NCBI GenBank assembly: GCA_014379345.1
Contig: JACMLY010000137.1
Coordinates: 124,001 to 188,000 of the forward strand
Length of the DNA stretch: 64,000 nt
Source of the DNA: Chitinophagaceae bacterium
GTDB taxonomy: Bacteria > Bacteroidota > Bacteroidia > Chitinophagales > Chitinophagaceae
Direction of reading: 5' to 3'
Position numbers and translations under genes: made by a program. The first letter of the stretch is position 1; every line of letters starts with the position of its first letter. This document shows, in pieces, positions 1 through 64,000 of this stretch. A model generated the notes under the pieces. That model ran no database searches. It was given only the letters and a program-made list of their open reading frames with translations, and had not been told where the DNA came from.

Positions 1-33
1 AGCTAACTGCCGCAGTTTTAAGAAGTAAAATAA

Positions 34-384
34 TTATCCCATTGATTTGGGAACTACTAATTTCAATCCGCTCCAAACTTCACTGACTGCGCAGACTTTA
101 ATATCAACCAGTCCATTTGCCAATGCATAATTACGGATCGTATCTTCAGTAATATCTGTAGTTATGCCGGATGATTTTTTATACCAGCTTACCCAAATAA
201 TTAACCGAAGGTTGGATTGGTAAACCGGTTTTAATTTTTTCATTTCGGTTTCGAATTCTTTACTCGAAACTACAAACAGATGAGCCAGGTCGGGCAGATC
301 ATTTTTTTTGACCAGCTGGTTTTTGACATTGTGTTCAAGCAATTCAAAATAATTATCCGGAGCATGTAAAAGAAGCAGTTTCAT
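34..384 (-). CDS. DUF3052 family protein
   Basis: This is a 116-residue soluble protein with no signal peptide or membrane segment. The central and C-terminal part, with the words WVSWYKKSSGITTDITED and VDIKVCAVSEVWSGLKLV, matches the conserved core of the DUF3052 family as I remember it; that family has no established biochemical role. The N-terminus (KLLLLHAPDNYFELL) also fits, although family members often carry an extra 15-25 residues in front. It is transcribed away from mraZ, with about 320 bp between the two starts. I see nothing that links it functionally to the cell-wall cluster. The family call is from recognised motifs, not a search. Confidence 0.75.
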   Translation of the reverse strand: MKLLLLHAPDNYFELLEHNVKNQLVKKNDLPDLAHLFVVSSKEFETEMKKLKPVYQSNLRLIIWVSWYKKSSGITTDITEDTIRNYALANGLVDIKVCAVSEVWSGLKLVVPKSMG

Positions 385-636
385 GTCTTCGCTGATACCT
401 AATATCTTAATCAGCGGCGTTCCTGAATATCAGGAAGTTGCCATAATAGTCAATACTTTTTTCAGGATAACGGGTAGTAAAAATGAACTTGGTAAAAATC
501 AATTCACAACTAATCCACACTAATTCACATTGAATTCACGGGCAAATCCATTGTATTCAAAGTTTATCTTAGCAAAGCTTCACCTGACAAGCATTCCAGC
601 GGAATATAAAATGTGGAAAAAATAAAACTTTCCTCA

Positions 637-671
637 TTTGGTCAAGAAGTGGGAAAAAGTGTTATTTTGTG
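637..671 (+). promoter_or_regulatory. mraZ promoter overlapped by putative MraZ boxes
   Basis: TTTG at 637-640 followed, 22 bp later, by TATTTTG at 663-669 resembles a Bacteroidota promoter (TTTG / TAnnTTTG, here one base short). Overlapping it are three (A/T)GTG steps at 648-651, 658-661 and 668-671, exactly 10 bp apart. MraZ is known to bind short G-rich direct repeats at 10-bp spacing upstream of its own gene, so autoregulation is the likely role. The rest of the 385-706 gap is AT-rich with several AATTCAC words; I see no gene there. Confidence 0.5.
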
Positions 672-706
672 AAAGTTTATTCAAAATCACACGCAATTCC
701 CTGTAA

Positions 707-1171
707 ATGATTGTTTTCCTTGGCGAATATGAGGTCACTTTAGACGCGAAGGGACGCTTTCTTCTTCCGGTCGGCATTAAAAAGCAGTTGCCGGAAGATG
801 CAAGCGAAGAATTTGTCATTGCAAGGGGTTTCGAAAAATGCCTGACTCTATATCCAAAAAAAAACTGGGATCCGATCATGTCCGAACTGATCAAAGTTAA
901 TGATTACAAGGCCGAGAACCGGGAGTTCCTGAGATATTTTACCATGGGAGCCGCCGAACTGGAACTCGATACAGCCGGCAGATTATTGTTACCTCCCAAT
1001 CTGAAAGGATATGCGGGTTTGGAAAAAGATGTGGTGTTAGTATCAGTTATCAACAAAATAGAAATCTGGGATAAAAGTAAGTACCAACAGTTCTTTGACT
1101 CTTTTTCACTGGAAAAGTACAGCGATTTGGCAGAGCGCGTAATGGGTGGACGCAACATGACTCAAATGTAG
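707..1171 (+). CDS. mraZ: Transcriptional regulator MraZ
   Basis: MraZ is a ring-forming AbrB-type DNA-binding protein that controls the dcw operon. This copy has 154 residues, as usual, with two tandem SpoVT/AbrB halves: residues about 5-50 (GEYEVTLDAKGRFLLP) and about 80-125 (ELELDTAGRLLLP). Both carry the signature D-x-(K/A)-GR-hydrophobic-L-P. The ATG at 707 gives the family's typical short leader before GEY. It is the first gene of the cluster and ends 3 bp before rsmH, so the two are surely co-transcribed. The 10-bp-spaced GTG repeats upstream suggest autorepression. Confidence 0.96.
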   Translation: MIVFLGEYEVTLDAKGRFLLPVGIKKQLPEDASEEFVIARGFEKCLTLYPKKNWDPIMSELIKVNDYKAENREFLRYFTMGAAELELDTAGRLLLPPNLKGYAGLEKDVVLVSVINKIEIWDKSKYQQFFDSFSLEKYSDLAERVMGGRNMTQM

Positions 1172-1174
1172 GTT

Positions 1175-2116
1175 ATGGATGAACCAGCATATCATGTTCC
1201 GGTGTTGTTGCAGGAGATGATTTCCGTATTGGATGTTAGACCCGATGGAGTATACGTGGATTGCACATTTGGAGGCGGCGGTCATGCAAAGGAAATTTTA
1301 AAACGGCTGAACGATGATGGAAGGTTGTTTGCATTCGACCAGGATGCAGATGCAAAACAAAATCTACCTGATGATAGTCGGGTAATATTTGTACCACATA
1401 ATTTTCGTCATCTACAGCGTTTTCTCCGGTTGCACAAAACGCCTTTAGTAAATGGCATTCTGGCCGACCTTGGTGTAAGTAGCCATCAGTTTGATGAAGC
1501 GACTCGGGGATTCTCTATTCGTTTTGAAGGCGACATGGATATGCGCATGGACAAACGGCAGGAGACAATGGCATCTGATATTGTGAATACTTACACCGAA
1601 CAACAACTCCATAACCTATTCGGTCAGTATGGCGAGGTAACGAATGCAAAAACACTGGCAAAGACCATCGTTCATGCCCGGGAGACAGTTTCACTCAAAA
1701 CCATTGCGAATTTCAAGAACGCCGTACGATCCGTTGTGAAGGGAAATCCTAACAAGTACTTTGCCCAGGTATTCCAGGCATTGCGCATTGAGGTGAATGA
1801 TGAATTGGGTGCTTTAAAAGAAATGCTGCAGCAAATACCTTCCTCCTTGAAACCTGGTGGCCGCGTTGCGATCATCACGTTTCACTCACTCGAAGACAGG
1901 ATTGTTAAAAATTTTTTCAGGAAAGGAAGTTTTCTGCAAGAAGAAGATACTACAGATCTGTTTGGGCAAAATACCTCTTTATTCCCATTAAAAGTCGTTA
2001 CTAAAAAGCCGATCGTTCCGTCCGAGGACGAGCAGAGGCGCAATCCACGATCGCGAAGTGCAAAGCTAAGAGTAGCGGTCCTTCGGCAAGGAGAAGATGA
2101 CAGGGGAATTGTGTAG
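1175..2116 (+). CDS. rsmH: 16S rRNA (cytosine1402-N4)-methyltransferase RsmH
   Basis: RsmH (MraW) uses S-adenosylmethionine to methylate N4 of C1402 in the 16S rRNA decoding centre. The 313-residue product has the family's glycine-rich SAM motif near the N-terminus (VDCTFGGGGHAKEIL), the ADLGVSSHQFD motif around residue 107-117, and the C-terminal ITFHSLEDRIVKNFF motif. Length is normal. It starts 3 bp after mraZ stops, the standard dcw arrangement. A spacer of about 110 bp separates it from the ftsL-like gene. Confidence 0.97.
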   Translation: MDEPAYHVPVLLQEMISVLDVRPDGVYVDCTFGGGGHAKEILKRLNDDGRLFAFDQDADAKQNLPDDSRVIFVPHNFRHLQRFLRLHKTPLVNGILADLGVSSHQFDEATRGFSIRFEGDMDMRMDKRQETMASDIVNTYTEQQLHNLFGQYGEVTNAKTLAKTIVHARETVSLKTIANFKNAVRSVVKGNPNKYFAQVFQALRIEVNDELGALKEMLQQIPSSLKPGGRVAIITFHSLEDRIVKNFFRKGSFLQEEDTTDLFGQNTSLFPLKVVTKKPIVPSEDEQRRNPRSRSAKLRVAVLRQGEDDRGIV

Positions 2117-2226
2117 AGGAAAAATGAACATTGAAAATTCCGCATTGGATTGGTGTTAAGTATATATCAACATAAATGCAGGTGGCTGAACGGTGAGTAG
2201 CTGTTTAGCCGCCATAAAAACCAGGA

Positions 2227-2559
2227 ATGAGAAGCCCGAACACTATAAGAGAAAACAAAATAGAATGGAAGCGATTGCTGAACTATCAATGGCTCGTTCG
2301 CAATATTTCTTTTTTTCTATTCCTGGCGGTACTGGCGGTGATCTATATATATAACGGGCACTACGCAGACAAGACCGCCCGCAATATTAACAGAGTAAGT
2401 ACTGAACTAAAAGAATTACAGTATGAATATAAAACATTGAAGAGTGAAGTCATGTTCAGAAGCAAACAAAGCGAATTGGCCAAAGCCGTAGAAACATTTG
2501 GATTGAAAGAACTCATTGTTCCGCCCATCTATCTCCGGGATAGTGTGGCCCCGAGATAA
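2227..2559 (+). CDS. ftsL: FtsL-like cell division protein
   Basis: A 110-residue bitopic membrane protein: a short cytoplasmic N-terminus, one transmembrane helix at about residues 27-46 (ISFFLFLAVLAVIYIY), then a periplasmic region with coiled-coil character (residues about 55-95). That topology, the size and the position between rsmH and ftsI are those of FtsL, which binds FtsB and FtsQ and activates FtsWI. FtsL sequences are poorly conserved, so the call rests mainly on topology and synteny. The start gives the basic N-terminal segment expected before a signal anchor. Confidence 0.8.
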   Translation: MRSPNTIRENKIEWKRLLNYQWLVRNISFFLFLAVLAVIYIYNGHYADKTARNINRVSTELKELQYEYKTLKSEVMFRSKQSELAKAVETFGLKELIVPPIYLRDSVAPR

Positions 2560-2572
2560 GTGGTGATGAGGC

Positions 2573-2593
2573 AGAATACAGAATACAGAATAC
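2573..2593 (+). repeat. Heptamer tandem repeat before ftsI
   Basis: Three exact copies of AGAATAC lie head to tail in the spacer between ftsL and ftsI. The count may vary by slippage. The array sits about 35 bp ahead of the TTG start of ftsI, so copy number could change leader length. No function is shown. Confidence 0.7.
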
Positions 2594-2626
2594 AGACAAA
2601 CAAACAACCAATAAAGATAACCATCC

Positions 2627-4762
2627 TTGGAAGTTAAGCGCGACATATTGTGGAGAGTGTATGTATGCTTTTTGTGCATCGTCATCTTTAGCCTGATCAT
2701 TCTTGGCAGGGTGATATATATTCAACATGGTCAGGGAGATTATTGGATTGCCCAGGCAAAAGAGCAGCAACAACGTGTGGTACCGATTGAAGCTGAGCGC
2801 GGAACTATTTACAGCGAAGATGGAAGCATGTTGAGCACGTCGATCCCTTTTTTCGACATCTATATAGATTTTGGAGCGGATGGACTGAGGGAAAAAAATG
2901 GCAAGAGGTTCAAAGATAACGTCGATTCATTGTCGATCAGGTTATCAGGATTTTTTAAGGATCAAAGCAGTGTCGATTACAAACGGCAGCTGCATACAGG
3001 CTACAGAAAAAAGGACCGCTACTTTCTATTAAAAAGAAATCTTTCATTTCAGCAATACAAAGTTCTGCGAACATTTCCTCTGATCCGCCAGGGTAGAAAT
3101 AAAAGCGGTTTCATTGCCGAAGTAAAAAGCAAGCGACTGAATCCCTTTGGTTTGCTTGCCAACAGGACCATTGGCCTATCAAGAGAGTTTATAGACAGCG
3201 AAGGAAAAGTAAAGAATACAAATGTGGGATTGGAAAAAACATATGACAACCTTTTAAAAGGTGAAACAGGGAGCCGGCTGGTTCGATACCTGGCCGGGGG
3301 TGTGTATGTGCCTGTAGAGGGATATGAAATAGAGCCCGAAAATGGAAATGATATCATCAGTACGATCGATGTGAACATCCAGGATATTGCCGAAAATGCT
3401 TTGCTCCGGATGATGAATGAAAATGAATGTGCTTTTGGAACCTGTATTGTCATGGAAGTAAAAACAGGAAAGATCAAGGCGATAGCAAATCTCGGCAGAA
3501 GAACAAACGGCACTTATTGGGAAGACCTGAACTATGCTATCCGTGCATCAGAACCGGGGTCGACATTTAAGCTTGCTACGATGCTGGCCCTTCTAGAAGA
3601 CAAACATGTTACACTCACTGATCGAGTAAACCTCGAAGGAGGTAAGTGGCAGGTAAATCGTCGTACCGTATACGATAGTGAACACCACGGATTACAGGAA
3701 GTGACCGTAAAGCAGGCATTTGAACATAGTTCAAATGTTGGTATGGCTAAACTAACAATGAACCATTACGCAAAGAACCCGCTTCAATTTATAGACCATC
3801 TTAAAAAATTGAACCTGCACAAACTTTCGGGTATTGGTTTACTGGGAGAAACATCACCCATCATAAAAACACCGAAATCAAAAACATGGAGTGCTACTTC
3901 TTTGCCCTGGATGAGCTTTGGATATGAAGTACTGGTAAGCCCTTTGCAAACCCTGATGCTTTATAATGCCGTGGCAAATGATGGTGCAATGTTGAAACCT
4001 TACCTGGTAAGCGCCGTGCAGAAAGCAGGGCTAGTAGTACAAAAAAATGAACCGGAAATACTGGAGCAGCAAATCTGCAGTGAGGAAACCCTGGGGCAAT
4101 TGAAAGAATGTTTGTACGGTGTATGTAATGAGGAAGACGGAACAGGATTTACTTTATTCAAAGGGAGTCCTTATAAAGTGGCTGGCAAAACCGGAACCGC
4201 TTTGGTGGCCAATGGCAATAGAGGATATTCCGATCATATTTATCAATCTTCATTTGCTGGCTATTTCCCGGCAAACAATCCCAGATATTCTTGTATAGTG
4301 GTCATCAAGAACAAACCATTCGCAAAAAAATATTATGGTGCATTGGTCGCCGGCCCGGTATTTAAAGAAGTGGCTGATAAATTATACGCAATGAATGCTG
4401 AAAAAGACAGTCATTCTTCTTATGCTTTGGGCAAAGACAGTTCTGCTTATTATTATTCGGGCGCTACCGATGATCTGAAAAAAGTGATGTCCGCATTGCA
4501 GATCGATTATAAGGATTCTGTGAATAAAAATGATTGGAGCAGGTTATATGCCGTGAACTACAATCCGGTTCTAAACATGCAGCCTGTTCAAAAAGATTTC
4601 ATGCCCGATGTTAAGGGGATGGGGCTGAAAGATGCGTTGTATTTATTAGAGAATGCGCCTGTGAAAGTGGTGATTAAGGGAAGGGGAAAGGTAAAAGCGC
4701 AAAGCGTTGCTCCCGGGTCAGCATTGTCAAAAAATCAAACAGTAACGATTGAACTAAAATAA
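2627..4762 (+). CDS. ftsI: Penicillin-binding protein 3 (FtsI), septal transpeptidase
   Basis: FtsI cross-links septal peptidoglycan together with FtsW. The 711-residue protein has one N-terminal membrane anchor (about residues 11-32), a class B PBP dimerisation domain (about 50-240), and a transpeptidase domain with all three motifs: STFK with nucleophile Ser312, SSN at 368-370, and KTGT starting at Lys521. A PASTA domain occupies roughly the last 60 residues (from FMPDVKGMG). The start is TTG: an in-frame TAA lies only 9 bp upstream, and this start yields the family-like MEVKRDILWRVY. No strong ribosome site is visible, which is usual in Bacteroidota. Confidence 0.95.
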   Translation: MEVKRDILWRVYVCFLCIVIFSLIILGRVIYIQHGQGDYWIAQAKEQQQRVVPIEAERGTIYSEDGSMLSTSIPFFDIYIDFGADGLREKNGKRFKDNVDSLSIRLSGFFKDQSSVDYKRQLHTGYRKKDRYFLLKRNLSFQQYKVLRTFPLIRQGRNKSGFIAEVKSKRLNPFGLLANRTIGLSREFIDSEGKVKNTNVGLEKTYDNLLKGETGSRLVRYLAGGVYVPVEGYEIEPENGNDIISTIDVNIQDIAENALLRMMNENECAFGTCIVMEVKTGKIKAIANLGRRTNGTYWEDLNYAIRASEPGSTFKLATMLALLEDKHVTLTDRVNLEGGKWQVNRRTVYDSEHHGLQEVTVKQAFEHSSNVGMAKLTMNHYAKNPLQFIDHLKKLNLHKLSGIGLLGETSPIIKTPKSKTWSATSLPWMSFGYEVLVSPLQTLMLYNAVANDGAMLKPYLVSAVQKAGLVVQKNEPEILEQQICSEETLGQLKECLYGVCNEEDGTGFTLFKGSPYKVAGKTGTALVANGNRGYSDHIYQSSFAGYFPANNPRYSCIVVIKNKPFAKKYYGALVAGPVFKEVADKLYAMNAEKDSHSSYALGKDSSAYYYSGATDDLKKVMSALQIDYKDSVNKNDWSRLYAVNYNPVLNMQPVQKDFMPDVKGMGLKDALYLLENAPVKVVIKGRGKVKAQSVAPGSALSKNQTVTIELK

Positions 4763-4780
4763 TGCCTTAAGAAAAAATCC

Positions 4781-6247
4781 ATGGCAGTATTGCAGGACAT
4801 ATTATATAAAGTTAGTATTCGCTCTGTACAGGGTTCTACCCAGGTGCAGGTGAACGACCTGCAGATAGATTCGAGAAAAGTAAACACGGGTTCAGCTTTT
4901 ATTGCAATTAAAGGCAGCAGTTCCGACGGTCACGGTTTTATTGATACGGCTGTTGAAAAAGGAGCAACCGTTATCATCTGCGAACTATTGCCGGTTAACA
5001 GGATAGAAAACCTGACTTATGTGCAAGTTGAAAACAGTGCCGCAGCTGCAGGTTATATGGCTCATAACTTTTACGGGCAGCCGTCGACCAGGGTCAGGCT
5101 GATCGGTGTTACCGGTACAAATGGAAAAACAACGATTGCTACGCTGTTATTTAAACTGTTCACTGCTTTGAACTACAAATGCGGTTTGATTAGTACCGTT
5201 CAAAACCAGATCGGCGATACTGTCATTCCTGCTACACATACCACTCCGGATGCAATCAGTCTGAATGCGTTGTTGAAACAAATGGCGGATGAAGGTTGTA
5301 GCCATGTGTTCATGGAAACCAGTTCTCATGCCATCCACCAGCACCGTATCACTGGTTTGCAGTACACAGGGGCCATATTCAGCAATATAACCCATGATCA
5401 CCTCGACTACCATAAAACCTTCGATGAATATATACGGGTTAAAAAATTATTTTTTGATGGCTTGTCTTCATCAGCATTTGCTATTTCAAATGCAGATGAC
5501 AAGCGCGGCGCTGTCATGTTACAAAATACCCAGGCAAAAAAATATTTATATAGCCTGAAAACAATTGCTGATTTCAAAGGAAAGATTTTGGAGAATACGC
5601 TATCAGGGTTACTAATGACGATCAACGATCAGGAAGTTCATTTTAGATTGATTGGCGAATTCAATGCCTACAATTTACTGGCTGTATATGGCGCCGCTAT
5701 TTGCCTCGAAGAAAATAAGCAGGATGTATTGGTTTGTTTGAGTGAAATGACGGGAGCTGAAGGAAGATTCGATTATATCATTTCACCGGTGGAGAAAATA
5801 ATCGGTATTGTGGATTATGCGCATACGCCAGATGCGCTTGTGAATGTACTCGCAACGATTCAGAAATTAAGAAAGGGTCATGAGCAGATCATAACAGTTG
5901 TGGGATGTGGGGGCGACAGGGATAAAACCAAGCGCCCGATCATGGCAGAAGCAGCCTGTGAATATAGTTCACGGGTCATTTTCACTTCCGATAATCCACG
6001 TAGTGAAGATCCGAATGAAATTCTAAAAGATATGGATACCGGGCTTAATACCGCAGCGAAGAAGAAATCTATTTCAATTGTCGACCGAAAGGAAGCCATT
6101 AAGACCGCTGTCAGTCTTGCAAAAGAAGAGGACATTGTTTTGGTTGCAGGGAAGGGTCATGAAAAATACCAGGAGATAAAAGGAGTTAAAAACCCTTTTG
6201 ATGATAAGGCCGTTTTGCAGGAGATGTTCGTGTTGCTGGGAAAGTAA
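4781..6247 (+). CDS. murE: UDP-MurNAc-L-Ala-D-Glu--meso-DAP ligase MurE
   Basis: MurE adds the third amino acid of the stem peptide in the cytoplasm, using ATP. The 488-residue protein shows the Mur ligase P-loop (VTGTNGKTT), the central-domain motif with SSHA and HDHLDYH, and a C-terminal domain with DNPR at residues 404-407. DNPR marks enzymes that use meso-diaminopimelate rather than lysine, so this organism should have DAP-type peptidoglycan. It begins 18 bp after ftsI. No murF follows, unlike in Escherichia coli; mraY comes next after a 129-bp spacer without visible genes. Confidence 0.96.
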   Translation: MAVLQDILYKVSIRSVQGSTQVQVNDLQIDSRKVNTGSAFIAIKGSSSDGHGFIDTAVEKGATVIICELLPVNRIENLTYVQVENSAAAAGYMAHNFYGQPSTRVRLIGVTGTNGKTTIATLLFKLFTALNYKCGLISTVQNQIGDTVIPATHTTPDAISLNALLKQMADEGCSHVFMETSSHAIHQHRITGLQYTGAIFSNITHDHLDYHKTFDEYIRVKKLFFDGLSSSAFAISNADDKRGAVMLQNTQAKKYLYSLKTIADFKGKILENTLSGLLMTINDQEVHFRLIGEFNAYNLLAVYGAAICLEENKQDVLVCLSEMTGAEGRFDYIISPVEKIIGIVDYAHTPDALVNVLATIQKLRKGHEQIITVVGCGGDRDKTKRPIMAEAACEYSSRVIFTSDNPRSEDPNEILKDMDTGLNTAAKKKSISIVDRKEAIKTAVSLAKEEDIVLVAGKGHEKYQEIKGVKNPFDDKAVLQEMFVLLGK

Positions 6248-6376
6248 AATTGAATATGCTCATATGCTAATTCAGTAAGAAAGTAAAAAAATGAATAATA
6301 AAATTATGAATTAATGTACTAATGAATTAATAGAAAATGCTACCCACCAACCACCAACCACAAACCTAAAACCAAC

Positions 6377-7654
6377 ATGCTGTATCATTTAATTGATTGG
6401 TTAAAGGGCATGGGACTAAAATTTCCTGGCGATGCATTGTTCCAGTTCATCACTTCAAGAGTGCTACTGGCAGTGATCCTGTCATTGGTGATTTCTGCAT
6501 TGTTTGGAAAGAAACTAATTAATTATCTGCTCAAAAAGCAGGTGGGCGAGAGCGTTCGTGATCTTGGTCTTGCAGGAGAACAACAAAAGAAAGGAACGCC
6601 TACCATGGGTGGGATCATTATCATTCTGGCAATACTAATACCTACTTTGTTATTAGCCGATCTCAACAAGACATATATCCGGCTCATGATATTTGCCACC
6701 GTATGGCTGGGCCTTATCGGATTCATAGATGACTACCTGAAGCTGCGTGCAAAGAAAATAGCCCAACAGCAGGGAGTGGCTTATAAAAAAGGTGATAAAG
6801 ATGGATTAGCGGGATGGTTCAAAATATTAGGACAATTGGTCTTGGGATTTGTAGTAGCTGCCACCCTTGTATTCAGCGACAATACCAAAGTATTGCGCGA
6901 ATATGTAGGAGATCCGAAGGATGCCCCGGCAGATACAATCACCCGGGAGCTGAATGGAAGAAAAAAAATATTTGTAGTGGCCGACAACCCGATCACTACC
7001 ATTCCATTTGTGAAAGGGCATGAGTTCAACTATTCAAAACTGCTTCCGGCCGCTGCGAGAGGAGCAACATGGATACTCTACATGCTCATTGTGATCTTTA
7101 TTATTGTTGCGGTATCGAATGGTGCAAATATTACAGACGGACTGGATGGTTTGGCAACCGGTACGAGTGCGCTGATAGGGGTTTGCCTTGGCATCTTTGC
7201 ATACGCCAGTGGTAATCTCAGGTTTGCCGAATACCTGAACATCATGTATATCCCAAATCTTGGTGAGTTGTCAATATTTATCGGAGCGATGATCGGCGCC
7301 TGCGTTGGTTTTCTATGGTACAATGCTTACCCGGCCCAGGTTTTTATGGGCGATACGGGCAGTTTGACGCTGGGCGGAATTATCGCGGCACTGGCTATCA
7401 TAGTCAGGAAGGAATTATTAATACCCATTTTTTGCGGAGTATTCCTTGTAGAAACGCTGAGTGTAACCATTCAGGTGGCTTATTTCAAGTATACAAAGAA
7501 AAAGTATGGTGAGGGAAGAAGGATTTTTTTAATGAGTCCCTTGCATCATCATTACCAGAAACTTGGATACCATGAAAGTAAAATAGTAACGCGATTCTGG
7601 ATAGTAACGATCATGTGTGTTGTATTCTCTATTGTGACGTTGAAGATAAGATAA
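6377..7654 (+). CDS. mraY: Phospho-N-acetylmuramoyl-pentapeptide-transferase MraY
   Basis: MraY transfers phospho-MurNAc-pentapeptide to undecaprenyl phosphate, forming lipid I at the inner membrane. The sequence is polytopic and contains the family motifs: GTPTMGGI, a DDYLKL aspartate pair, NITDGLDGLATG, FMGDTGSL and SPLHHHYQKLG. At 425 residues it is about 65 longer than the E. coli enzyme. The extra length is a hydrophilic segment at about residues 170-225 between membrane helices, which I recall as typical of Bacteroidota. The upstream spacer has a CCACCAACCAC tract but no gene. Confidence 0.96.
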   Translation: MLYHLIDWLKGMGLKFPGDALFQFITSRVLLAVILSLVISALFGKKLINYLLKKQVGESVRDLGLAGEQQKKGTPTMGGIIIILAILIPTLLLADLNKTYIRLMIFATVWLGLIGFIDDYLKLRAKKIAQQQGVAYKKGDKDGLAGWFKILGQLVLGFVVAATLVFSDNTKVLREYVGDPKDAPADTITRELNGRKKIFVVADNPITTIPFVKGHEFNYSKLLPAAARGATWILYMLIVIFIIVAVSNGANITDGLDGLATGTSALIGVCLGIFAYASGNLRFAEYLNIMYIPNLGELSIFIGAMIGACVGFLWYNAYPAQVFMGDTGSLTLGGIIAALAIIVRKELLIPIFCGVFLVETLSVTIQVAYFKYTKKKYGEGRRIFLMSPLHHHYQKLGYHESKIVTRFWIVTIMCVVFSIVTLKIR

Positions 7655-7812
7655 GGCAATGTATAAGCATATTCCATCAGGGGTAAAGTCAGTATGTGAA
7701 AAACCCCTCTGAAATTCAACCAGGCACTGTAGTAAAAGACTGTGAAGAATTAGAAAGTTCAAACTAGCGAAAAACCCCCTTAATCCACCCGTGAGCAGAC
7801 TGATATAACAGA

Positions 7813-9153
7813 ATGAGAAAAAGATTTGTCATACTGGGCGCCGGTGAAAGTGGAATAGGTGCGGCAATACTTGCAAATCAACAGGGTTATGATGTATTCG
7901 TTTCGGACGGAGGCATCATTAAAGACAATTATAAAAAGGAATTGGAAGATCATGGAATTGATTATGAAGGCGGGCAACATAGCGACGAAAAAATATTGAA
8001 TGCACAGGAAGTAATGAAAAGTCCGGGAATACCTGAGAAGAATGAACGGGTTAAGGCGGTAAGAAAAAAAGGCATTCCGATTATTAGTGAAATAGAACTG
8101 GCATATAGATTCAAAGGCAAGAGTAAGATCATTGGAATTACGGGAAGCAATGGGAAGACCACCACCACAGCCTTGATGTATCATATCTGTAAGCATGCAG
8201 GATTGGATTGCGCGATGGTAGGAAATATAGGATACTCATTTGCAAGGCAGGTGGCAGAGCAACAAAAAGAATGGTATGTGGTTGAGATCAGCAGTTTTCA
8301 GTTGGATAATATTGAAACATTCAGGCCGGAGATAGCGATACTGACGAATATTACAGAAGATCATTTAGACAGGTACGAATACAAATTTGAGAATTATATC
8401 AACAGCAAGTTCCGGATATCATTGAATCAGACAGGCAATGACTTTTTTATTTATTGTGAAGATGACCCGGTGACAATGCAGTACATCCAGCAGTTTACCA
8501 TTCACTCTAACCCATTACCATTCACTATGAACAGAGAACTACTTCGCGGAGCTTTTATCAGGCAGGGGCAAATGCATATTGCATCGGGCGATGAAAGAAT
8601 GCAAATGAGTATTTATGATTTTGCACTGAAAGGAAAGCATAACCAATACAATACCATGGCCGCAGGGATCGCTGCTTTTACCATAGGTATCCGAAAGGAA
8701 AAAATCCGCGAAGCCATTCAGTCTTTTGAAGCGCTTGAACACCGGATGGAACACGTGAATACCATACGCGGCGTTGAATTTATTAACGACAGCAAAGCTA
8801 CCAACGTAAATAGCACCTGGTATGCACTGGAAAGCATGGAGAAGCCAACGATACTCATACTAGGTGGCATCGACAAAGGAAATGATTACTCTCTTATCCG
8901 CGACCTTGTCAAGGAAAAGGTGAAAGCGATTGTTTGTTTGGGAACCGACAACAGGAAAATACATGAAGCGTTCAGGAATGATACGCCATTGATGGTAAAT
9001 ACTGCCAGCGCAGAAGAAGCTGTGAAAGCCGCTTATCATTTTGCCAATAAAGGAGACGTAGTGCTTTTGAGTCCGGCATGTGCCAGTTTCGATCTATTCA
9101 AAAATTATGAAGATAGGGGAGAGCAATTTAAGAAGGCGGTGAGAGATCTGTGA
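7813..9153 (+). CDS. murD: UDP-MurNAc-L-alanine--D-glutamate ligase MurD
   Basis: MurD adds D-glutamate to UDP-MurNAc-L-Ala in the cytoplasm. The 446-residue product has a Rossmann-like N-terminal domain (ILGAGESGIGAAILA), the ATP-binding P-loop GITGSNGKTTTT at about residue 110, and the family motifs NITEDHLDRY and FINDSKATNVNST, ending in the usual SPACASFDLF block. Length is standard. The spacers before (about 160 bp) and after (about 250 bp) it are wider than in most dcw operons; the downstream one is filled with repeats. Confidence 0.96.
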   Translation: MRKRFVILGAGESGIGAAILANQQGYDVFVSDGGIIKDNYKKELEDHGIDYEGGQHSDEKILNAQEVMKSPGIPEKNERVKAVRKKGIPIISEIELAYRFKGKSKIIGITGSNGKTTTTALMYHICKHAGLDCAMVGNIGYSFARQVAEQQKEWYVVEISSFQLDNIETFRPEIAILTNITEDHLDRYEYKFENYINSKFRISLNQTGNDFFIYCEDDPVTMQYIQQFTIHSNPLPFTMNRELLRGAFIRQGQMHIASGDERMQMSIYDFALKGKHNQYNTMAAGIAAFTIGIRKEKIREAIQSFEALEHRMEHVNTIRGVEFINDSKATNVNSTWYALESMEKPTILILGGIDKGNDYSLIRDLVKEKVKAIVCLGTDNRKIHEAFRNDTPLMVNTASAEEAVKAAYHFANKGDVVLLSPACASFDLFKNYEDRGEQFKKAVRDL

Positions 9154-9158
9154 GGTGA

Positions 9159-9229
9159 TTAGCCGATAGCCAATTAGCGAATTAGCCAATCACTCAATCG
9201 GCAATCAGCTAATCGGCCGATTAGCTGAT
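9159..9229. repeat. ATTAGC-word palindromic repeat
   Basis: This stretch is built from repeated GATTAGCC / AATTAGC words and ends in an exact 26-bp palindrome at 9204-9229 (ATCAGCTAATCGG and its complement). The same words form the larger hairpin at 51857-51923, so this looks like a member of a dispersed intergenic repeat family. It lies just after the murD stop. Confidence 0.7.
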
Positions 9230-9252
9230 GAAAGAAATGGGTTACAAGAAAT

Positions 9253-9328
9253 ATCCCGTAGGGATTGGATATCGGTAGAAAACACAAAACCAGGAACATC
9301 ATCCCGTAGGGATGGAATATCGGTAGGA
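9253..9328. repeat. Two direct copies of a CCCGTAGGG repeat
   Basis: Two near-identical units (ATCCCGTAGGGAT, then GGATATCGGTAG or GGAATATCGGTAG) start at 9253 and 9301, giving a 48-bp period. Each unit has an internal ATCCC-gta-GGGAT hairpin. I recall similar units in many Bacteroidota intergenic regions. No coding potential is seen. Confidence 0.7.
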
Positions 9329-9404
9329 TTAAGTTTGGACAAAAGAAAGTGGTGATTGAACTATTACGATTTCATCTGGATAATGGTAAACGAGCAAATT
9401 GAAA

Positions 9405-10625
9405 ATGGAACAAGGCATCTTAAATAAAACAAAGGGGGATAAAGTTATCTGGGCGACGGTGATTTTGCTTGCATTGGTATCTATGCTAGTCGTATACAGC
9501 TCTACCGGATTACTGGCCTATCGATATAATAAAGGAAATACCGAAATATACCTTTTCAAACAGGTAGTGTTTATTACTCTGGGAATAATGATCATCTATT
9601 TTGCTCACAGAGTTAATTACACCATCTATTCACGGGTTGCAAAAATTCTTTTTTTGATCGCCATCCCTTTATTAATATATACCCTGTTTTTTGGAGTGAG
9701 GTTAAATGAAGGGAGTCGCTGGATACGGCTGCCGATCATCAATCTTACTTTTCAAACTTCTGATCTTGCAAAGCTGGCCCTGTTTATGTACCTCGGCAGA
9801 TTACTGAGCAGGAAACAGCATGTGATCAAAGATTTTAAAAAAGGATTTTTACCCATCATTATTCCTGTTGGAATTATATGCCTGCTGATCGCGCCGGCAA
9901 ACCTGTCTACCGCGTTATTGATCGGAGCTACAAGCTTATTATTGATGTTCATCGGCCGGGTCAGTCTCAGGCATATCGGTGCTACGTTAGGAATTGCTGC
10001 CATTCCGGTATTGATGCTGGTTTTCATTTCTATGATTTATTACGATAAGCAGGAAAATAAAATGAAAGACCTGCCGGCAATACTCGAAGCGGGTCGCATG
10101 CCAACATGGATCAAAAGAGTTCAAAATTTTGTCTACAATAATAAAGAAGCCGATAAGGAAGAGAATTACCAGATCAACCAGTCAAAAATAGCCATTGCAA
10201 AAGGAGGGTTGATGGGTTTAGGTCCGGGCAACAGCGAGCAGCGTAATTTTTTGCCTCATCCTTATTCGGACTTTATTTACGCGATCATTATTGAGGAATA
10301 TGGATTAATGGGCGGAGCCATCATCATTTTTATTTACTTGTTGTTTTTATTCAGGAGCATCCAGTTATTCAGAAAATGTCCTTATGCATTTGGAGCATTT
10401 TTAGCACTGGGGTTGAGTTTTACATTGGTGATACAGGCGTTGATCAATATGGCTGTGAATGTGAATTTGTTTCCGGTTACCGGGGTTACGCTGCCATTAA
10501 TAAGTATGGGAGGAAGCTCCTTCCTGTTCACATGCCTGGCTATCGGTATCATATTAAGTGTTGCCCGAAATGTGGAGCAACTGGAGGCACCTAAATCTAT
10601 ACCAATTGATGACGAACAAGCGTAA
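9405..10625 (+). CDS. ftsW: Septal peptidoglycan glycosyltransferase FtsW
   Basis: FtsW is the SEDS-family polymerase that links lipid II into glycan strands at the septum, paired with FtsI. The protein (406 residues from the ATG at 9405) has about ten membrane helices and the SEDS motifs: the GSRWI segment near residue 105, the PHPYSDFIYAIIIEEYG loop, and the C-terminal FPVTGVTLPLISMGGSS. A TTG two codons upstream (9399) is possible, but the ATG is preferred. It is followed by murG after 6 bp. Confidence 0.96.
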   Translation: MEQGILNKTKGDKVIWATVILLALVSMLVVYSSTGLLAYRYNKGNTEIYLFKQVVFITLGIMIIYFAHRVNYTIYSRVAKILFLIAIPLLIYTLFFGVRLNEGSRWIRLPIINLTFQTSDLAKLALFMYLGRLLSRKQHVIKDFKKGFLPIIIPVGIICLLIAPANLSTALLIGATSLLLMFIGRVSLRHIGATLGIAAIPVLMLVFISMIYYDKQENKMKDLPAILEAGRMPTWIKRVQNFVYNNKEADKEENYQINQSKIAIAKGGLMGLGPGNSEQRNFLPHPYSDFIYAIIIEEYGLMGGAIIIFIYLLFLFRSIQLFRKCPYAFGAFLALGLSFTLVIQALINMAVNVNLFPVTGVTLPLISMGGSSFLFTCLAIGIILSVARNVEQLEAPKSIPIDDEQA

Positions 10626-10631
10626 TTAAAA

Positions 10632-11780
10632 ATGACTAAAGGATTTAAAAATATGGATACTGATCCCCCCTGGGCCGGGGGAGACTTCCGGGTGATCATA
10701 GCAGGTGGGGGAACCGGAGGACATATTTTTCCGGCGATCGCCATTGCCAATGCACTAAAAAAAAATGCGCCGGGTATTGGGATATTATTTATTGGGGCAA
10801 ACGGAAAAATGGAAATGGAAAAAGTACCGCAGGCCGGTTTTAACATAAAAGGGATCGATATAGAAGGTTTTAACAGGAGTTCTTTGATAAAAAATATTGG
10901 CTTGCCATTTAAGATCATCAAAAGCATGTTCCAGGTAAGAAGCATTTTGAATTCGTTTAAGCCTGATGCAGTGATTGGGGTAGGAGGTTATTCAAGCTTT
11001 CCAGTACTGCGTTATGCACAGGGAAAAAGAATTCCCACATTTATTCATGAAGCAAATTCATTTGCGGGTAAAACCAATATACTGTTAGGGAAGAAAGCGA
11101 CTAAAATTTTTGTGGCTACTGATGCGATGGAAAAATTTTTTCCGGCCGACAAGATAATGATCACGGGCAACCCGGTCCGCACGGCCATTCTTAAAAATAA
11201 GAACCGGGAAGAAAGCATCAATCATTTTGGATTGGATCCGGCCAAAAAAACGGTGCTTGCTTCGGGGGGAAGTCTTGGGGCTAAAGGAATTAACGAGGCC
11301 ATCGAGGCGGATCTTGACGAGTTTGAAAAAAACGATGTGCAATTGATATGGCAAACGGGAAAGCCCTTTGCTGAAAAAGCGAGATCGCTTACGGCAGGAA
11401 AAAAAAATATCTGGACAAATGATTTTATTACCCAGATGGAGTACGCTTATGGTGCCGCGGATGTGGTGATATCCAGGGCAGGGGCTATGGCAATCGCAGA
11501 ACTATGTGTGGTTCAAAAACCCGTTGTTTTTGTGCCTTTTCCTTTTGCGGCTGAAAATCATCAGACGGTCAATGCAGAGAAACTTGTATCTAAAAATGCA
11601 GGATTGATGATAAAGGACAATGAATCAAAACAAAAACTGGTTAATACAGTAATTGATTTGGTAAAGGATGAAAGCCGGCAACAGCAATTAAAGGAAAATA
11701 TCGCAAAGCTGGCTATCACAGACGCAGACGAAATTGTAGCAAAAGAAATATTAAAAGTAATTGGAAATAAGAATAGATAA
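10632..11780 (+). CDS. murG: UDP-GlcNAc--lipid I N-acetylglucosaminyltransferase MurG
   Basis: MurG adds GlcNAc to lipid I to make lipid II at the cytoplasmic face of the membrane. Of 382 residues, the GT-B fold motifs are clear: the first glycine loop GGGTGGHIFPAIAIA, then SGGSLGAKGIN, and the donor-binding SRAGAMAIAEL and FAAENHQTVNA. About 20 residues precede the usual start of the fold. They are encoded partly by a C6-tggg-G5-like palindrome (10664-10682) and may be a repeat absorbed into the reading frame. The start at 10632 is 6 bp after ftsW; the ATG at 10653 is an alternative. Confidence 0.95.
   Translation: MTKGFKNMDTDPPWAGGDFRVIIAGGGTGGHIFPAIAIANALKKNAPGIGILFIGANGKMEMEKVPQAGFNIKGIDIEGFNRSSLIKNIGLPFKIIKSMFQVRSILNSFKPDAVIGVGGYSSFPVLRYAQGKRIPTFIHEANSFAGKTNILLGKKATKIFVATDAMEKFFPADKIMITGNPVRTAILKNKNREESINHFGLDPAKKTVLASGGSLGAKGINEAIEADLDEFEKNDVQLIWQTGKPFAEKARSLTAGKKNIWTNDFITQMEYAYGAADVVISRAGAMAIAELCVVQKPVVFVPFPFAAENHQTVNAEKLVSKNAGLMIKDNESKQKLVNTVIDLVKDESRQQQLKENIAKLAITDADEIVAKEILKVIGNKNR
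10664..10682. repeat. GC-rich palindrome inside the murG 5' end
   Basis: TCCCCC(c) pairs with GGGGGA around a short TGGGCC centre. It encodes DPPWAGGD ahead of the conserved MurG fold and looks like a short dispersed palindrome that stayed in frame. Confidence 0.55.
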
Positions 11781-11801
11781 ACGAAACATTCACCATTGAC
11801 T

Positions 11802-11820
11802 GCCTGCCGGACAGGCAGGC
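11802..11820. repeat. Short GCCTGCC palindrome before murC
   Basis: GCCTGCC-ggaca-GGCAGGC lies between murG and the murC ATG. It is read in frame from a TTG at 11796, which would give murC a spurious 12-residue leader. It resembles short GC palindromes common between Bacteroidota genes. Confidence 0.6.
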
Positions 11821-11831
11821 TCACCACTCAC

Positions 11832-13229
11832 ATGATTGATCTCAATAACATAAAAAAAATTTATTTCATCGGTATCGGCGGCATCGGTATGAGTGCCGTT
11901 GCCCGTTATTTTAAATTTCATGGTAAGGATGTGAGTGGCTACGATAAAACGGAAACAGCGCTTACAAAAGAATTGGTGAAAGAAAAGATAGTGGTACACT
12001 ACCAGGATGATATAGCGCTGGCTCCTAAAGATGCCGAATTGATTGTGTATACCCCCGCTGTTTCAAAAGAACATTCGCAGTTAGGGTACTATCAGCAAAA
12101 TGATTATCCCGTTTTTAAAAGAAGTGACGTGTTGGGGATGATCACGAGCAGCTCGTTCAATATCTGCGTGGCAGGTACGCATGGGAAGACCACCGTTTCT
12201 GCAATGGTCGCTCATACTCTAAGGCATAGCGATTTTGGGTGCAATGCATTTTTAGGCGGTATCGCTGTGAATTATAATACCAATTTCTGGCGGCATAAAC
12301 GAAATGTTTGCGTGGTGGAAGCCGATGAGTACGACAGGAGTTTTTTGAAATTAAATCCCGATATAGCCGTGATCACTTCCATGGATGCCGATCATCTCGA
12401 TATATATGGAACCGAGGAATCAATGCAGGATGCTTTTATTGATTTCTCCAAAAAATTAAAAAATGGAGGCCTTTTATTGACTAAATACGGTTTACCGAAA
12501 GAAGACCGGTTCCAGGCTAAAAATCATTTGACTTATAGTTTGGATAGCGAATCCGCGGATGTGTATGCCTCCAATATCCGGATGTTTCAGGGCAGTTATG
12601 AATTTGATGTGCGAAAGAAGGGATGGATATTGAAAGATGTGGTATTGAATATGGGTGGAAGGCATAATGTAGAAAATGCCCTTGTTGCCATTGCCGTGGC
12701 ACACCATCTCGGCATTGAAGATGAGAAAATAAAAGATGCCATTCATGCATTCAAAGGTGTAAAAAGAAGGTTTGAATATGTTGTCAAACATCCTTCGTTT
12801 GTGTTCATAGATGATTATGCACATCACCCTGAAGAACTGCGTGCTTTGATAACAGGAACTAAAAGTTTATTTAGCGGGATGAAATGTACAGTTGTATTTC
12901 AACCGCATTTGTTTACCAGAACCAGGGATTTTGCCGATGGCTTTGCAGAAGTACTGGATATGGCAGATGAAGTGGTTTTGTTACCGATCTATCCGGCGCG
13001 GGAACTGCCGATTGAGGGCGTCACCAGCGAAATGATATTATCAAAAATGTCGAACAGCAGTAAGAAATTATTGTCGAAAGCGGAATTATTGAAATATATA
13101 AAGGATGAATATGTAACAAATCTGGATCTCTTACCGGGCCATGCATTGGTTATGGCGGGAGCTGGTGACATCGATGCGATGGTGCAAGCTGTAAGAGATA
13201 TTATTGAACGGAAAATTCCAGGCTTGTGA
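11832..13229 (+). CDS. murC: UDP-MurNAc--L-alanine ligase MurC
   Basis: MurC adds L-alanine to UDP-MurNAc, the first stem-peptide step. The 465-residue protein starts with the Rossmann-like IYFIGIGGIGMSAVARYF, has the P-loop GTHGKTTVSAMVAH around residue 117, the EADEYDRSF and DADHLDIYG motifs, and the ligase-domain block IDDYAHHPEELRA. The frame is open from a TTG at 11796, but the ATG at 11832 gives the standard N-terminus and avoids translating a palindromic repeat. About 230 bp of spacer follows before ftsQ, with AATTCTCAAT-like AT-rich words. Confidence 0.95.
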   Translation: MIDLNNIKKIYFIGIGGIGMSAVARYFKFHGKDVSGYDKTETALTKELVKEKIVVHYQDDIALAPKDAELIVYTPAVSKEHSQLGYYQQNDYPVFKRSDVLGMITSSSFNICVAGTHGKTTVSAMVAHTLRHSDFGCNAFLGGIAVNYNTNFWRHKRNVCVVEADEYDRSFLKLNPDIAVITSMDADHLDIYGTEESMQDAFIDFSKKLKNGGLLLTKYGLPKEDRFQAKNHLTYSLDSESADVYASNIRMFQGSYEFDVRKKGWILKDVVLNMGGRHNVENALVAIAVAHHLGIEDEKIKDAIHAFKGVKRRFEYVVKHPSFVFIDDYAHHPEELRALITGTKSLFSGMKCTVVFQPHLFTRTRDFADGFAEVLDMADEVVLLPIYPARELPIEGVTSEMILSKMSNSSKKLLSKAELLKYIKDEYVTNLDLLPGHALVMAGAGDIDAMVQAVRDIIERKIPGL

Positions 13230-13459
13230 TCAGGATTTTTCACCTGGTCACCCTCGTACCCATCTAACGGTTTCACAGGGCCGTTAGGTGGGAACCAGGA
13301 GAGCTGCAGATGATACAATTTGATTAATAGTGTAGTGCTCTGACTGTCGGGATAGAGGTAAAAGTAAATGTTAAATGCTCAATTCTCAATGTTCAATTTT
13401 CAATTGGGAAAATGATACTACCTGAGTATTGAATATTAAGAATTGAAATAATTATAAAA

Positions 13460-14569
13460 GTGAAACTCAATCAGCATATCAAAAAGATCTTTACTATCAG
13501 CCTCTGGCTGGTTCTGGGTGCCGGTGTGACGGTTTTACTGATCGCTGCCATCAGGATAAAGCGGGAAAAAATATGTAAGGGCTATGAAATCGATATCAGG
13601 GGCGGAGGTGACGGGCAATGGTTTATTGACAAGACGGATGTTGTTGCGATGCTTACAATAAATGGAAAAGAAACATTAACCGGCAAAAGGACCAGGGAGT
13701 TTGAATTGCAAAAAATGGAAGCCCGCCTGGAACGTGATCAATGGGTTAAAGACGCAGAGCTGTTTTTTGATAATAACCAGGTACTGCAGGTAAAGATTAC
13801 AGAGCGTAAACCGGTTGCGAGAGTGATCACGATAAACGGCTCCGGTTTTTACATCGACAGTAGCTGTGATCGTTTACCACTATCGGATAAAATATCGGCC
13901 AGGGTTCCCGTGTTTACAGGATTTCCATCCGATAAACCATTGTTAAAAAAAATAGACAGATTGCTATTAAGAGAAATTAAGAACGTGAGCGTATACATAA
14001 TAAATGATCCCTTCTGGATGGCGCAGGTTTCGCAGGTCGATATCACCCCAAAAAGAAACTTTGAAATGATCCCGACTATCGGCAATCATATCATTGAGTT
14101 TGGCAACGGGGATAATTGCGAACAAAAATTTAATCGTTTGTTTATTTTCTACAGGCAGGTACTTAGCAAGACCGGCATGGAAAAATATGCCAGAATAAAC
14201 GTGCAATACGAAAAGCAGATCGTCGGAGTCCGAAACAATTTTCTTAGTAAAACAGATTCTTTAAGGTTCAAAAAAAGCATAGAGTACCTGATCGCATCTT
14301 CACAAAAAGCAGATTCCGTGAAACGGGATTCTTTAGCTGCAAAACAAATAACGAACGACATACTCGGCTCACAAACCCGCATCCAAAATAGCAAGAGCAA
14401 TCAGACCGAGCTAGCGGCGCAGGCTATTAGGGCCACTAATAAAGATATATCCGCCCAAAGTTCATCCATGAAAGACCAGCCCTCTGAAACATCCGTCCCA
14501 ATGAAAAACCATCAAACAAATCCCAAACCCTTGAAGCAGCCAAAAGCGGTAATGGAGAGGAGGAATTGA
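13460..14569 (+). CDS. ftsQ: Cell division protein FtsQ
   Basis: FtsQ is a bitopic divisome scaffold. The 369-residue product has a short basic N-terminus, one membrane helix at about residues 13-31, then a POTRA-like region (about 40-110, containing IDKTDVVAML and WVKDAELFFDNNQVLQVKITERKPVARV) and the FtsQ beta domain. The last 75 or so residues are rich in Ser, Gln, Lys and Asn and look disordered; this tail is longer than in E. coli FtsQ (276 residues). The start is GTG at 13460. The place between murC and ftsA supports the call. Confidence 0.9.
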   Translation: MKLNQHIKKIFTISLWLVLGAGVTVLLIAAIRIKREKICKGYEIDIRGGGDGQWFIDKTDVVAMLTINGKETLTGKRTREFELQKMEARLERDQWVKDAELFFDNNQVLQVKITERKPVARVITINGSGFYIDSSCDRLPLSDKISARVPVFTGFPSDKPLLKKIDRLLLREIKNVSVYIINDPFWMAQVSQVDITPKRNFEMIPTIGNHIIEFGNGDNCEQKFNRLFIFYRQVLSKTGMEKYARINVQYEKQIVGVRNNFLSKTDSLRFKKSIEYLIASSQKADSVKRDSLAAKQITNDILGSQTRIQNSKSNQTELAAQAIRATNKDISAQSSSMKDQPSETSVPMKNHQTNPKPLKQPKAVMERRN

Positions 14570-14645
14570 TACTGGATACTGGATTAATATGAGAACGATA
14601 AAGAGAGGAGCATTTGCGGTAGTATTAGTGATTTGATTGTCGCGC

Positions 14646-14723
14646 TGAGGTACGAAGCATCTTGTGAGGTTCGGATATCAGGGGTGATTATTCGAACCAG
14701 CCCACAAGATACTTCGTACCTCA
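14646..14723. repeat. Long hairpin between ftsQ and ftsA
   Basis: The 309-bp ftsQ-ftsA spacer (14570-14878) has no gene. It holds a hairpin with arms 14646-14666 and 14703-14723 (TGAGGTACGAAG pairing with CTTCGTACCTCA, one mismatch per arm) plus a second inner match. The rest is AT-rich with CACAACTCA words. The hairpin could attenuate transcription into ftsA and ftsZ or be a silent dispersed repeat. Confidence 0.75.
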
Positions 14724-14878
14724 GGACGGCAATGGTAAGTGGAGAGTGGTGAGTAATAGATTATTAGGCACAAGTATTTTGTTTAGCAGTTTAAAGAAAT
14801 TCACAACTCACAACTCATCACTCACAATACAATCGTCGGTAAAAAAAAATAAAACAACAACTAAAAACAGATACAATT

Positions 14879-16249
14879 ATGAATCACGAACAACCTATCA
14901 TTGTCGGGCTCGATATAGGCACCACAAAAATTGCTGCCATTGCCGGCCGTAAAAATGAGTTCGGCAAACTGGAGATAATCGGCTTTGGTCGTGCCAACTC
15001 TAACGGTGTAAAGCACGGGCAGGTGCTGAACATTGATGAAACGATCAAGGCAATTAAAATGGCATTGGATAACTGTTATGCATCCAATCCTAATTTAGAA
15101 ATAGGGGAGGTATATGTTGGCATAGCCGGCCATCATATAAAAAGTTTACAAACCCGTGGCGATATTGTACGCCATCAAACCGATGAAGAAATTACACAGC
15201 GTGAGATCGATCAGCTTGTGGCTGATCAGTATAAAACATATATCCCTGCCGGCGACCAGATCATCGATGTGATCCCTCAGGAGTTTACGGTAGATAATTT
15301 TCAGAATATTCCAAACCCGATAGGATACGGTGGCGTAAAAGTGGGCGCCAATTTTCATATCATTACCGGCGATAAAAATGCGATCCGCAATATTAATCGT
15401 GCAGTAGAAAAAAGTGGGCTAAAAACAAAAGACCTGGTATTGCAACCACTCGCATCTGCTTCGGCTGTTATGGCCCAGGAAGATCTAGAAGCCGGCGTTG
15501 CTATTGTTGATATTGGCGGTGGCACTACAGACCTGGCTGTTTTTTATGAAGGCATTTTAAAACATACTGCCGTGATCCCTTTCGGCGGTGAAAATATTAC
15601 AAACGATATTAAAACCGGGCTTGGAGTATTAAAGACCCAGGCCGAGCAGATGAAAGTACAGTTTGGTTCGGCTTTGTCGAATGAAGCAAAAGCAAACGCT
15701 TTCATTACGATTCCCGGGTTGCGGGGGATGCAGGCGAAAGAGATCAGTGTAAAAAACCTCGCTAATATTATTCAGGCACGCATGAGTGAGATCATGGATT
15801 TCGTGAGCTATCATCTCAAGCAGGTTGGATTGGATAATAGAATGCTGAACGGGGGGATCGTATTGACAGGGGGGGGTTCTCAATTAAAACACCTTATTCA
15901 GTTAACCGAATATGTTACCGGATTAAATGCAAGGATCGGTTTCCCGAATGAACATCTTTCGTCGGGTCATATTGAAGAGCTGGCCAAGCCAACGTATTCA
16001 ACCTGTATCGGTTTAATATTAAAAGGCTACAGCGATTATGAACACAACCGCAAACAATTCGAAACCGAATACAAAAAAATCGAGATCCCTGATGCTTTGA
16101 AAAAATCAGAAGTTGTTGAAGAAACAATTTCGGCAGAGATGTTGCAGACAGAAAAGGTTAAAAATCGAAAAGGTTTAAAAGATTTCTGGAGCAAATTCAA
16201 AGACGGTATTATAGATCTTTTTAAGGAAGAGGAAGATAAGGTTTTATAG
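14879..16249 (+). CDS. ftsA: Cell division protein FtsA
   Basis: FtsA is the actin-like protein that anchors FtsZ to the membrane. The 456-residue sequence has the actin-family nucleotide motifs: phosphate 1 (GLDIGTTKIAAIAGR, residues about 9-23), phosphate 2 (AIVDIGGGTTDLAVF, about 207-221) and adenosine (GIVLTGGGSQLKHL, about 325-338). The SHS2-like 1C region lies between the first two. The C-terminus (DFWSKFKDGIIDLF) forms an amphipathic helix, the expected membrane-targeting sequence. It is separated from ftsZ by 115 bp. Confidence 0.97.
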   Translation: MNHEQPIIVGLDIGTTKIAAIAGRKNEFGKLEIIGFGRANSNGVKHGQVLNIDETIKAIKMALDNCYASNPNLEIGEVYVGIAGHHIKSLQTRGDIVRHQTDEEITQREIDQLVADQYKTYIPAGDQIIDVIPQEFTVDNFQNIPNPIGYGGVKVGANFHIITGDKNAIRNINRAVEKSGLKTKDLVLQPLASASAVMAQEDLEAGVAIVDIGGGTTDLAVFYEGILKHTAVIPFGGENITNDIKTGLGVLKTQAEQMKVQFGSALSNEAKANAFITIPGLRGMQAKEISVKNLANIIQARMSEIMDFVSYHLKQVGLDNRMLNGGIVLTGGGSQLKHLIQLTEYVTGLNARIGFPNEHLSSGHIEELAKPTYSTCIGLILKGYSDYEHNRKQFETEYKKIEIPDALKKSEVVEETISAEMLQTEKVKNRKGLKDFWSKFKDGIIDLFKEEEDKVL

Positions 16250-16364
16250 GTTTAAGGTTTAAGAAAATAACTATTCAAGGTAAGACTTGGAGCTTAAGAA
16301 AAACCACTAACCACAAGCCATAGCCGTCAAACTCTCAAAAAAATAACCCATTAATTTTTAAGAA

Positions 16365-18218
16365 ATGATCCATTTTGATCTACCTAAGGAAAAATCATCC
16401 ATCATTAAAGTGATCGGTGTTGGTGGCGGAGGCAGCAATGCAGTCAACCATATGTTCAGTCAGAACATTGAAGGTGTTAATTTCATTATTTGTAATACCG
16501 ATGCGCAGGCTATTGCACAGAGCCGCGTTCCAAACCGGATTCAGTTAGGTCCACACCTTACGCAAGGTTTGGGAGCGGGAGCTAATCCCGATATCGGAAG
16601 GCAGGCCACTGAAGAAAGCCTGGAAGAGATCAAACGCATACTGGAAGTAAATACCAAAATGGCATTCATTACTGCCGGTATGGGCGGTGGCACCGGAACA
16701 GGCGGTGCACCGATCATTTCGAAAATATGTAAGGACCTGGGCATCCTCACTGTAGGCATTGTTACTACTCCTTTTTCGTACGAAGGAAAGAAAAGGCAGA
16801 TGCAGGCGGAGGAAGGAATACAGATCATGAAACAATATGTAGATACCCTGCTTGTGATCAGCAACGACAAGTTGCGGCACCAGTTTGGTAATCTGAAAAT
16901 GAAAGAAGCATTTAGTAAGGCAGACAATGTACTGGCAACTGCCGCAAAATGCATCACAGATGTGATCAACAGTACGGGACAGATCAACGTTGACTTTGCA
17001 GATGTGTGTACTGTGATGCGCAATGGTGGTGTTGCTATCCTGGGAAGCGGTGCATGCGGCGGGGAAGATCGCGCACAAAGGACTATCGAAGAAGCCCTGA
17101 CTTCTCCTTTGCTGAACGATAATGAGATCCGCGGCGCAAAATGGATTCTTATCAATATTAATTCTGCTGAGGGTGAACATGAGTTTACGATGGATGAAGT
17201 GGAGATCATTCAGAATTATTTATTGACACAGGCCGGTGAAGGAACAGATGTGATCCTGGGTATGGGATACGATAATTCATTGGGTGATAAGATTGGAATT
17301 ACCCTGATTGCAACTGGATTTGAGCATAAGGACCCATTCATGAAATCACAGCCAAAAAAATCAGAACCCAGGAAAGATGAAAAGATCATTCTAACATTGG
17401 GATCTGCAGGAGAAGAAATACCAGTTGCTCAAAAACAGGTTGCCACAGAAAAGACAAATCATATTGAAATAGCGGCTCTTGTTAAAGAAGAGCTTGCTCC
17501 GCAATTGGTAGACAGGGAAGCAGAGAAAGGAATTGTGATGGATCTTTTCCCATCGGAGAGCCATAGTAAAAATACGGTGGACAAACCCGTGGAAAAAATT
17601 GATGAGGAAGAAAAAATAGAATGGATACTTTCGCAGGCATCAGTACCCACTGAAAGCATTGAAAACTCAGCCTCTCCATCACAAAAAAAGATTATTGAAA
17701 CGAGTTCTCCTGCGCCTGCAGCGTCGGGGGGATACTTGGCCAAGCCATCCAATATTTATGCGGAACCAAAAATCGAAAAATCCGTGTCTGATCATCTGTC
17801 AGTCGAGAGTACGGTTGTGAATCCTATACAGGAAGAAGAACCTTCCTCGGACATGCAACTCGTATTCAAAGATGACATTCCAGCGGCGGAAGAGCCTCGG
17901 GCCCACCAAATTCAACAACCTGTTATGGAAATGCCTTCTGTTGAGGAACCTGCTTTGCAGGACGAAGCAGAAATTCATAGGCAACGTGCAGCTGAACGGA
18001 TCCAAAAATTGCGCAACCTTTCGTTCAATATCAATGCTGCCGATCCTAACAACGAGTTTGAAACTGTGCCGGCTTATATCCGCCGCAATTTGGAATTATA
18101 TAACACCATCTCGCATGTAGAGAATTTCTATAGTAATTATGAAGTAAAGGCTGATGATAATAACAATGCCCAGATCAGTACCATCAATACTTTTTTAGAT
18201 GGGAAGAAGCCCGATTAG
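16365..18218 (+). CDS. ftsZ: Cell division GTPase FtsZ, long-linker form
   Basis: FtsZ polymerises into the division ring. The GTPase core (about residues 10-320) has GVGGGGSNAVNHM, the tubulin signature GMGGGTGTGGAP, and the NADNVLATAAKC-like region that supplies catalytic residues. A linker of roughly 250 residues rich in Glu, Pro and Ser follows, making the protein 617 residues against 383 in E. coli. The conserved C-terminal peptide is represented by NNEFETVPAYIRRNLEL, though about 45 more residues follow it. The cluster ends here with a strong terminator at 18252. Confidence 0.97.
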   Translation: MIHFDLPKEKSSIIKVIGVGGGGSNAVNHMFSQNIEGVNFIICNTDAQAIAQSRVPNRIQLGPHLTQGLGAGANPDIGRQATEESLEEIKRILEVNTKMAFITAGMGGGTGTGGAPIISKICKDLGILTVGIVTTPFSYEGKKRQMQAEEGIQIMKQYVDTLLVISNDKLRHQFGNLKMKEAFSKADNVLATAAKCITDVINSTGQINVDFADVCTVMRNGGVAILGSGACGGEDRAQRTIEEALTSPLLNDNEIRGAKWILININSAEGEHEFTMDEVEIIQNYLLTQAGEGTDVILGMGYDNSLGDKIGITLIATGFEHKDPFMKSQPKKSEPRKDEKIILTLGSAGEEIPVAQKQVATEKTNHIEIAALVKEELAPQLVDREAEKGIVMDLFPSESHSKNTVDKPVEKIDEEEKIEWILSQASVPTESIENSASPSQKKIIETSSPAPAASGGYLAKPSNIYAEPKIEKSVSDHLSVESTVVNPIQEEEPSSDMQLVFKDDIPAAEEPRAHQIQQPVMEMPSVEEPALQDEAEIHRQRAAERIQKLRNLSFNINAADPNNEFETVPAYIRRNLELYNTISHVENFYSNYEVKADDNNNAQISTINTFLDGKKPD

Positions 18219-18251
18219 CAGAACCGACCACGATTATAGTTTTTAGTTGTT

Positions 18252-18277
18252 CCCCCGGATTTCCGGGGGATTTTTTT
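18252..18277 (+). terminator. Rho-independent terminator of the dcw cluster
   Basis: CCCCCGG-attt-CCGGGGG at 18252-18269 is followed by seven Ts. It begins 33 bp after the ftsZ stop and should end the cluster transcript. Confidence 0.9.
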
Positions 18278-18338
18278 AGGTATACCATACCTGATAGATC
18301 ATGCCGTTCATTGCTGAATACTCAGGTATGGTATACCT
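18278..18338. repeat. 17-bp-arm inverted repeat after ftsZ
   Basis: AGGTATACCATACCTGA (18278-18294) is exactly complementary to 18322-18338, with a 27-nt loop. Each arm also contains an imperfect inner palindrome. It starts directly after the T-tract of the ftsZ terminator. No coding potential is seen. Confidence 0.85.
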
Positions 18339-18370
18339 GATGCGCCATTTTTGTCCCGGGCCGCTGGTCC

Positions 18371-18476
18371 ATTTACCACATAGGATCATAGAAACATAGA
18401 ATAACATAGCGATGTCCTGCATTGTTTAATCAAATAGTTTCTCTCTATGTTCCTTCTATGTTTCTATGTGGTAAAT
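18371..18476. repeat. ACATAG-rich inverted repeat
   Basis: ATTTACCACATAGGATCATA and following ACATAGAA words (18371-18409) pair with 18445-18476 (CTATGTT...CTATGTGGTAAAT). The arms match imperfectly over more than 30 bp. Together with the element at 18278 and the terminator it fills the 371-bp gap before the next gene. Confidence 0.8.
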
Positions 18477-18589
18477 AAAGACCATATCTGAAGAGCCCGC
18501 ATAAAATGAAAGTAAAAATGATATCGTTTACATGGCCTGATTTTATATACTATTGCAGTAATAGTGTGAATCTAATTGACAATTTCAGA

Positions 18590-19534
18590 ATGGCAACAAT
18601 TCTTATCACGGGAGGTACAGGGTTAATAGGAGCTTCATTAACAGAATTATTATTAAGCAAAGGGCATAAGGTGATCATTTTAACACGCAACCTTAAAATG
18701 GCCATTGATAAACAATCTGCCGATGAACGTCTTACATACGCACGCTGGAATGCGGAGGAACAAAGCATCGACAGGGATGCAATTGAGAAGGCAAATTATA
18801 TAGTTCACCTGGCCGGCGCCGGCGTGGCCGATAAAAGGTGGACCTCTAAACGAAAAAAAGAAATTGTACAAAGCCGTATTCAAAGCAGTGGCCTGTTGAT
18901 CAAAGCGTTGAAGGATATCCCCAATAATATAAAAGCCGTGGTGAGTGCGTCCGCAATTGGTTGGTATGGACCTGATGCGATCCCGCCTGTACGACCCGGG
19001 GGTTTCACAGAATCGGATCCTTCTGATAAAGCATTTCTCGGAGAAACATGCCGCTGGTGGGAAGAAAGCATTCAACCGGTCACTGAATTGGGAAAGCGGT
19101 TAATTAAGTTCCGGTTTGGGATTGTACTGGCAAATGATGGAGGTGCACTCGCAGAATTTAAAAAACCGGTTCAATTTGGAATTGCCTCTATTCTCGGAAA
19201 TGGGAAGCAGGTAGTCAGCTGGATACATATAGATGATGTCTGCCGGTTGATTGTTTATGCAATTGAAAATGACAAAATAGAAGGAGTATACAATGCAGTA
19301 GCGCCTAATCCTGTCACCAATAAAAATCTCACCCTGCATTTGGCTCAGAGAATGCGTGGCAAATCGTTCATCGCGGTTCATGTTCCATCATGGGTACTAA
19401 GCACGATGCTTGGGGGAATGAGTACTGAAGTTTTAAAGAGTGCCACAGTAAGTGCCGAAAAGATGCAGCAAACAGGTTTCCAGTTTTTGTATCCACAGAT
19501 CGATGCTGCACTGAATGAACTTATCAAAAGATGA
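18590..19534 (+). CDS. TIGR01777 family NAD(P)-dependent epimerase-like protein
   Basis: An extended short-chain dehydrogenase of the TIGR01777 (YfcH/SulA-like) family, whose substrate is unknown. The ATG at 18590 gives a 314-residue protein beginning MATILITGGTGLIGASL, the family's cofactor-binding start; an upstream ATG at 18506 would add 28 residues that do not resemble the family. Family words include YARWNAEEQSIDRDAIE, HLAGAGVADKRWT and SASAIGWYG, followed by the C-terminal DUF1731 region (NAVAPNPVTN, and VPSWVLSTMLGGMS). It stands alone between repeats and is convergent with the ABC genes downstream. Confidence 0.9.
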   Translation: MATILITGGTGLIGASLTELLLSKGHKVIILTRNLKMAIDKQSADERLTYARWNAEEQSIDRDAIEKANYIVHLAGAGVADKRWTSKRKKEIVQSRIQSSGLLIKALKDIPNNIKAVVSASAIGWYGPDAIPPVRPGGFTESDPSDKAFLGETCRWWEESIQPVTELGKRLIKFRFGIVLANDGGALAEFKKPVQFGIASILGNGKQVVSWIHIDDVCRLIVYAIENDKIEGVYNAVAPNPVTNKNLTLHLAQRMRGKSFIAVHVPSWVLSTMLGGMSTEVLKSATVSAEKMQQTGFQFLYPQIDAALNELIKR

Positions 19535-19541
19535 TCCTGAC

Positions 19542-19640
19542 ACGAATTCACGAATAGCTCAAGGGATGACATCCTTAGTCACAATACCCAGCTACCATGC
19601 ATTCAAGGATGTCATCCCTTGAGCTATTCGTGAAATTCGT
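19542..19640. repeat. Long hairpin with GGGATGACATCC arms
   Basis: Arms at 19542-19576 and 19605-19640 (ACGAATTCACGAATAGCTC then AAGGGATGACATCCTT, and the complement) pair over about 35 bp with one bulge. The loop contains CTACCATGCATTCA. A second copy with the same inner arms and loop lies at 34890-34950. It sits 7 bp after a stop codon, between two convergent genes, and may work as a bidirectional terminator. Confidence 0.9.
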
Positions 19641-19649
19641 GGTAAAGAA

Positions 19650-20447
19650 CTACAGATCATCAGACTCAAATTTCTTTATTGAAAGAAATGTATACAAGAC
19701 CAGGTAAATAATAGCTACAATCAGGAAAACAGTATAATTTGGCGCAGCACTTATTTGCCTTTGCATACTTTCAAATACCGGTAAAGGGATCAACGTATCG
19801 GTACTCTCCAAAGGAAAAAACCTTCCTGCATCATTGAAATAATGGCTGATCGGTTTAGCGATCAGGTTTTCCAAAACAAGAGAATAAAGAAAAAATACTC
19901 CAATAGCCAATGCACCTCTTTTAAATAAAATAGAGAACAGCAAAGCAACCATACAATAGCTAAGGGTTTGTATAAAAAAATAACCCAGGTAGAAAATATT
20001 TTCAGTATCAAACGAACTGGCTGAGGAATATCCGAATGATAACGCCGTAATGAAAACCATCAACATCGAAATAAAAGCTACAATGACCGCAAGTACCAAC
20101 TTCACAGAAATGAAATCCTTTCTGCTCCAGCCATCAATGATATTTTGCCTGTGTGTTTTATAACTATACTCGTTGGTAATCGAAATGATCAGTAACAAAC
20201 CGGGCAAAAATAAAAGGTAACTACTCACATAACTTGTCATTTGCCATACCGTGGGAAATGAATAAGGCCGGGAGCCAATTACCAACTCGGCCATCCCCTT
20301 CGCCTGCTTCGCATTGTAAATATTCTCCTGTATACGGTAAACAATGTAGTTAATGCCAAAAATACTTATCAGATACAGCGCCGACAAAATCCAAAAGGTT
20401 CTGTAATTCTTTAATTTTAGCCATTCTATTTTAAGTAAATGCAGCAT
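19650..20447 (-). CDS. ABC-2 type transporter permease
   Basis: A 265-residue integral membrane protein with about six hydrophobic segments (for example residues 17-36, 70-90, 112-135, 150-175, 180-200, 238-256), in the usual pattern of ABC-2 export permeases. It begins with MLHLLKIEWLKLKNYRTFWIL, typical of this class in Bacteroidota. Its start is 1 bp from the stop of the upstream ATPase gene, so the two form one export system. The substrate cannot be inferred from sequence. Confidence 0.85.
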   Translation of the reverse strand: MLHLLKIEWLKLKNYRTFWILSALYLISIFGINYIVYRIQENIYNAKQAKGMAELVIGSRPYSFPTVWQMTSYVSSYLLFLPGLLLIISITNEYSYKTHRQNIIDGWSRKDFISVKLVLAVIVAFISMLMVFITALSFGYSSASSFDTENIFYLGYFFIQTLSYCMVALLFSILFKRGALAIGVFFLYSLVLENLIAKPISHYFNDAGRFFPLESTDTLIPLPVFESMQRQISAAPNYTVFLIVAIIYLVLYTFLSIKKFESDDL

Positions 20448-20448
20448 A

Positions 20449-21342
20449 TCAATTTGCTTTTGTTAATTCGAAGAATTTTGCTTCAAGGCTTTTGCGTCGC
20501 ACGCGGAGATGACTAAGCACGACCCCTTTCTCAAAACAATACTGATTGATCCGGCCCAGCTGCGCCTCTCCCGAAGCAAAAATGGCTTCTATATGATTAT
20601 CGTTCTTACGTACAGAAATAGACGCGGGGAAGTTTTGTAATATGCTTAATAACTGATCAATATTATCCGTTCCCAGTTCAACTATATCTTCATTCACTAA
20701 TATTTCATCCACATGCCCGTGAGTAATCAACGTTCCTTTCATCAATACTGCCACATGGCTGCATACTTTTTCCACTTCATCCAATAAATGGCTCGCCATT
20801 ATGATCGTTTTGCCTTCTTTATTTAGTCTTTTGATCAGTTCTCGTGTCTCGGCAATACCCACCGGGTCGAGACCGTTTGTTGGTTCATCAAACATTAAGA
20901 CAGAAGGATTGCCCAACAGGCATGAGGCCACTGCAAGCCTTTGTTTCATCCCCAATGAATAAGTGCTGAATTTAGAGTGTTTTCGATTGGTCAGGTCTAC
21001 AATATCCAACACGCGGTCAATATCTTTTTCATCCCGGCCTTTAATACGCGCATTGATCCTCAGGTTTTGTACAGCGCTGAGGTAATGATAAAAGTTGGGT
21101 GTTTCCAGCAGAGTACCAATCTGCTGGCGATGTTTTTTTGCAGGCGCTTCATCAAACAATTGATACGATCCGGATGTTGCTTTTAACACATCGAGTAAAA
21201 TGCCTAGCAAAGTGGTTTTGCCGCTGCCATTCGGCCCCAGGATACCGAAAACGGATCCTTCAGGAACCTTAAACGATACTCCTTTCAAAGCCTGAATGGG
21301 ACCGTAATTTTTATGAATATTGTCGACTGTGATGATCGGCAT
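20449..21342 (-). CDS. ABC transporter ATP-binding protein
   Basis: A 297-residue ABC ATPase of the ABC-2 exporter (CcmA-like) class. Visible motifs are Walker A GPNGSGKTTLLGI (about residues 35-47), signature YSLGMKQRLAVA, Walker B SVLMFDEPTNGLDPVG and the H-loop MASHLLDEV. The C-terminal 80 residues form the accessory region common in such ATPases. It is translated just ahead of the permease (1-bp gap), so both are likely co-transcribed and co-translated. The substrate is unknown. Confidence 0.93.
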   Translation of the reverse strand: MPIITVDNIHKNYGPIQALKGVSFKVPEGSVFGILGPNGSGKTTLLGILLDVLKATSGSYQLFDEAPAKKHRQQIGTLLETPNFYHYLSAVQNLRINARIKGRDEKDIDRVLDIVDLTNRKHSKFSTYSLGMKQRLAVASCLLGNPSVLMFDEPTNGLDPVGIAETRELIKRLNKEGKTIIMASHLLDEVEKVCSHVAVLMKGTLITHGHVDEILVNEDIVELGTDNIDQLLSILQNFPASISVRKNDNHIEAIFASGEAQLGRINQYCFEKGVVLSHLRVRRKSLEAKFFELTKAN

Positions 21343-21451
21343 GCGAAAAATTGATTTATTTATAAAGATGCTGAATTCTTTTTAACATTTCCACAATTGC
21401 AGAATGTTTGAAAATTAATTCTCCTGAATATATATTCCGGGTGGGAAGTAG

Positions 21452-22201
21452 CTATATACCCTTAATATGTTTCTCGTGGTACAGGCTCGAAAATTCACCA
21501 ATCACCCCACGATTTTCATCATTAAAAAACAGTTTGTGAAGTTTCAGGTCTTCAATATCTGATTGCATTACTTTTCGATAAACAGGATTTAAAGTTCCAC
21601 CTGTTTTTCCGGATTCAACCGTAGGATCGTATTGAAATTCGGGATCGCATATTGTACCTCTGGGGTACATCATCCCCGGGATGCCCCCGCCGCGAATATC
21701 CAGGTCTTTGGGATGAATAAGACCAATGGTATGTCCATATTCATGCGCCGCCGTAGTGGAGGTTTGCAATAAATTATCGAGTTTAAAATACCCGGTATTG
21801 GATCCAATACCATCTACAAAAGAAATATTATCCACTGCATACTCCTCGATGCGAAAAAAATTGAAAACCGGATTGTCGTTGTACCATACCGCCTCTGGTT
21901 TCAGATCGGGTTGAAAGATGCCTTCAATACGGAATATCAAATCATACACTCCCTCTTTAATGACAACCTGTGCCTTTGGTTCGTTCCAATGTCTGCTGAT
22001 ATCATCCGCAATCTGCACAGCAATTTCGGAAGATGCGGCTTCTCCGTAAAAATAAAACATGGAATGGATGATCAGCTGATGTGCCCGTTTATGTAATTCT
22101 GCTTCGCCCATAAATCTTTCCTGTCCATATTTGTGATTGGATATAGTATCAGAATAGAAGATACTGAACAATTTGTCCGCAATTGAATTTTCTTTAACCA
22201 A
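21452..22201 (-). CDS. Metzincin-like zinc metalloprotease, no signal peptide
   Basis: A 249-residue protein with a clear metzincin zinc site, HEYGHTIGLIH (HExxHxxGxxH, near residue 154), followed about 17 residues later by GMMYPRG, which could supply the Met-turn. Metzincins are usually secreted, but this protein has no signal peptide, lipobox or membrane helix, so it appears cytosolic or is exported by an unusual path. The N-terminal half (residues 1-140) matches nothing I recognise. It has its own promoter upstream and neighbours that do not suggest a substrate. Confidence 0.7.
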   Translation of the reverse strand: MVKENSIADKLFSIFYSDTISNHKYGQERFMGEAELHKRAHQLIIHSMFYFYGEAASSEIAVQIADDISRHWNEPKAQVVIKEGVYDLIFRIEGIFQPDLKPEAVWYNDNPVFNFFRIEEYAVDNISFVDGIGSNTGYFKLDNLLQTSTTAAHEYGHTIGLIHPKDLDIRGGGIPGMMYPRGTICDPEFQYDPTVESGKTGGTLNPVYRKVMQSDIEDLKLHKLFFNDENRGVIGEFSSLYHEKHIKGI

Positions 22202-22250
22202 GCCACTACACAGAGCGACTTCATTGGCTTTTTTGAAAGCTATTTCACGA

Positions 22251-22284
22251 CAAAAGTACCAACTAGGTTAATTCACTTGGCAAA
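22251..22284 (-). promoter_or_regulatory. Promoter of the metzincin gene
   Basis: Read on the minus strand, TTTG (22284-22281) is followed after 22 bp by TACTTTTG (22258-22251), a full TAnnTTTG match. Transcription would start about 40 bp before the ATG at 22201. Confidence 0.6.
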
Positions 22285-22313
22285 AGATCTGATCGTCCCG
22301 CTCGACCTTGCCG

Positions 22314-22919
22314 TTATAAAAAAAATTTTAATAAAGAATCATCATCAGGTGGTGTCAGCTTAAAGTCACGCTCATTATATCCACAAAATTCCTCAGCCAG
22401 GCGTTTATTGCAAATTGAGTTTTTTATTAATCCGGCATAGTAGGCATATGAAGACCATTTCCAGTCTTCAGGTTTTAAGACAAGACCTGCAGCTACCGCA
22501 TTTGCGTGTACGTAATAAAAACATGTGGAGCAATAGTCGAATTGTGAATAATTCGGCGCAAGGATATTTTCCAGCGTAAGACATTTGGCTTTTGTCTTTT
22601 GTCGGAATAAACTTCCTGACCTTTCGTATCTCGTATTGAAGATCCTGGCATACCCACTAATCAATTTTCGGATTCCATTCGTCAAAGGTTCAATGTTCAA
22701 TGCTCCTTGTTTGATAATTAAATCACATGATGATTTAGCATGTAGCTGAAAATGAAAATGGTTAGGCATTAGAGAATAAGCCAGTATTTCCGCATGAGTC
22801 AATACTAATTTAATTGTATAGTTGAGGAAGGTCTGGTAATCGTTATCCGAAAGAAATAGCTGCTGCCTGTTATTTCCCTGATTGAATACGTAGTAGATAT
22901 GATGCGGTTCGAACTTCAT
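22314..22919 (-). CDS. REP-associated tyrosine transposase (RAYT, Y1_Tnp family)
   Basis: A 201-residue single-strand transposase of the IS200/IS605-related Y1 family. The HUH metal site is HFH at residues 54-56 (in LMPNHFHFQLH), and the likely catalytic tyrosine is Tyr136 in CFYYVHANAVAAGL, the place of the usual YIHxNPVRAGL motif. The arginine-rich GSLFRQKTKAK segment is also typical. RAYTs are single-copy genes thought to spread or maintain REP palindromes. Here the first codons lie inside a 40-bp-arm palindrome, and a further REP-like unit follows at 22988, so gene and elements look like a matched set. Confidence 0.88.
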   Translation of the reverse strand: MKFEPHHIYYVFNQGNNRQQLFLSDNDYQTFLNYTIKLVLTHAEILAYSLMPNHFHFQLHAKSSCDLIIKQGALNIEPLTNGIRKLISGYARIFNTRYERSGSLFRQKTKAKCLTLENILAPNYSQFDYCSTCFYYVHANAVAAGLVLKPEDWKWSSYAYYAGLIKNSICNKRLAEEFCGYNERDFKLTPPDDDSLLKFFL

Positions 22920-22981
22920 GTGCGTATTGGTCTGACGGTCCCCGTCTGACCAATACGCACATGAAGTTCGAACCGCATCAT
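22899..22981. repeat. Near-perfect 83-bp palindrome overlapping the RAYT start
   Basis: Arms 22899-22938 and 22942-22981 pair over 40 bp with one mismatch; the outer 34 bp are exact. The left arm includes the first seven RAYT codons, so the start of the gene is duplicated in inverted form upstream. The centre is a REP-like unit (GGTCTGACGG / CCCCGTCTGACC, 22929-22951). Confidence 0.93.
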
Positions 22982-22987
22982 TACGCC

Positions 22988-23010
22988 GGTCAGACGGGGA
23001 CCGTCAGACC
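22988..23010. repeat. Second REP-like unit, inverted
   Basis: These 23 bases are the exact reverse complement of 22929-22951 (GGTCAGACGG then GGACCGTCAGACC). Two opposed copies next to a RAYT is the arrangement of a REP doublet. The fadN stop is 38 bp beyond. Confidence 0.9.
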
Positions 23011-23047
23011 GAGTCCGAAAGTATTAAAAGAGAAAGGTTAATCACCG

Positions 23048-25429
23048 TTAATTCCTCACCGGTTTTCCGCTTTTTAACACACTTTGAATTCGTTCAAGGC
23101 TTTTCTTTTCGCCACATAAACTTAAGAAGGCTTCTCTTTCAAGGTCGAGCAGGTATTGTTCACTTACAAGAGTTGGTTCACTGAGGTCGCCACCGCACAT
23201 CACATAAGCTAGTTTTTTGGCGACAAGACTATCATGCGAAGTTGCATAGCCTGCGGTGAGCATGCCATTAACGCCTGCATATAAGGCGCCGAGGGCAGAC
23301 CGGCCAAGAACTTTAATATCCTTTCGCTGAATAGGCGTGGTATAGCCACTTTCATTTAATTCAATAACACTTCTTTTGGCTTCGGCAATCCTCCTGTTTT
23401 GATTGATGACGACTTCATCCTGCCCTTTGCGCAAAATTCCCAGATCATAGGCTTCATATGCGGAGGTAGCAACTTTTGCCGTAGCGATTGTCAGAAAACG
23501 GTTTTTTAAGGTAATGGTTTCCGGTTCGTCTTCATGCATCTCATCCGCGGCTCTAACAACAAACTCTTTGGTTCCACCACCACCCGGGATCAAACCAACT
23601 CCTAGTTCAACTAGACCTATATACGTTTCTGCTGCAGCACAAACTTTATCTGCATGCAAGCTTAATTCACAGGCCCCGCCAAGCGCAAGTGCATGCGGAG
23701 CAACGACTACAGGCACACCGGAAAACCTTGCTCTTGTCATCGTGTTCTGAAACATACGGATCGCCATGTCCAGTTCATCATACTCCTGCTCAATAGCAAG
23801 CATAAATATCATTCCTACATTGGCGCCGGCTGAAAAATTTTGCGTGTCATTAGCAATCACAAGACCTTTATATTTTTCTTCCGCGATGGAAATGGATCTT
23901 TGAATTCCTTCCAGTACCTCTCCGCCGATGCTTCCCATTTTGGTGTACCATTCCAATCCCAAAACATCATCACCCAGGTGATACAGACGGCAGGCACTGT
24001 TCTTCCAAACCGTTTCATTTTCGAAATTCTTCATTACAATGAAAGTCTCAGCCCCAGGCAATGGCTTGTATGTTTTTGAGGCAACATCGTAGTATAACCT
24101 CTTCCCATTTTCTACTTTATAAAATGATTTAACACCCGAAGCAATCATCTCCTCTGTCCATCCGGCCACTTTGTAACCGGCAGCCTGCATTTTTTTTATG
24201 GTGTTCTCAACACCCAGCACATCCCAGCTTTCAAACGCGCCTATTTCCCAGCCAAAACCGGCCATCATCGCATCATCAACCCGATAGATCTCATCGGATA
24301 TTTCGGGGATACGATGGGATATATATGAAAACAGGCCGTAATGAAAATGCCGGTAAAATTCACCGGCCTTATCCATTCCGGTACACAACGCTTTTAATCT
24401 TGTTTTGAGATCATCTATTGGCTTGGCAGCTTCTACACTCGGAAACTTTGGTTTTTGGCGTGGACCATATTCCATTGATTGCAGGTTCAAAGTCAGTATT
24501 TCTTTTTCACCACCACTGCTTTTCGTTTTCTTGAAAAATCCCTGGCCTGTCTTGTCACCCAGCCAATTGTTGTCAACCATTTTTTGCAACCATGAAGGAA
24601 TCAGAAAGCTATCCCTGGCTTCATCTGCAGGGCAATTGTCGTATACCCCTTTAGCCACTTTAACAAGGGTATCGATTCCCACCACATCAGCAGTTCTGAA
24701 AGTAGCAGACTTCGGGCGACCGATAAGAGGACCTGTCAGCGTATCCACCTCATCAATTGTCAGTCCCATCTTTTCAACAAGTTTAAAAATGGCCATTATA
24801 CCGTATACGCCTATCCGGTTGGCAATGAATGCCGGGGTGTCTTTACACAATACCGTTGTTTTTCCGAGGTACAGATCTCCGTAATGCATCAAAAAATCAA
24901 CAATAGAAGGAGCGGTATGCGGCGTTGGAATGATCTCTAATAATCTCAGGTATCTCGGAGGGTTAAAAAAATGTGTTCCGCAGAAATGCTTTTTGAAATC
25001 ATCCGTTCTTCCTTCGGCCATTAAATGAATGGGAATTCCTGAAGTATTTGAAGTGATCAGGGTCCCAGGTTTGCGAAATTGTTCAACCTGTTCAAAAACT
25101 TTTTGTTTGATATCAAGACGTTCAACCACTACCTCAATGATCCAATCGCAGGAAGCGATCTCTTTCATATTATCATCAAAATTGCCAGTGCTTATACGTT
25201 TGGCAACATCCTTTGTGAAAATGGGAGAGGGGTTGCTTTTGAGAGCAGCCTGCAAAGCATCGTTCACTATTTTGTTGCGAACTGCTTTTTCAGCACTTTC
25301 CGAAGCTTCTTTGGGAACAATATCCAAAAGCAGCACCTGCACCCCAATGCCTGCGAAATGACAAGCTATCCTCGACCCCATAACACCGCTTCCCAGCACG
25401 GCTACTTTTTTGATAATTCTTTTTGACAT
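23048..25429 (-). CDS. fadN: 3-hydroxyacyl-CoA dehydrogenase / enoyl-CoA hydratase, FadN-type
   Basis: A two-domain beta-oxidation enzyme of 793 residues. The dehydrogenase comes first: an NAD loop GSGVMGSRIACHFA (residues 11-24) and the catalytic-His segment FCGTHFFNPPRYLRLLEI. Two C-terminal dehydrogenase domains follow, and an enoyl-CoA hydratase domain lies at about residues 480-690 (GGACELSLHADKVCAA, GLVELGVGLIPGGGG). This order is that of Bacillus FadN, the reverse of E. coli FadB. The usual thiolase partner is not next to it: after its stop come the REP units and RAYT. It therefore probably works with thiolase encoded elsewhere. Confidence 0.9.
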   Translation of the reverse strand: MSKRIIKKVAVLGSGVMGSRIACHFAGIGVQVLLLDIVPKEASESAEKAVRNKIVNDALQAALKSNPSPIFTKDVAKRISTGNFDDNMKEIASCDWIIEVVVERLDIKQKVFEQVEQFRKPGTLITSNTSGIPIHLMAEGRTDDFKKHFCGTHFFNPPRYLRLLEIIPTPHTAPSIVDFLMHYGDLYLGKTTVLCKDTPAFIANRIGVYGIMAIFKLVEKMGLTIDEVDTLTGPLIGRPKSATFRTADVVGIDTLVKVAKGVYDNCPADEARDSFLIPSWLQKMVDNNWLGDKTGQGFFKKTKSSGGEKEILTLNLQSMEYGPRQKPKFPSVEAAKPIDDLKTRLKALCTGMDKAGEFYRHFHYGLFSYISHRIPEISDEIYRVDDAMMAGFGWEIGAFESWDVLGVENTIKKMQAAGYKVAGWTEEMIASGVKSFYKVENGKRLYYDVASKTYKPLPGAETFIVMKNFENETVWKNSACRLYHLGDDVLGLEWYTKMGSIGGEVLEGIQRSISIAEEKYKGLVIANDTQNFSAGANVGMIFMLAIEQEYDELDMAIRMFQNTMTRARFSGVPVVVAPHALALGGACELSLHADKVCAAAETYIGLVELGVGLIPGGGGTKEFVVRAADEMHEDEPETITLKNRFLTIATAKVATSAYEAYDLGILRKGQDEVVINQNRRIAEAKRSVIELNESGYTTPIQRKDIKVLGRSALGALYAGVNGMLTAGYATSHDSLVAKKLAYVMCGGDLSEPTLVSEQYLLDLEREAFLSLCGEKKSLERIQSVLKSGKPVRN

Positions 25430-25504
25430 AAATAATTAGTTAGTTAAACAACTATTTTATGAAGATATGATTTTTTATTTATCGAGGTTAGTAATGACAG
25501 GATC

Positions 25505-26986
25505 TTATTTAAAGTGTTGTACTTCGTCGATGAAGATTTTGTCGGCTGTTTCGCGGATTTTTATCCAAACCCCTTTCTGAACGCCGTATTTCCTGGCCCA
25601 TTCAAGTGCTTGATCATAACTCCCAACCCGTGTAAAATTCCGTTTTGCGTAAAATTGATAAATAGTATAGTTCTCATTGCAAAATATTCTTTCATCATTG
25701 CGTGCAATTTGACTGATAAGCGATCCTGTTTTCTGAAAGGAATTATACGGAAGTCCTTTTGCAGTATTTTGTCCAGGAAAATTAATATAATAGTATTGCG
25801 CAATCGTTGCAAAAAATACAAAAGTGGCCAGCCTGTATGAATGCTTTGCTTCCAGAACAGATAGTAGCCAACCTGAAAACAAAGATAGAAAGATGGAGTA
25901 AGGAATAACCGCAAAGTCGTGCTCTCCGGCCCAGTTTAGCAGAACAACAGAATGCAGCAGGCAGGCCAGAAGGCTGATCGCTAACGCAGTTCTTACCGGT
26001 TCGACAATCCTATTTCCGGCTGACTTTTTTTTGAATATGATAAATCCTGTAGTGAGTACAATAAGGATTGGCAAGAAACCTGTGGTAAGATGTTTAAGTA
26101 TGTTGAGTAGATAATATCCTCTATTCATTGGAAGTTTAAGTAATCCTCTGTCCATGTATCTCGAAGTCCAGTAATCATATACCGTTTGCCAGCCGGTGTA
26201 AGATGCAAACTGGATTAATATAAATGCAATCCCGAGGGCAATTGAAAGCGCCGAAACCAAAAATAATATCCAATACTTTTTATTTTGCCGGGTTTTTAAT
26301 AGCGCAGCAATACAACCTATCGCCAGGAAACTTACGCCATACCAATCAATATAAATGCTACATATACCTGCGGAAAAGAAAATGAACAGGCTTTTCGCTC
26401 TTATCAGCCCGGGTTCATGCAACATTTTAATTCCGTAATGAAGAATTGTGATTAAAAATGGAAGTACTATGCCTGTGCATACATATCCATTGCCTGAGAA
26501 CCACAAAATGGATGGATTGAACAAGAAGACAAAACACACAGCAAGGGAGGGCAGATCAGCTTTATATCCAGCTTTTGAAAACAGGTAATATGCAAATTGA
26601 TACAATAATAAAACCGATGCAAATAAGAAGAAAAGATTCAGGATCTGCAGCGCGAGTGGTGTGAACGGGATTTTAAATGCATCAAAAATAATATAAGGAA
26701 TAACATACCAGCCCGGGCCGAAAGAAAGATATATATGATTGCCCTTCGGATCGATGTACGGGCCCTTCTCCAATAATTTATCAGCCTCATTCTGGTATGT
26801 CAGTAATGGAATAAAATTGAGGTTGCGCGCTCCTCCGGCCTGTTTCCAGGATTCAAGCCCTATTAATATGACAGCTGTATTGAATTCGTGATGTTTGGAC
26901 AGAGGTCTGTCGAAATGAGGCAGCCGGATCAGTATACTAAGTACATAAAATAAAAGCAGCAGATAAACGGAATGGTTGTTTTTCAT
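25505..26986 (-). CDS. GT39-like membrane glycosyltransferase
   Basis: A 493-residue polytopic protein with about ten membrane helices and an early hydrophilic loop (LPHFDRPLSKHHEFNTAV) that resembles the first loop of ArnT/PMT-type GT-C enzymes, which use lipid-linked sugars. The ATG at 26986 overlaps the stop of the upstream GT2 gene (TAATG), indicating translational coupling; the frame remains open further upstream inside that gene but those residues are hydrophilic and Cys-rich and do not fit. With a polyprenyl-phosphate sugar synthase beside it, a role in adding sugars to envelope glycans or proteins is plausible. Confidence 0.7.
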   Translation of the reverse strand: MKNNHSVYLLLLFYVLSILIRLPHFDRPLSKHHEFNTAVILIGLESWKQAGGARNLNFIPLLTYQNEADKLLEKGPYIDPKGNHIYLSFGPGWYVIPYIIFDAFKIPFTPLALQILNLFFLFASVLLLYQFAYYLFSKAGYKADLPSLAVCFVFLFNPSILWFSGNGYVCTGIVLPFLITILHYGIKMLHEPGLIRAKSLFIFFSAGICSIYIDWYGVSFLAIGCIAALLKTRQNKKYWILFLVSALSIALGIAFILIQFASYTGWQTVYDYWTSRYMDRGLLKLPMNRGYYLLNILKHLTTGFLPILIVLTTGFIIFKKKSAGNRIVEPVRTALAISLLACLLHSVVLLNWAGEHDFAVIPYSIFLSLFSGWLLSVLEAKHSYRLATFVFFATIAQYYYINFPGQNTAKGLPYNSFQKTGSLISQIARNDERIFCNENYTIYQFYAKRNFTRVGSYDQALEWARKYGVQKGVWIKIRETADKIFIDEVQHFK

Positions 26987-28158
26987 TAACCAAGTACGGT
27001 TGATTTTTTGCTGTAAAGATTCCTGATAGTATAAAAAATAAATCCAAATACAATAAGTTGTATACCGACCATGATGAGAAACCCGGCAGGTATCACAATT
27101 CGGAATGTTTGTAACGGATCCAGGGGCCCAAAATCTTTTCCTTTCCAAAGAAAGAAAACGCTTAACGATAATATAAAACCGAGTAATATCAGGATTAATC
27201 CCAATATCAATCCTTTTTCAAAACTGAAATAGCGAATGAAAAAGGCAGGCATTTTTTTTTCGGGGAAAAGGCCTGTTTGTATCCCATGCATCTTGGCAAG
27301 TATATACCATTGAAACAATTGAAAGCTGATCACGAGGAATACGGATGAATAATAAAGTGTATGAATTCCAAGAACCATATCGGCCGCACGTACATACGAA
27401 TAAGCAAGAATGCTTCCAAATGTTAATCCCAATAATAGGAATAATACGGAAGGAAAAAGCAGTAACCATTTCGGACTTAAAAGCAATATCAATCTGAAAT
27501 GCCGCCAGCCATCACTCCATGTGTGCAGGTGTGGTCGTGTTAGCCGGCCATCTTTATAGAGCTTTACCGCAACTTCACCAATGCTTAATTTTTGATAGGA
27601 GGCTTTAGCGATCATTTCAGTAGCATATTCCATGCCCACAGACTGCATCTGTAATTTTTCGTAAGAAGTTTTTTTAATGGCCCTCATGCCACAATTAAAA
27701 TCGCCAAGTTGCAAACGAAATGATTTTCTGCCCAGAAAAGAAATTACCGGTGTACCCAGGTAACGATGTAAGAAAGGCATGGCTCCTTCTTCAATTCCTC
27801 CCTTGTAACGATTGCCTAATACGAAATCACTTCCTTTGCACAGTTGATCAATGAACGGCATGGCTTCGTCGAAATGATAGCTATCGTCCCCATCTCCAAA
27901 CAAAATAAAGTTTCCATTTGCGGCCGTAATTCCCGCATGAAGGGCAGCGCCATATCCCTTCAATGGTGTGGTGACTACAGTTGCACCAGCCGCTTCTGCA
28001 ATTTTCGTGGTATTGTCGGTGCTGCCGTTGTCTACGACAAGTATTTCCCCGCTGTTCGGTAGTCCTGCTAATAGAATTTTCGCCCGGGTAATACAACTCT
28101 TAATAGTAGCCGATTCGTTCAGACAGGGTATAACAATACTCAGGGAGTCAACTACCAT
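26986..28158 (-). CDS. GT2 family glycosyltransferase, polyprenyl-phosphate sugar synthase-like
   Basis: The N-terminal 230 residues are a GT-A domain: LSIVIPCLNESATI, VVDNGSTDNTTKIA, the acceptor loop TTPLKGYGAALHAG, and the metal-binding GDGDDSYHF. This resembles dolichol/undecaprenyl-phosphate sugar transferases. The C-terminal third has about four membrane helices (about residues 240-390), as in membrane-tethered forms. At 390 residues it is long for the soluble type. It sits between a methyltransferase gene (33 bp upstream) and the GT39-like gene (1-bp overlap), and probably makes the lipid-linked sugar that the latter uses. Confidence 0.82.
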   Translation of the reverse strand: MVVDSLSIVIPCLNESATIKSCITRAKILLAGLPNSGEILVVDNGSTDNTTKIAEAAGATVVTTPLKGYGAALHAGITAANGNFILFGDGDDSYHFDEAMPFIDQLCKGSDFVLGNRYKGGIEEGAMPFLHRYLGTPVISFLGRKSFRLQLGDFNCGMRAIKKTSYEKLQMQSVGMEYATEMIAKASYQKLSIGEVAVKLYKDGRLTRPHLHTWSDGWRHFRLILLLSPKWLLLFPSVLFLLLGLTFGSILAYSYVRAADMVLGIHTLYYSSVFLVISFQLFQWYILAKMHGIQTGLFPEKKMPAFFIRYFSFEKGLILGLILILLGFILSLSVFFLWKGKDFGPLDPLQTFRIVIPAGFLIMVGIQLIVFGFIFYTIRNLYSKKSTVLG

Positions 28159-28191
28159 GCAGCAATGAGTTGATTGTAAAAGTATCGATTT

Positions 28192-28746
28192 TCAACACAA
28201 TCGTTTTTTAAAAACAAACAGGTTATTCAATCCCAGCTGAAATTTTTTATGTACAACCATCGCAAAGCCTGCATTTGAAAAAAGGCCTGGGATTTGCAAA
28301 ATATCAAATCCATAATGTTCAGTCAGCTGCATTCCTTTGATCAGCCGCAATTTTTGAAGTACCAGAAGGATCTTATCAGCTTTCTTATCTGGTACCGTTA
28401 CAATGAGTACACCCTCTTTATGAAGTAATTTATAACAAGCCTGAATGGTGTTTGCCTGCAGATCAGGATTGAGATGTTCCAATACTGCAAGCATGGTTAT
28501 ACAATGGTATAATTTATTTTCAGCGCGGGTCGAAGGAAAAGCCTCTTTTATCAATTCATACTTTTCATGAATGGTATCATTTTCCAGTACCGGATCGATG
28601 CCTACTCCATACCGCAACCGATTGCCAAGACGGGTAAACAGTTCGCCACGATGACATCCTATATCCAGCACTACACTTTGTTCAGGAATATAAGATATTG
28701 CTTTTTGAATACGCCTTTGTTGCAGAAAGCGGTCTAAAATGGTCAT
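28192..28746 (-). CDS. Class I SAM-dependent methyltransferase
   Basis: A 184-residue Rossmann-fold methyltransferase. Motif I is VVLDIGCHRGELFTRLG (about residues 25-41); the later LYHCITMLAVLEHLNPD and LLHKEGVLIVTVPD are motifs of the Methyltransf_11/23 group. It is the first gene of the three-gene minus-strand set with two glycosyltransferases and ends 33 bp before the GT2 start. A sugar or lipid acceptor in the same pathway is a reasonable guess, but the sequence does not define the substrate. Confidence 0.82.
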   Translation of the reverse strand: MTILDRFLQQRRIQKAISYIPEQSVVLDIGCHRGELFTRLGNRLRYGVGIDPVLENDTIHEKYELIKEAFPSTRAENKLYHCITMLAVLEHLNPDLQANTIQACYKLLHKEGVLIVTVPDKKADKILLVLQKLRLIKGMQLTEHYGFDILQIPGLFSNAGFAMVVHKKFQLGLNNLFVFKKRLC

Positions 28747-28856
28747 TGATATCTTTAAATATAAATCTGCTTAGAATTAAGAACCGGATCAATAAGTAAG
28801 CCAGATACCAGTTTGCTTATTCATAACCGGAACTATTGATTCATGATTTCATGTGG

Positions 28857-29825
28857 TTAGTGTATCGATTTGCTGATTGCCTGCAGCAAAGAATTTTTAC
28901 CCACCGTATCCTGGCTGATCTCCCAGATCATAACACCTGCGGTATGTTGCCTGGCAAAACTGGTTTTTTGACGGATTGTTTTTATGCCGTTATAATGTAT
29001 AGAATCAATTTGGTCTTTTTGGGGATCAGCACCGGCCGCCAGGAGGTTTCTATAAGCGCTTCCTCTTTTACCTAAAGAAGGTTTCCCATAAAACGGAAGG
29101 CCGATGACTGCTTTTTGTTCGGGTAAACCTCTTTCACCAACCCAGTAATCATAAGCTCTTACTGCTAATGAATAAGGAGCGTGCGGCCTTTTTAAGCCAT
29201 TGTCGTCATCGTAACACATCAGGTTCAACCAGTCTACCAGTTCAAATACCTCATTCTTTACACCCCAGCCCGTGCGCCCATAAGACACCACTGCGGCGGT
29301 TAATTTTTTGCCGGCCGGTAGCAGGCTATCTCTAAGTTCTTTCATCAGGAAAACAAAATCATCGGCAGAACGATGGTTAGAATCAGGATATTCCCAATCC
29401 ATATCCACGCCATCAAGATTAAATTCACGCACTATTGATAGCGTACTTTTCACGAAATTATTTCGCTGTTCTGCCGTCTCCGACAACTTGTGAAAACGGG
29501 TGTCATTACCACCGCCATCACCGATACTCCATCCACCGATGGACAAAAATACTTCCACGTTATGTCCGTGTGATTTTAGAACAAGCGCTCTCAATCTTTC
29601 AGGCTGACTGATGGGCTGCAAATAACCACTGTCTTTTGCAGGGATAGCAAATGAGTAATTTATATGTGTCAGGTATTGAAATGGAATTTTTGAAGTATCG
29701 ATATGATGACCCTGCAGGTAACCAATCACTTTAAAATTGCTTTTATGCAGGTGACTATTGTTTTTGTAAACAGTGGAACAGGAAAGCAAAAAAATTGATA
29801 GAAAACAGGTTGCAGTTAGTTTCAT
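28857..29825 (-). CDS. GH18 family lipoprotein, chitinase-like
   Basis: A 322-residue protein with a lipoprotein signal (FLSIFLLSC, lipid-modified Cys16), so it is likely held in a membrane facing the periplasm or outside. The GH18 signature DGVDMDWEYP has the catalytic acid Glu145 and the assisting aspartates; VFLSIGGWS is the conserved substrate-binding strand, and MIWEISQDT the C-terminal strand. GH18 enzymes cleave beta-1,4-GlcNAc linkages of chitin or related glycans by substrate-assisted catalysis. A separate transcription unit from the genes downstream is likely, since 110 bp separate them. Confidence 0.88.
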   Translation of the reverse strand: MKLTATCFLSIFLLSCSTVYKNNSHLHKSNFKVIGYLQGHHIDTSKIPFQYLTHINYSFAIPAKDSGYLQPISQPERLRALVLKSHGHNVEVFLSIGGWSIGDGGGNDTRFHKLSETAEQRNNFVKSTLSIVREFNLDGVDMDWEYPDSNHRSADDFVFLMKELRDSLLPAGKKLTAAVVSYGRTGWGVKNEVFELVDWLNLMCYDDDNGLKRPHAPYSLAVRAYDYWVGERGLPEQKAVIGLPFYGKPSLGKRGSAYRNLLAAGADPQKDQIDSIHYNGIKTIRQKTSFARQHTAGVMIWEISQDTVGKNSLLQAISKSIH

Positions 29826-29859
29826 AAAAAGAAGTGATATGATTGAATAAGCTCATAGT

Positions 29860-29920
29860 TCTTTTGCGCCTTTGCGCCTCCGCGTGAATATTTCTCGCAA
29901 CGATGGTAAGGCGCAAAAGA
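29860..29920. repeat. TTTGCGCC inverted repeat
   Basis: TCTTTTGCGCC (29860-29870) pairs with GGCGCAAAAGA (29910-29920). The left side continues with TTTGCGCCTCCGCGTGAA, a wording I recall as widespread between Bacteroidota genes. It lies between GH18 and the metG stop, both on the minus strand. Confidence 0.7.
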
Positions 29921-29924
29921 TAGG

Positions 29925-32030
29925 TCAGCTCACGGGTGAGCCATTGCCGGTAACCTCATCCGGGTTGATGAATTTTAATTTTCCATCTTTATCCTCTGCC
30001 ATCAATATCATTCCATTGCTTTCAATGCCGCGCATTTTGCGTGGTGCAAGATTAGCTACAACTACAACCTGTTTTCCTACAATTTCTTCCGGTTGGAAAT
30101 GCGAGGCAATACCTGATACGACAGTTCTTTTTTCAAAACCCAGATCGATCTCCAGCTTTAGAAGCTTATCCGCTTTTTCTACTTTTTCGGCTGTGACTAT
30201 AGTACCTACCCGAAAATCCAGTTTTGCGAAATCGTCATATTGGATAGCAGGTTTGATGTGTAAGGCTGAAGACATAGATTCTGATTTATTTTCCTGGGGT
30301 TTCTGTTCTGTTTCTGCTTTCACCAATCCCGATCTTAGTTTTTCTACCTGTACCACGATCTCTGTATCCTCTATTTTTCTAAACAACAATTCAGGAGCTC
30401 TCAGGCTGTATCCTACACTCAGCAACTTTATTTTCCCGGCATTTTCCCAATCGAGAATTTTATCCACCACTTTCATCATATACAACATCTTGTTAGCTGT
30501 TGATGGAAGAAAGGGATTGATAAGCACCGCCAGGTTTGCGGTTAATTGTAAGCAGATATGAAGGCAGTTGTCTACAGCTTTTTGTGCCTCTTCTGTGAGA
30601 TCTCCATTGCTCGTAGTTTGCCTGGCTTTTATCCATGGCTCTTTTTCCTGCATATATTTATTGCCTTTTCTCGATAGGTCAATGACTTCATACAACGCAT
30701 CACGGAATTTAAAGTACTCCAAAGCCAGCTCAACTTTACCCTTTGATTTTTCGATATCTTCAATGATTGCCCTGTCTGTTTGATCCAGAATATCGAGATG
30801 CAGTTTTGGCACTTTCCCATTGCATAGTTTATGCATGAGTACAAAGGTCCTGTTCACAAAATTTCCGAATATTGATACCAGCTCACTATTATTGCGGTCC
30901 TGAAAATCTTTCCAGGTAAAATCATTGTCTTTTGTTTCAGGCGCATTGGCGCATAAAACGTACCGAAGGCTATCCTCCATACCAGGAAAATCCTTCACAT
31001 AATCATGTACCCATACTGCCCAGTTGCGCGAAGTAGAAACCTTTTCGCCTTCAATATTTAAGAATTCATTTGCAGGCACATTATCAGGAAGTACAAAACC
31101 ACCATGTGCTTTCAGCATTGCCGGAAAAATAATGCAGTGAAAAACGATATTATCCTTGCCTATGAAATGTACCAGCTTCGTGTCGTTTTTGCACCAGTAA
31201 TCAGCCCATTTGTCTGTTAATTCTTTTGTCGCACTGATATAACCGATAGGTGCGTCGAACCACACATATAAAACTTTTCCTTCAGCCCCGGGTATGGGAA
31301 CTTTCACACCCCAGTTGCTGTCGCGGGTCATGGCTCGGCTTTGCAGGCCACTATCCAGCCAGCTTTTACATTGGCCATACACATTGTTTTTCCATTCCTT
31401 ATGCTCTTCAAGTATCCACTGTTTCAAAAAAGGTTCATAGTTCTGCAAAGGAAAATACCAGTGTTTTGTTTTTTTCATGATAGGCACAGCCTCGCTTAAG
31501 GCGCTGCGCGGATTGATCAGTTGTTCGGGACTCAACGCAGACCCACATCTCTCACATTGGTCACCATATGCATTCGGATTTCCGCAAATAGGGCAGGTGC
31601 CGGTAATATACCTGTCTGCCAAAAACGTTTTTTTCTCTTCATCATAATATTGTTCGGTTTCTTTCTCTTCGAATAATCCGTCATCGTATAGCTTTCTAAA
31701 AATGGCTGCAGAAGTTTCGTGGTGAATCTGGTTTGAAGTGCGGGAGTAAATATCAAAAGAGATATTCATCTGTTCAAAACTCTCCTTGATGATAGCATGG
31801 TATTTATTGACCACTTCCTGGGGAGTAATGCCTTCCTTCATCGCCCGTATTGTGATAGGCACTCCATGTTCATCGCTTCCACACACAAATTTTATGTCCC
31901 GTTTTTGTGCGCGTTGGTAACGCACATAAATATCTGCCGGCAAATAACACCCGGCCAGGTGCCCGATATGTACCGGTCCGTTTGCATATGGCAATGCTGC
32001 TGTAACTAGATATCTTTTTGGTTGATTCAT
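29925..32030 (-). CDS. metG: Methionyl-tRNA synthetase
   Basis: MetRS charges tRNA-Met for initiation and elongation. The 701-residue enzyme has the class I HIGH motif (VHIGHLAG near residue 20), the zinc knuckles [18 protein letters not shown] near residue 146, and the KMSKS-equivalent [10 protein letters not shown]-terminal EMAP-like tRNA-binding domain (about residues 595-701, from [19 protein letters not shown]) supports dimerisation and tRNA binding. Length and layout match the E. coli type. A CCCCTCTCC/GGAGAGGGG hairpin lies 20 bp upstream of the start. Confidence 0.97.
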
Positions 32031-32050
32031 TTTGATTTACCTCACCCCTG

Positions 32051-32071
32051 CCCCTCTCCTTTGGAGAGGGG
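32051..32071. repeat. CCCCTCTCC hairpin upstream of metG
   Basis: CCCCTCTCC-ttt-GGAGAGGGG is an exact 9-bp stem with a 3-nt loop. The flanks CTCACCCCTG and GTGTAAAGCC resemble a common Bacteroidota repeat. In the metG leader it could form a structure in the mRNA. Confidence 0.75.
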
Positions 32072-32232
32072 TGTAAAGCCTGGTTTTATTTTTTTTGCTA
32101 AACAATAGGTATTGACTCCTTTGCTTAAGAATAATTAAATACTGAACAAGTAAGGTTAAAATTATCCTCAATCAAATTAATCCCGGTCGCGAAAATAAGA
32201 TTAAGTCGCTGCTTTTGAGTAAATTTGAAAGG

Positions 32233-32562
32233 ATGAACCATTCAAAACCAGATGTCAGCCGAAAGGCCTTTCGGGATGTGGATTTTGATAATATCGACTA
32301 TCAAAAGAATGCGGACGATGTTATAGTGAAGGTATTTGAATGGGGTACATTAAATGATATAAAAAATATATTGCGGTTCTATTGAAAAGAGAAAACTAAA
32401 AATGCCTTGCTCAAAACAGAATTTTTGACCAGTGATACACTTCATTTCGCCAGTTCCATATTTAAAACCCCCAAAGAGCAGTTTCAATGCTTCACTATAA
32501 GACAATCAATGAAAAACTCCATTTCACTTTATATCCTTACGAGGATGAAACTTCTGTCTTAA
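32233..32562 (+). pseudogene. DUF6922-like protein, interrupted by TGA
   Basis: The first 50 codons (RKAFRDVDFDNIDYQKNADD, VFEWGTLNDIKNILRFY) match the DUF6922 family as I remember it. A TGA at 32383-32385 stands where family members have Gly (RFYGKEK). The same frame then continues with KEKTKNALLKTEFLT and HFASSIFKTPKEQFQC, again family-like, to 32562. One point mutation (GGA to TGA) would explain the break. DUF6922 genes often sit before an AbiEii-type nucleotidyltransferase toxin, and a toxin tail follows here. I read this as the decayed partner of a toxin-antitoxin pair. Confidence 0.65.
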
Positions 32563-32702
32563 AACGAATTACTTTTTTCGATTCTGCCGATACTGAAAAT
32601 GATCCGATCTTATTCAATGATTTTACCTGGTCGTCAGCGAAAGAAAAAATTCAGAAAGCATTTGATGATTATACGAATGATTTGATCAAATATGAATCGT
32701 AA
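32487..32702 (+). pseudogene. C-terminal remnant of an AbiEii-like nucleotidyltransferase
   Basis: An open frame in another phase than the DUF6922 remnant encodes SVLKRITFFDSADTENDPIL and FTWSSAKEKIQKAFDDY, which resembles the very C-terminus of AbiEii/AbiGii-type toxins (usually ...KSLTYFEDAE...W..VK). The nucleotidyltransferase core is absent, so a deletion seems to have fused the tail to the end of the DUF6922 gene. The last codons overlap the next gene start (ATG at 32692). Family recognition is from memory and the fragment is short. Confidence 0.5.
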
Positions 32703-33708
32703 AAATTTCTTGAACTCTTTGATAACTATTGGCGCGGGGGTTTCTGTCTTTGATACAAAGGCCAATGATGAAGACGAGTTTCAGGCCATTATTCCTAAAT
32801 ACCTGAAACAAGGCGACATAATTGGCATTACAAGTCCGGCAGGGTATATTACGATGGAAGAAATACGACCAGCCATTCAGCAAATGGAAAGCTGGGGTTT
32901 CTCCATAAAAGTCGGTGACTCCATCGGTAAACGCAATTTTACTTTTGGCGGTACGGATGAGGAAAGAGCCAGGGATTTTCAGGACATGCTGGATAATCCC
33001 TCCATCGGGGCCATCATGTGTGCAAGAGGCGGATATGGATTTGTGCGCATTATCGACCGGTTGAATTTTAAGAAATTAGCCGTATACCCAAAATGGATCA
33101 TCGGGTTTAGTGACCTCACAGTACTGCACAATCACCTGAACCGCAATTATGGAATTGCATCTATTCATTCGAAAATGTGTAACAGCTTTCCCGACGATTG
33201 GAGTAAAGCCGAGACGGTGCAGATAGAAACAATCCATTCTATAAAAAAAGCACTTACCGGAGAGAAGATGAGATATGTTGCTCCCTATAACACAAAGAAC
33301 AGGCAGGGAAATGCTGAGGCAACTTTGATTGGCGGCAACCTCAAAACAATTGAAAGTCTGTCGGGATCTAAATCGGATCTGAAAACAGCCGGTAAGATCT
33401 TATTTGTAGAAGACACCGGCGAGTATTTATATAGCATTGACCGCATGTTCTGGAACCTGAAACGAACAGGAAAGCTATCTGCGCTCAAAGGATTAATTAT
33501 AGGAGGTTTCAAAATAAAACCCGATGATCCCGGTGAAGAGTTTGCTCTTTCGCTACAGGATATCGTATTGGAAAAAATAAAAGAGCATGACTATCCCGTA
33601 TGCTTTGATTTTCCGGTAGGACATCAGAAGAACAATTTTGCCCTCAAGTGTGGAATAAAACATCAGCTTATCATCGACAATGTACAAACTATTTTAAAAG
33701 AGTTTTGA
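32692..33708 (+). CDS. LD-carboxypeptidase (peptidase S66), exported form
   Basis: S66 enzymes remove the terminal D-Ala from peptidoglycan tetrapeptides during recycling. The 338-residue protein has the family blocks ARGGYGFVRIIDRLNF, the nucleophile motif GFSDLT with Ser140, VEDTGEYLYSIDR with the Glu, and FPVGHQKNNFALKCG with the His. The first 20 or so residues (MNRKNFLNSLITIGAGVSVF) look like a signal or Tat-like leader, so it may act outside the cytoplasm, unlike the next paralogue. Its start overlaps the preceding toxin remnant. Confidence 0.88.
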   Translation: MNRKNFLNSLITIGAGVSVFDTKANDEDEFQAIIPKYLKQGDIIGITSPAGYITMEEIRPAIQQMESWGFSIKVGDSIGKRNFTFGGTDEERARDFQDMLDNPSIGAIMCARGGYGFVRIIDRLNFKKLAVYPKWIIGFSDLTVLHNHLNRNYGIASIHSKMCNSFPDDWSKAETVQIETIHSIKKALTGEKMRYVAPYNTKNRQGNAEATLIGGNLKTIESLSGSKSDLKTAGKILFVEDTGEYLYSIDRMFWNLKRTGKLSALKGLIIGGFKIKPDDPGEEFALSLQDIVLEKIKEHDYPVCFDFPVGHQKNNFALKCGIKHQLIIDNVQTILKEF

Positions 33709-33924
33709 CCATTGTGAACGCTAATTCACGCTAATTTGGGACGCTAATTGGCACCAACGGTTAACTAGTTAGTATCAATATATATGGTTAATGACTTTAA
33801 GAAATTAATTCACACAAATGTTTTGAATGTTAATCGAGTTATTCCTGGTTCCATCAAAAATATTAACCTCTTAAGTTCCATTCGCGTTAATTAGTTACAA
33901 TTAGCGTTAATTAGCGTAAAAAAA

Positions 33925-34830
33925 ATGAGGACTCCTCCATATTTAAAGTCTGGCGATACCATCGGGCTTGTTTGCCCTGCAGGTTTTATGGCTTTTGAAA
34001 AAGCGCAGACTTGTATAGATACATTGCATCAGTGGGGCTTCAATACAAAAATTGGTAAAACCCTTGGTGGTAATTCCGAAAATTATTTCTCCGGAACGGA
34101 TGAGGAACGCTTGCAGGATCTACAGCACATGATGGATGATGATACCGTGCATGCTGTCTTATGTGGAAGAGGAGGTTACGGGATCGGCCGGATCATTGAC
34201 CGGATCGATTTCAAAAAATTCAGCAGGCGACCGAAATGGCTGATAGGTTACAGCGATGTTACGGTATTGCATGCCCATATTTATTCAAATTATAAAATTG
34301 CAACGCTTCATTCGCCCATGGCTGCGGCGTTCAATGACGGCGGGGCCGAAAACAAATATGTACTGTCTTTAAAGGATGCTCTCAAGGGCAAAAAAATCCG
34401 CTACAGTGCTGATCCGCATGATTTCAACAAACGCGGAGAGGCCATCGGTGAACTGGTTGGTGGTAACCTCGCGCTTTTATCTCATATCGTGGGAACCTGT
34501 TCAGATATTAAAACCCGTGGTCGTATACTGTTTCTCGAAGATGTAGGCGAATATTTATATAACATTGACCGTATGTTTTACCAACTGAAACGCAACGGAA
34601 AACTCGATAAGCTCGCCGGCCTGATCATAGGAGGCCTTACAGATACGAAAGATACTGATAGACCCTTCGGTAAAACCGCATACGAGATTATTCATGATGT
34701 CATTAAGAACGCTGATTATCCGGTCTGCTTTAATTTCCCTGTAAGTCACGAGAAGGAGAACTACGCATTGAAGATGGGTTCGAAGCACAAACTAAAAGTT
34801 GGTGAGAAAAAGGTAAAACTGGAAGAATAA
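33925..34830 (+). CDS. LD-carboxypeptidase (peptidase S66), cytosolic form
   Basis: A second S66 enzyme of 301 residues, clearly a paralogue of the previous gene: GRGGYGIGRIIDRIDF, GYSDVT with nucleophile Ser110, LEDVGEYLYNIDR and FPVSHEKENYALKMG line up block by block. It has no signal peptide, the normal state for a recycling LD-carboxypeptidase (LdcA). The 216-bp spacer between the two contains AATTAGCG/CGCTAATT repeat words at both ends and no convincing gene. A terminator follows the stop. Confidence 0.9.
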   Translation: MRTPPYLKSGDTIGLVCPAGFMAFEKAQTCIDTLHQWGFNTKIGKTLGGNSENYFSGTDEERLQDLQHMMDDDTVHAVLCGRGGYGIGRIIDRIDFKKFSRRPKWLIGYSDVTVLHAHIYSNYKIATLHSPMAAAFNDGGAENKYVLSLKDALKGKKIRYSADPHDFNKRGEAIGELVGGNLALLSHIVGTCSDIKTRGRILFLEDVGEYLYNIDRMFYQLKRNGKLDKLAGLIIGGLTDTKDTDRPFGKTAYEIIHDVIKNADYPVCFNFPVSHEKENYALKMGSKHKLKVGEKKVKLEE

Positions 34831-34831
34831 A

Positions 34832-34857
34832 AAAGCCATCCCGCACGAGATGGCTTT
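34832..34857 (+). terminator. Terminator after the S66 pair
   Basis: AAAGCCATC-ccgcacga-GATGGCTTT forms a 9-bp stem immediately after the stop codon. The T-run is short (TTT), so strength is moderate. Confidence 0.65.
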
Positions 34858-34889
34858 AGATATCCATCAGATTTTTGCCACGAATTATC

Positions 34890-34950
34890 TCAAGGGATGA
34901 CATCCTTGATCACAGTATTAAACTACCATGCATTCAGGGATGTCATCCCT
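34890..34950. repeat. Second GGGATGACATCC hairpin with shared loop
   Basis: TCAAGGGATGACATCCTT pairs with AGGGATGTCATCCCT, and the loop holds CTACCATGCATTCA, the same as the element at 19542-19640. The copies share both arms and the loop but differ in the outer flanks, so this is a defined repeat family. Confidence 0.85.
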
Positions 34951-34954
34951 GCAC

Positions 34955-35009
34955 TTTGCCACGAATTCCACGAATTAGATTCGTGATAATTCGTGGAATT
35001 CGTGGCAAA
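34955..35009. repeat. GCCACGAATT inverted repeat, 23-bp perfect arms
   Basis: TTTGCCACGAATTCCACGAA (34955 on) extends to 34977 and is perfectly complementary to 34987-35009, with a 9-nt loop. Related elements lie at 38844, 61013 and 63359. This copy separates the S66 genes from the catalase remnant. Confidence 0.9.
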
Positions 35010-35036
35010 ATTTCTTCGAGGCCTTTCATAGAGAAA

Positions 35037-36563
35037 TTATTTTATGGGAGTCATTTGTTCAACGGCTGTTTTATGCGGGAATAAACTTTGACTTTCTTCA
35101 ACATTTACACCCAATCCCATAGCGATTGCCATTCCTAATCCAATATCAGCTCTGAAAAAATGGCAAAGCTGCCTATTCGTGATCTCCGCTTTTTTCGGGC
35201 CGCTGATTCCTTTCATGGCTCCAACAATATTACTTACAAGGTTCTTCTTGTCGTGGTCGCTTAGCACTTCCCGGTAAAAAATACCGGGTTGGCTGAAATG
35301 ATCATTTTCCCCCTCAGCATTTCGATTGAAATGATCAGCAATATTGGTATCCAGTTCAAGCGGTTGCGCCTTATAGCTTTCATCGGGTATTATATTATCA
35401 AAACTATTAGGGAAATAATTCGGGGCATTACCCGCATTTCCATCCAGGCGCATGGCTCCGTCTCTCTCATAATTATTCACAGAGTAGGGACAACGGTTTA
35501 CAGGAAGCTGTTCGTAATTCACTCACAAACGGTAACGATGGGCATCAGGATAGGATAAAATGCGCCCCTGTAGCATTTTGTCGGGAGAATAACTGATACC
35601 ATCAACCAAGTGTGCGGGAGCAAAAGCCGATTGCTCAACATCAGCGAAATAATTAGCAGGAATTTCATTTAGCTCCATCACGCCCACATCGATCAATGGA
35701 TAGTCTTTGTGCGACCAGACCTTGGTAAGATCAAAAGGATTCGAGCGATATGTTTTCGCTTCCTGTTCAGGCATGATCTGAATTTTCACATTCCATTTTG
35801 GAAACTCGCCCTTGTCGATTGCTTCTACCAGGTCTCTTTGTGCAAAATCAGGATCTTCTCCTTTCTTTCTCATGGCTTCATCGCCGGTGAAGTTTTTAAT
35901 TCCCTGTGCTGTCTTAAAGTGAAATTTCACCCAGAATTTTTCATTGTTCGCATTGAAAAAACTGAATGTATGACTGCCGAAACCATGCATGTGACGATAT
36001 CCGTATGGTGTACCACGGTCGCTCATCAGGAACATTACCTAGTGTAAACTTTCGGGGTTAAGACTCCAGAAATCCCACATCATAGTAGGACTCTTGGTAT
36101 GTGTGCGGAGATCTCTTTTTTGCGTATGAATAAAATCGCCGAACTTTTTGGGATCTTTTATAAAGAAAATAGGGGTGCTGTTACCAACAAGATCCCAGTT
36201 GCCATCCTCCGTATAAAATTTAATGGCAAATCCCCGGGGATCTCTTTCGGTATCTGCTGAACCCTGCTCACCACCTACGGTTGAAAATCTAATGAACATG
36301 CGAGTTTGTTTCCCAACCTGGCTGAATACTTTGGCGCGGGTGTATTTTGTAATATCATTGGTAATAGTAAGAACACCGTAAGCACCGGTACCTTTTGCAT
36401 GAACAACTCTTTCGGCAATTCGCTCACGATTAAAATGAGCCATTTTTTCGTGTAAGATGAAATCCTGTAAAAGAAGCGGGCCGCGGGCACCGGCACTCAG
36501 GGTATCCTCATTGTGGTAATAGGGAATACCGGAAGCAGTAGTAAGTTTCTTGTTATCGCTCAT
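35037..36563 (-). pseudogene. katA: Catalase with two in-frame nonsense codons
   Basis: Three stretches read in one frame form a complete clade-3-like catalase of 508 codons. Codon 175 is TAG (36041-36039) where catalases have Gln (ESLHQV), and codon 347 is TGA (35525-35523) where they have Gly (HRxRLGVNY). Everything else looks intact: distal His55 in RVVHAKG, Asn128 in VGNSTPIFF, and the heme-ligand Tyr338 in [10 protein letters not shown]. No frameshift or deletion is seen. The gene is therefore recently dead, read through, or affected by sequence error. The adjacent divergent oxyR is intact. Confidence 0.9.
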
Positions 36564-36637
36564 AAAATGTAGAATTTAGTGTGGCAAAATGTGAGATATA
36601 TATCCTCATTAATCAAATTGATTAGTTTTATGATATA

Positions 36638-36652
36638 ATAGAAAAAATCTAT
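36638..36652 (+). promoter_or_regulatory. OxyR-like box in the katA-oxyR intergenic region
   Basis: ATAG-N7-CTAT (bases AAAAAAT between) matches one half of the known OxyR motif and ends 3 bp before the oxyR ATG. A LysR-type palindrome AATCAAATTGATT lies upstream at 36611-36623. The second canonical half-site at 7-bp spacing is not present. Confidence 0.5.
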
Positions 36653-36655
36653 CTG

Positions 36656-37591
36656 ATGACTTTTGTACAACTCGAATACATAGTGGCCGTTGACACGCAC
36701 AGACATTTTGCGCGGGCAGCAAAACATTGTTTTGTAACGCAGCCTACACTCAGCATGCAAATACATAAGCTAGAGAAAGAACTTGGAACAAAAATATTCG
36801 ACCGCAATAAGCAACCCGTTTTGCCAACACAGGCCGGGGCAGAAATTATTTCGCAGGCCCGCCAGATCCTTTCACAAAGAGATGCGATGGAAGAAATCAT
36901 CCAAACAAAAAAAGGAATCATCAGCGGCGAACTGAAAATTGGTATCATCCCCACCCTGGCTCCTTATCTGCTTCCTTTGTTTGTACAATCTTTTACCAAA
37001 GAGTACCCACTGGTAAAACTGATCGTTAACGAACTCACTACGGAATATATTCTGATGCGATTGCGAGAGGGCAGGATCGATGTGGGTATCCTTGTAACGC
37101 CATTACACGTAAATGGGATTAAGGAGGATGTTCTTTTCTATGAAGAGCTGGTAGCATATGTATCTAAAAGCAATGCCGCATATAAAAAAAGTTATGTACT
37201 GGCAAAAGATATCGATCCGGCGAAATTGTGGTTGTTGGAGGAAGGACATTGTTTCCGGTCACAGATTGTTAATCTGTGTGAATTGCAAAAAAGCAGTAAG
37301 GAAGGAACCCATTTTGAATACGAGACTGGTAGTATTGAAACCCTGCGCCGGATGGTTGATCTCAATGATGGCATTACGATCATGCCGGAGCTCGCTACTT
37401 TCGATATGACAGCCAGGCAACAAAATCATCTTCGTCATTTCAGGCACCCCGCTCCCGTTCGGGAGGTGAGTATTGTGGTGCACCGGGATTATGTAAAGAA
37501 AAAATTGATCGAAGTATTAAAAAAAGAAATCCTTGCTGCGATACCAGAGAAGATAAAAAAGAATAAATCACAAAATGTTGTTGAGATTTAA
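36656..37591 (+). CDS. oxyR: Hydrogen-peroxide-sensing LysR regulator OxyR
   Basis: OxyR is a LysR-type activator oxidised by H2O2 through a disulfide. The 311-residue protein has the N-terminal winged HTH (about residues 2-60, HFARAAKHCFVTQPTLSMQI) and the two-lobed effector domain. In LLEEGHCFRSQIVNLC the cysteines are residues 199 and 208, the same numbers as the redox pair of E. coli OxyR. It is divergent from the catalase gene with 92 bp between. An OxyR-like box just ahead of the start suggests autoregulation. Confidence 0.92.
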   Translation: MTFVQLEYIVAVDTHRHFARAAKHCFVTQPTLSMQIHKLEKELGTKIFDRNKQPVLPTQAGAEIISQARQILSQRDAMEEIIQTKKGIISGELKIGIIPTLAPYLLPLFVQSFTKEYPLVKLIVNELTTEYILMRLREGRIDVGILVTPLHVNGIKEDVLFYEELVAYVSKSNAAYKKSYVLAKDIDPAKLWLLEEGHCFRSQIVNLCELQKSSKEGTHFEYETGSIETLRRMVDLNDGITIMPELATFDMTARQQNHLRHFRHPAPVREVSIVVHRDYVKKKLIEVLKKEILAAIPEKIKKNKSQNVVEI

Positions 37592-37682
37592 CCCGAAACA
37601 AAAATAATGCTGATATGTTTCTCATCCCGAGGTACGAGGAATTCGATAGGCTTAAAATTTTGGAGAGTTCACCATACTTCAG

Positions 37683-37922
37683 GCGAGCCTCCGCGCATGG
37701 GTTACCAACAGTGGGAAGGAATGAGCGGAGACTCGCATGAGATAATGGGTGCTTCGATGCAGGTCTTCCGGTAACGCTACCCGACCTGAATAATCAAGTC
37801 TGTCAGATGATTCGTACCAGCCAATGACATCTATAAGCGTGGATCTGGTGTAAGAGACATTCAAGATGAAGGGGTTGCTAAATGCTATTCTAACTCATTT
37901 ACAAATGGCTCCGAAGGAGCCA
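37683..37922. repeat. Two hairpins in the oxyR-hydrolase gap
   Basis: The 426-bp gap 37592-38017 has no supported gene. It holds a 12-bp stem (GCGAGCCTCCGC at 37683-37694 with GCGGAGACTCGC at 37725-37736, one mismatch) and a compact palindrome TGGCTCC-gaa-GGAGCCA at 37906-37922. Both look like dispersed intergenic elements between convergent genes. Confidence 0.65.
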
Positions 37923-38017
37923 CGTGTGATTTTTAGGGTTCAAATGTCATTTGCAAAGAGCCTACGCGGCGCTTATTATTTACTCAGCATGACAAGCAAC
38001 GGGTTACTAAGACCTTC

Positions 38018-38821
38018 TTATTTTTTTAACAGCGAATCAAGTTTATTGATGACTAGTGGAAACTTGTACAGATCATTGTGGCTTCCATCGTCAATAGTTA
38101 TAAACTGGTCGGATGATTTCAAAAAAGGTTTTAATCTTTCTGCATTGCGGTAAGGAATTACCCAATCGCCGGTACCATGAAAGATGGTAACAGGAGCTGT
38201 AACATTTTGCAGATATTGCCAGGTGGGTAGTTTGTAATGTATCATTTTATTCACAGGATAGATAGGTAAGTAATTATCTATAATGGACGGCATATTATAA
38301 TAGGGAGTTTCAAGAATCAAATACCGGCAATCGCGGATGCTGGCGAGTTGTGCTGCAATGCCGGTACCCATCGATTTTCCATAAATAATAATACTATCCG
38401 GAGAAAACCTGGCCCTGGCAAGTTTATATAAAGTCAATGCCCAATCATACAAACGCTGCTCGCTGAATGTACCTGTGCTTTTTCCAAAGCCGGGGTAATC
38501 GATCATCCAGACCTCATATCCATTTCTGGTGAAATAAGGGGAGAACCGGGAATACCAGGATATATTTTTCTTGTTGCCGTGAAAGTACAGCACCACCCCT
38601 GTCACCAGTGAATCCGGAACAAGGAACTGCGCAATGTTAATCGTAGAATTGGCTGAGTACTGAATGTTTATTTCCTTATGTGGTATAGTAAAATTGTAGG
38701 TTTGCTGTTGTGTAACCTTTACAGGATGAAAAAGAATATAATCCTGCAGGTAGTAGAGTGCGATCCCTATTACACAGTAAATGATGATCGCAATTTTCAT
38801 CCATTTCCAGCTTTTTCTCAT
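38018..38821 (-). CDS. Membrane-anchored alpha/beta hydrolase
   Basis: A 267-residue serine hydrolase. One N-terminal membrane helix (about residues 8-28) anchors it; the rest is an alpha/beta fold with the nucleophile elbow YGKSMGTG, the acid in GTGDWVIP and the His in DDGSHNDL. VLYFHGNKKNISWY supplies the HGN oxyanion loop. It resembles the Bem46/ABHD12-13 group, whose substrates are mostly unknown. The neighbouring gene 38916-39704 is a close paralogue with the same layout; a GCCACGAATT repeat lies between them. Confidence 0.85.
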   Translation of the reverse strand: MRKSWKWMKIAIIIYCVIGIALYYLQDYILFHPVKVTQQQTYNFTIPHKEINIQYSANSTINIAQFLVPDSLVTGVVLYFHGNKKNISWYSRFSPYFTRNGYEVWMIDYPGFGKSTGTFSEQRLYDWALTLYKLARARFSPDSIIIYGKSMGTGIAAQLASIRDCRYLILETPYYNMPSIIDNYLPIYPVNKMIHYKLPTWQYLQNVTAPVTIFHGTGDWVIPYRNAERLKPFLKSSDQFITIDDGSHNDLYKFPLVINKLDSLLKK

Positions 38822-38843
38822 TGATGGATTTTGTCGATTTAGA

Positions 38844-38910
38844 CTTTGCCACGAATTCCAAAAATTAGCACGAATTTAATCCGCGCCAATTCGTGTAATC
38901 CGTGGCAAAG
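38844..38910. repeat. GCCACGAATT inverted repeat between hydrolase paralogues
   Basis: CTTTGCCACGAATT and later AGCACGAATT pair with AATTCGTG and ATCCGTGGCAAAG. The stem is imperfect. It belongs to the same family as 34955-35009. Confidence 0.75.
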
Positions 38911-38915
38911 TTCTT

Positions 38916-39704
38916 TCAATACTGCAATATATCTCTTACAAAATTGTGGTATTCGGGGAACGAAGGTAAATTATTGTGTCCGCCGCCATGAATGCGGATC
39001 AAAGTGATCTTCCTGGGATTTATCTTTTGCAGGCGTTCACTGTGTTTGATCGGGATGAGCCAGTCTTTTGTTCCGTGAATAATATATGCGTGACAATTGA
39101 TATGTTTTATCCATTTATCGGTTCTTAAATGATAGCGTAGTACATATTTTACAGGAAGTATTGGTAAAAAGCGTTCAACCACTTTTGTAAAATTATAATA
39201 AGGAGCGTCGAGGATCAGGTATCGTGGTTTATTATCGCAGGCGATCTTTGCTGCGAAGCCGCTGCCCATGCTTCGGCCGTATACAATGATATGATGTTCG
39301 GGATATTGTTGAAGAAGGGTTGTATAAACAAACTGCGTATCGGCCAGCATATCTTTTTCTGTGCGCTTGCCGGTGCTTTTTCCAAATCCCCTGTAATCTA
39401 TCAGCACCACATCATAGTCATACCGGTAAAAATCCCTGGCATATTTTGCCCATCCCTTAATGCTGCGGGTATTTCCATGAAAATAAAGAATAAGGCCTTT
39501 AGGTTTCTCGCGATAAAAATGCAAGCCATTGATTCGTACACCGGCTTCAGGTTCAAAAAACAATTCTTTAAATGGAGCGTCGTATTTAAATTCAAAGTCG
39601 GCCCGCAGTTTCTCAGGTTTGAAAATAAATTTCTCCTGCAAAAAATAAATGATCAGGGTCAATACAAAAATGCCGAGTGCGATATAAAGGATGATGGCGA
39701 GCAA
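38916..39704 (-). CDS. Membrane-anchored alpha/beta hydrolase (paralogue)
   Basis: A 262-residue protein with an N-terminal membrane helix (IILYIALGIFVLTLIIYFL, about residues 4-22) and the same alpha/beta hydrolase core as the previous gene: LILYFHGNTRS, nucleophile motif YGRSMGSG, GTKDWLIPIKHSERL and HGGGHNNL. The shared word order shows a tandem duplication followed by considerable divergence. The substrate is unknown; an ester or lipid at the membrane is the usual suggestion for the family. Confidence 0.85.
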   Translation of the reverse strand: MLAIILYIALGIFVLTLIIYFLQEKFIFKPEKLRADFEFKYDAPFKELFFEPEAGVRINGLHFYREKPKGLILYFHGNTRSIKGWAKYARDFYRYDYDVVLIDYRGFGKSTGKRTEKDMLADTQFVYTTLLQQYPEHHIIVYGRSMGSGFAAKIACDNKPRYLILDAPYYNFTKVVERFLPILPVKYVLRYHLRTDKWIKHINCHAYIIHGTKDWLIPIKHSERLQKINPRKITLIRIHGGGHNNLPSFPEYHNFVRDILQY

Positions 39705-39788
39705 TTAGAGAATGGTTAGTGGTTGGTTGTTGGTGGTTGATTGGTTTCGAGTTGAAACGAACCCGGAAGGAGTTATCTGGTGCATGAA

Positions 39789-41777
39789 TTAATCTTCAGT
39801 TTCAAAAACCCGTTTTAATTTCAGGTTGGTAACGGGGGCAACGATCAAAGGAAATTTCTCAGTTGTAACATTCGATGAATCCAGACCGAACCCTTTTTCT
39901 TCCGATAGACTCCATTCCTTTACCCAGAAATAGATTTTCATGATCATACGCTCAATAATGGGTAGTTCATTATCCTGGCTTAAGTATTTTTCCATCACGA
40001 CGAATTGAAAATCTCCCACAATATTGTTTCTTTCCAGGCTTTCGTAGCGGCTGGTAATATTTACTTCTTTGTTTGCTACCAGGTCGGCAACGACTTTTCT
40101 GAACAACAAATTGATCTTGGGTTCAACCCTGAATCCTAAACGGAATTCAACCCGTATAATATCATTTGGAATAATATGCTCTACGGTGTATTCTGAAGTA
40201 TAGGGATCATCCAACGTATCTACATGCACGAACCAGTATATATCGGCCCTTTTTGGTTTTTTGTTCAATATTGAATAAATGATCTTGTGCTCAATTTCTT
40301 TTGGATTATTAGCGCTCGTGAGATACACCAGGTGTGTAGCATATTTGGGAACGGTTTTGTCATTGCTCAATTCCTGTATTTGCGGTATATAATGTTCCAA
40401 CCGTACAAATTCCACATAGCGGTTTTTAATTCGGCGGCTGCGGAACCACACATACATTACAAAGAACATTACGCCTCCTACGAGCAGGGTTATATAGCCT
40501 CCATGGGTAAATTTCTGGAGAAGAGCGATCAGGTAAGCCGCTTCTATAATAAAATATCCAGATAAGAAAATATAAATCAGTGCCGGGTTCACTCTTCGCG
40601 CCACCATATAATTGGCAAATAAGATCGTTGTCATGAGCATGGTTACAATAATCGCCAATCCGTAAGCCGCTTCCATGCGTGAAGATTCTCTGAAATATAA
40701 AACCACCGCCACACATCCCACGAACAAGATCATATTGATCCCCGGAATAAATAACTGGCCCCTTTCCTCTGAGGGATAACGGATCTTAAACTTCGGCCAC
40801 AGGTTTAGTCGCATTGCTTCACTGATGAGTGTGAATGATCCGGAGATCATAGCCTGGCTTGCAATAATCGCCGCGCTGGTGGCAATAACAACACCTGGAA
40901 TAATGAACCAGTGCGGCATAAGATCATAAAATGCGTTGATACCTAATTGTGTTTTGAGCTCCGGAGTAATGGTCTGACCCCGATGATGGGCGATCAGTGA
41001 TGCGCCCTGACCAAAATAATTCAGCAAAAGGCAGATCTTAACAAATATCCACGATACCCGAATATTAGAGCGTCCGGCATGGCCGAGGTCGGAGTACAAG
41101 GCTTCCGCTCCTGTGGTGCATAAAAAAACGGCTCCTAAAAGAAAATACCCCTGGGGGTATGTAGCAAGAAATTCAATGGCATAGTAGGGACTCAGGGCCT
41201 TGAAGATTGTCAGGTCATCGAATATATGGTACACTCCCAAAACGGCCAGCATGCTAAACCAGATACACATGATCGGTCCGAACAACTTGCCAATAGATGC
41301 GGATCCGAATTGCTGTAAGAAGAAAAAAGCCGTAAGAATGCTTAGAACGACATAGACTATAGTATTGTCTGATTTGCCCAGCTGATTTAATGCAGGCAAC
41401 TCTCGTAAACCTTCCACAGCAGAGGTGATGGAGATCGGCGGAGTAATTATTCCATCGGCCAACAGGGCCGCCCCTCCCAGCATAGCTGGAATAACGAGCC
41501 ATTTTTTTTGGCGTCTCACCAGCGCGTACAACGCAAAAGTTCCACCTTCACCTCTGTTATCCGCTTTCAAAACAAGCCACACGTACTTGATAGTGGTTTG
41601 TAATGTAATAGTCCAGATAATGCAGGAAAGTGTTCCGATTATAAGATGGTCGTTAATGGTTCTGCCACCAATAATGGCATTAAACACATATAACGGAGAG
41701 GTTCCAATGTCACCATAAATTATGCCCAACGCTATAACAAGTCCGGCTGCGGTAACCTTATTGATCTGTTTGCCCAC
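39789..41777 (-). CDS. kup: KUP-family low-affinity potassium transporter
   Basis: Kup imports K+ with protons at the inner membrane. The 662-residue sequence begins with the family hallmark ALGIIYGDIGTSPLYVF and has about twelve membrane helices up to residue 460, including ADGIITPPISITSAVEG and a TTGAEALYSDLGHAG segment. A C-terminal cytosolic domain of about 200 residues follows. Length is close to E. coli Kup (622). It is a single gene, with its own promoter-like element in the leader. Confidence 0.95.
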   Translation of the reverse strand: MGKQINKVTAAGLVIALGIIYGDIGTSPLYVFNAIIGGRTINDHLIIGTLSCIIWTITLQTTIKYVWLVLKADNRGEGGTFALYALVRRQKKWLVIPAMLGGAALLADGIITPPISITSAVEGLRELPALNQLGKSDNTIVYVVLSILTAFFFLQQFGSASIGKLFGPIMCIWFSMLAVLGVYHIFDDLTIFKALSPYYAIEFLATYPQGYFLLGAVFLCTTGAEALYSDLGHAGRSNIRVSWIFVKICLLLNYFGQGASLIAHHRGQTITPELKTQLGINAFYDLMPHWFIIPGVVIATSAAIIASQAMISGSFTLISEAMRLNLWPKFKIRYPSEERGQLFIPGINMILFVGCVAVVLYFRESSRMEAAYGLAIIVTMLMTTILFANYMVARRVNPALIYIFLSGYFIIEAAYLIALLQKFTHGGYITLLVGGVMFFVMYVWFRSRRIKNRYVEFVRLEHYIPQIQELSNDKTVPKYATHLVYLTSANNPKEIEHKIIYSILNKKPKRADIYWFVHVDTLDDPYTSEYTVEHIIPNDIIRVEFRLGFRVEPKINLLFRKVVADLVANKEVNITSRYESLERNNIVGDFQFVVMEKYLSQDNELPIIERMIMKIYFWVKEWSLSEEKGFGLDSSNVTTEKFPLIVAPVTNLKLKRVFETED

Positions 41778-41852
41778 GATGGAGTTGGTTATTTGTATAT
41801 GTTGTCAAAGGGTTCATTACACAATATTGCGCCAGGAGACCCCGACGCCGAA

Positions 41853-41860
41853 CAAAGTTA
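41853..41860 (-). promoter_or_regulatory. Probable -7 element of kup
   Basis: On the minus strand TAACTTTG (41860-41853) is a full TAnnTTTG match, about 75 bp before the kup ATG. No clear TTTG element is seen at the right distance upstream. Confidence 0.4.
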
Positions 41861-41979
41861 TACGTAAAAAAACTAAGTTTTAGATGTTTTATTGCTCTGA
41901 AAGGCTGTCAGTGCTATTGTTAAAAGTAGAAATCAATAATCAGGATGCTTTTACAAAAGCCTAAAATTATATTGTAAAG

Positions 41980-42010
41980 TTTGGGTAGGCGTGGTACAAT
42001 TCTTAATTTG
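41980..42010 (+). promoter_or_regulatory. Promoter of the secreted hypothetical protein
   Basis: TTTG (41980-41983), a 19-bp spacer, then TTAATTTG (42003-42010). The latter differs from TAnnTTTG at one position. Start of transcription would be about 30 bp before the ATG at 42049. Confidence 0.45.
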
Positions 42011-42048
42011 GCATATTACATGTTTCCTCATTTCATGAAAATCCATTT

Positions 42049-43575
42049 ATGAATTTTAGTAAGTTGATAGTGTTTGCCTTCGTGTGCTGGTTTACTTGCT
42101 TTACCGCTACCGCTCAAAAAATTTCCTACAGTGAACCCGAGCGCGAAGATTCCAGGAGAACGGAATTTGAGATCATTGGCAGGGTTGGCGGTAATATCCT
42201 TGTCTTTAAAAATAACAGGAGCAATAACTTCATTTCGGTTTACGACAACGAAATGAAATTGGTAGAGCGGGTTCCGCTTGATTATGTAGATGACAAATGG
42301 ATCAATGTTGATTTTATACCATATGGAGACTATTGCTGGATGATTTATCAGTACCAGCGAAGAGGTATTGTGTATTGTATGGGAGTAAAAATAGACGGGA
42401 AAGCAAAACGGATGATCGATCCCATTGAATTAGACACCACGAAGATCGGATGGGCATCCAATAATAAAATTTATTCCACTGTTTTCAGCGATGATAAACA
42501 GAAGATCATGGTATTTAAGATCAATAGCCGCAATCCCGCAAATTTTCTATTTACTACCCTGTTGTTTAATGAAGACATGCAATTGCAGGCTAAGCACCGG
42601 ATGAACCTTGCGATGGATGAACGGAATGATTATTTTACCGATTTTTTGCTTGATAACCAGGGTGATCTTGTATTTGGCAAATTTATCCGCAAAGGAGGAA
42701 GCGACTATGTCAGCGACCTTAAATTGATCACAAAAAAAGCCGATACAGAAGAGTTTCTGCATATAGATTTAAAGACCAGGGACCGCGTACTTGATGAGAT
42801 CAAAATAAAAGTCGACAATTCAAACAACCGGTATTTACTGAGCTCGCTTTATTATAAGCAGCGCCGGGGAAATGTAGAAGGGCTGTATACTATTACCTGG
42901 GATAAGGCAAGCCAAACTGTAGTGAAAGAACATATGATGACATTTTCAGATGAATTGCGACGTCAGGCGAAAGGCCCGGATGCTAATATTAAGCTGGCGT
43001 TTAATGATTACTTTCTGAAAACAATCATTACAAAGAAAGATGGGGGATATATATTGATCGGGGAAGCCATGTACACAACAACCAGGGGCGGGGCTTTCAA
43101 CCGCTGGGATTATTTATCATGGAACAGCCCATGGTCATCTCCCCTGGATTATTATTATTCGCCTTATTACAATCAATGGAGGTCACCATGGAACCGTTGG
43201 GGTGCAGGGCAGGCAACACGGTATCATGCTGAAAACATCCTGATTCTTTCATTTGATAAAGATGGCGGGGTAGAGTGGAGCAACGTTATTCCCAAAAGTC
43301 AGTTTGATGATGAAACGGATATGCTCATCTCACACCAGATATTGAATACAGGTGGTGAAATTCATTTTCTTTTTAATCTCTATGAAAGAAGAACACTGTT
43401 ACTGAATGATCATACTTTAGGCGCAAATGGAAAAATAACCCGACACCCTACTTTAAAAAATCTGGATAAGGGTTTTGAATTCATGCCCCGTTTTGGCAAG
43501 CAGGTAAGTTCACGCTCAATGATAATGCCCTGCCAATACAGGAACTATCTTACTTTCGCCAAAATTGATTTTTAA
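42049..43575 (+). CDS. Secreted protein of unknown function, 508 residues
   Basis: A signal peptide (residues 1-22, ending TATA-QK) is followed by a protein rich in short beta-strand-like segments, with no recognised catalytic motif. Repeated phrases of the kind 'DNEMKLVERVPLD', 'NEDMQLQAKHRMNL' and 'FDKDGGVEWSNVIP' suggest a beta-propeller or similar sheet protein. A Trp/Tyr/Ser/Pro-rich stretch at about residues 355-390 (WNSPWSSPLDYYYSPYY) is unusual and probably an exposed loop. It ends 12 bp before the next gene, a membrane protein, so the pair may be co-transcribed. I do not know a function. Confidence 0.8.
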   Translation: MNFSKLIVFAFVCWFTCFTATAQKISYSEPEREDSRRTEFEIIGRVGGNILVFKNNRSNNFISVYDNEMKLVERVPLDYVDDKWINVDFIPYGDYCWMIYQYQRRGIVYCMGVKIDGKAKRMIDPIELDTTKIGWASNNKIYSTVFSDDKQKIMVFKINSRNPANFLFTTLLFNEDMQLQAKHRMNLAMDERNDYFTDFLLDNQGDLVFGKFIRKGGSDYVSDLKLITKKADTEEFLHIDLKTRDRVLDEIKIKVDNSNNRYLLSSLYYKQRRGNVEGLYTITWDKASQTVVKEHMMTFSDELRRQAKGPDANIKLAFNDYFLKTIITKKDGGYILIGEAMYTTTRGGAFNRWDYLSWNSPWSSPLDYYYSPYYNQWRSPWNRWGAGQATRYHAENILILSFDKDGGVEWSNVIPKSQFDDETDMLISHQILNTGGEIHFLFNLYERRTLLLNDHTLGANGKITRHPTLKNLDKGFEFMPRFGKQVSSRSMIMPCQYRNYLTFAKIDF

Positions 43576-43587
43576 ATTTATCCACGA

Positions 43588-44571
43588 GTGATAGGAATTT
43601 TCAAACAAAAAAATCCGGGTAATACCCTATTACTACTGATCTATGCATTGGTTCTAAAGTTTCCTAATTTTTTACATCCGACGGGGCCCCTGCAGCAACC
43701 AGGAGATCATTATTTATATAAACAAGTCATTCGCTTTCTTCAATCGTTTCAGTTACCACCTGTCTTATATTCACTTCTTGCTTTTTTGTTGCTATTCGGG
43801 CAGGCTTTGCTTTTTAACAGGATTTGCAATGCACAAAAAATGATCGCAAAACCAACATATTTGCCTGCAATGGCTTTTATTCTGGTGAGTTCCCTGTTCG
43901 TTGAATGGAATCAGTTTTCTGCGCCCCTTATTATTAATGTATTCCTGATATGGATATTTTACAGAATGATGCTGTTGTACAATATTCCTAAAGCGGGCAA
44001 TGTTATTTACAACATCGGGTTATTGCTGGGTATTGTATCGATGCTTTATCATCCTGCTATCGTTTTTATTTTGCTGGTTATTTTTACATTGTTCATTATG
44101 CGCCCTTTCCGTATACAGGAATGGGTCATTGCCTTATTGGGTATAACTACTCCCTATTATTTTCTTGCTCTGATCCTTTATTTTAGTAATCAATGGAGCT
44201 GGGGCCATTTACTCCCTGCCGTTTCTTTTAACCTTCCGCTGATGCCTACATCGCCTTTTACCACTATCAGCATTGTGCTTTTGGTGATCCCGTTCATTGT
44301 GGGTGGAGTGTTTGTGCAAAACAATCTCAATAAAATGCTGATCCAGGTGCGTAAGGGGTGGAGCCTGCTACTCTTATTTTTAATGATCTCACTTTCTGTT
44401 ATTCTGATAGACGGAGATACTAAATATGTAAATTGGATCTTATGCATAGTGCCGATAAGCGCCTTTCATGCTGCGGCTTATTTTTATCCGATAAATAAAC
44501 CATTTCCACTGGTTTTACATTGGATTACGTTTGCCTATGCCCTGTATCTAAATTATGTACTAAACGGATAG
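43588..44571 (+). CDS. Polytopic membrane protein, DUF6427-like
   Basis: A 327-residue integral membrane protein with about nine or ten hydrophobic helices and very few charged residues between them. The N-terminus MIGIFKQKNPGNTLLLLIYALVLK resembles DUF6427 proteins as I recall them; their role is not established. The start codon is GTG at 43588, 12 bp after the previous gene. No enzyme motif is seen. The upstream secreted protein and purQ downstream give no clear hint of its job. Confidence 0.7.
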   Translation: MIGIFKQKNPGNTLLLLIYALVLKFPNFLHPTGPLQQPGDHYLYKQVIRFLQSFQLPPVLYSLLAFLLLFGQALLFNRICNAQKMIAKPTYLPAMAFILVSSLFVEWNQFSAPLIINVFLIWIFYRMMLLYNIPKAGNVIYNIGLLLGIVSMLYHPAIVFILLVIFTLFIMRPFRIQEWVIALLGITTPYYFLALILYFSNQWSWGHLLPAVSFNLPLMPTSPFTTISIVLLVIPFIVGGVFVQNNLNKMLIQVRKGWSLLLLFLMISLSVILIDGDTKYVNWILCIVPISAFHAAAYFYPINKPFPLVLHWITFAYALYLNYVLNG

Positions 44572-44602
44572 GGATGGCATACCTATATTCCGTTGATTGA
44601 TT

Positions 44603-44610
44603 TAACTTTG
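44603..44610 (+). promoter_or_regulatory. -7 element of purQ
   Basis: TAACTTTG is a full TAnnTTTG match 24 bp before the purQ ATG at 44635, implying a short leader. It argues against the in-frame ATG at 44593 as the start. Confidence 0.45.
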
Positions 44611-44634
44611 ACCCTTCGTTTTAAAACTTATATA

Positions 44635-45342
44635 ATGAAATTCGGAGTAGTTGTTTTCCCTGGTTCTAATTGCGATCGTGATATGCAGGATGCTTTGCAG
44701 AATGACCTGTGTCAGGAAGTCATTATGTTATGGCATAAGGATAAAGACCTCACAATGTTTTCAACAGATGATTGTATTGTTCTGCCAGGGGGTTTCTCGT
44801 ATGGAGATTATTTACGATGCGGGGCAATAGCACGGTTTAGCCCAATGATGCAAAGTGTAATCGAGTTTGCCAATAAGGGAGGTAAGGTTTTGGGAGTCTG
44901 TAATGGTTTCCAGATTTTATGCGAATCACACCTGTTACCCGGCGTGTTACTGCGTAACGGAAACCAGCAATTCGTCTGCAAAAACATATATCTCAAGGGT
45001 GTTGGTACGAACCACCCCCTCAAAATACCGGTTGCCCATGGAGAAGGAAGGTATTATGCAGATAATAAGATATTAGACGATCTGGAGACAAATAACCAGA
45101 TTATTTATCAATATTGTGATGAACAGGGGAATGTACATGCTGATGCAAATCCAAATGCTGCTTCCCGAAATATTGCCGGTATCTGCAACAGTGGCCGGAA
45201 TGTTTTTGGAATGATGCCTCATCCGGAAAGAGCTACTTCTGAAGCTTTAGGCAACACAGATGGCCGGATTATCCTAAATGCATTGTTAATTAATGAATCC
45301 GTTAAAACTGTTAAACAAGGTCCTGCGTTAATAAATATTTAG
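44635..45342 (+). CDS. purQ: Phosphoribosylformylglycinamidine synthase subunit PurQ
   Basis: PurQ is the glutaminase subunit that feeds ammonia to PurL in the fourth step of purine synthesis. The 235-residue class I amidotransferase starts MKFGVVVFPGSNCDRDM, with the nucleophile Cys in GVCNGFQIL (about residue 90) and the His-Glu pair in MMPHPERA. An earlier in-frame ATG at 44593 would add 14 residues not seen in the family and lies upstream of the promoter element. purL and purS are not in the window. Confidence 0.94.
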   Translation: MKFGVVVFPGSNCDRDMQDALQNDLCQEVIMLWHKDKDLTMFSTDDCIVLPGGFSYGDYLRCGAIARFSPMMQSVIEFANKGGKVLGVCNGFQILCESHLLPGVLLRNGNQQFVCKNIYLKGVGTNHPLKIPVAHGEGRYYADNKILDDLETNNQIIYQYCDEQGNVHADANPNAASRNIAGICNSGRNVFGMMPHPERATSEALGNTDGRIILNALLINESVKTVKQGPALINI

Positions 45343-45397
45343 AATTTCATTAGGATTATATTGTAGATTTTTGCTGGTACAGCAATAAATATATGGC

Positions 45398-45853
45398 ATG
45401 AAAAAATTCTCCTTATTGTTTTTTGGTTTAGTTGCGGGCCTTGCACTTTTTGCTCAGTCTGGCAAACAGGTTAAATGGATTTTCAGTTCAAAAAAAATCT
45501 CCGATAAAATATATGAAGTGCATATGACTGCTACTATTAACGGCGATTTTCATATGTATGCCCAGAATGTTGGTGTAGACGGTCCTTTACCGACCGCTTT
45601 TGTCTTTACCAAAAATCCATTGCTCCAGTTAGACGGAAAGGTGAAAGAAGTAGGTAAACTGGTAAAGAAATATGAAAGTGTATGGAGTGGAAATGTAAGT
45701 TATTATGAGAAGACTGTTAATTTCGTACAGACCGTGAAAGTAAGGGGAGCTGCAAAAACCAATCTTGCAGGTAAAGTTGAATTTATGGTTTGTGACGAAA
45801 GCCGTTGCCTTCCGCCCGGAGAAGTCGAATTTTCAGTGAATATAGGCGGATAG
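45398..45853 (+). CDS. Secreted DsbD N-terminal-like domain protein, cysteines present
   Basis: A 151-residue protein with a signal peptide (about residues 1-19) and a single domain like the N-terminal thiol domain of DsbD (PF11412 type). Its C-terminal block MVCDESRCLPPGEVEF has the Cys132-Cys137 pair, which in DsbD passes electrons from the membrane domain to periplasmic partners. The next gene is a full DsbD whose equivalent domain lacks these cysteines, so this protein may supply the missing function in trans. The genes are 84 bp apart, with a short GAACTCG/CGAGTTC inverted repeat between. Confidence 0.85.
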   Translation: MKKFSLLFFGLVAGLALFAQSGKQVKWIFSSKKISDKIYEVHMTATINGDFHMYAQNVGVDGPLPTAFVFTKNPLLQLDGKVKEVGKLVKKYESVWSGNVSYYEKTVNFVQTVKVRGAAKTNLAGKVEFMVCDESRCLPPGEVEFSVNIGG

Positions 45854-45937
45854 TCATTATGCAGTAATGAATAAATGATATAATCAGCGAGTTCTTATCC
45901 TTAAGAACTCGTTTGTATTTTATAACTACACTTCGGT

Positions 45938-47917
45938 ATGAAAAAATATTACTTTCTATTTATTTTATTACTGACAGCATTTTCTAGTTCCGCGCAGGAT
46001 TCCATTGCACAATGGAGGATGAGTAGTTTAAAAACATCCGATTCGGTTTATACTTTGTCATTTAAGGGGGTTTTACAAAATGGATGGCGAATATTTTCCA
46101 CCACTGCATCCGATGACGAACCTAATTGCAGAATTGGTTTTGATAGCTCCACTGCAAGTTTTGCAACAATCAACAAAATAGAAGAAAGAGGTGATCTTCA
46201 GATAAAACAAGAGCTTCTGTTCGACAATTTAAAAATTAGATTTTTTGAGAAGCAAGTAGAATTTTTAGTATATATTAATGTAAAGCCAACGCAGCAAGAT
46301 ATACGCGGTTCAATTTGGTATATGGCGATGAAGGGAGATAGCGTGCCTAGTCCCATCGAAGTTCCTTTCAAATTTTCTTTTGATGCTTCAGGCAGTCTAA
46401 TCGCCGGGACTGGAGGCTTGCAGGAATCTACTCAGGCTTCTCAAACACTTAAGCGAAGTAAAATCGATATTAATAATCCTGTTAATAAATGTGGTGGAAC
46501 CGGGATTGAAGATAAGCGCGCTAAAAGTTTATGGGGGATCTTTATACTAGGATTTTTGGGTGGTTTGATTGGGTTGCTAACACCCTGTGTGTTTCCAATG
46601 ATTCCATTGACAGTGTCGTTCTTTACTAAAAAATCCCAGAGTCGTCACAAAGGGATTTTTAATGCTTCGATGTATGGTTTTTTTATTTTGTTGATCTATG
46701 TGATTCTCAGCGTTCCCTTCCATTTTGTAGATTCGAGCAACCCGCAGATACTGAATAATATTTCTACGAACGTATGGTTGAATATTTTTTTCTTCGTCAT
46801 TTTTGTTGTTTTTGCATTATCCTTTTTTGGATTGTTTGAAATTACAATGCCCGGTCACCTCGCCAACAAGGTCGATTCAAGGTCTGGAAAAGGCGGATTA
46901 GCAGGTATTTTTTTTATGGCATTGACCCTCGCATTGGTATCATTCTCCTGCACAGGCCCCATTTTAGGTTCTTTACTGGCAGGCTCGCTTTCAACGAATG
47001 GCGGTGCTATCCAGCTAACTATGGGTATGGCTGGTTTTGGTCTTGCGCTGGCGCTACCTTTCGCATTATTTGCTCTATTTCCCAGTTGGTTGAATTCTCT
47101 TCCCCGATCAGGTGGGTGGCTTACGTCGGTCAAGATAGTACTGGGTTTTCTGGAACTTGCTTTAGCGATAAAATTTTTATCGAATGCTGATTTGGTAGAA
47201 CATTGGGGCCTCTTAAAAAGGGAGGTCTTTTTCGGCATCTGGATTATTATAGGCATTTTCCTGGTGCTGTATCTTTTCGGGATACTAAAATTCAAACACG
47301 AAGGCCGGGCCAAACTCACAAAAACCAGGATTGCGCTGGGCACTTTTTTTCTGATTTTTACAATTTACTTATTACCAGGTGTTACAAAAACAAAATCTGC
47401 AAACAGGTCTTTGATCAGTGGCTTTCCACCTCCCCTTAATTATAGTGTTTATGGCCATAATGCCTTTAAAAGCATTGAAGCAAATGTTATCAATGATTAT
47501 GAAAAAGCTCTTCAATTGGCAAAACAGGAAAACAAACCAATCCTGATTGATTTTACCGGGTGGGCCTGTGTAAATTGTCGTAAAATGGAAGAAAATGTAT
47601 GGCCGGTTCCTGAGGTGAAAGAATTAATTGAGAAGAATTTTGTTTTAGTTTCCCTATACGTTGATGACAGAAAAAAATTACCGGTCGATGAGCAGTTTGT
47701 TTATACTTTTCCCGATAGCTCAAAAAAATCCATCCGAACCATTGGTGATAAATATGCCACTTTTCAGAATATTAATTTTACAAGCGTTTCTCAACCATTA
47801 TACGTAGTTATCAGCCCCGAAGAAAAGCTTTTAAGCTGGCCTGTTGGTTATACACCCAATGAAAAAGAATATATGAAATGGCTAAAGTGCGGGCTTGAAG
47901 CATTCAATAAACAGTAG
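45938..47917 (+). CDS. dsbD: Thiol:disulfide interchange protein DsbD-like
   Basis: DsbD moves reducing power from cytosolic thioredoxin to the periplasm. The 659-residue protein has a signal peptide (about 1-19), an N-terminal DsbD domain (about 20-150), eight membrane helices with Cys217 (LTPCVFPMIPL) and Cys338 (SFSCTGPI), and a C-terminal thioredoxin domain with Cys544-Val-Asn-Cys547. The membrane and thioredoxin cysteines are complete. In the N-terminal domain the equivalent of the preceding gene's CDESRC is M131-KGDS-V136, so the thiol pair is lost. Confidence 0.9.
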   Translation: MKKYYFLFILLLTAFSSSAQDSIAQWRMSSLKTSDSVYTLSFKGVLQNGWRIFSTTASDDEPNCRIGFDSSTASFATINKIEERGDLQIKQELLFDNLKIRFFEKQVEFLVYINVKPTQQDIRGSIWYMAMKGDSVPSPIEVPFKFSFDASGSLIAGTGGLQESTQASQTLKRSKIDINNPVNKCGGTGIEDKRAKSLWGIFILGFLGGLIGLLTPCVFPMIPLTVSFFTKKSQSRHKGIFNASMYGFFILLIYVILSVPFHFVDSSNPQILNNISTNVWLNIFFFVIFVVFALSFFGLFEITMPGHLANKVDSRSGKGGLAGIFFMALTLALVSFSCTGPILGSLLAGSLSTNGGAIQLTMGMAGFGLALALPFALFALFPSWLNSLPRSGGWLTSVKIVLGFLELALAIKFLSNADLVEHWGLLKREVFFGIWIIIGIFLVLYLFGILKFKHEGRAKLTKTRIALGTFFLIFTIYLLPGVTKTKSANRSLISGFPPPLNYSVYGHNAFKSIEANVINDYEKALQLAKQENKPILIDFTGWACVNCRKMEENVWPVPEVKELIEKNFVLVSLYVDDRKKLPVDEQFVYTFPDSSKKSIRTIGDKYATFQNINFTSVSQPLYVVISPEEKLLSWPVGYTPNEKEYMKWLKCGLEAFNKQ

Positions 47918-47931
47918 CCTGTTACTTTGTG

Positions 47932-47986
47932 CCCCGTCTGACGTCCACGTATGTCGGAATCCGTCAGAAGAGGACGTCAGACGGGG
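47932..47986. repeat. REP-like inverted repeat related to the RAYT elements
   Basis: CCCCGTCTGACGTCC (47932-47946) pairs exactly with GGACGTCAGACGGGG (47972-47986). The core CCCCGTCTGAC is shared with the RAYT-linked units at 22929 and 22988, 25 kb away. It starts 14 bp after the dsbD stop. Confidence 0.8.
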
Positions 47987-48002
47987 GGAAGTACATAATA
48001 AA

Positions 48003-48029
48003 AAAACCCCGCTTCGTACACGGGGTTTT
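48003..48029. terminator. Bidirectional terminator between dsbD and the sigma factor
   Basis: AAAACCCCG-cttcgtaca-CGGGGTTTT has A and T runs on both sides, so it can end transcription of convergent genes. The remaining spacer to 48191 contains a GTCATTCTG / CAGAATGAC pair and no gene. Confidence 0.85.
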
Positions 48030-48191
48030 AATTAGGCGTCATTCTGCTCAAGCCTTTCGGCAGCAAGCAATTCTATCACAAAGTCCGAATGGATGATCAG
48101 AATGACAATATTTTTCCAATCTGTTTCTCTTTAGTTTAAGCATTTAGTCTTGTTCCCATTTTTCCGGATTAAATAACTTTTGCGTAGCCGA

Positions 48192-48776
48192 TTATAACGC
48201 AATTTTTTTCTGCATCATCATTTTACGAAGATTGATGAGGCCATAACGCATTCTTCCAAGTGCCGTGTTGATACTGCAGTTTGTAAGAGATGCAATTTCT
48301 TTGAAGCTAAGATCTGCATAGTGACGCAGAATGATCACTTCTCTCTGGTCTTCAGGAAGAAGGTCGAGCATTTGACGTACCCTGTCGTGGCTTTGGCGCT
48401 TCATCATTTTTACATCGGCTCCATCTTCTGTGAAGTTGATCACTTCAAAGATATCGCGATCGTCGCTGGTTTTAATGGCAGGCGTGCGCTTTACTTTACG
48501 GAAATGATCTACACACAAATTGTGGGCAATACGCATAGCCCAGGGAAGAAATTTGCCTTCCTCAGTGTAGCGGCCGCCACGGATAGTGTCGATAATTTTG
48601 ATGAGAACGTCTTGAAAAATGTCTTCTGCCAGGTACTTGTCTTTCACAAGAAACAAAATAGAGGTGTACATTTTGTCTTTGTGGCGAATAACTAGGGTTT
48701 CGAGGGCATGCAAGTCCCCATCCTGAAAATTTTGGATGAGTTCGTGATCGGTTTTCGTACGTAATGAAGATTTCAT
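48192..48776 (-). CDS. ECF-type RNA polymerase sigma factor
   Basis: A 194-residue sigma-70 family protein with region 2 (about 20-95, including YLAEDIFQDVLIKIID and FLPWAMRIAHNLCVDHFRK) and region 4 (about 125-185, LPEDQREVIILRHYADLSFKEIA then INTALGRMRYGLINLRK). No anti-sigma gene is adjacent; an unpaired ECF of this kind with a C-terminal basic tail is common in Bacteroidota. Its upstream neighbour is divergent uvrA with about 250 bp between. The regulon is unknown. Confidence 0.92.
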   Translation of the reverse strand: MKSSLRTKTDHELIQNFQDGDLHALETLVIRHKDKMYTSILFLVKDKYLAEDIFQDVLIKIIDTIRGGRYTEEGKFLPWAMRIAHNLCVDHFRKVKRTPAIKTSDDRDIFEVINFTEDGADVKMMKRQSHDRVRQMLDLLPEDQREVIILRHYADLSFKEIASLTNCSINTALGRMRYGLINLRKMMMQKKIAL

Positions 48777-49011
48777 AAAACTTCTACGGTTTTGAAGGTG
48801 ATAGGATATTTATTTATGGATTTAGAGTGAACTTGGTTTTTCTGAGTAGAAGTGTCAGGCTATAGGCGAGAAATTTTAGTTTTCGGTGATATTGTACAAA
48901 TTACTGTTTAAAGATATACACTTTTGTGAAAAATCCAAACTTTAGCAAAATTTTTATAAGAGTTTTTCGCACCTGATAAATACTTCTGCTTATTTATTGC
49001 CCTGCATCCAA

Positions 49012-49019
49012 TATTTTTG
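49012..49019 (+). promoter_or_regulatory. -7 element of uvrA
   Basis: TATTTTTG matches TAnnTTTG and ends 10 bp before the ATG at 49029. Transcription would start almost at the start codon, giving a very short leader. It also makes the in-frame TTG at 49017 an unlikely start. Confidence 0.45.
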
Positions 49020-49028
49020 TGCCCCTTT

Positions 49029-51836
49029 ATGGCAACCTCACAGAAACAGAAAAAAATAAATAATGATCGTATATCTACGTACTCAGATTCAATTCTGATA
49101 AAAGGTGCCCGGGTGCATAACCTAAAAAATGTTACTGTAGAAATTCCCAGGAAAAAATTAATTGTGGTAACAGGTGTATCGGGTTCAGGAAAATCTTCAC
49201 TTACTATCGATACATTATTTGCAGAAGGCCAGCGGCGTTATGCAGAAAGCCTCAGTGCGTACGTACGCCAGTTCATGGCCAGGATGGTAAAACCGGATGT
49301 GGATTATATTAAAGGATTATGCCCCGCTATTGCCATTGAACAAAAGGTAACAACCCGCACACCCAGATCTACGGTTGGAAGCATGACAGAGATCTATGAT
49401 TATTTACGCCTGCTATTTGCGCGCATCGGTAAAACAATTTCGCCCGTTTCGGGAAGGGTTGTAAAAAAAGATGACGTGAATGAGGTGGTGGAAACGATCG
49501 TTCAGCTACCGGAGGGCGATAAAGTTCTGGTGTTGGTTCCGTTCAAGCAACATGCAAACAGGAACATCCCGGAAGAGTTAAATATATTATTGCAAAAAGG
49601 TTTTTCAAGAGTATACCTGGCAGGTGAGATCACAAGAATAGAAGACCTGCTCGAAAATAATTCACTGCTTCAACAATTTCTGCAGGATGCATGGGTTCTG
49701 ATAGATCGTTTGGTAGTGAGAGAATTTGACCAGGATGACAAACACCGGATGGCAGATTCGATCGGAACCGCTCTTTACGAAGGCGAAGGAGAATTGATCA
49801 TTGAGATCAATGGTACAAAAAGACTTCAGTTCTCCAATCGTTTCGAACTGGATGGAATGCAATTTGAAGAACCCGTTCCGAACTTGTTTTCTTTCAATAA
49901 TCCATTTGGGGCCTGTCCTACCTGTGAGGGATTCAGTCTGGTATTGGGAATTGACCCGGATCTTGTGTTGCCCGACAAAAGGCTGAGCGTGTACGAAGGA
50001 GCCGTTGCCCCCTGGAAAGGAGAAAAGCTCGGAAAGTGGAAGGATAATTTTATTAAAGCTGCAAAACGCTTCGATTTCCCGGTCCATAAACCGATCATTG
50101 ACCTTACCAAACAGCAATATGAAATTTTATGGACTGGCAATTCGTATGTGAACGGACTTAATGATTTTTTCAAAGAAGTTGAACAAAACCTGTACAAGGT
50201 TCAGTACAGGGTGTTGCTATCCCGCTACCGTGGCCGCACCCTATGTTCCGAGTGCAAGGGATATCGTTTGAGGAAGGAAGCGTTGTATATAAAAGTTGCC
50301 GGCAGGCACATCGGGGAATTGTGTGAAATGCCTGTGAAAGATCTTATTCAATGGTTTGAACAACTGGAATTGAACGAATCGGAACAGCAGATTGCAAAAA
50401 GAATTTTACTTGAGATCGGTCATCGGTTGAAAACGCTGATGGATGTAGGCCTTGGTTACCTTACACTAAACCGCCTTGCTAATTCATTGAGCGGGGGAGA
50501 AAGTCAGCGCATTCAGCTTACAAGATCGCTGGGAAGCAATTTAACCAACTCACTCTATATTCTTGATGAGCCTTCCATCGGATTGCATTCGAGGGATACG
50601 GAAAGACTCATCCGCGTACTAAAAGAGCTACGCGACCTGGGCAACACCGTGGTTGTTGTTGAACATGATGCAATGATGATGCGACAGGCGGATCATATTA
50701 TCGACATGGGCCCACTGGCATCCCACCTGGGCGGAGAAGTAGTGGCCTACGGCGACTACAATACATTAATTAAAAACGAAAGCAGTCTTACCGGCAAGTA
50801 TCTCAGTGGAACTTTAAAGATCGAATCCCCTCTTTCGGCGCGTAAATGGAATCGCTCAATTACCGTTGAAGGAGCCAGGCAAAATAACCTGCAAGATATC
50901 ACTGTAGAATTTCCCCTGAATGTTTTATGCGTGGTGAGCGGGGTAAGCGGAAGCGGAAAAACAACGTTGATCAAACAGATATTGTATCCTGCATTGCAAA
51001 AAATAAAAGGAGAGATCGCTGATAAAGTTGGAATTCATAAAGGAATTACGGGCGATATTGAACATATATCCCAAGTTGAAATGGTGGATCAGAATCCTAT
51101 CGGAAAGTCTTCCCGCAGCAACCCGGTTACTTATATCAAAGCGTATGATGAGATCAGGGACCTCTATTCAAGACAACCGCTTAGTAAAATGCGCGGGTTT
51201 CAACCAAAGCATTTTTCATTCAATGTAGACGGAGGTCGTTGCGATGCATGCAAAGGAGAGGGAGAACAGGTTGTGGAAATGCAATTTCTGGCCGATGTAC
51301 ATTTGACCTGCGAGGTATGCCAGGGGAAAAGATTCAAAGAAGAAGTGCTTGAAGTAACCTATAAAGAGAAAAGCATTTATGATATTCTTGAATTAAGCGT
51401 TGATGAATCGCTTGAATTTTTTAAAGATGAAAAGGACATACTGAATAAGATCAGGCCTTTAAGCAGCGTTGGATTGGGATATGTTAAGCTGGGACAATCC
51501 TCCGATACATTGTCGGGTGGTGAGGCGCAACGTGTGAAGCTTGCTTCATTCTTAGGAAAGGGGAAAGGACAGGGGCATATCCTGTTTATTTTTGACGAAC
51601 CGACCACCGGGTTGCATTTTCATGATATTAAGAAACTGCTTTCTTCATTCAATGCCCTGATTGAACAGGGACATTCCATTCTCGTAATAGAACACAATAC
51701 AGATGTAATTAAAAGCGCCGACTGGGTAATCGATCTGGGACCTGAAGCAGGAGATGAAGGAGGAGAAATTGTTTATGCAGGAACTCCCTCAGGCATGAAA
51801 AAAAAGCAGTTGGGCCATACATCTAAGTACTTGTAA
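49029..51836 (+). CDS. uvrA: Excinuclease ABC subunit UvrA
   Basis: UvrA finds DNA lesions in nucleotide excision repair and loads UvrB. The 935-residue protein has two ABC modules: Walker [11 protein letters not shown] (about residue 44) with signature [11 protein letters not shown], and [10 protein letters not shown] with signature [11 protein letters not shown]. The zinc module RCDACKGEG...CEVCQGKRF is complete in the second half. In the first half the CPTC pair is present, but the preceding Cys-x2-Cys of the usual four-Cys site is replaced by [10 protein letters not shown] recall this as usual in Bacteroidota. The ATG at 49029 is preferred over TTG 49017. Confidence 0.95.
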
Positions 51837-51856
51837 CGGATTCGAATAAGATGATT

Positions 51857-51923
51857 AGCCAATTAGCCGATTAGCAGATTAGCCGATAAATCATCGGCTA
51901 ATCTGCTAATCGGCTAATTGGCT
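51857..51923. repeat. Perfect 31-bp-stem hairpin of ATTAGC words
   Basis: Arms 51857-51887 and 51893-51923 are exactly complementary with a 5-nt loop. The arms are made of AGCCAATTAGCCGATTAGC-type words, as in 9159-9229. It sits between the convergent uvrA and T9SS-cargo genes and may end both transcripts. Confidence 0.92.
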
Positions 51924-51934
51924 TATGAATGTTG

Positions 51935-52801
51935 TTATTCTTTGAAAAGTTTGAAAGCCTCGCCTTTAACACGAATGATGTAAACTCCTTTTGGCAAAGC
52001 AGGATCAATCGTTATTGCATTGCCGCCTAGAACACGATAATTCACTTCCATCCCCATGGCATTATAGATTTTAACGTTTTTGCGGTTAACATCGCTTGAG
52101 CTGATGCCTTTCAATTGCACTTCACTACGGAATGGATTCGGGAATACCGATAATTGACCTAAACTCACCTGTCCGTTATTTATGTAGATGATTTTTGTAT
52201 AAGTGAAACTGCCATCTAAGTCTACAAGTTTCAGGCGATAATAAGCTCCGCTATTGGTCAGCTGCCTGTCGCTGAAAGAATAACTGATTGTTTGAACCGA
52301 ATTACCGGCAGCTTGTAAATTTCCTATATCAGTAAATGTGCGGCCGTCAACACTCTTTTGAATTACATACTTGTGACTGGTAATTTCAAAGACAGATGCC
52401 CAACGTAAAAGAACAGAATTATCTGATTGCGCATGTGCAGTGAAATTTTTCACTTTGATCGGAAGGTTGATTGGCGCTGCTACATTGGCAAAACAAACTT
52501 TACCGGGTCCAAGAGTCACAACCTGCGCCGGAGTAGAATTGCAATTATAAAATGGTGCTGCCGTTCCCAGAGCGTCAGTCATAGGAAAAGAGTTATCGGG
52601 ATTGCGGAGCGTAATGTCCACACCTGCTCCATTTAATACCCTTATCAGAGCATTGGAGGGCATGTTAAAAGCAATAACCTGGCAGGAACCACCTGGCAAG
52701 ATATAAGGTACGGCAAAACCGCCAGGAGGAGGGCATTGAGCGTTCACACTTGGCATCCAAAGGGCCAGCAGGATGAGCGCTACGGAGTAGACTTTTTTCA
52801 T
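51935..52801 (-). CDS. Secreted protein with T9SS type A sorting domain
   Basis: A 288-residue protein with a signal peptide (about 1-21, ending VNA-QC), a short Cys-containing N-terminal region (to about residue 110), a fibronectin-III-like section (about 115-205, VKNFTAHAQSDNSVLLRWA), and a C-terminal sorting domain (about 215-288: LSVFPNPFRSEV, VKIYNAMGMEV, LPKGVYIIRVKG). Such tails send proteins through the type IX secretion system to the surface. The passenger part matches no enzyme I know. Presence of this tail implies T9SS genes elsewhere in the genome. Confidence 0.88.
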   Translation of the reverse strand: MKKVYSVALILLALWMPSVNAQCPPPGGFAVPYILPGGSCQVIAFNMPSNALIRVLNGAGVDITLRNPDNSFPMTDALGTAAPFYNCNSTPAQVVTLGPGKVCFANVAAPINLPIKVKNFTAHAQSDNSVLLRWASVFEITSHKYVIQKSVDGRTFTDIGNLQAAGNSVQTISYSFSDRQLTNSGAYYRLKLVDLDGSFTYTKIIYINNGQVSLGQLSVFPNPFRSEVQLKGISSSDVNRKNVKIYNAMGMEVNYRVLGGNAITIDPALPKGVYIIRVKGEAFKLFKE

Positions 52802-53333
52802 TTTGTGTAGTTTTTATTTTGACGAATAGATTACCTGTTAAAATGGTATAAAACCAATTTTAAATAGGACTGAAGGAATCTTAGGTGGGTCTTTGATAGG
52901 AGAGAAAAGGAGAGATCAGTAAAATGGGTCTGCCTCAGTAATAAAAAAATCGTTCCGGCATCATCATCAGGCAAAGAAATATCGACGGCGTCTATTTCTT
53001 AAGCCGAGTAGATGATATACAAAATAAGCGGACGGTTGATTGTTTTGTTGTTAATAGTGTAGACTTCAATATCATAGAAGCTTTTTGTGGTTGTAAAAAA
53101 TCAAAAATTACTATTCAGGGTAATAACAAAGGACATTTTAAGCGAATAACGCTTAGGTTCAGCATTGAAGTCTTGTAAAGGATAGTTGGAGGAGCTTAGA
53201 AGTAGGAGATAAAAGTAATTAAAGTTTTTTAAAAACAAAATAGATTGAAATATTTCTTTTTGTTTTATATGTAAACGCCTTTAAATCGTAGCATTAAGTA
53301 TAGCACATCATATTCTGCCCTTACCCCTTGGCG
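52802..53333. other. Intergenic stretch without a supported gene
   Basis: This AT-rich gap of about 530 bp holds the leader of the T9SS-cargo gene at its left end. One plus-strand frame is open from 52945 to 53178 but has no ATG, GTG or TTG before its last codon, so I do not call it. No strong hairpin or tRNA-like structure was recognised. Confidence 0.5.
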
Positions 53334-53759
53334 TCATCTTAACCGGTCCAGGCTTTTTACGAGTTTTTCATCTTTGTATATTCCCCTGGCCGCGAGGATA
53401 AAGAAAATGATCATCACTACCGGTAAAAGTGCACCGATCTGGTAAGAACCGGTGAGAATATTGTTTGTTTTTTTAAAATCCTCCACTTTTAGATATTCCA
53501 TAAATAAAAAGCCAATTGAAAATATAACGCCGAGAATGGAAAGCCTGAACTGCAGTTTTCTATTCTTGTATAAAAATATGCACACAATAGCCAGGGATCC
53601 CAGCGCAATTATAATAATGACCAGAAGAAAATTATCGGCAAGCAGAAAAGGGCGGGCAGTTCCATCAGATAATTTACCAATGTATAGTGTAAGGGTATAG
53701 GTTGCGAAAGCCGCCAGCGCCACAATGAGAAGCCAGATCGATTGGATGCGTTGAATCAT
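53334..53759 (-). CDS. DUF4293 family membrane protein
   Basis: A 141-residue protein with four membrane helices (about 7-25, 43-65, 73-92, 107-127). The N-terminus MIQRIQSIWLL and the overall layout match DUF4293, a Bacteroidota family without known function. It is a single gene flanked by convergent or same-strand neighbours at more than 180 bp. TACTTTTG on the minus strand at 53785-53778 is a good -7 element 18 bp before the ATG. Confidence 0.82.
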   Translation of the reverse strand: MIQRIQSIWLLIVALAAFATYTLTLYIGKLSDGTARPFLLADNFLLVIIIIALGSLAIVCIFLYKNRKLQFRLSILGVIFSIGFLFMEYLKVEDFKKTNNILTGSYQIGALLPVVMIIFFILAARGIYKDEKLVKSLDRLR

Positions 53760-53777
53760 AACATATTTTTAATGCGG

Positions 53778-53785
53778 CAAAAGTA
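53778..53785 (-). promoter_or_regulatory. -7 element of the DUF4293 gene
   Basis: TACTTTTG on the minus strand is a full TAnnTTTG match close to the start codon at 53759. A TTTG upstream at standard spacing is not evident. Confidence 0.4.
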
Positions 53786-53874
53786 ACAATTAGTGGTCAA
53801 ATGTTTCTGTTGAATACGTCTCCAAATAACATTTGCAGTTGTAGATTGTGAACCACAGTACATTAAACAGCAAA

Positions 53875-53894
53875 GCCATTCCTTTAGGAATGGC
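53875..53894 (-). terminator. Hairpin after the PepSY-like gene
   Basis: GCCATTCC-ttta-GGAATGGC is an exact 8-bp stem, 47 bp past the stop of the gene at 53942 (minus strand). The following T-run is broken, so termination is probable but not strong. Confidence 0.55.
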
Positions 53895-53941
53895 CTTGCA
53901 TATGGGTTTGTGGGTTGGAATAAAAGTGGGTAATAAACAAA

Positions 53942-54487
53942 CTATCTTCCCCGAAAACTCTCTACGATGGTCATTTCATCTTCAATAATTTTCACGGTCT
54001 TCCAGGTGTCTACACTTTGTATTCTCACCAGGTATGCTGTTTTATCTCCAACAGTCACCTCTGTAACACCGGAAATTTCAAAATCGAGAAAATGGACTCT
54101 TACTTGTTTGCGTATTTCTTGTGGTAATAGTTTTTCCTCGTAATAACGGATAGTGTAATTCCAGTTTCCTCTCTTGTCATACCTTATCCTGTTTATTATA
54201 CCATTTGTGATACAATAGACATAGGTATGATTTTCAAAAGTATTAATGCGTAGGTCACTGACATCCCTGAAGTTCTTTTTGAAGTTCTTTAATACTTTGC
54301 CGCTTAAAGAACTCAGGTCAGTTGAATAGGCAGAACCCGTTGCAGGGCTTACAGATGAATCTGGTGCACCAATCTTCATTTTACTGTTAAAAGTGGGATC
54401 TGCACTTTGCTTTTGGGAATAACCAATAGATGCGACCAACATAATCTGTATAATTATGGCAGCGCGGTAAGAAAACTTTTTTTTCAT
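53942..54487 (-). CDS. Secreted PepSY-like protein of unknown function
   Basis: A 181-residue protein with a signal peptide (about 1-24, ending GYS-QK). After a Ser-rich linker, the section from about residue 60 (LKNFKKNFRDVSDLRINTF, VYCITNGIINRIRYDKRGNW, LPQEIRKQVRVHFLDFEISG) has the alternating helix/strand pattern of PepSY-like (BLIP-fold) periplasmic proteins of Bacteroidota. The family call is tentative. It is divergent from the sigma/anti-sigma operon with 221 bp between, so co-regulation is possible. Confidence 0.6.
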   Translation of the reverse strand: MKKKFSYRAAIIIQIMLVASIGYSQKQSADPTFNSKMKIGAPDSSVSPATGSAYSTDLSSLSGKVLKNFKKNFRDVSDLRINTFENHTYVYCITNGIINRIRYDKRGNWNYTIRYYEEKLLPQEIRKQVRVHFLDFEISGVTEVTVGDKTAYLVRIQSVDTWKTVKIIEDEMTIVESFRGR

Positions 54488-54708
54488 GATTAGGTTTTTT
54501 AATTGATGAATAAATGCTGGTGGTCTTCGAGTGCTGCTTTGTTCAGAAACTCATGCCGGATAATAGATATCGCTTATACTACGTAGTTATAATATTGATT
54601 GCTTACCTGTTTGTCGCTGTTCCTGTATAAATGGAAACAACAAAACAAAATTTTTTGAAAAATCTTCAGAAGTGGTATATTTATTCGAGCCTCTAATTTC
54701 CTCCCTGT

Positions 54709-55308
54709 ATGGCATTAAATCTGGTTTTGGAATCTGATATCATTGAAGGTCTGCAAAACGATGTTTCGAAGAGGCATCAATATGAGGATAGCCTGTATAA
54801 GCGATTCAGCTATTTTGTAGAAGAGGGCAAAAGAAAGTATTTTTTAACCCATGAAGATGCTTTTACAGCCTATTCAGACACTATAATAATAGTACTTGAA
54901 AATATCGTCAATAAGACTTTTCAGGGGCGTTCCTCCTTAAAAACTTATATATACCAGGTTTTTTCAAATAAATGTGTTGACCAGGTAAGAAAAAATACGA
55001 CTAACAAGAATGAAGTTCATAAGGCTTCAGACCTTTCGAAGGCTTTAGATGCGGTTTCTGACGCAACAAAAACGATCCTTCAGCGATTGATCGATAAAGC
55101 GGATACCGACCTGCTGAAGCAGCGACTGAATGCACTCGTAGGCAATTGCAGGCAAATGCTGCTACTTTCAGCGGACGGTTACAGTGATAAAGATATTGCA
55201 CAAATAATGGGTTTTAAAACATCCGCAGTGGCAAAAACAAGCCGGCTGAGATGTCTTGAAAAATTAAGACAATCATACAAGTCTCAAAATGATGAAACAG
55301 GAGTTTGA
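54709..55308 (+). CDS. ECF-like sigma factor
   Basis: A 199-residue sigma-70 family protein. Region 2 is recognisable at about residues 20-100 (LTHEDAFTAYSDTIIIVLENI, GRSSLKTYIYQVFSNKCVDQVRK) and region 4 at about 135-190 (ALVGNCRQMLLLSADGYSDKDIA, SAVAKTSRLRCLEKLRQS). It overlaps the next gene by 20 bp, so translation is coupled to a membrane protein that probably holds it inactive. No Zn-binding anti-sigma motif is seen in the pair. Confidence 0.85.
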   Translation: MALNLVLESDIIEGLQNDVSKRHQYEDSLYKRFSYFVEEGKRKYFLTHEDAFTAYSDTIIIVLENIVNKTFQGRSSLKTYIYQVFSNKCVDQVRKNTTNKNEVHKASDLSKALDAVSDATKTILQRLIDKADTDLLKQRLNALVGNCRQMLLLSADGYSDKDIAQIMGFKTSAVAKTSRLRCLEKLRQSYKSQNDETGV

Positions 55309-56041
55309 ATACATAGATGATTACTTTAAAGGATTGCTCAAAGGAGAAGAAAGGAAAATCTTCGAGCAAAGACTTGTCGATGAACCTGGATTTGCGGAGG
55401 AAGTGGCTTTTTATGTAAGTGCCCATGGCGCAGCCAGGGATCTTGTTCATGAAGAAAAGCGGAACAGGTTCAGAGAGATACCCGTTCAATCTTTTAACAA
55501 TGGAAACCCGGTAATAAGAAAATGGTTGCCGTACGTAGCGGCGGCAGTTTTTATCGGGGTAATAATTCTGGTGAGCTTGTTTTATTTTACTGGTTCATCC
55601 CCTAAAGAATTGCCACATCAGCTGGCGCATCAATATGTGGCGAAAGAGTTTACAAGACTAGGAGTTCCTATGAGTACTGCCGGCGATAGCCTTCAACAAG
55701 GCATTAATTTATATAATGAGGGCAAACCGGAACAGCTTCAGCAGGCGCTGATCGTATATGAGCATCTCATCCAAAACGATTCTGCAAATAACCTTGCCCT
55801 TAAATACGCAGGGCTGGTTTCTCTTCGACTCAAACAATATGATAGTGCCTTCGCCTACTTTCAAAGCCTGGCCAACATCCCTGATCTTTTTTCGAATCCG
55901 GGCAAATTTTATTCGGCTATTACTATTCTTGAACGAAATCGTCCTGAAGATATCCCAAGGGCAAAAAAATTGCTTCAGGAGGTGGTCAGAGATAACCTGG
56001 AAGGAAGGGAAACCGCCGAGGAATGGCTTAAGAGATGGTAA
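55289..56041 (+). CDS. Membrane protein with TPR region, likely anti-sigma partner
   Basis: A 250-residue bitopic protein. The cytosolic N-terminus (residues 1-73: YIDDYFKGLLKGEERKIFEQ, RLVDEPGFAEEVAFYVSA) resembles anti-sigma domains lacking a zinc motif; one membrane helix lies at about 75-96; the periplasmic part has TPR-like helices (about 125-230, ALIVYEHLIQNDSANNLALK, AFAYFQSLANIP). The start overlaps the sigma gene by 20 bp. A TPR sensor outside and a sigma-binding domain inside suggest transmembrane signalling. Another ATG at 55292 is equally possible as start. Confidence 0.7.
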   Translation: MMKQEFEYIDDYFKGLLKGEERKIFEQRLVDEPGFAEEVAFYVSAHGAARDLVHEEKRNRFREIPVQSFNNGNPVIRKWLPYVAAAVFIGVIILVSLFYFTGSSPKELPHQLAHQYVAKEFTRLGVPMSTAGDSLQQGINLYNEGKPEQLQQALIVYEHLIQNDSANNLALKYAGLVSLRLKQYDSAFAYFQSLANIPDLFSNPGKFYSAITILERNRPEDIPRAKKLLQEVVRDNLEGRETAEEWLKRW

Positions 56042-56088
56042 CCTTGGTGCCATTCTCAGAACTGCATTCATTCATCGTTCTGCTAATT

Positions 56089-57369
56089 TCATCCCAATTC
56101 AGGATATAATGGAAATTTTTGCATAAAACCATTCACGGCCTTTGCGAGGCTGTCAAGTTTATGGTCGTCGTCAGCATTTCTTAATGCCTCATCAATATAA
56201 TCCACAATAATAGCCATATGTTCTTCCTTCATTCCCCGGGTGGTTACAGCTGGCACACCAACCCGGATTCCGGAAGTGACAAATGCCGATTTATCATCAT
56301 AGGGCACCATGTTCTTGTTCACGGTAATATCTGCTTTCCCTAATATCTGCTCTGCTTTTTTTCCGCTTATGCTTTTGTTCCGCAAATCAATTAACAATAA
56401 ATGATTGTCTGTACCGCCCGACACAATCTCGAATCCCCTGTCTATAAAAGATCTTGCCATTGTCTGTGCATTTTGCACAATCTGTTTGGCATACACTGTA
56501 AATTCTTCTGTAAGCGTTTCTCCAAATGCAATGGCCTTCGAGGCAATAACATGTTCTAAAGGCCCACCCTGGATACCCGGAAAGACGGCCATGTCTATCA
56601 GGTTGCTCATCATTCTTGTATTTCCTTTCGCATCTTTCAGTCGAAATGTATTTTCGGCGTCCTTTTTCATTAATATCAGTCCTCCTCTTGGTCCCCTCAG
56701 TGTTTTGTGTGTGGTAGAAGTCACAAAATGGCAATGTTCAAAGGGTGAATCAAGCAAACCTTTGGCGATGAGGCCCGCCGGATGCGCTATATCGCACAAT
56801 ACGAACGCATTGACTGAATCGGCAATATTCCTGATCCGGGCGTAATCCCACTCACGGCTATAAGCTGAAGCGCCACAAATAATGAGTGTAGGTTTTTCTT
56901 CTCTCGCTTTTTTTTCCAACATTTCATAATCGACCAGGCCATTTTCTTTTTTTACTCCATAGGATATAGCCTCATATAACTTTCCCGAAAAATTAACCGG
57001 CGAACCATGGGTAAGATGACCACCCATGCTCAGGTCAAGTCCAAGAATTTTATCACCCGGTCGCAGGATGGCCAGCATTACTGCAGCATTAGCCTGAGCA
57101 CCGGAATGGGGTTGTACATTGGCATAATCACAATTAAATACCTGTTTAATACGATCAATGGCCAGTTGCTCGGTTTGATCTACAATTTCGCATCCGCCAT
57201 AATATCTCCGTCCCGGATATCCCTCTGCATATTTATTGGTCATTACATTGCCCATGGACTGAACTACCTGTAAAGAAGCAAAATTTTCAGAAGCGATCAA
57301 TTCAATTCCACGACGCTGGCGTTCCAGTTCCTGCCTGATGAGATCAAAAACGACGGTATCTTTTTGCAT
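56089..57369 (-). CDS. glyA: Serine hydroxymethyltransferase
   Basis: GlyA interconverts serine and glycine, charging tetrahydrofolate with one-carbon units. The 426-residue PLP enzyme has the family start [11 protein letters not shown], the substrate loop [13 protein letters not shown], and the Schiff-base lysine in [15 protein letters not shown] (about residue 227). Length is normal. It converges on the anti-sigma gene with 47 bp between, so the two share a short 3' region. No promoter is clearly visible. Confidence 0.96.
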
Positions 57370-57715
57370 GTATGGGTTTTAAGATGTTGAATAAATAACA
57401 CGAAATACAATCAGCCTTCATTAAGTTTGGTATAAAAAAACAGGGCGACGTTTTTAGCTTTGATATAACTAATAAATGACCACTTGAGCGAAACTGCACA
57501 AAAACATTCACCAGACGGCTGATCAAAAACCAAAGCGTGCCATAAAATCCCGGCAAAAATAAACATAGGCCACTTTCTTCCAAGTTTTTTATCGATCATT
57601 TAATTAGTCAAAATTCCCTATTTTCACACCGCTTTGTAGACGCGTAGTGAACTGTGAAGGTATGATTGATAGCATTGCCGATGCTGTCATAATGTGAGTG
57701 ACAAACACTAAACAA
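57370..57715. other. Intergenic stretch between glyA and the nucleotidyltransferase
   Basis: About 350 bp separate the divergent genes. Short minus-strand frames at 57411-57599 (62 codons) and 57344-57583 overlap in different phases and lack family-like sequence or start signals. No hairpin or RNA gene was recognised. The region presumably carries the promoters of both genes. Confidence 0.5.
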
Positions 57716-58714
57716 ATGAAAGCAATCATTCCGGTAGCTGGTGCAGGAACCAAGTTACGTCCCCATACTTATACTCAACCCAAGGCTCTTATACCCTTAG
57801 CAGGAAAAACCATTTTAAGTATTATCGTCGACCAGTTAAAAGAAGCTGGTATCAACGACTTTATATTTGTTGTGGGATACCTGGGGGATAAGATAAAAGA
57901 TTACGTACAGGAAAAGTATCCCGACCTGAATTCTCATTTTATTAATCAGAGCGAACGTCAGGGCATCGGCCACGCCATTCAATTAACAAGGAATATTGTG
58001 GGCGATGATGAAATGTTTATTGTTTTGGGAGACACGATCTGCGAATATAGTGTGGCTGAAATTTTGGAAATACCCCATTCGGTACTCGGCGTAAAGCGGG
58101 TTGATGATCCGCGCGATTTTGGAGTGGCTGAAATTGGCGACGACGGATTTATCGTAAGGGTTGTGGAAAAACCCCAGATTCCAAAATCGAATATGGCATT
58201 GGTAGGTGTTTACCGCATTAAGGAAACATCAATGCTATTCGAGTGCCTTGAGAACAATATCCGGAACCAGGTGAAGAGCCGGGGAGAATTTAGCATCACA
58301 GATGCGCTGGAATGTATGATTGAGAAAGGTGCCGTTTTTAAATCTTTCAAAGTGATGAATTGGTTCGACTGTGGTAAAAAGGAAACCTTGTTGGTATCGA
58401 ATGCTACTTTACTGAAGAAGTTTGGCGGAATCATCTCGCCCGAACATAGTTTCGAAAATACAATTGTAATTCCTCCTGTCAGTATTGCTACCGGGTGCGA
58501 TATAAAGAATTCCATCATCGGTCCAAATGTTACCATTGGCGAACAGACCACCATCAATTACTCAATCATTAAAGACTCTATTATAGGAGCGTTTGCAGAC
58601 CTTTACGATATCGTACTTACACAATCGCTGATAGGCAGCGATACCGAAATAAAAGGAGAGAGCCGGAGCTTAAACATAGGGGATAACACTGAGATCGATT
58701 TGGGGGAATCATGA
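57716..58714 (+). CDS. Sugar-1-phosphate nucleotidyltransferase
   Basis: A 332-residue nucleotidyltransferase of the RmlA/GlmU-like type. The N-terminal Rossmann-like domain starts MKAIIPVAGAGTKLRPHTYT and has KALIPLAGK and the GDTICEY metal-site segment; the C-terminal part (about 245-332) has hexapeptide-like repeats (SIIGPNVTIGEQTTINYSII) forming a left-handed beta-helix. It probably makes a nucleotide sugar for surface glycans. The ATG at 57716 gives the standard start; a GTG six codons upstream is possible. The substrate sugar cannot be told from sequence alone. Confidence 0.88.
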   Translation: MKAIIPVAGAGTKLRPHTYTQPKALIPLAGKTILSIIVDQLKEAGINDFIFVVGYLGDKIKDYVQEKYPDLNSHFINQSERQGIGHAIQLTRNIVGDDEMFIVLGDTICEYSVAEILEIPHSVLGVKRVDDPRDFGVAEIGDDGFIVRVVEKPQIPKSNMALVGVYRIKETSMLFECLENNIRNQVKSRGEFSITDALECMIEKGAVFKSFKVMNWFDCGKKETLLVSNATLLKKFGGIISPEHSFENTIVIPPVSIATGCDIKNSIIGPNVTIGEQTTINYSIIKDSIIGAFADLYDIVLTQSLIGSDTEIKGESRSLNIGDNTEIDLGES

Positions 58715-58881
58715 TAAGATGACGAATTTTTCTTCCCGCTTGCTTGTCTTGTGCACTTTTTTACTGTAACTTCCTGTACGATATGCAACATTTTTAATTA
58801 TTGCATTGTCCTTACTGGTACTGCAGCGGTAAAAAATGGTGATGAGTGGAAAGAAATTAATCATTGCTTTAAACCTGTGAA

Positions 58882-59286
58882 ATGAGAATCTCTAAAAAAC
58901 TCCTGTTAATCTTTTCTTTATTACCCCTGGCTTTGATGACCAAAGCAAATCATGGTAAGGATGGAAAAGCAGAACCTGCTTTACAAGGATCTGTTTCTGA
59001 TGCTGTGACCAAAAAGCCGCTCAAAGGAGTTACCATTTCAATCACCTCCTCTAAAATGAATGGCGAAAAAGAATTTGTCACGGATGCTTCCGGATCTTTC
59101 AAAGCTTGCCAGATCCCTGCCGGTGAAGTAACCATTATTTTAGAAAAAAAAGGGTACAAGACCTACAGACGGGAAGGGGTTGTTTTGAAAGAAGGAATGA
59201 GCATAAAACTAAGTTTCGATATCAAATCTGAAGAAGAAGAGGGTGAAGTATTTCATCCATTATTGAGAATGATGGAAGGCCGGTAA
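58882..59286 (+). CDS. Secreted carboxypeptidase-regulatory-like domain protein
   Basis: A 134-residue protein with a signal peptide (about 1-22) and one carboxypeptidase-regulatory-like (PF13620/PF13715-type) beta-sandwich: LQGSVSDAVTKKPLKGVTI, DASGSFKACQIPAGEVTII, KKGYKTYRREGVVLKEG. This domain is usually at the N-terminus of TonB-dependent receptors; here it stands alone. A Glu-rich C-terminus follows. A strong terminator lies just after the stop. The function is unknown; a surface-binding role is likely. Confidence 0.8.
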   Translation: MRISKKLLLIFSLLPLALMTKANHGKDGKAEPALQGSVSDAVTKKPLKGVTISITSSKMNGEKEFVTDASGSFKACQIPAGEVTIILEKKGYKTYRREGVVLKEGMSIKLSFDIKSEEEEGEVFHPLLRMMEGR

Positions 59287-59305
59287 AACTAATTACTTAA
59301 AAATG

Positions 59306-59341
59306 AAAAGCGATCCCGCGTTTGCGGGATCGCTTTTTTTT
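59306..59341. terminator. Strong terminator after the regulatory-like domain gene
   Basis: AAAAGCGATCCCGC-gttt-GCGGGATCGCTTTT is an exact 14-bp stem with flanking A and T runs. It can serve both this gene and the convergent gene ending at 59400. Confidence 0.92.
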
Positions 59342-59399
59342 ATTGTAGCATCCCAAAATTACATGGCTGAGAATAGCCATGTGTCGCACATAAGAAACT

Positions 59400-60299
59400 T
59401 TAATCCATATCGATTTTAAGATCACCGTTCTGTTTTTTAATCGTCATCTTCTCTTTTTTAAAATACTTTTTGTACCTGTTTGTTATTTCAGCCGATTGCT
59501 TCTTTCCATTTATAGTAAGTTCGCCCTGTCTGTACTCTATGGTATAATCCTGGTTAGTGATTATCAATCCATCCGTTTCCATGGTATAGATCATTTCCTG
59601 GTATCCCTTTAACTCCTCCTTAGCCCTGTCGATGTCTGCATGTGCCTTTGTCATTGTTTCTTTCAAATCCAGTTTTTCCAATTTCAACTCTTCTGTAACC
59701 TTGCTCATTTCTTTTTTTACATTCTCCATTTCTTTTTGCATCTCTTCCATATTGAGTTTTTTCATTTCTTCCATCTCTTTTTGCCATTCTTTTTTCTGTA
59801 GTTGTTCATCCACTTCCAACCGGGCTTTCTGAAGCTCCTGCTTTATTTTTTCCATATCTATTTTCGATATGCTGTTCCTCGCGGTTTCCAAATCCTTCTC
59901 GATTTTGCTAAAGTCAATTTTACGAAGTGATTCCTCCACTTCTTTTCCAATCTTTTCCATGTCGATTCTTTTGAAGGCCTCCTCAGCCTGCAGCGTAATC
60001 TTTTGAAAGTCTATTTTCTTCATCGCATCTTCTACGTCCAGCCGGATCTTGTCCCAATTCTTATTTTTTAATTCCTCCAATTGTTTTTTGGCTTCGTCTA
60101 ATTGGCGTAATTCTTTATCTAGATCTTTATCTCCGGTTTGTTTTTTCGAAGGTATTGTGTCCTTTGCTCGTTCTTTACTACCCGGATGATGTCCGGGGCT
60201 TCCAGCCCAGGCCATTAAGGCTACTGATGCCATAAAAATTATGATTGTAACCATTACTGTAAAAGCAACACGAAAACGGGGATGAATTTTAATTTGCAT
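59400..60299 (-). CDS. Membrane-anchored coiled-coil protein with 16-residue repeats
   Basis: A 299-residue protein with a membrane anchor at about residues 12-32, then a long Glu/Lys-rich helical region to about residue 240. Within it the words KKIDFQKI, KRIDMEKI, RKIDFSKI and SKIDMEKI recur, mostly 16 residues apart, with VEESLRK/AEEAFKR between; this suggests an extended repetitive coiled coil. The C-terminal 60 residues (DYTIEYRQGELTINGK) look like a small beta domain. It faces the periplasm if the helix is a signal anchor. I know no function; similar proteins occur beside sigma/anti-sigma genes in Bacteroidota. Confidence 0.75.
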   Translation of the reverse strand: MQIKIHPRFRVAFTVMVTIIIFMASVALMAWAGSPGHHPGSKERAKDTIPSKKQTGDKDLDKELRQLDEAKKQLEELKNKNWDKIRLDVEDAMKKIDFQKITLQAEEAFKRIDMEKIGKEVEESLRKIDFSKIEKDLETARNSISKIDMEKIKQELQKARLEVDEQLQKKEWQKEMEEMKKLNMEEMQKEMENVKKEMSKVTEELKLEKLDLKETMTKAHADIDRAKEELKGYQEMIYTMETDGLIITNQDYTIEYRQGELTINGKKQSAEITNRYKKYFKKEKMTIKKQNGDLKIDMD

Positions 60300-60407
60300 A
60301 GCTATATTTTAAAACGGTGAGTAAATACGATTGTCTTCGTATAAAAATACGATAGATTTCGTAAAATGTTGCAAAAGCCATTTTTTTTGTGAAAAAAGGA
60401 GTATGAT

Positions 60408-60956
60408 CTATACGAGCGGAAAGACTGCAGTACAGGCTGGTTCCCATTGCAAACCGGTATGCTTCATTAAGGTAATGCCGCGTGCAGGAAATGATGCCTG
60501 GTATTTTTTATGTTTGAAATATTCCCAGGCGGTATTGAAATCATTCTTGTGAAGATCCCTGTTTGCGATGGTGATATGTGCGTGAAATTGCCTTATTGAT
60601 TCTTTAATGGAAAATAACGGATTTTTTAGCAGAGCGTTTTGAAGAGCGGTCGCAAGGATAGTTAAATGATCCGATTGTTTAACATGAACAAAAATCACCC
60701 TGGGTTTGAAGGAACCAAAATCTGTAAGCTCAATTAAGAAGCTTTCCTGATTATTGCTGAACTCTTTTAAATTGTTTTCCAGAAGAAATTGAAAATCTTT
60801 GTTCATCCAGAATGGACTTATCAGCGTTATATGTGCCGGAGATTTTAAAGCTGCGATGCAACCAAAACGATCCCTCATAAAATGCTTCCATTGCAATATT
60901 TTTTCGTTCACTTCTCCCGGAGCTAAAATGGCGATATAATACATCGCGCTACTCAT
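60408..60956 (-). CDS. 2'-5' RNA ligase-like 2H phosphoesterase
   Basis: A 182-residue member of the 2H phosphoesterase family. The two H-x-T/S motifs are HIT in SPAHITLISPF (about residue 42) and HIT in FHAHITIANRDL (about residue 124), 82 residues apart as expected for the symmetric fold. Members open or join 2'-5' RNA or cyclic nucleotide bonds; the natural substrate in bacteria is mostly unknown. It stands alone before a repeat. Confidence 0.85.
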   Translation of the reverse strand: MSSAMYYIAILAPGEVNEKILQWKHFMRDRFGCIAALKSPAHITLISPFWMNKDFQFLLENNLKEFSNNQESFLIELTDFGSFKPRVIFVHVKQSDHLTILATALQNALLKNPLFSIKESIRQFHAHITIANRDLHKNDFNTAWEYFKHKKYQASFPARGITLMKHTGLQWEPACTAVFPLV

Positions 60957-61012
60957 TGGTCATTTCGCGCATCATTACATAGTATCCGGCAAATCTCCAT
61001 ACTGAATGCCAT

Positions 61013-61080
61013 TTTCCAGCCACGAATTCCACGGATCATCACGAAAATTCGTGGTAATCCGTGGAATTCGTGGCTGGAAA
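61013..61080. repeat. GCCACGAATT inverted repeat
   Basis: TTTCCAGCCACGAATTCCAC (from 61013) continues to about 61045 and pairs with 61048-61080 (ending GAATTCGTGGCTGGAAA). The stem is about 30 bp with few mismatches. It lies at the 3' end of the ABC permease gene. Confidence 0.85.
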
Positions 61081-61089
61081 TATCAGGGA

Positions 61090-62403
61090 TCAGCTCCTTT
61101 TGAATGCCCATTTCATCATTTCTTTCCAGGAACCTTTTTTGCCATACATGAGAATGCCTGTGCGATAAATCCTTCCTGCAAGCCAGGTGCAAAAAAGGAA
61201 AAACAGAATCAGCAAGGCCATGGATAAGAATAATTCAGTCCAGGGTACGCCGAAAGGTATCCGCCCAAGCATTACAATAGGCGATGTAAGCGGAAAAAGG
61301 CTGCCAAATAATGCCAGTCCGCTATTGGGATCCTGGATGGCTTTGGTAAGAATTACAAATCCAAGAATAATTGGCATCATTACGGGGAAAACCAATTGCT
61401 GTGCTTCCTGCTGATCTTCGCTGACGCTCCCTATCGCTGCAAAAAGAGAGGCGTACATTAAATACCCACCCAGGAAATAAAACAGAAAACAAAATAGCAA
61501 CAACCCGACAGGAATGGACTGCAGCCCTTCTGTAATTTTAGAGATCATACTTACATCACTTGCCATAGGAACTCCCTCAGTTCCTGTTTGAGGTATTTGC
61601 CCGGTTAGTGACGGGAATAGTAAGGGGACAGTAAATTGCAGCAACCCGATCAAAACAATCCATATAATAAATTGTGTTATTCCTACTGCGCCTATACCGA
61701 TTATTTTTCCCATCATTAATTGAAATGGTTTCACTGAACTGATGATGACCTCCGAAATGCGATTCGTCTTTTCTTCCATAACACCGCGCATCACCATACT
61801 TCCATAGATCAGCAGGATCATATAAATAAGGATACCCGCAGCGAATGCCACGGCATATGCTACGCCCTCCACACTTTTCTTTTCGCCATTGCCTGAGTCA
61901 AGCGTATTTGGTATACTGATATCAGATTTTATTGATTCGTATTTTTGGGGATCGATATTTTCATTGTTCAATCGTTTCTGTTCGATAGCCTTATCAACCT
62001 TATTTTCGATCTTTTTCTTTACATTGAGGCTAATCGCTGATTGGCTTTGCAATTGTATTTTGTCAGGATGACTGATATCTAACGCGGGAATATATAATAA
62101 GGCAGAATAGCCCTTGTCATCATACTCCTTTTTAAAAGACTCAAATGTTTCATTTTGGATTAGATCGTAGGTAATCGATGATTTTTGATCCGACCCTATT
62201 TTGCCATTGAATAGCTGAGCTTCATCTATCACCGCAATTTTTTCCTTCTCACTTGTGTCGCTGACCGCTACAGCTATGATTGCGGCGTAAAAAGCGATGA
62301 TCACGATCGGTACTAAAATGGTCGTTAACAGGAACGATCTTTTCCTAACCCTCGTTAAGTATTCTCTTTGTATGATCAATAAAATTTTGTTCATAAATTC
62401 CAT
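61090..62403 (-). CDS. ABC-2 exporter permease, NatB-like
   Basis: A 437-residue permease with one N-terminal helix (about 22-46), a large hydrophilic segment (about 47-175) outside the membrane, and then five or six helices, including MILLIYGSMVMRGVMEEKTNRISEVI. This layout matches NatB-type ABC-2 permeases for sodium or other export. Its ATG overlaps the ATPase stop (TAATG), so translation is coupled. The exported substrate cannot be read from sequence. An ATG three codons later (MNKILLIIQREY) is an alternative start. Confidence 0.88.
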   Translation of the reverse strand: MEFMNKILLIIQREYLTRVRKRSFLLTTILVPIVIIAFYAAIIAVAVSDTSEKEKIAVIDEAQLFNGKIGSDQKSSITYDLIQNETFESFKKEYDDKGYSALLYIPALDISHPDKIQLQSQSAISLNVKKKIENKVDKAIEQKRLNNENIDPQKYESIKSDISIPNTLDSGNGEKKSVEGVAYAVAFAAGILIYMILLIYGSMVMRGVMEEKTNRISEVIISSVKPFQLMMGKIIGIGAVGITQFIIWIVLIGLLQFTVPLLFPSLTGQIPQTGTEGVPMASDVSMISKITEGLQSIPVGLLLFCFLFYFLGGYLMYASLFAAIGSVSEDQQEAQQLVFPVMMPIILGFVILTKAIQDPNSGLALFGSLFPLTSPIVMLGRIPFGVPWTELFLSMALLILFFLFCTWLAGRIYRTGILMYGKKGSWKEMMKWAFKRS

Positions 62404-63335
62404 TAAGAGTTTAAGGTTTGAAACTTCCTGCTCACAGAAGTTCCTTCTACAAGTCTTATAAAAATATCATTAAGAGAAGGTAGGATCTCATTAAAAGCAG
62501 TCACATTGATGTTTTGATCAATAAAAAATCGTAGAACATCGTTCGATCTGAATTCTTCATTGATTTTGACGATCAGTCCTCCGTTACTATGACCGATCAC
62601 TTCAAAAAAAGCAGATGAATTGTGATGCGGAATTTCTTCTAGGCCAAGATGGAAAAGGTTTTCTTTGAACTGTTGTTTTACCTCGGCCACCCCGCCATCT
62701 AATATCTTCTGGCCTTTGTTTACAAGGATAATATGATCGCAGATTTCTTCTACCTGTTCCATTCTGTGCGTACTGAAAATGATGCTGCATCCTCTTTTGG
62801 CGAGTTGATAAATTTCATCTTTGATGAGGTTCGCGTTTACAGGATCCAGCCCACTGAATGGCTCGTCGAGTATAATCAGTTTTGGTTCATGTAACACCGT
62901 AGTAACAAATTGTAACTTCTGGCTCATTCCCTTACTGAGGTCTTCTACTTTTTTATTCCACCAGCTTTCCATCCCGAATTTGATAAACCATTCCTTTACT
63001 TTTCTTGTGGCATCTGTTTTTGTGAGTCCTTTTAACCTGGCCAGGTAAATGGCCTGTTCGCCGATCTTCATTTTTTTATACAGTCCCCTCTCCTCGGGCA
63101 TGTAACCGATACGGGTAACATCGTTTATGGGATCAAATTTTCGCCCGTCGAGCAGTATTTCTCCTTCATCCTGGAAAAAAATACCAGTTATCATGCGTAG
63201 TAAGGTGGTTTTACCGGCTCCATTGGGTCCCAACAAGCCAAAGATGCTCCCCTGTTCTACTGTAAAACTAATATCGTCTACTGCCTTTTGAGTTGCGTAA
63301 TATTTTTTAAGATTTCTGACCTCAAGAATTTTCAT
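62403..63335 (-). CDS. ABC transporter ATP-binding protein, NatA-like
   Basis: A 310-residue ABC ATPase with Walker A GPNGAGKTTLLRM (about residues 38-50), signature LSKGMSQKLQF, Walker B KLIILDEPFSGLDPV and the H-loop STHRMEQV. The C-terminal 90 residues form the accessory domain common to ABC-2 exporters. It overlaps the permease gene by 1 bp. The start codon lies at the edge of an 81-bp tandem duplication (63333 onwards), so the leader and start region have been copied upstream. Confidence 0.93.
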   Translation of the reverse strand: MKILEVRNLKKYYATQKAVDDISFTVEQGSIFGLLGPNGAGKTTLLRMITGIFFQDEGEILLDGRKFDPINDVTRIGYMPEERGLYKKMKIGEQAIYLARLKGLTKTDATRKVKEWFIKFGMESWWNKKVEDLSKGMSQKLQFVTTVLHEPKLIILDEPFSGLDPVNANLIKDEIYQLAKRGCSIIFSTHRMEQVEEICDHIILVNKGQKILDGGVAEVKQQFKENLFHLGLEEIPHHNSSAFFEVIGHSNGGLIVKINEEFRSNDVLRFFIDQNINVTAFNEILPSLNDIFIRLVEGTSVSRKFQTLNS

Positions 63336-63492
63336 GTGTCTTCAATATTTGCTTTTTTGCCACGGATTGCACGGATTAGCACGGATAAAGAAATCCGTAT
63401 TAATCCGTGTAATCATGTGTCTTCATTATTTGCTTTTCTTGCCACGGATTGCACGGATAAAGAAATCCGTGTTAATCCGTGTAATCCGTGGC
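63333..63492. repeat. 81-bp tandem duplication with GCCACGGATT hairpins
   Basis: A unit beginning CATGTGTCTTCA starts at 63333 and again at 63414. Both copies hold TATTTGCTTTT and a GCCACGGATTGCACGGAT repeat with ATCCGTG partners; the second ends in a full hairpin (63441-63492). The first CAT is the complement of the ABC ATPase start codon. The remainder of the gap to 63669 is AT-rich with CTAATT words. Confidence 0.88.
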
Positions 63493-63669
63493 TATATTTA
63501 GCGAATTAAAACTAATTCGGGCTAATTAGCCTCAATTGGTGCTAATTCGTGTTAAAAATATAAATGTTACCGATTAGTATTGAAAAAATACCAATTATTA
63601 CAAACTGCTTTTATTATACGGTGGAAGAAAGACTTACATTTATTTGACACCTTGGGAAAAAAGATTGTT

Positions 63670-64000
63670 ATGAGAAGATCTTTAGTAGTTGGAACTGCAT
63701 TTTTAATATGGATATTATTTGGTAGTTGGGGTTTCCTGGTTCATCGCACAGTAAACCAGCTTGCCGTATATGAATTACCTAAGGGGTTACGAACTTTTTT
63801 CTATATTAATATGGATTATGTCGTTAAGCATTCGGTGCGCCCCGATCTGCGACGTAACGAGGATTCAACGGAAGACACGAAGCATTTTATCAATCTGGAA
63901 GCCTTTGGCGATTCCGCCGCCTGGAAAATGCCCATGTCGTGGGGAGAGGCTGAACGACTCTACTCGAGAGATTCGTTATTAAAATATGGATACGTTCCCT
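63670..64000 (+). CDS. Zinc-dependent phospholipase C-like protein (partial)
   Basis: The window cuts this gene after 110 codons. The N-terminus has a hydrophobic signal segment (about 5-20) and then WGFLVHRTVNQLAVYELP, which resembles the start of Bacteroidota zinc-dependent phospholipase C / S1-P1 nuclease-like proteins, where the N-terminal Trp and following His bind zinc. VKHSVRPDLRR and KHFINLEAFGD also fit that family. The C-terminal part, with the remaining zinc ligands, lies outside the window. Confidence 0.7.
   Translation, partial: MRRSLVVGTAFLIWILFGSWGFLVHRTVNQLAVYELPKGLRTFFYINMDYVVKHSVRPDLRRNEDSTEDTKHFINLEAFGDSAAWKMPMSWGEAERLYSRDSLLKYGYVP

Follow-up and report, generated by a model that had tools for sequence, protein, structure and literature searches.

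Why should a transposase gene begin inside a palindrome? In the 64,000-nucleotide stretch of a Chitinophagaceae genome that was analyzed here (the window), the first codons of a predicted REP-associated HUH/Y1 transposase (RAYT) form one arm of a long inverted repeat. A first-pass annotation of this DNA proposed that the repeat folds over the start codon and gives the transposase control over its own synthesis. The same arrangement could instead be a mutational scar, and the choice between these readings depends on the anatomy of the repeat, the other REP copies in the genome, and RAYT loci of relatives.

The RAYT gene and the palindrome at its start

The gene at 22314-22919 (minus strand) encodes a protein of 201 aa with an HUH motif within NHFHF at residue 53 and a tyrosine motif, YYVHAN, at residues 135-140. 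H54, H56 and Y136 are invariant across 19 aligned proteins, and the alignment context suggests that Y136 is the catalytic tyrosine. The NCBIfam model REP_Tyr_transpos matches the protein at E 4.3e-8 and 33.2 bits, below its cut-off of 80; Pfam gave no match for the window protein itself, and PF01797 was matched by 13 of the 19 members of the alignment at E 0.01. A profile of this alignment detected E. coli TnpA-REP (PDB 4er8) at E 2.5e-4, and the same entry, a RAYT bound to a REP hairpin, was the best Foldseek match of the structure model (E 2.6e-6, TM 0.53/0.64), which has a mean pLDDT of 75.3 and falls below 50 at residues 127-136, the stretch that holds the tyrosine. Motifs, the TnpA-REP profile match and predicted fold agree with one another and with the identity proposed in the first-pass annotation, and they support assignment of the product as a RAYT. 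Collagen IV chains, returned when phmmer was used to compare the single protein to the PDB (E 2.8e-5 and 0.19), are regarded as spurious.

The nearest RAYT relatives are ~51% identical to the window protein and lack the inverted copy described below; the nearest named one belongs to a Ferruginibacter MAG (locus L059). Placement in a Y1 subclass is split between signals. The window protein combines NHFH with YVHANA, and most relatives carry YIHQNP or a near form but NHFH; in the available part of a published tabulation, subclass 2.6 (mostly Bacteroidetes) has NH[LIV]H plus YIH[QN]NP and subclass 2.4 has NH[IFV]H (PMC6006769), so the tyrosine motif of the relatives resembles 2.6 and NHFH fits the 2.4 entry.

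The palindrome spans 83 bp (22899-22981), with 39 of 40 pairs matched in a repeat search. Its arms, 22899-22938 and 22942-22981, are 40 nt each, 98% complementary and separated by a 3-nt loop. At the center lies a 23-bp REP (22929-22951, plus strand; GGTCTGACGG-TCC-CCGTCTGACC) with a single T-T mismatch in its stem, and the 30 bp on either side of it are exact inverted copies of each other. The first arm comprises RAYT codons 1-7 (22899-22919), a 9-nt leader and part of this proximal REP; the second comprises the remaining REP, followed by an inverted 30-bp copy of the leader and codons 1-7. Beyond a 6-bp remainder of the spacer, TACGCC (22982-22987), a distal REP (22988-23010, minus strand) is the exact reverse complement of the proximal one. 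The first-pass annotation had reported seven codons within the arm, 34 exact paired bases per arm and a second 23-mer in opposite orientation, and each of these details was reproduced, including an exact arm of 34 nt over the start codon.

Read along the minus strand, the order is therefore the end of a fadB-like 3-hydroxyacyl-CoA dehydrogenase/enoyl-CoA hydratase gene (23048-25429, minus strand), the distal REP, 6 bp, the inverted codons 7-1 and leader, the proximal REP, the 9-bp leader and the RAYT start. The two exact inverted REPs are separated by 36 bp, the inverted doublet with a short spacer by which a REPIN is recognized.

Other palindromes occur in the window. Inverted pairs of another palindromic repeat (GGGATGACATCC type) lie at 19547-19634 and 34893-34950, the first with 30-nt perfect arms, and long palindromes or near-palindromes of CCACGAATTCCA-type sequence are found at 61013-61080, 34955-35009 and 38843-38911. 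A near-palindrome with 34-nt arms at 51854-51926 overlaps a GATTAGCC tandem repeat, and an imperfect one at 47932-47986 has a CGTCTGAC core and is possibly a decayed or different REP type.

REP copies and their inverted flanks across the genome

A genome-wide search for the 23-mer, as the first-pass annotation had proposed, found 43 sites with at most 3 mismatches, and a reversed control pattern found none. The window itself holds two matches, compared with none in 100 shuffles. The genomic sites occur as singles, pairs and tandem arrays. Arrays at L009, L005 and L022 (contigs C25, C41 and C107) have periods of ~41, 34 and 46 bp, respectively. When the segment 22850-23060 was used to search its own genome, the 43 matches outside the locus were each 22-41 bp long, so it is the REP core and its edges that recur, not the palindrome. 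Thus, of the two elements that were to be sought elsewhere, the 23-mer is dispersed and the 83-bp palindrome is absent from the rest of the genome. The RAYT gene sits beside copies of this genome-wide family, with two REPs upstream; the pattern has no match downstream of RAYT within the window, so the gene is not flanked by REPs on both sides.

Although the palindrome is confined to one locus, its form recurs. The extent of exact inverted copying between flanks was measured at 47 REP matches with at most 4 substitutions, consisting of the 43 sites plus four nearby. Exact inverted flanks of at least 7 bp were present at 6 of the 47, and of at least 10 bp at 4 of them; the six lengths are 30 (the window locus), 23, 18, 10, 7 and 7 bp. 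As a null, left flanks were compared with right flanks of different REP sites, and none of 2058 such pairs reached 7 bp (largest, 6). The excess of REP-centered inverted flanks in this genome is clear, and it is claimed for this genome alone. In five relatives, inverted flanks of at least 7 bp occurred at 4 of 99 REPs, and of at least 10 bp at 1 of 99 (all pattern sites of G346, G361, G384 and G126, 5 of 10 of G310, and none of the 5 of G356), but flanks there are often common to several copies, which spoils the cross-pair null, so no excess is claimed for them.

The six cases are not spread evenly over the family. All of them belong to the 20 REP matches with a single neighbor within 100 bp (ten pairs, one of which consists of overlapping matches), with none among the 17 REPs in larger arrays or the 10 solitary ones.

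At two of these loci the direction of copying can be read. In the window, the RAYT start makes up the outer arm, and its protein sequence is conserved, which identifies the inner arm as the copy. At C134:15276, a YigZ-family gene (PF01205, E 9e-35; TIGR00257, 156.7 bits, below its cut-off of 168) provides the 23-bp source arm with its 3' end. Two congeners have a homologue of this gene and no REP after it; the third gave no match. In these two best-polarized cases, the gene (the RAYT 5' end or the yigZ-family 3' end) is the source and the copy is on the far side of the REP. The YigZ-family gene (L004 1423-1491; C134:15253-15321) also ends in the REP, which supplies its TGA stop, and an inverted copy of the gene's final codons lies on the opposite side.

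A third locus has a more complex form. At C3:14436, a 10-bp arm lies within a penicillin-binding protein 1C gene (TIGR02073, above cut-off), and the spacer of the REP pair there is built from both outer flanks (18 and 10 bp), each copied in inverted form. Polarity at this locus is regarded as readable for the 10-bp side alone and not for the 18-bp case at C3:14388. The inverted pair lies in frame inside the gene (L075 971-1069; C3:14370-14468), and the insert is absent from the three congeners searched. Because REP-centered inverted copying is also found beside genes other than RAYT, a mutation that recurs at REPs is the better description.

Probable foldback synthesis and a possible part for RAYT

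Taken with the anatomy of the locus, this recurrence suggests that the palindrome is probably a product of foldback (template-switch) synthesis primed from a REP hairpin, and thus a scar left by mutation, not a switch built for the purpose. The locus would be a REPtron, a RAYT with its own family of REPs, and one of these REPs would have primed the foldback. The strand that carries the RAYT start and the REP would have become single-stranded, at a replication fork or a nick, allowing the REP to fold on itself and its 3' end to be extended by 30 nt along its own strand. This extension would have copied the RAYT leader and codons 1-7 in inverted form before the extended end regained its original path ahead of the second REP. 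A central REP that is still whole despite its mismatch, an exact copy that begins at the REP edge and a source on one side are the trace expected of extension from a completed hairpin.

Several observations are consistent with foldback synthesis. An exact inverted copy adjoins an inverted repeat and its source arm is known, being the conserved RAYT N-terminus at a locus that is common to other genera. There are also precedents in the available portions of published work: 22 of 90 amplification junctions in E. coli were at REPs, for which the authors pointed to secondary structure (PMC3161906), template switching at quasipalindromes has been studied in the same species (PMC7202029), and template switching can generate perfect hairpins (PMC8794818). 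Other features fit less well. The return junction has no obvious microhomology and leaves 6 bp unexplained, all six cases lie in REP pairs, which plain foldback does not require, and the window has other long palindromes that lack this REP. A single event with two switches, producing both doublet and inverted copy, was considered by reasoning only; the TACGCC remainder does not fit it, so the REP doublet is treated as older than the inverted copy.

A further possibility is that RAYT itself takes part. RAYT would nick beside a REP, the 3'-OH of the hairpin would prime synthesis on its own strand, and the end would be rejoined to the strand held through a phosphotyrosine, so that palindrome growth would be a by-product, or even a step, of REP spread. 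We consider this unlikely, though of the alternatives to plain foldback it survives best. The window protein is similar to the RAYT in 4er8, a RAYT-REP complex, and the occurrence of six of six long cases in REP pairs is in its favor. Enzymes of the HUH type to which RAYTs belong leave a 3'-OH and a 5'-phosphotyrosine, and replication priming is one of two possible routes of REP spreading named in the text available (PMC8266576); in addition, covalent protein-DNA complexes are described, in the part of the report consulted, as raising template switching in E. coli (PMC6357072). However, the three junctions inspected by eye (the window, C134:15276 and C3:14388) do not follow the C|T rule of the E. 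coli enzyme, as far as that rule is given in the available text, and plain template switching leaves the same footprint without RAYT. A broader proposal, that RAYT makes palindromes, so that REPs grow by inverted copying of neighboring genes and in this way build REPIN spacers and longer hairpins, with the enzyme's own start locked by chance and the system throttling itself, is a speculation that we regard as doubtful.

RAYT loci in relatives, self-control and known systems

If the palindrome were a control element, it might be looked for at other RAYT genes. In three genomes of the same genus, no homologue of the window RAYT was found at E 1e-10 or better, and no REP with at most 1 mismatch. 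Their fadB-like gene is followed by a homologue (60-63% identity) of the window ORF 21452-22201, which in the window sits beyond RAYT. Among 11 RAYT loci checked in other genomes, nine have a fadB-like gene 77-474 bp upstream; of the remaining two, L036 starts just 210 bp before RAYT and L033 has no fadB match. A hairpin of the GTCTGAC type (REP type) was seen by eye between the fadB-like gene and RAYT in all nine linked loci.

The window form of the REP was present in 4 of 5 RAYT-bearing genomes and in none of the 3 congeners without this RAYT. Of 11 RAYT-bearing genomes searched with an earlier pattern, whose loop has 3 bases, 3 gave a match, the five of the former search being others than, or repeats of, those in the latter. 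Other RAYT-bearing relatives have REP forms with different loops, or none that the patterns matched. Because G377, G368, G083 and G149 gave no match to either REP pattern applied to them, the presence of RAYT does not imply the exact window form of the REP.

The start codons themselves were compared at 38 of 41 RAYT or Y1-type loci (L024 and L025 had no match to the window RAYT and L028 was truncated at a contig end), by scoring exact arms on the start codon that are 6 nt or longer and pair with sequence no more than 200 bp upstream; at the distant loci L062-L064 the aligned start is not ATG. At the 37 starts other than the window's, no exact arm over the start codon exceeds 8 nt. Such structure is thus not conserved among these loci, and since the window locus is unique among the 38, the palindrome is a feature of this lineage and not of the RAYT system, nor is it a conserved control element. 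Relatives whose RAYT has no palindrome had been named in advance as evidence against a built-in role for the repeat; this is what was found for the extended palindrome, while the REP-type hairpin is kept upstream.

These comparisons bear directly on self-control, in which the palindrome would be a selected regulatory element that hides the RAYT start in the mRNA, or forms a cruciform bound by RAYT, so that the enzyme limits its own synthesis. The prediction that the start codon is hidden was borne out by folding: in a transcript read through from the fadB stop (191 nt, MFE -98.1 kcal/mol), its predicted probability of being unpaired is 0.001, compared with 0.42 and 0.43 in two shorter transcripts that lack the inverted copy. 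The REP-type hairpins retained upstream of RAYT in the fadB-linked relatives also speak for some such role, and REP hairpins have been proposed to lower RAYT expression from readthrough transcripts (PMC3733652, available text). On the other hand, the 37 other RAYT starts have no comparable arm, and similar palindromes at REPs stand beside unrelated genes, so selection for control of the transposase did not hold up and is, in our estimate, improbable. Scans of 22800-23150 for sigma-70-type promoters and for terminators found nothing; the promoter scan is blind to other promoter types. The start of the readthrough transcript is an assumption.

A side effect of the buried start codon is plausible. 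On the folding prediction it may lower RAYT translation, as a by-product of mutation rather than as a conserved control device. The inverted copy also creates an upstream ORF of 21 codons (22916-22981, minus strand) whose stop overlaps the RAYT start (ATGA), which is probably a coincidence. In the RAYT frame, 22917-23000 contains no methionine codon ahead of the start.

Two further explanations can be set aside more firmly. A chimeric inverted join made during assembly or amplification is very unlikely: the genome is a draft in 173 contigs, and strand-displacement amplification can yield chimeric by-products according to the accessible text of PMC9484634, but the far side of the palindrome regains its expected context, the second REP and then the fadB-like gene, unlike a simple chimera, and the same form is seen again at several loci. 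Least credible is entry of a REP into the loop of arms that were already palindromic; IS200-type enzymes do act on single-stranded hairpins, but both polarized source arms are gene ends (the RAYT start and the YigZ-family 3' end), no other RAYT start among the 37 lies under a long palindrome, and none was apparent by eye behind the YigZ-family genes of congeners.

Foldback synthesis at REPs therefore remains the preferred reading. The spread of REPs has been called unsolved (PMC8266576, in the part available), and several REPs flanked by exact inverted copies of neighboring DNA, two of them with a readable direction, provide a concrete footprint against which foldback synthesis, dependent on RAYT or not, can be tested. 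The locus also offers a caution, in that a striking palindrome over a start codon should not be read as a regulatory device before relatives have been checked. In a literature search that covered few subscription papers, and so is weak evidence of absence, no paper joins 'repetitive extragenic palindrom' with 'template switch', and REP-centered inverted gene copies are undescribed in the titles and abstract openings among the matches listed.

The system shares with known REPtrons of RAYT/TnpA-REP (E. coli TnpA-REP, 4er8; PMC6006769) the HUH and tyrosine motifs, REPs both beside the gene and genome-wide, and an inverted doublet. Unlike those systems, it has no GTAG within 10 bp of either window REP, its REP lies 9 bp from the start codon and inside an 83-bp palindrome, and no downstream REP of this pattern occurs in the window. 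Flanking repeats that overlap the 5' end of a tyrosine transposase gene ('5'ov') are reported in the available text of PMC3733652; however, the CGTC-tagged repeats there are not tied to transposase genes, and inverted copying of coding DNA is unmentioned in that text. Two inverted REPs with a short spacer also recall REPINs or BIMEs as presented in the accessible part of PMC3116915, but in the window 30 of the 36 spacer bases repeat the neighboring gene start in inverted form. As in the quasipalindrome template-switch mutations described in the available parts of PMC7202029 and PMC8794818, an inverted copy beside a short inverted repeat yields a perfect stem; the present cases differ in being read from genomes rather than from mutation assays, and in having been nucleated repeatedly by a dispersed, transposase-linked repeat.
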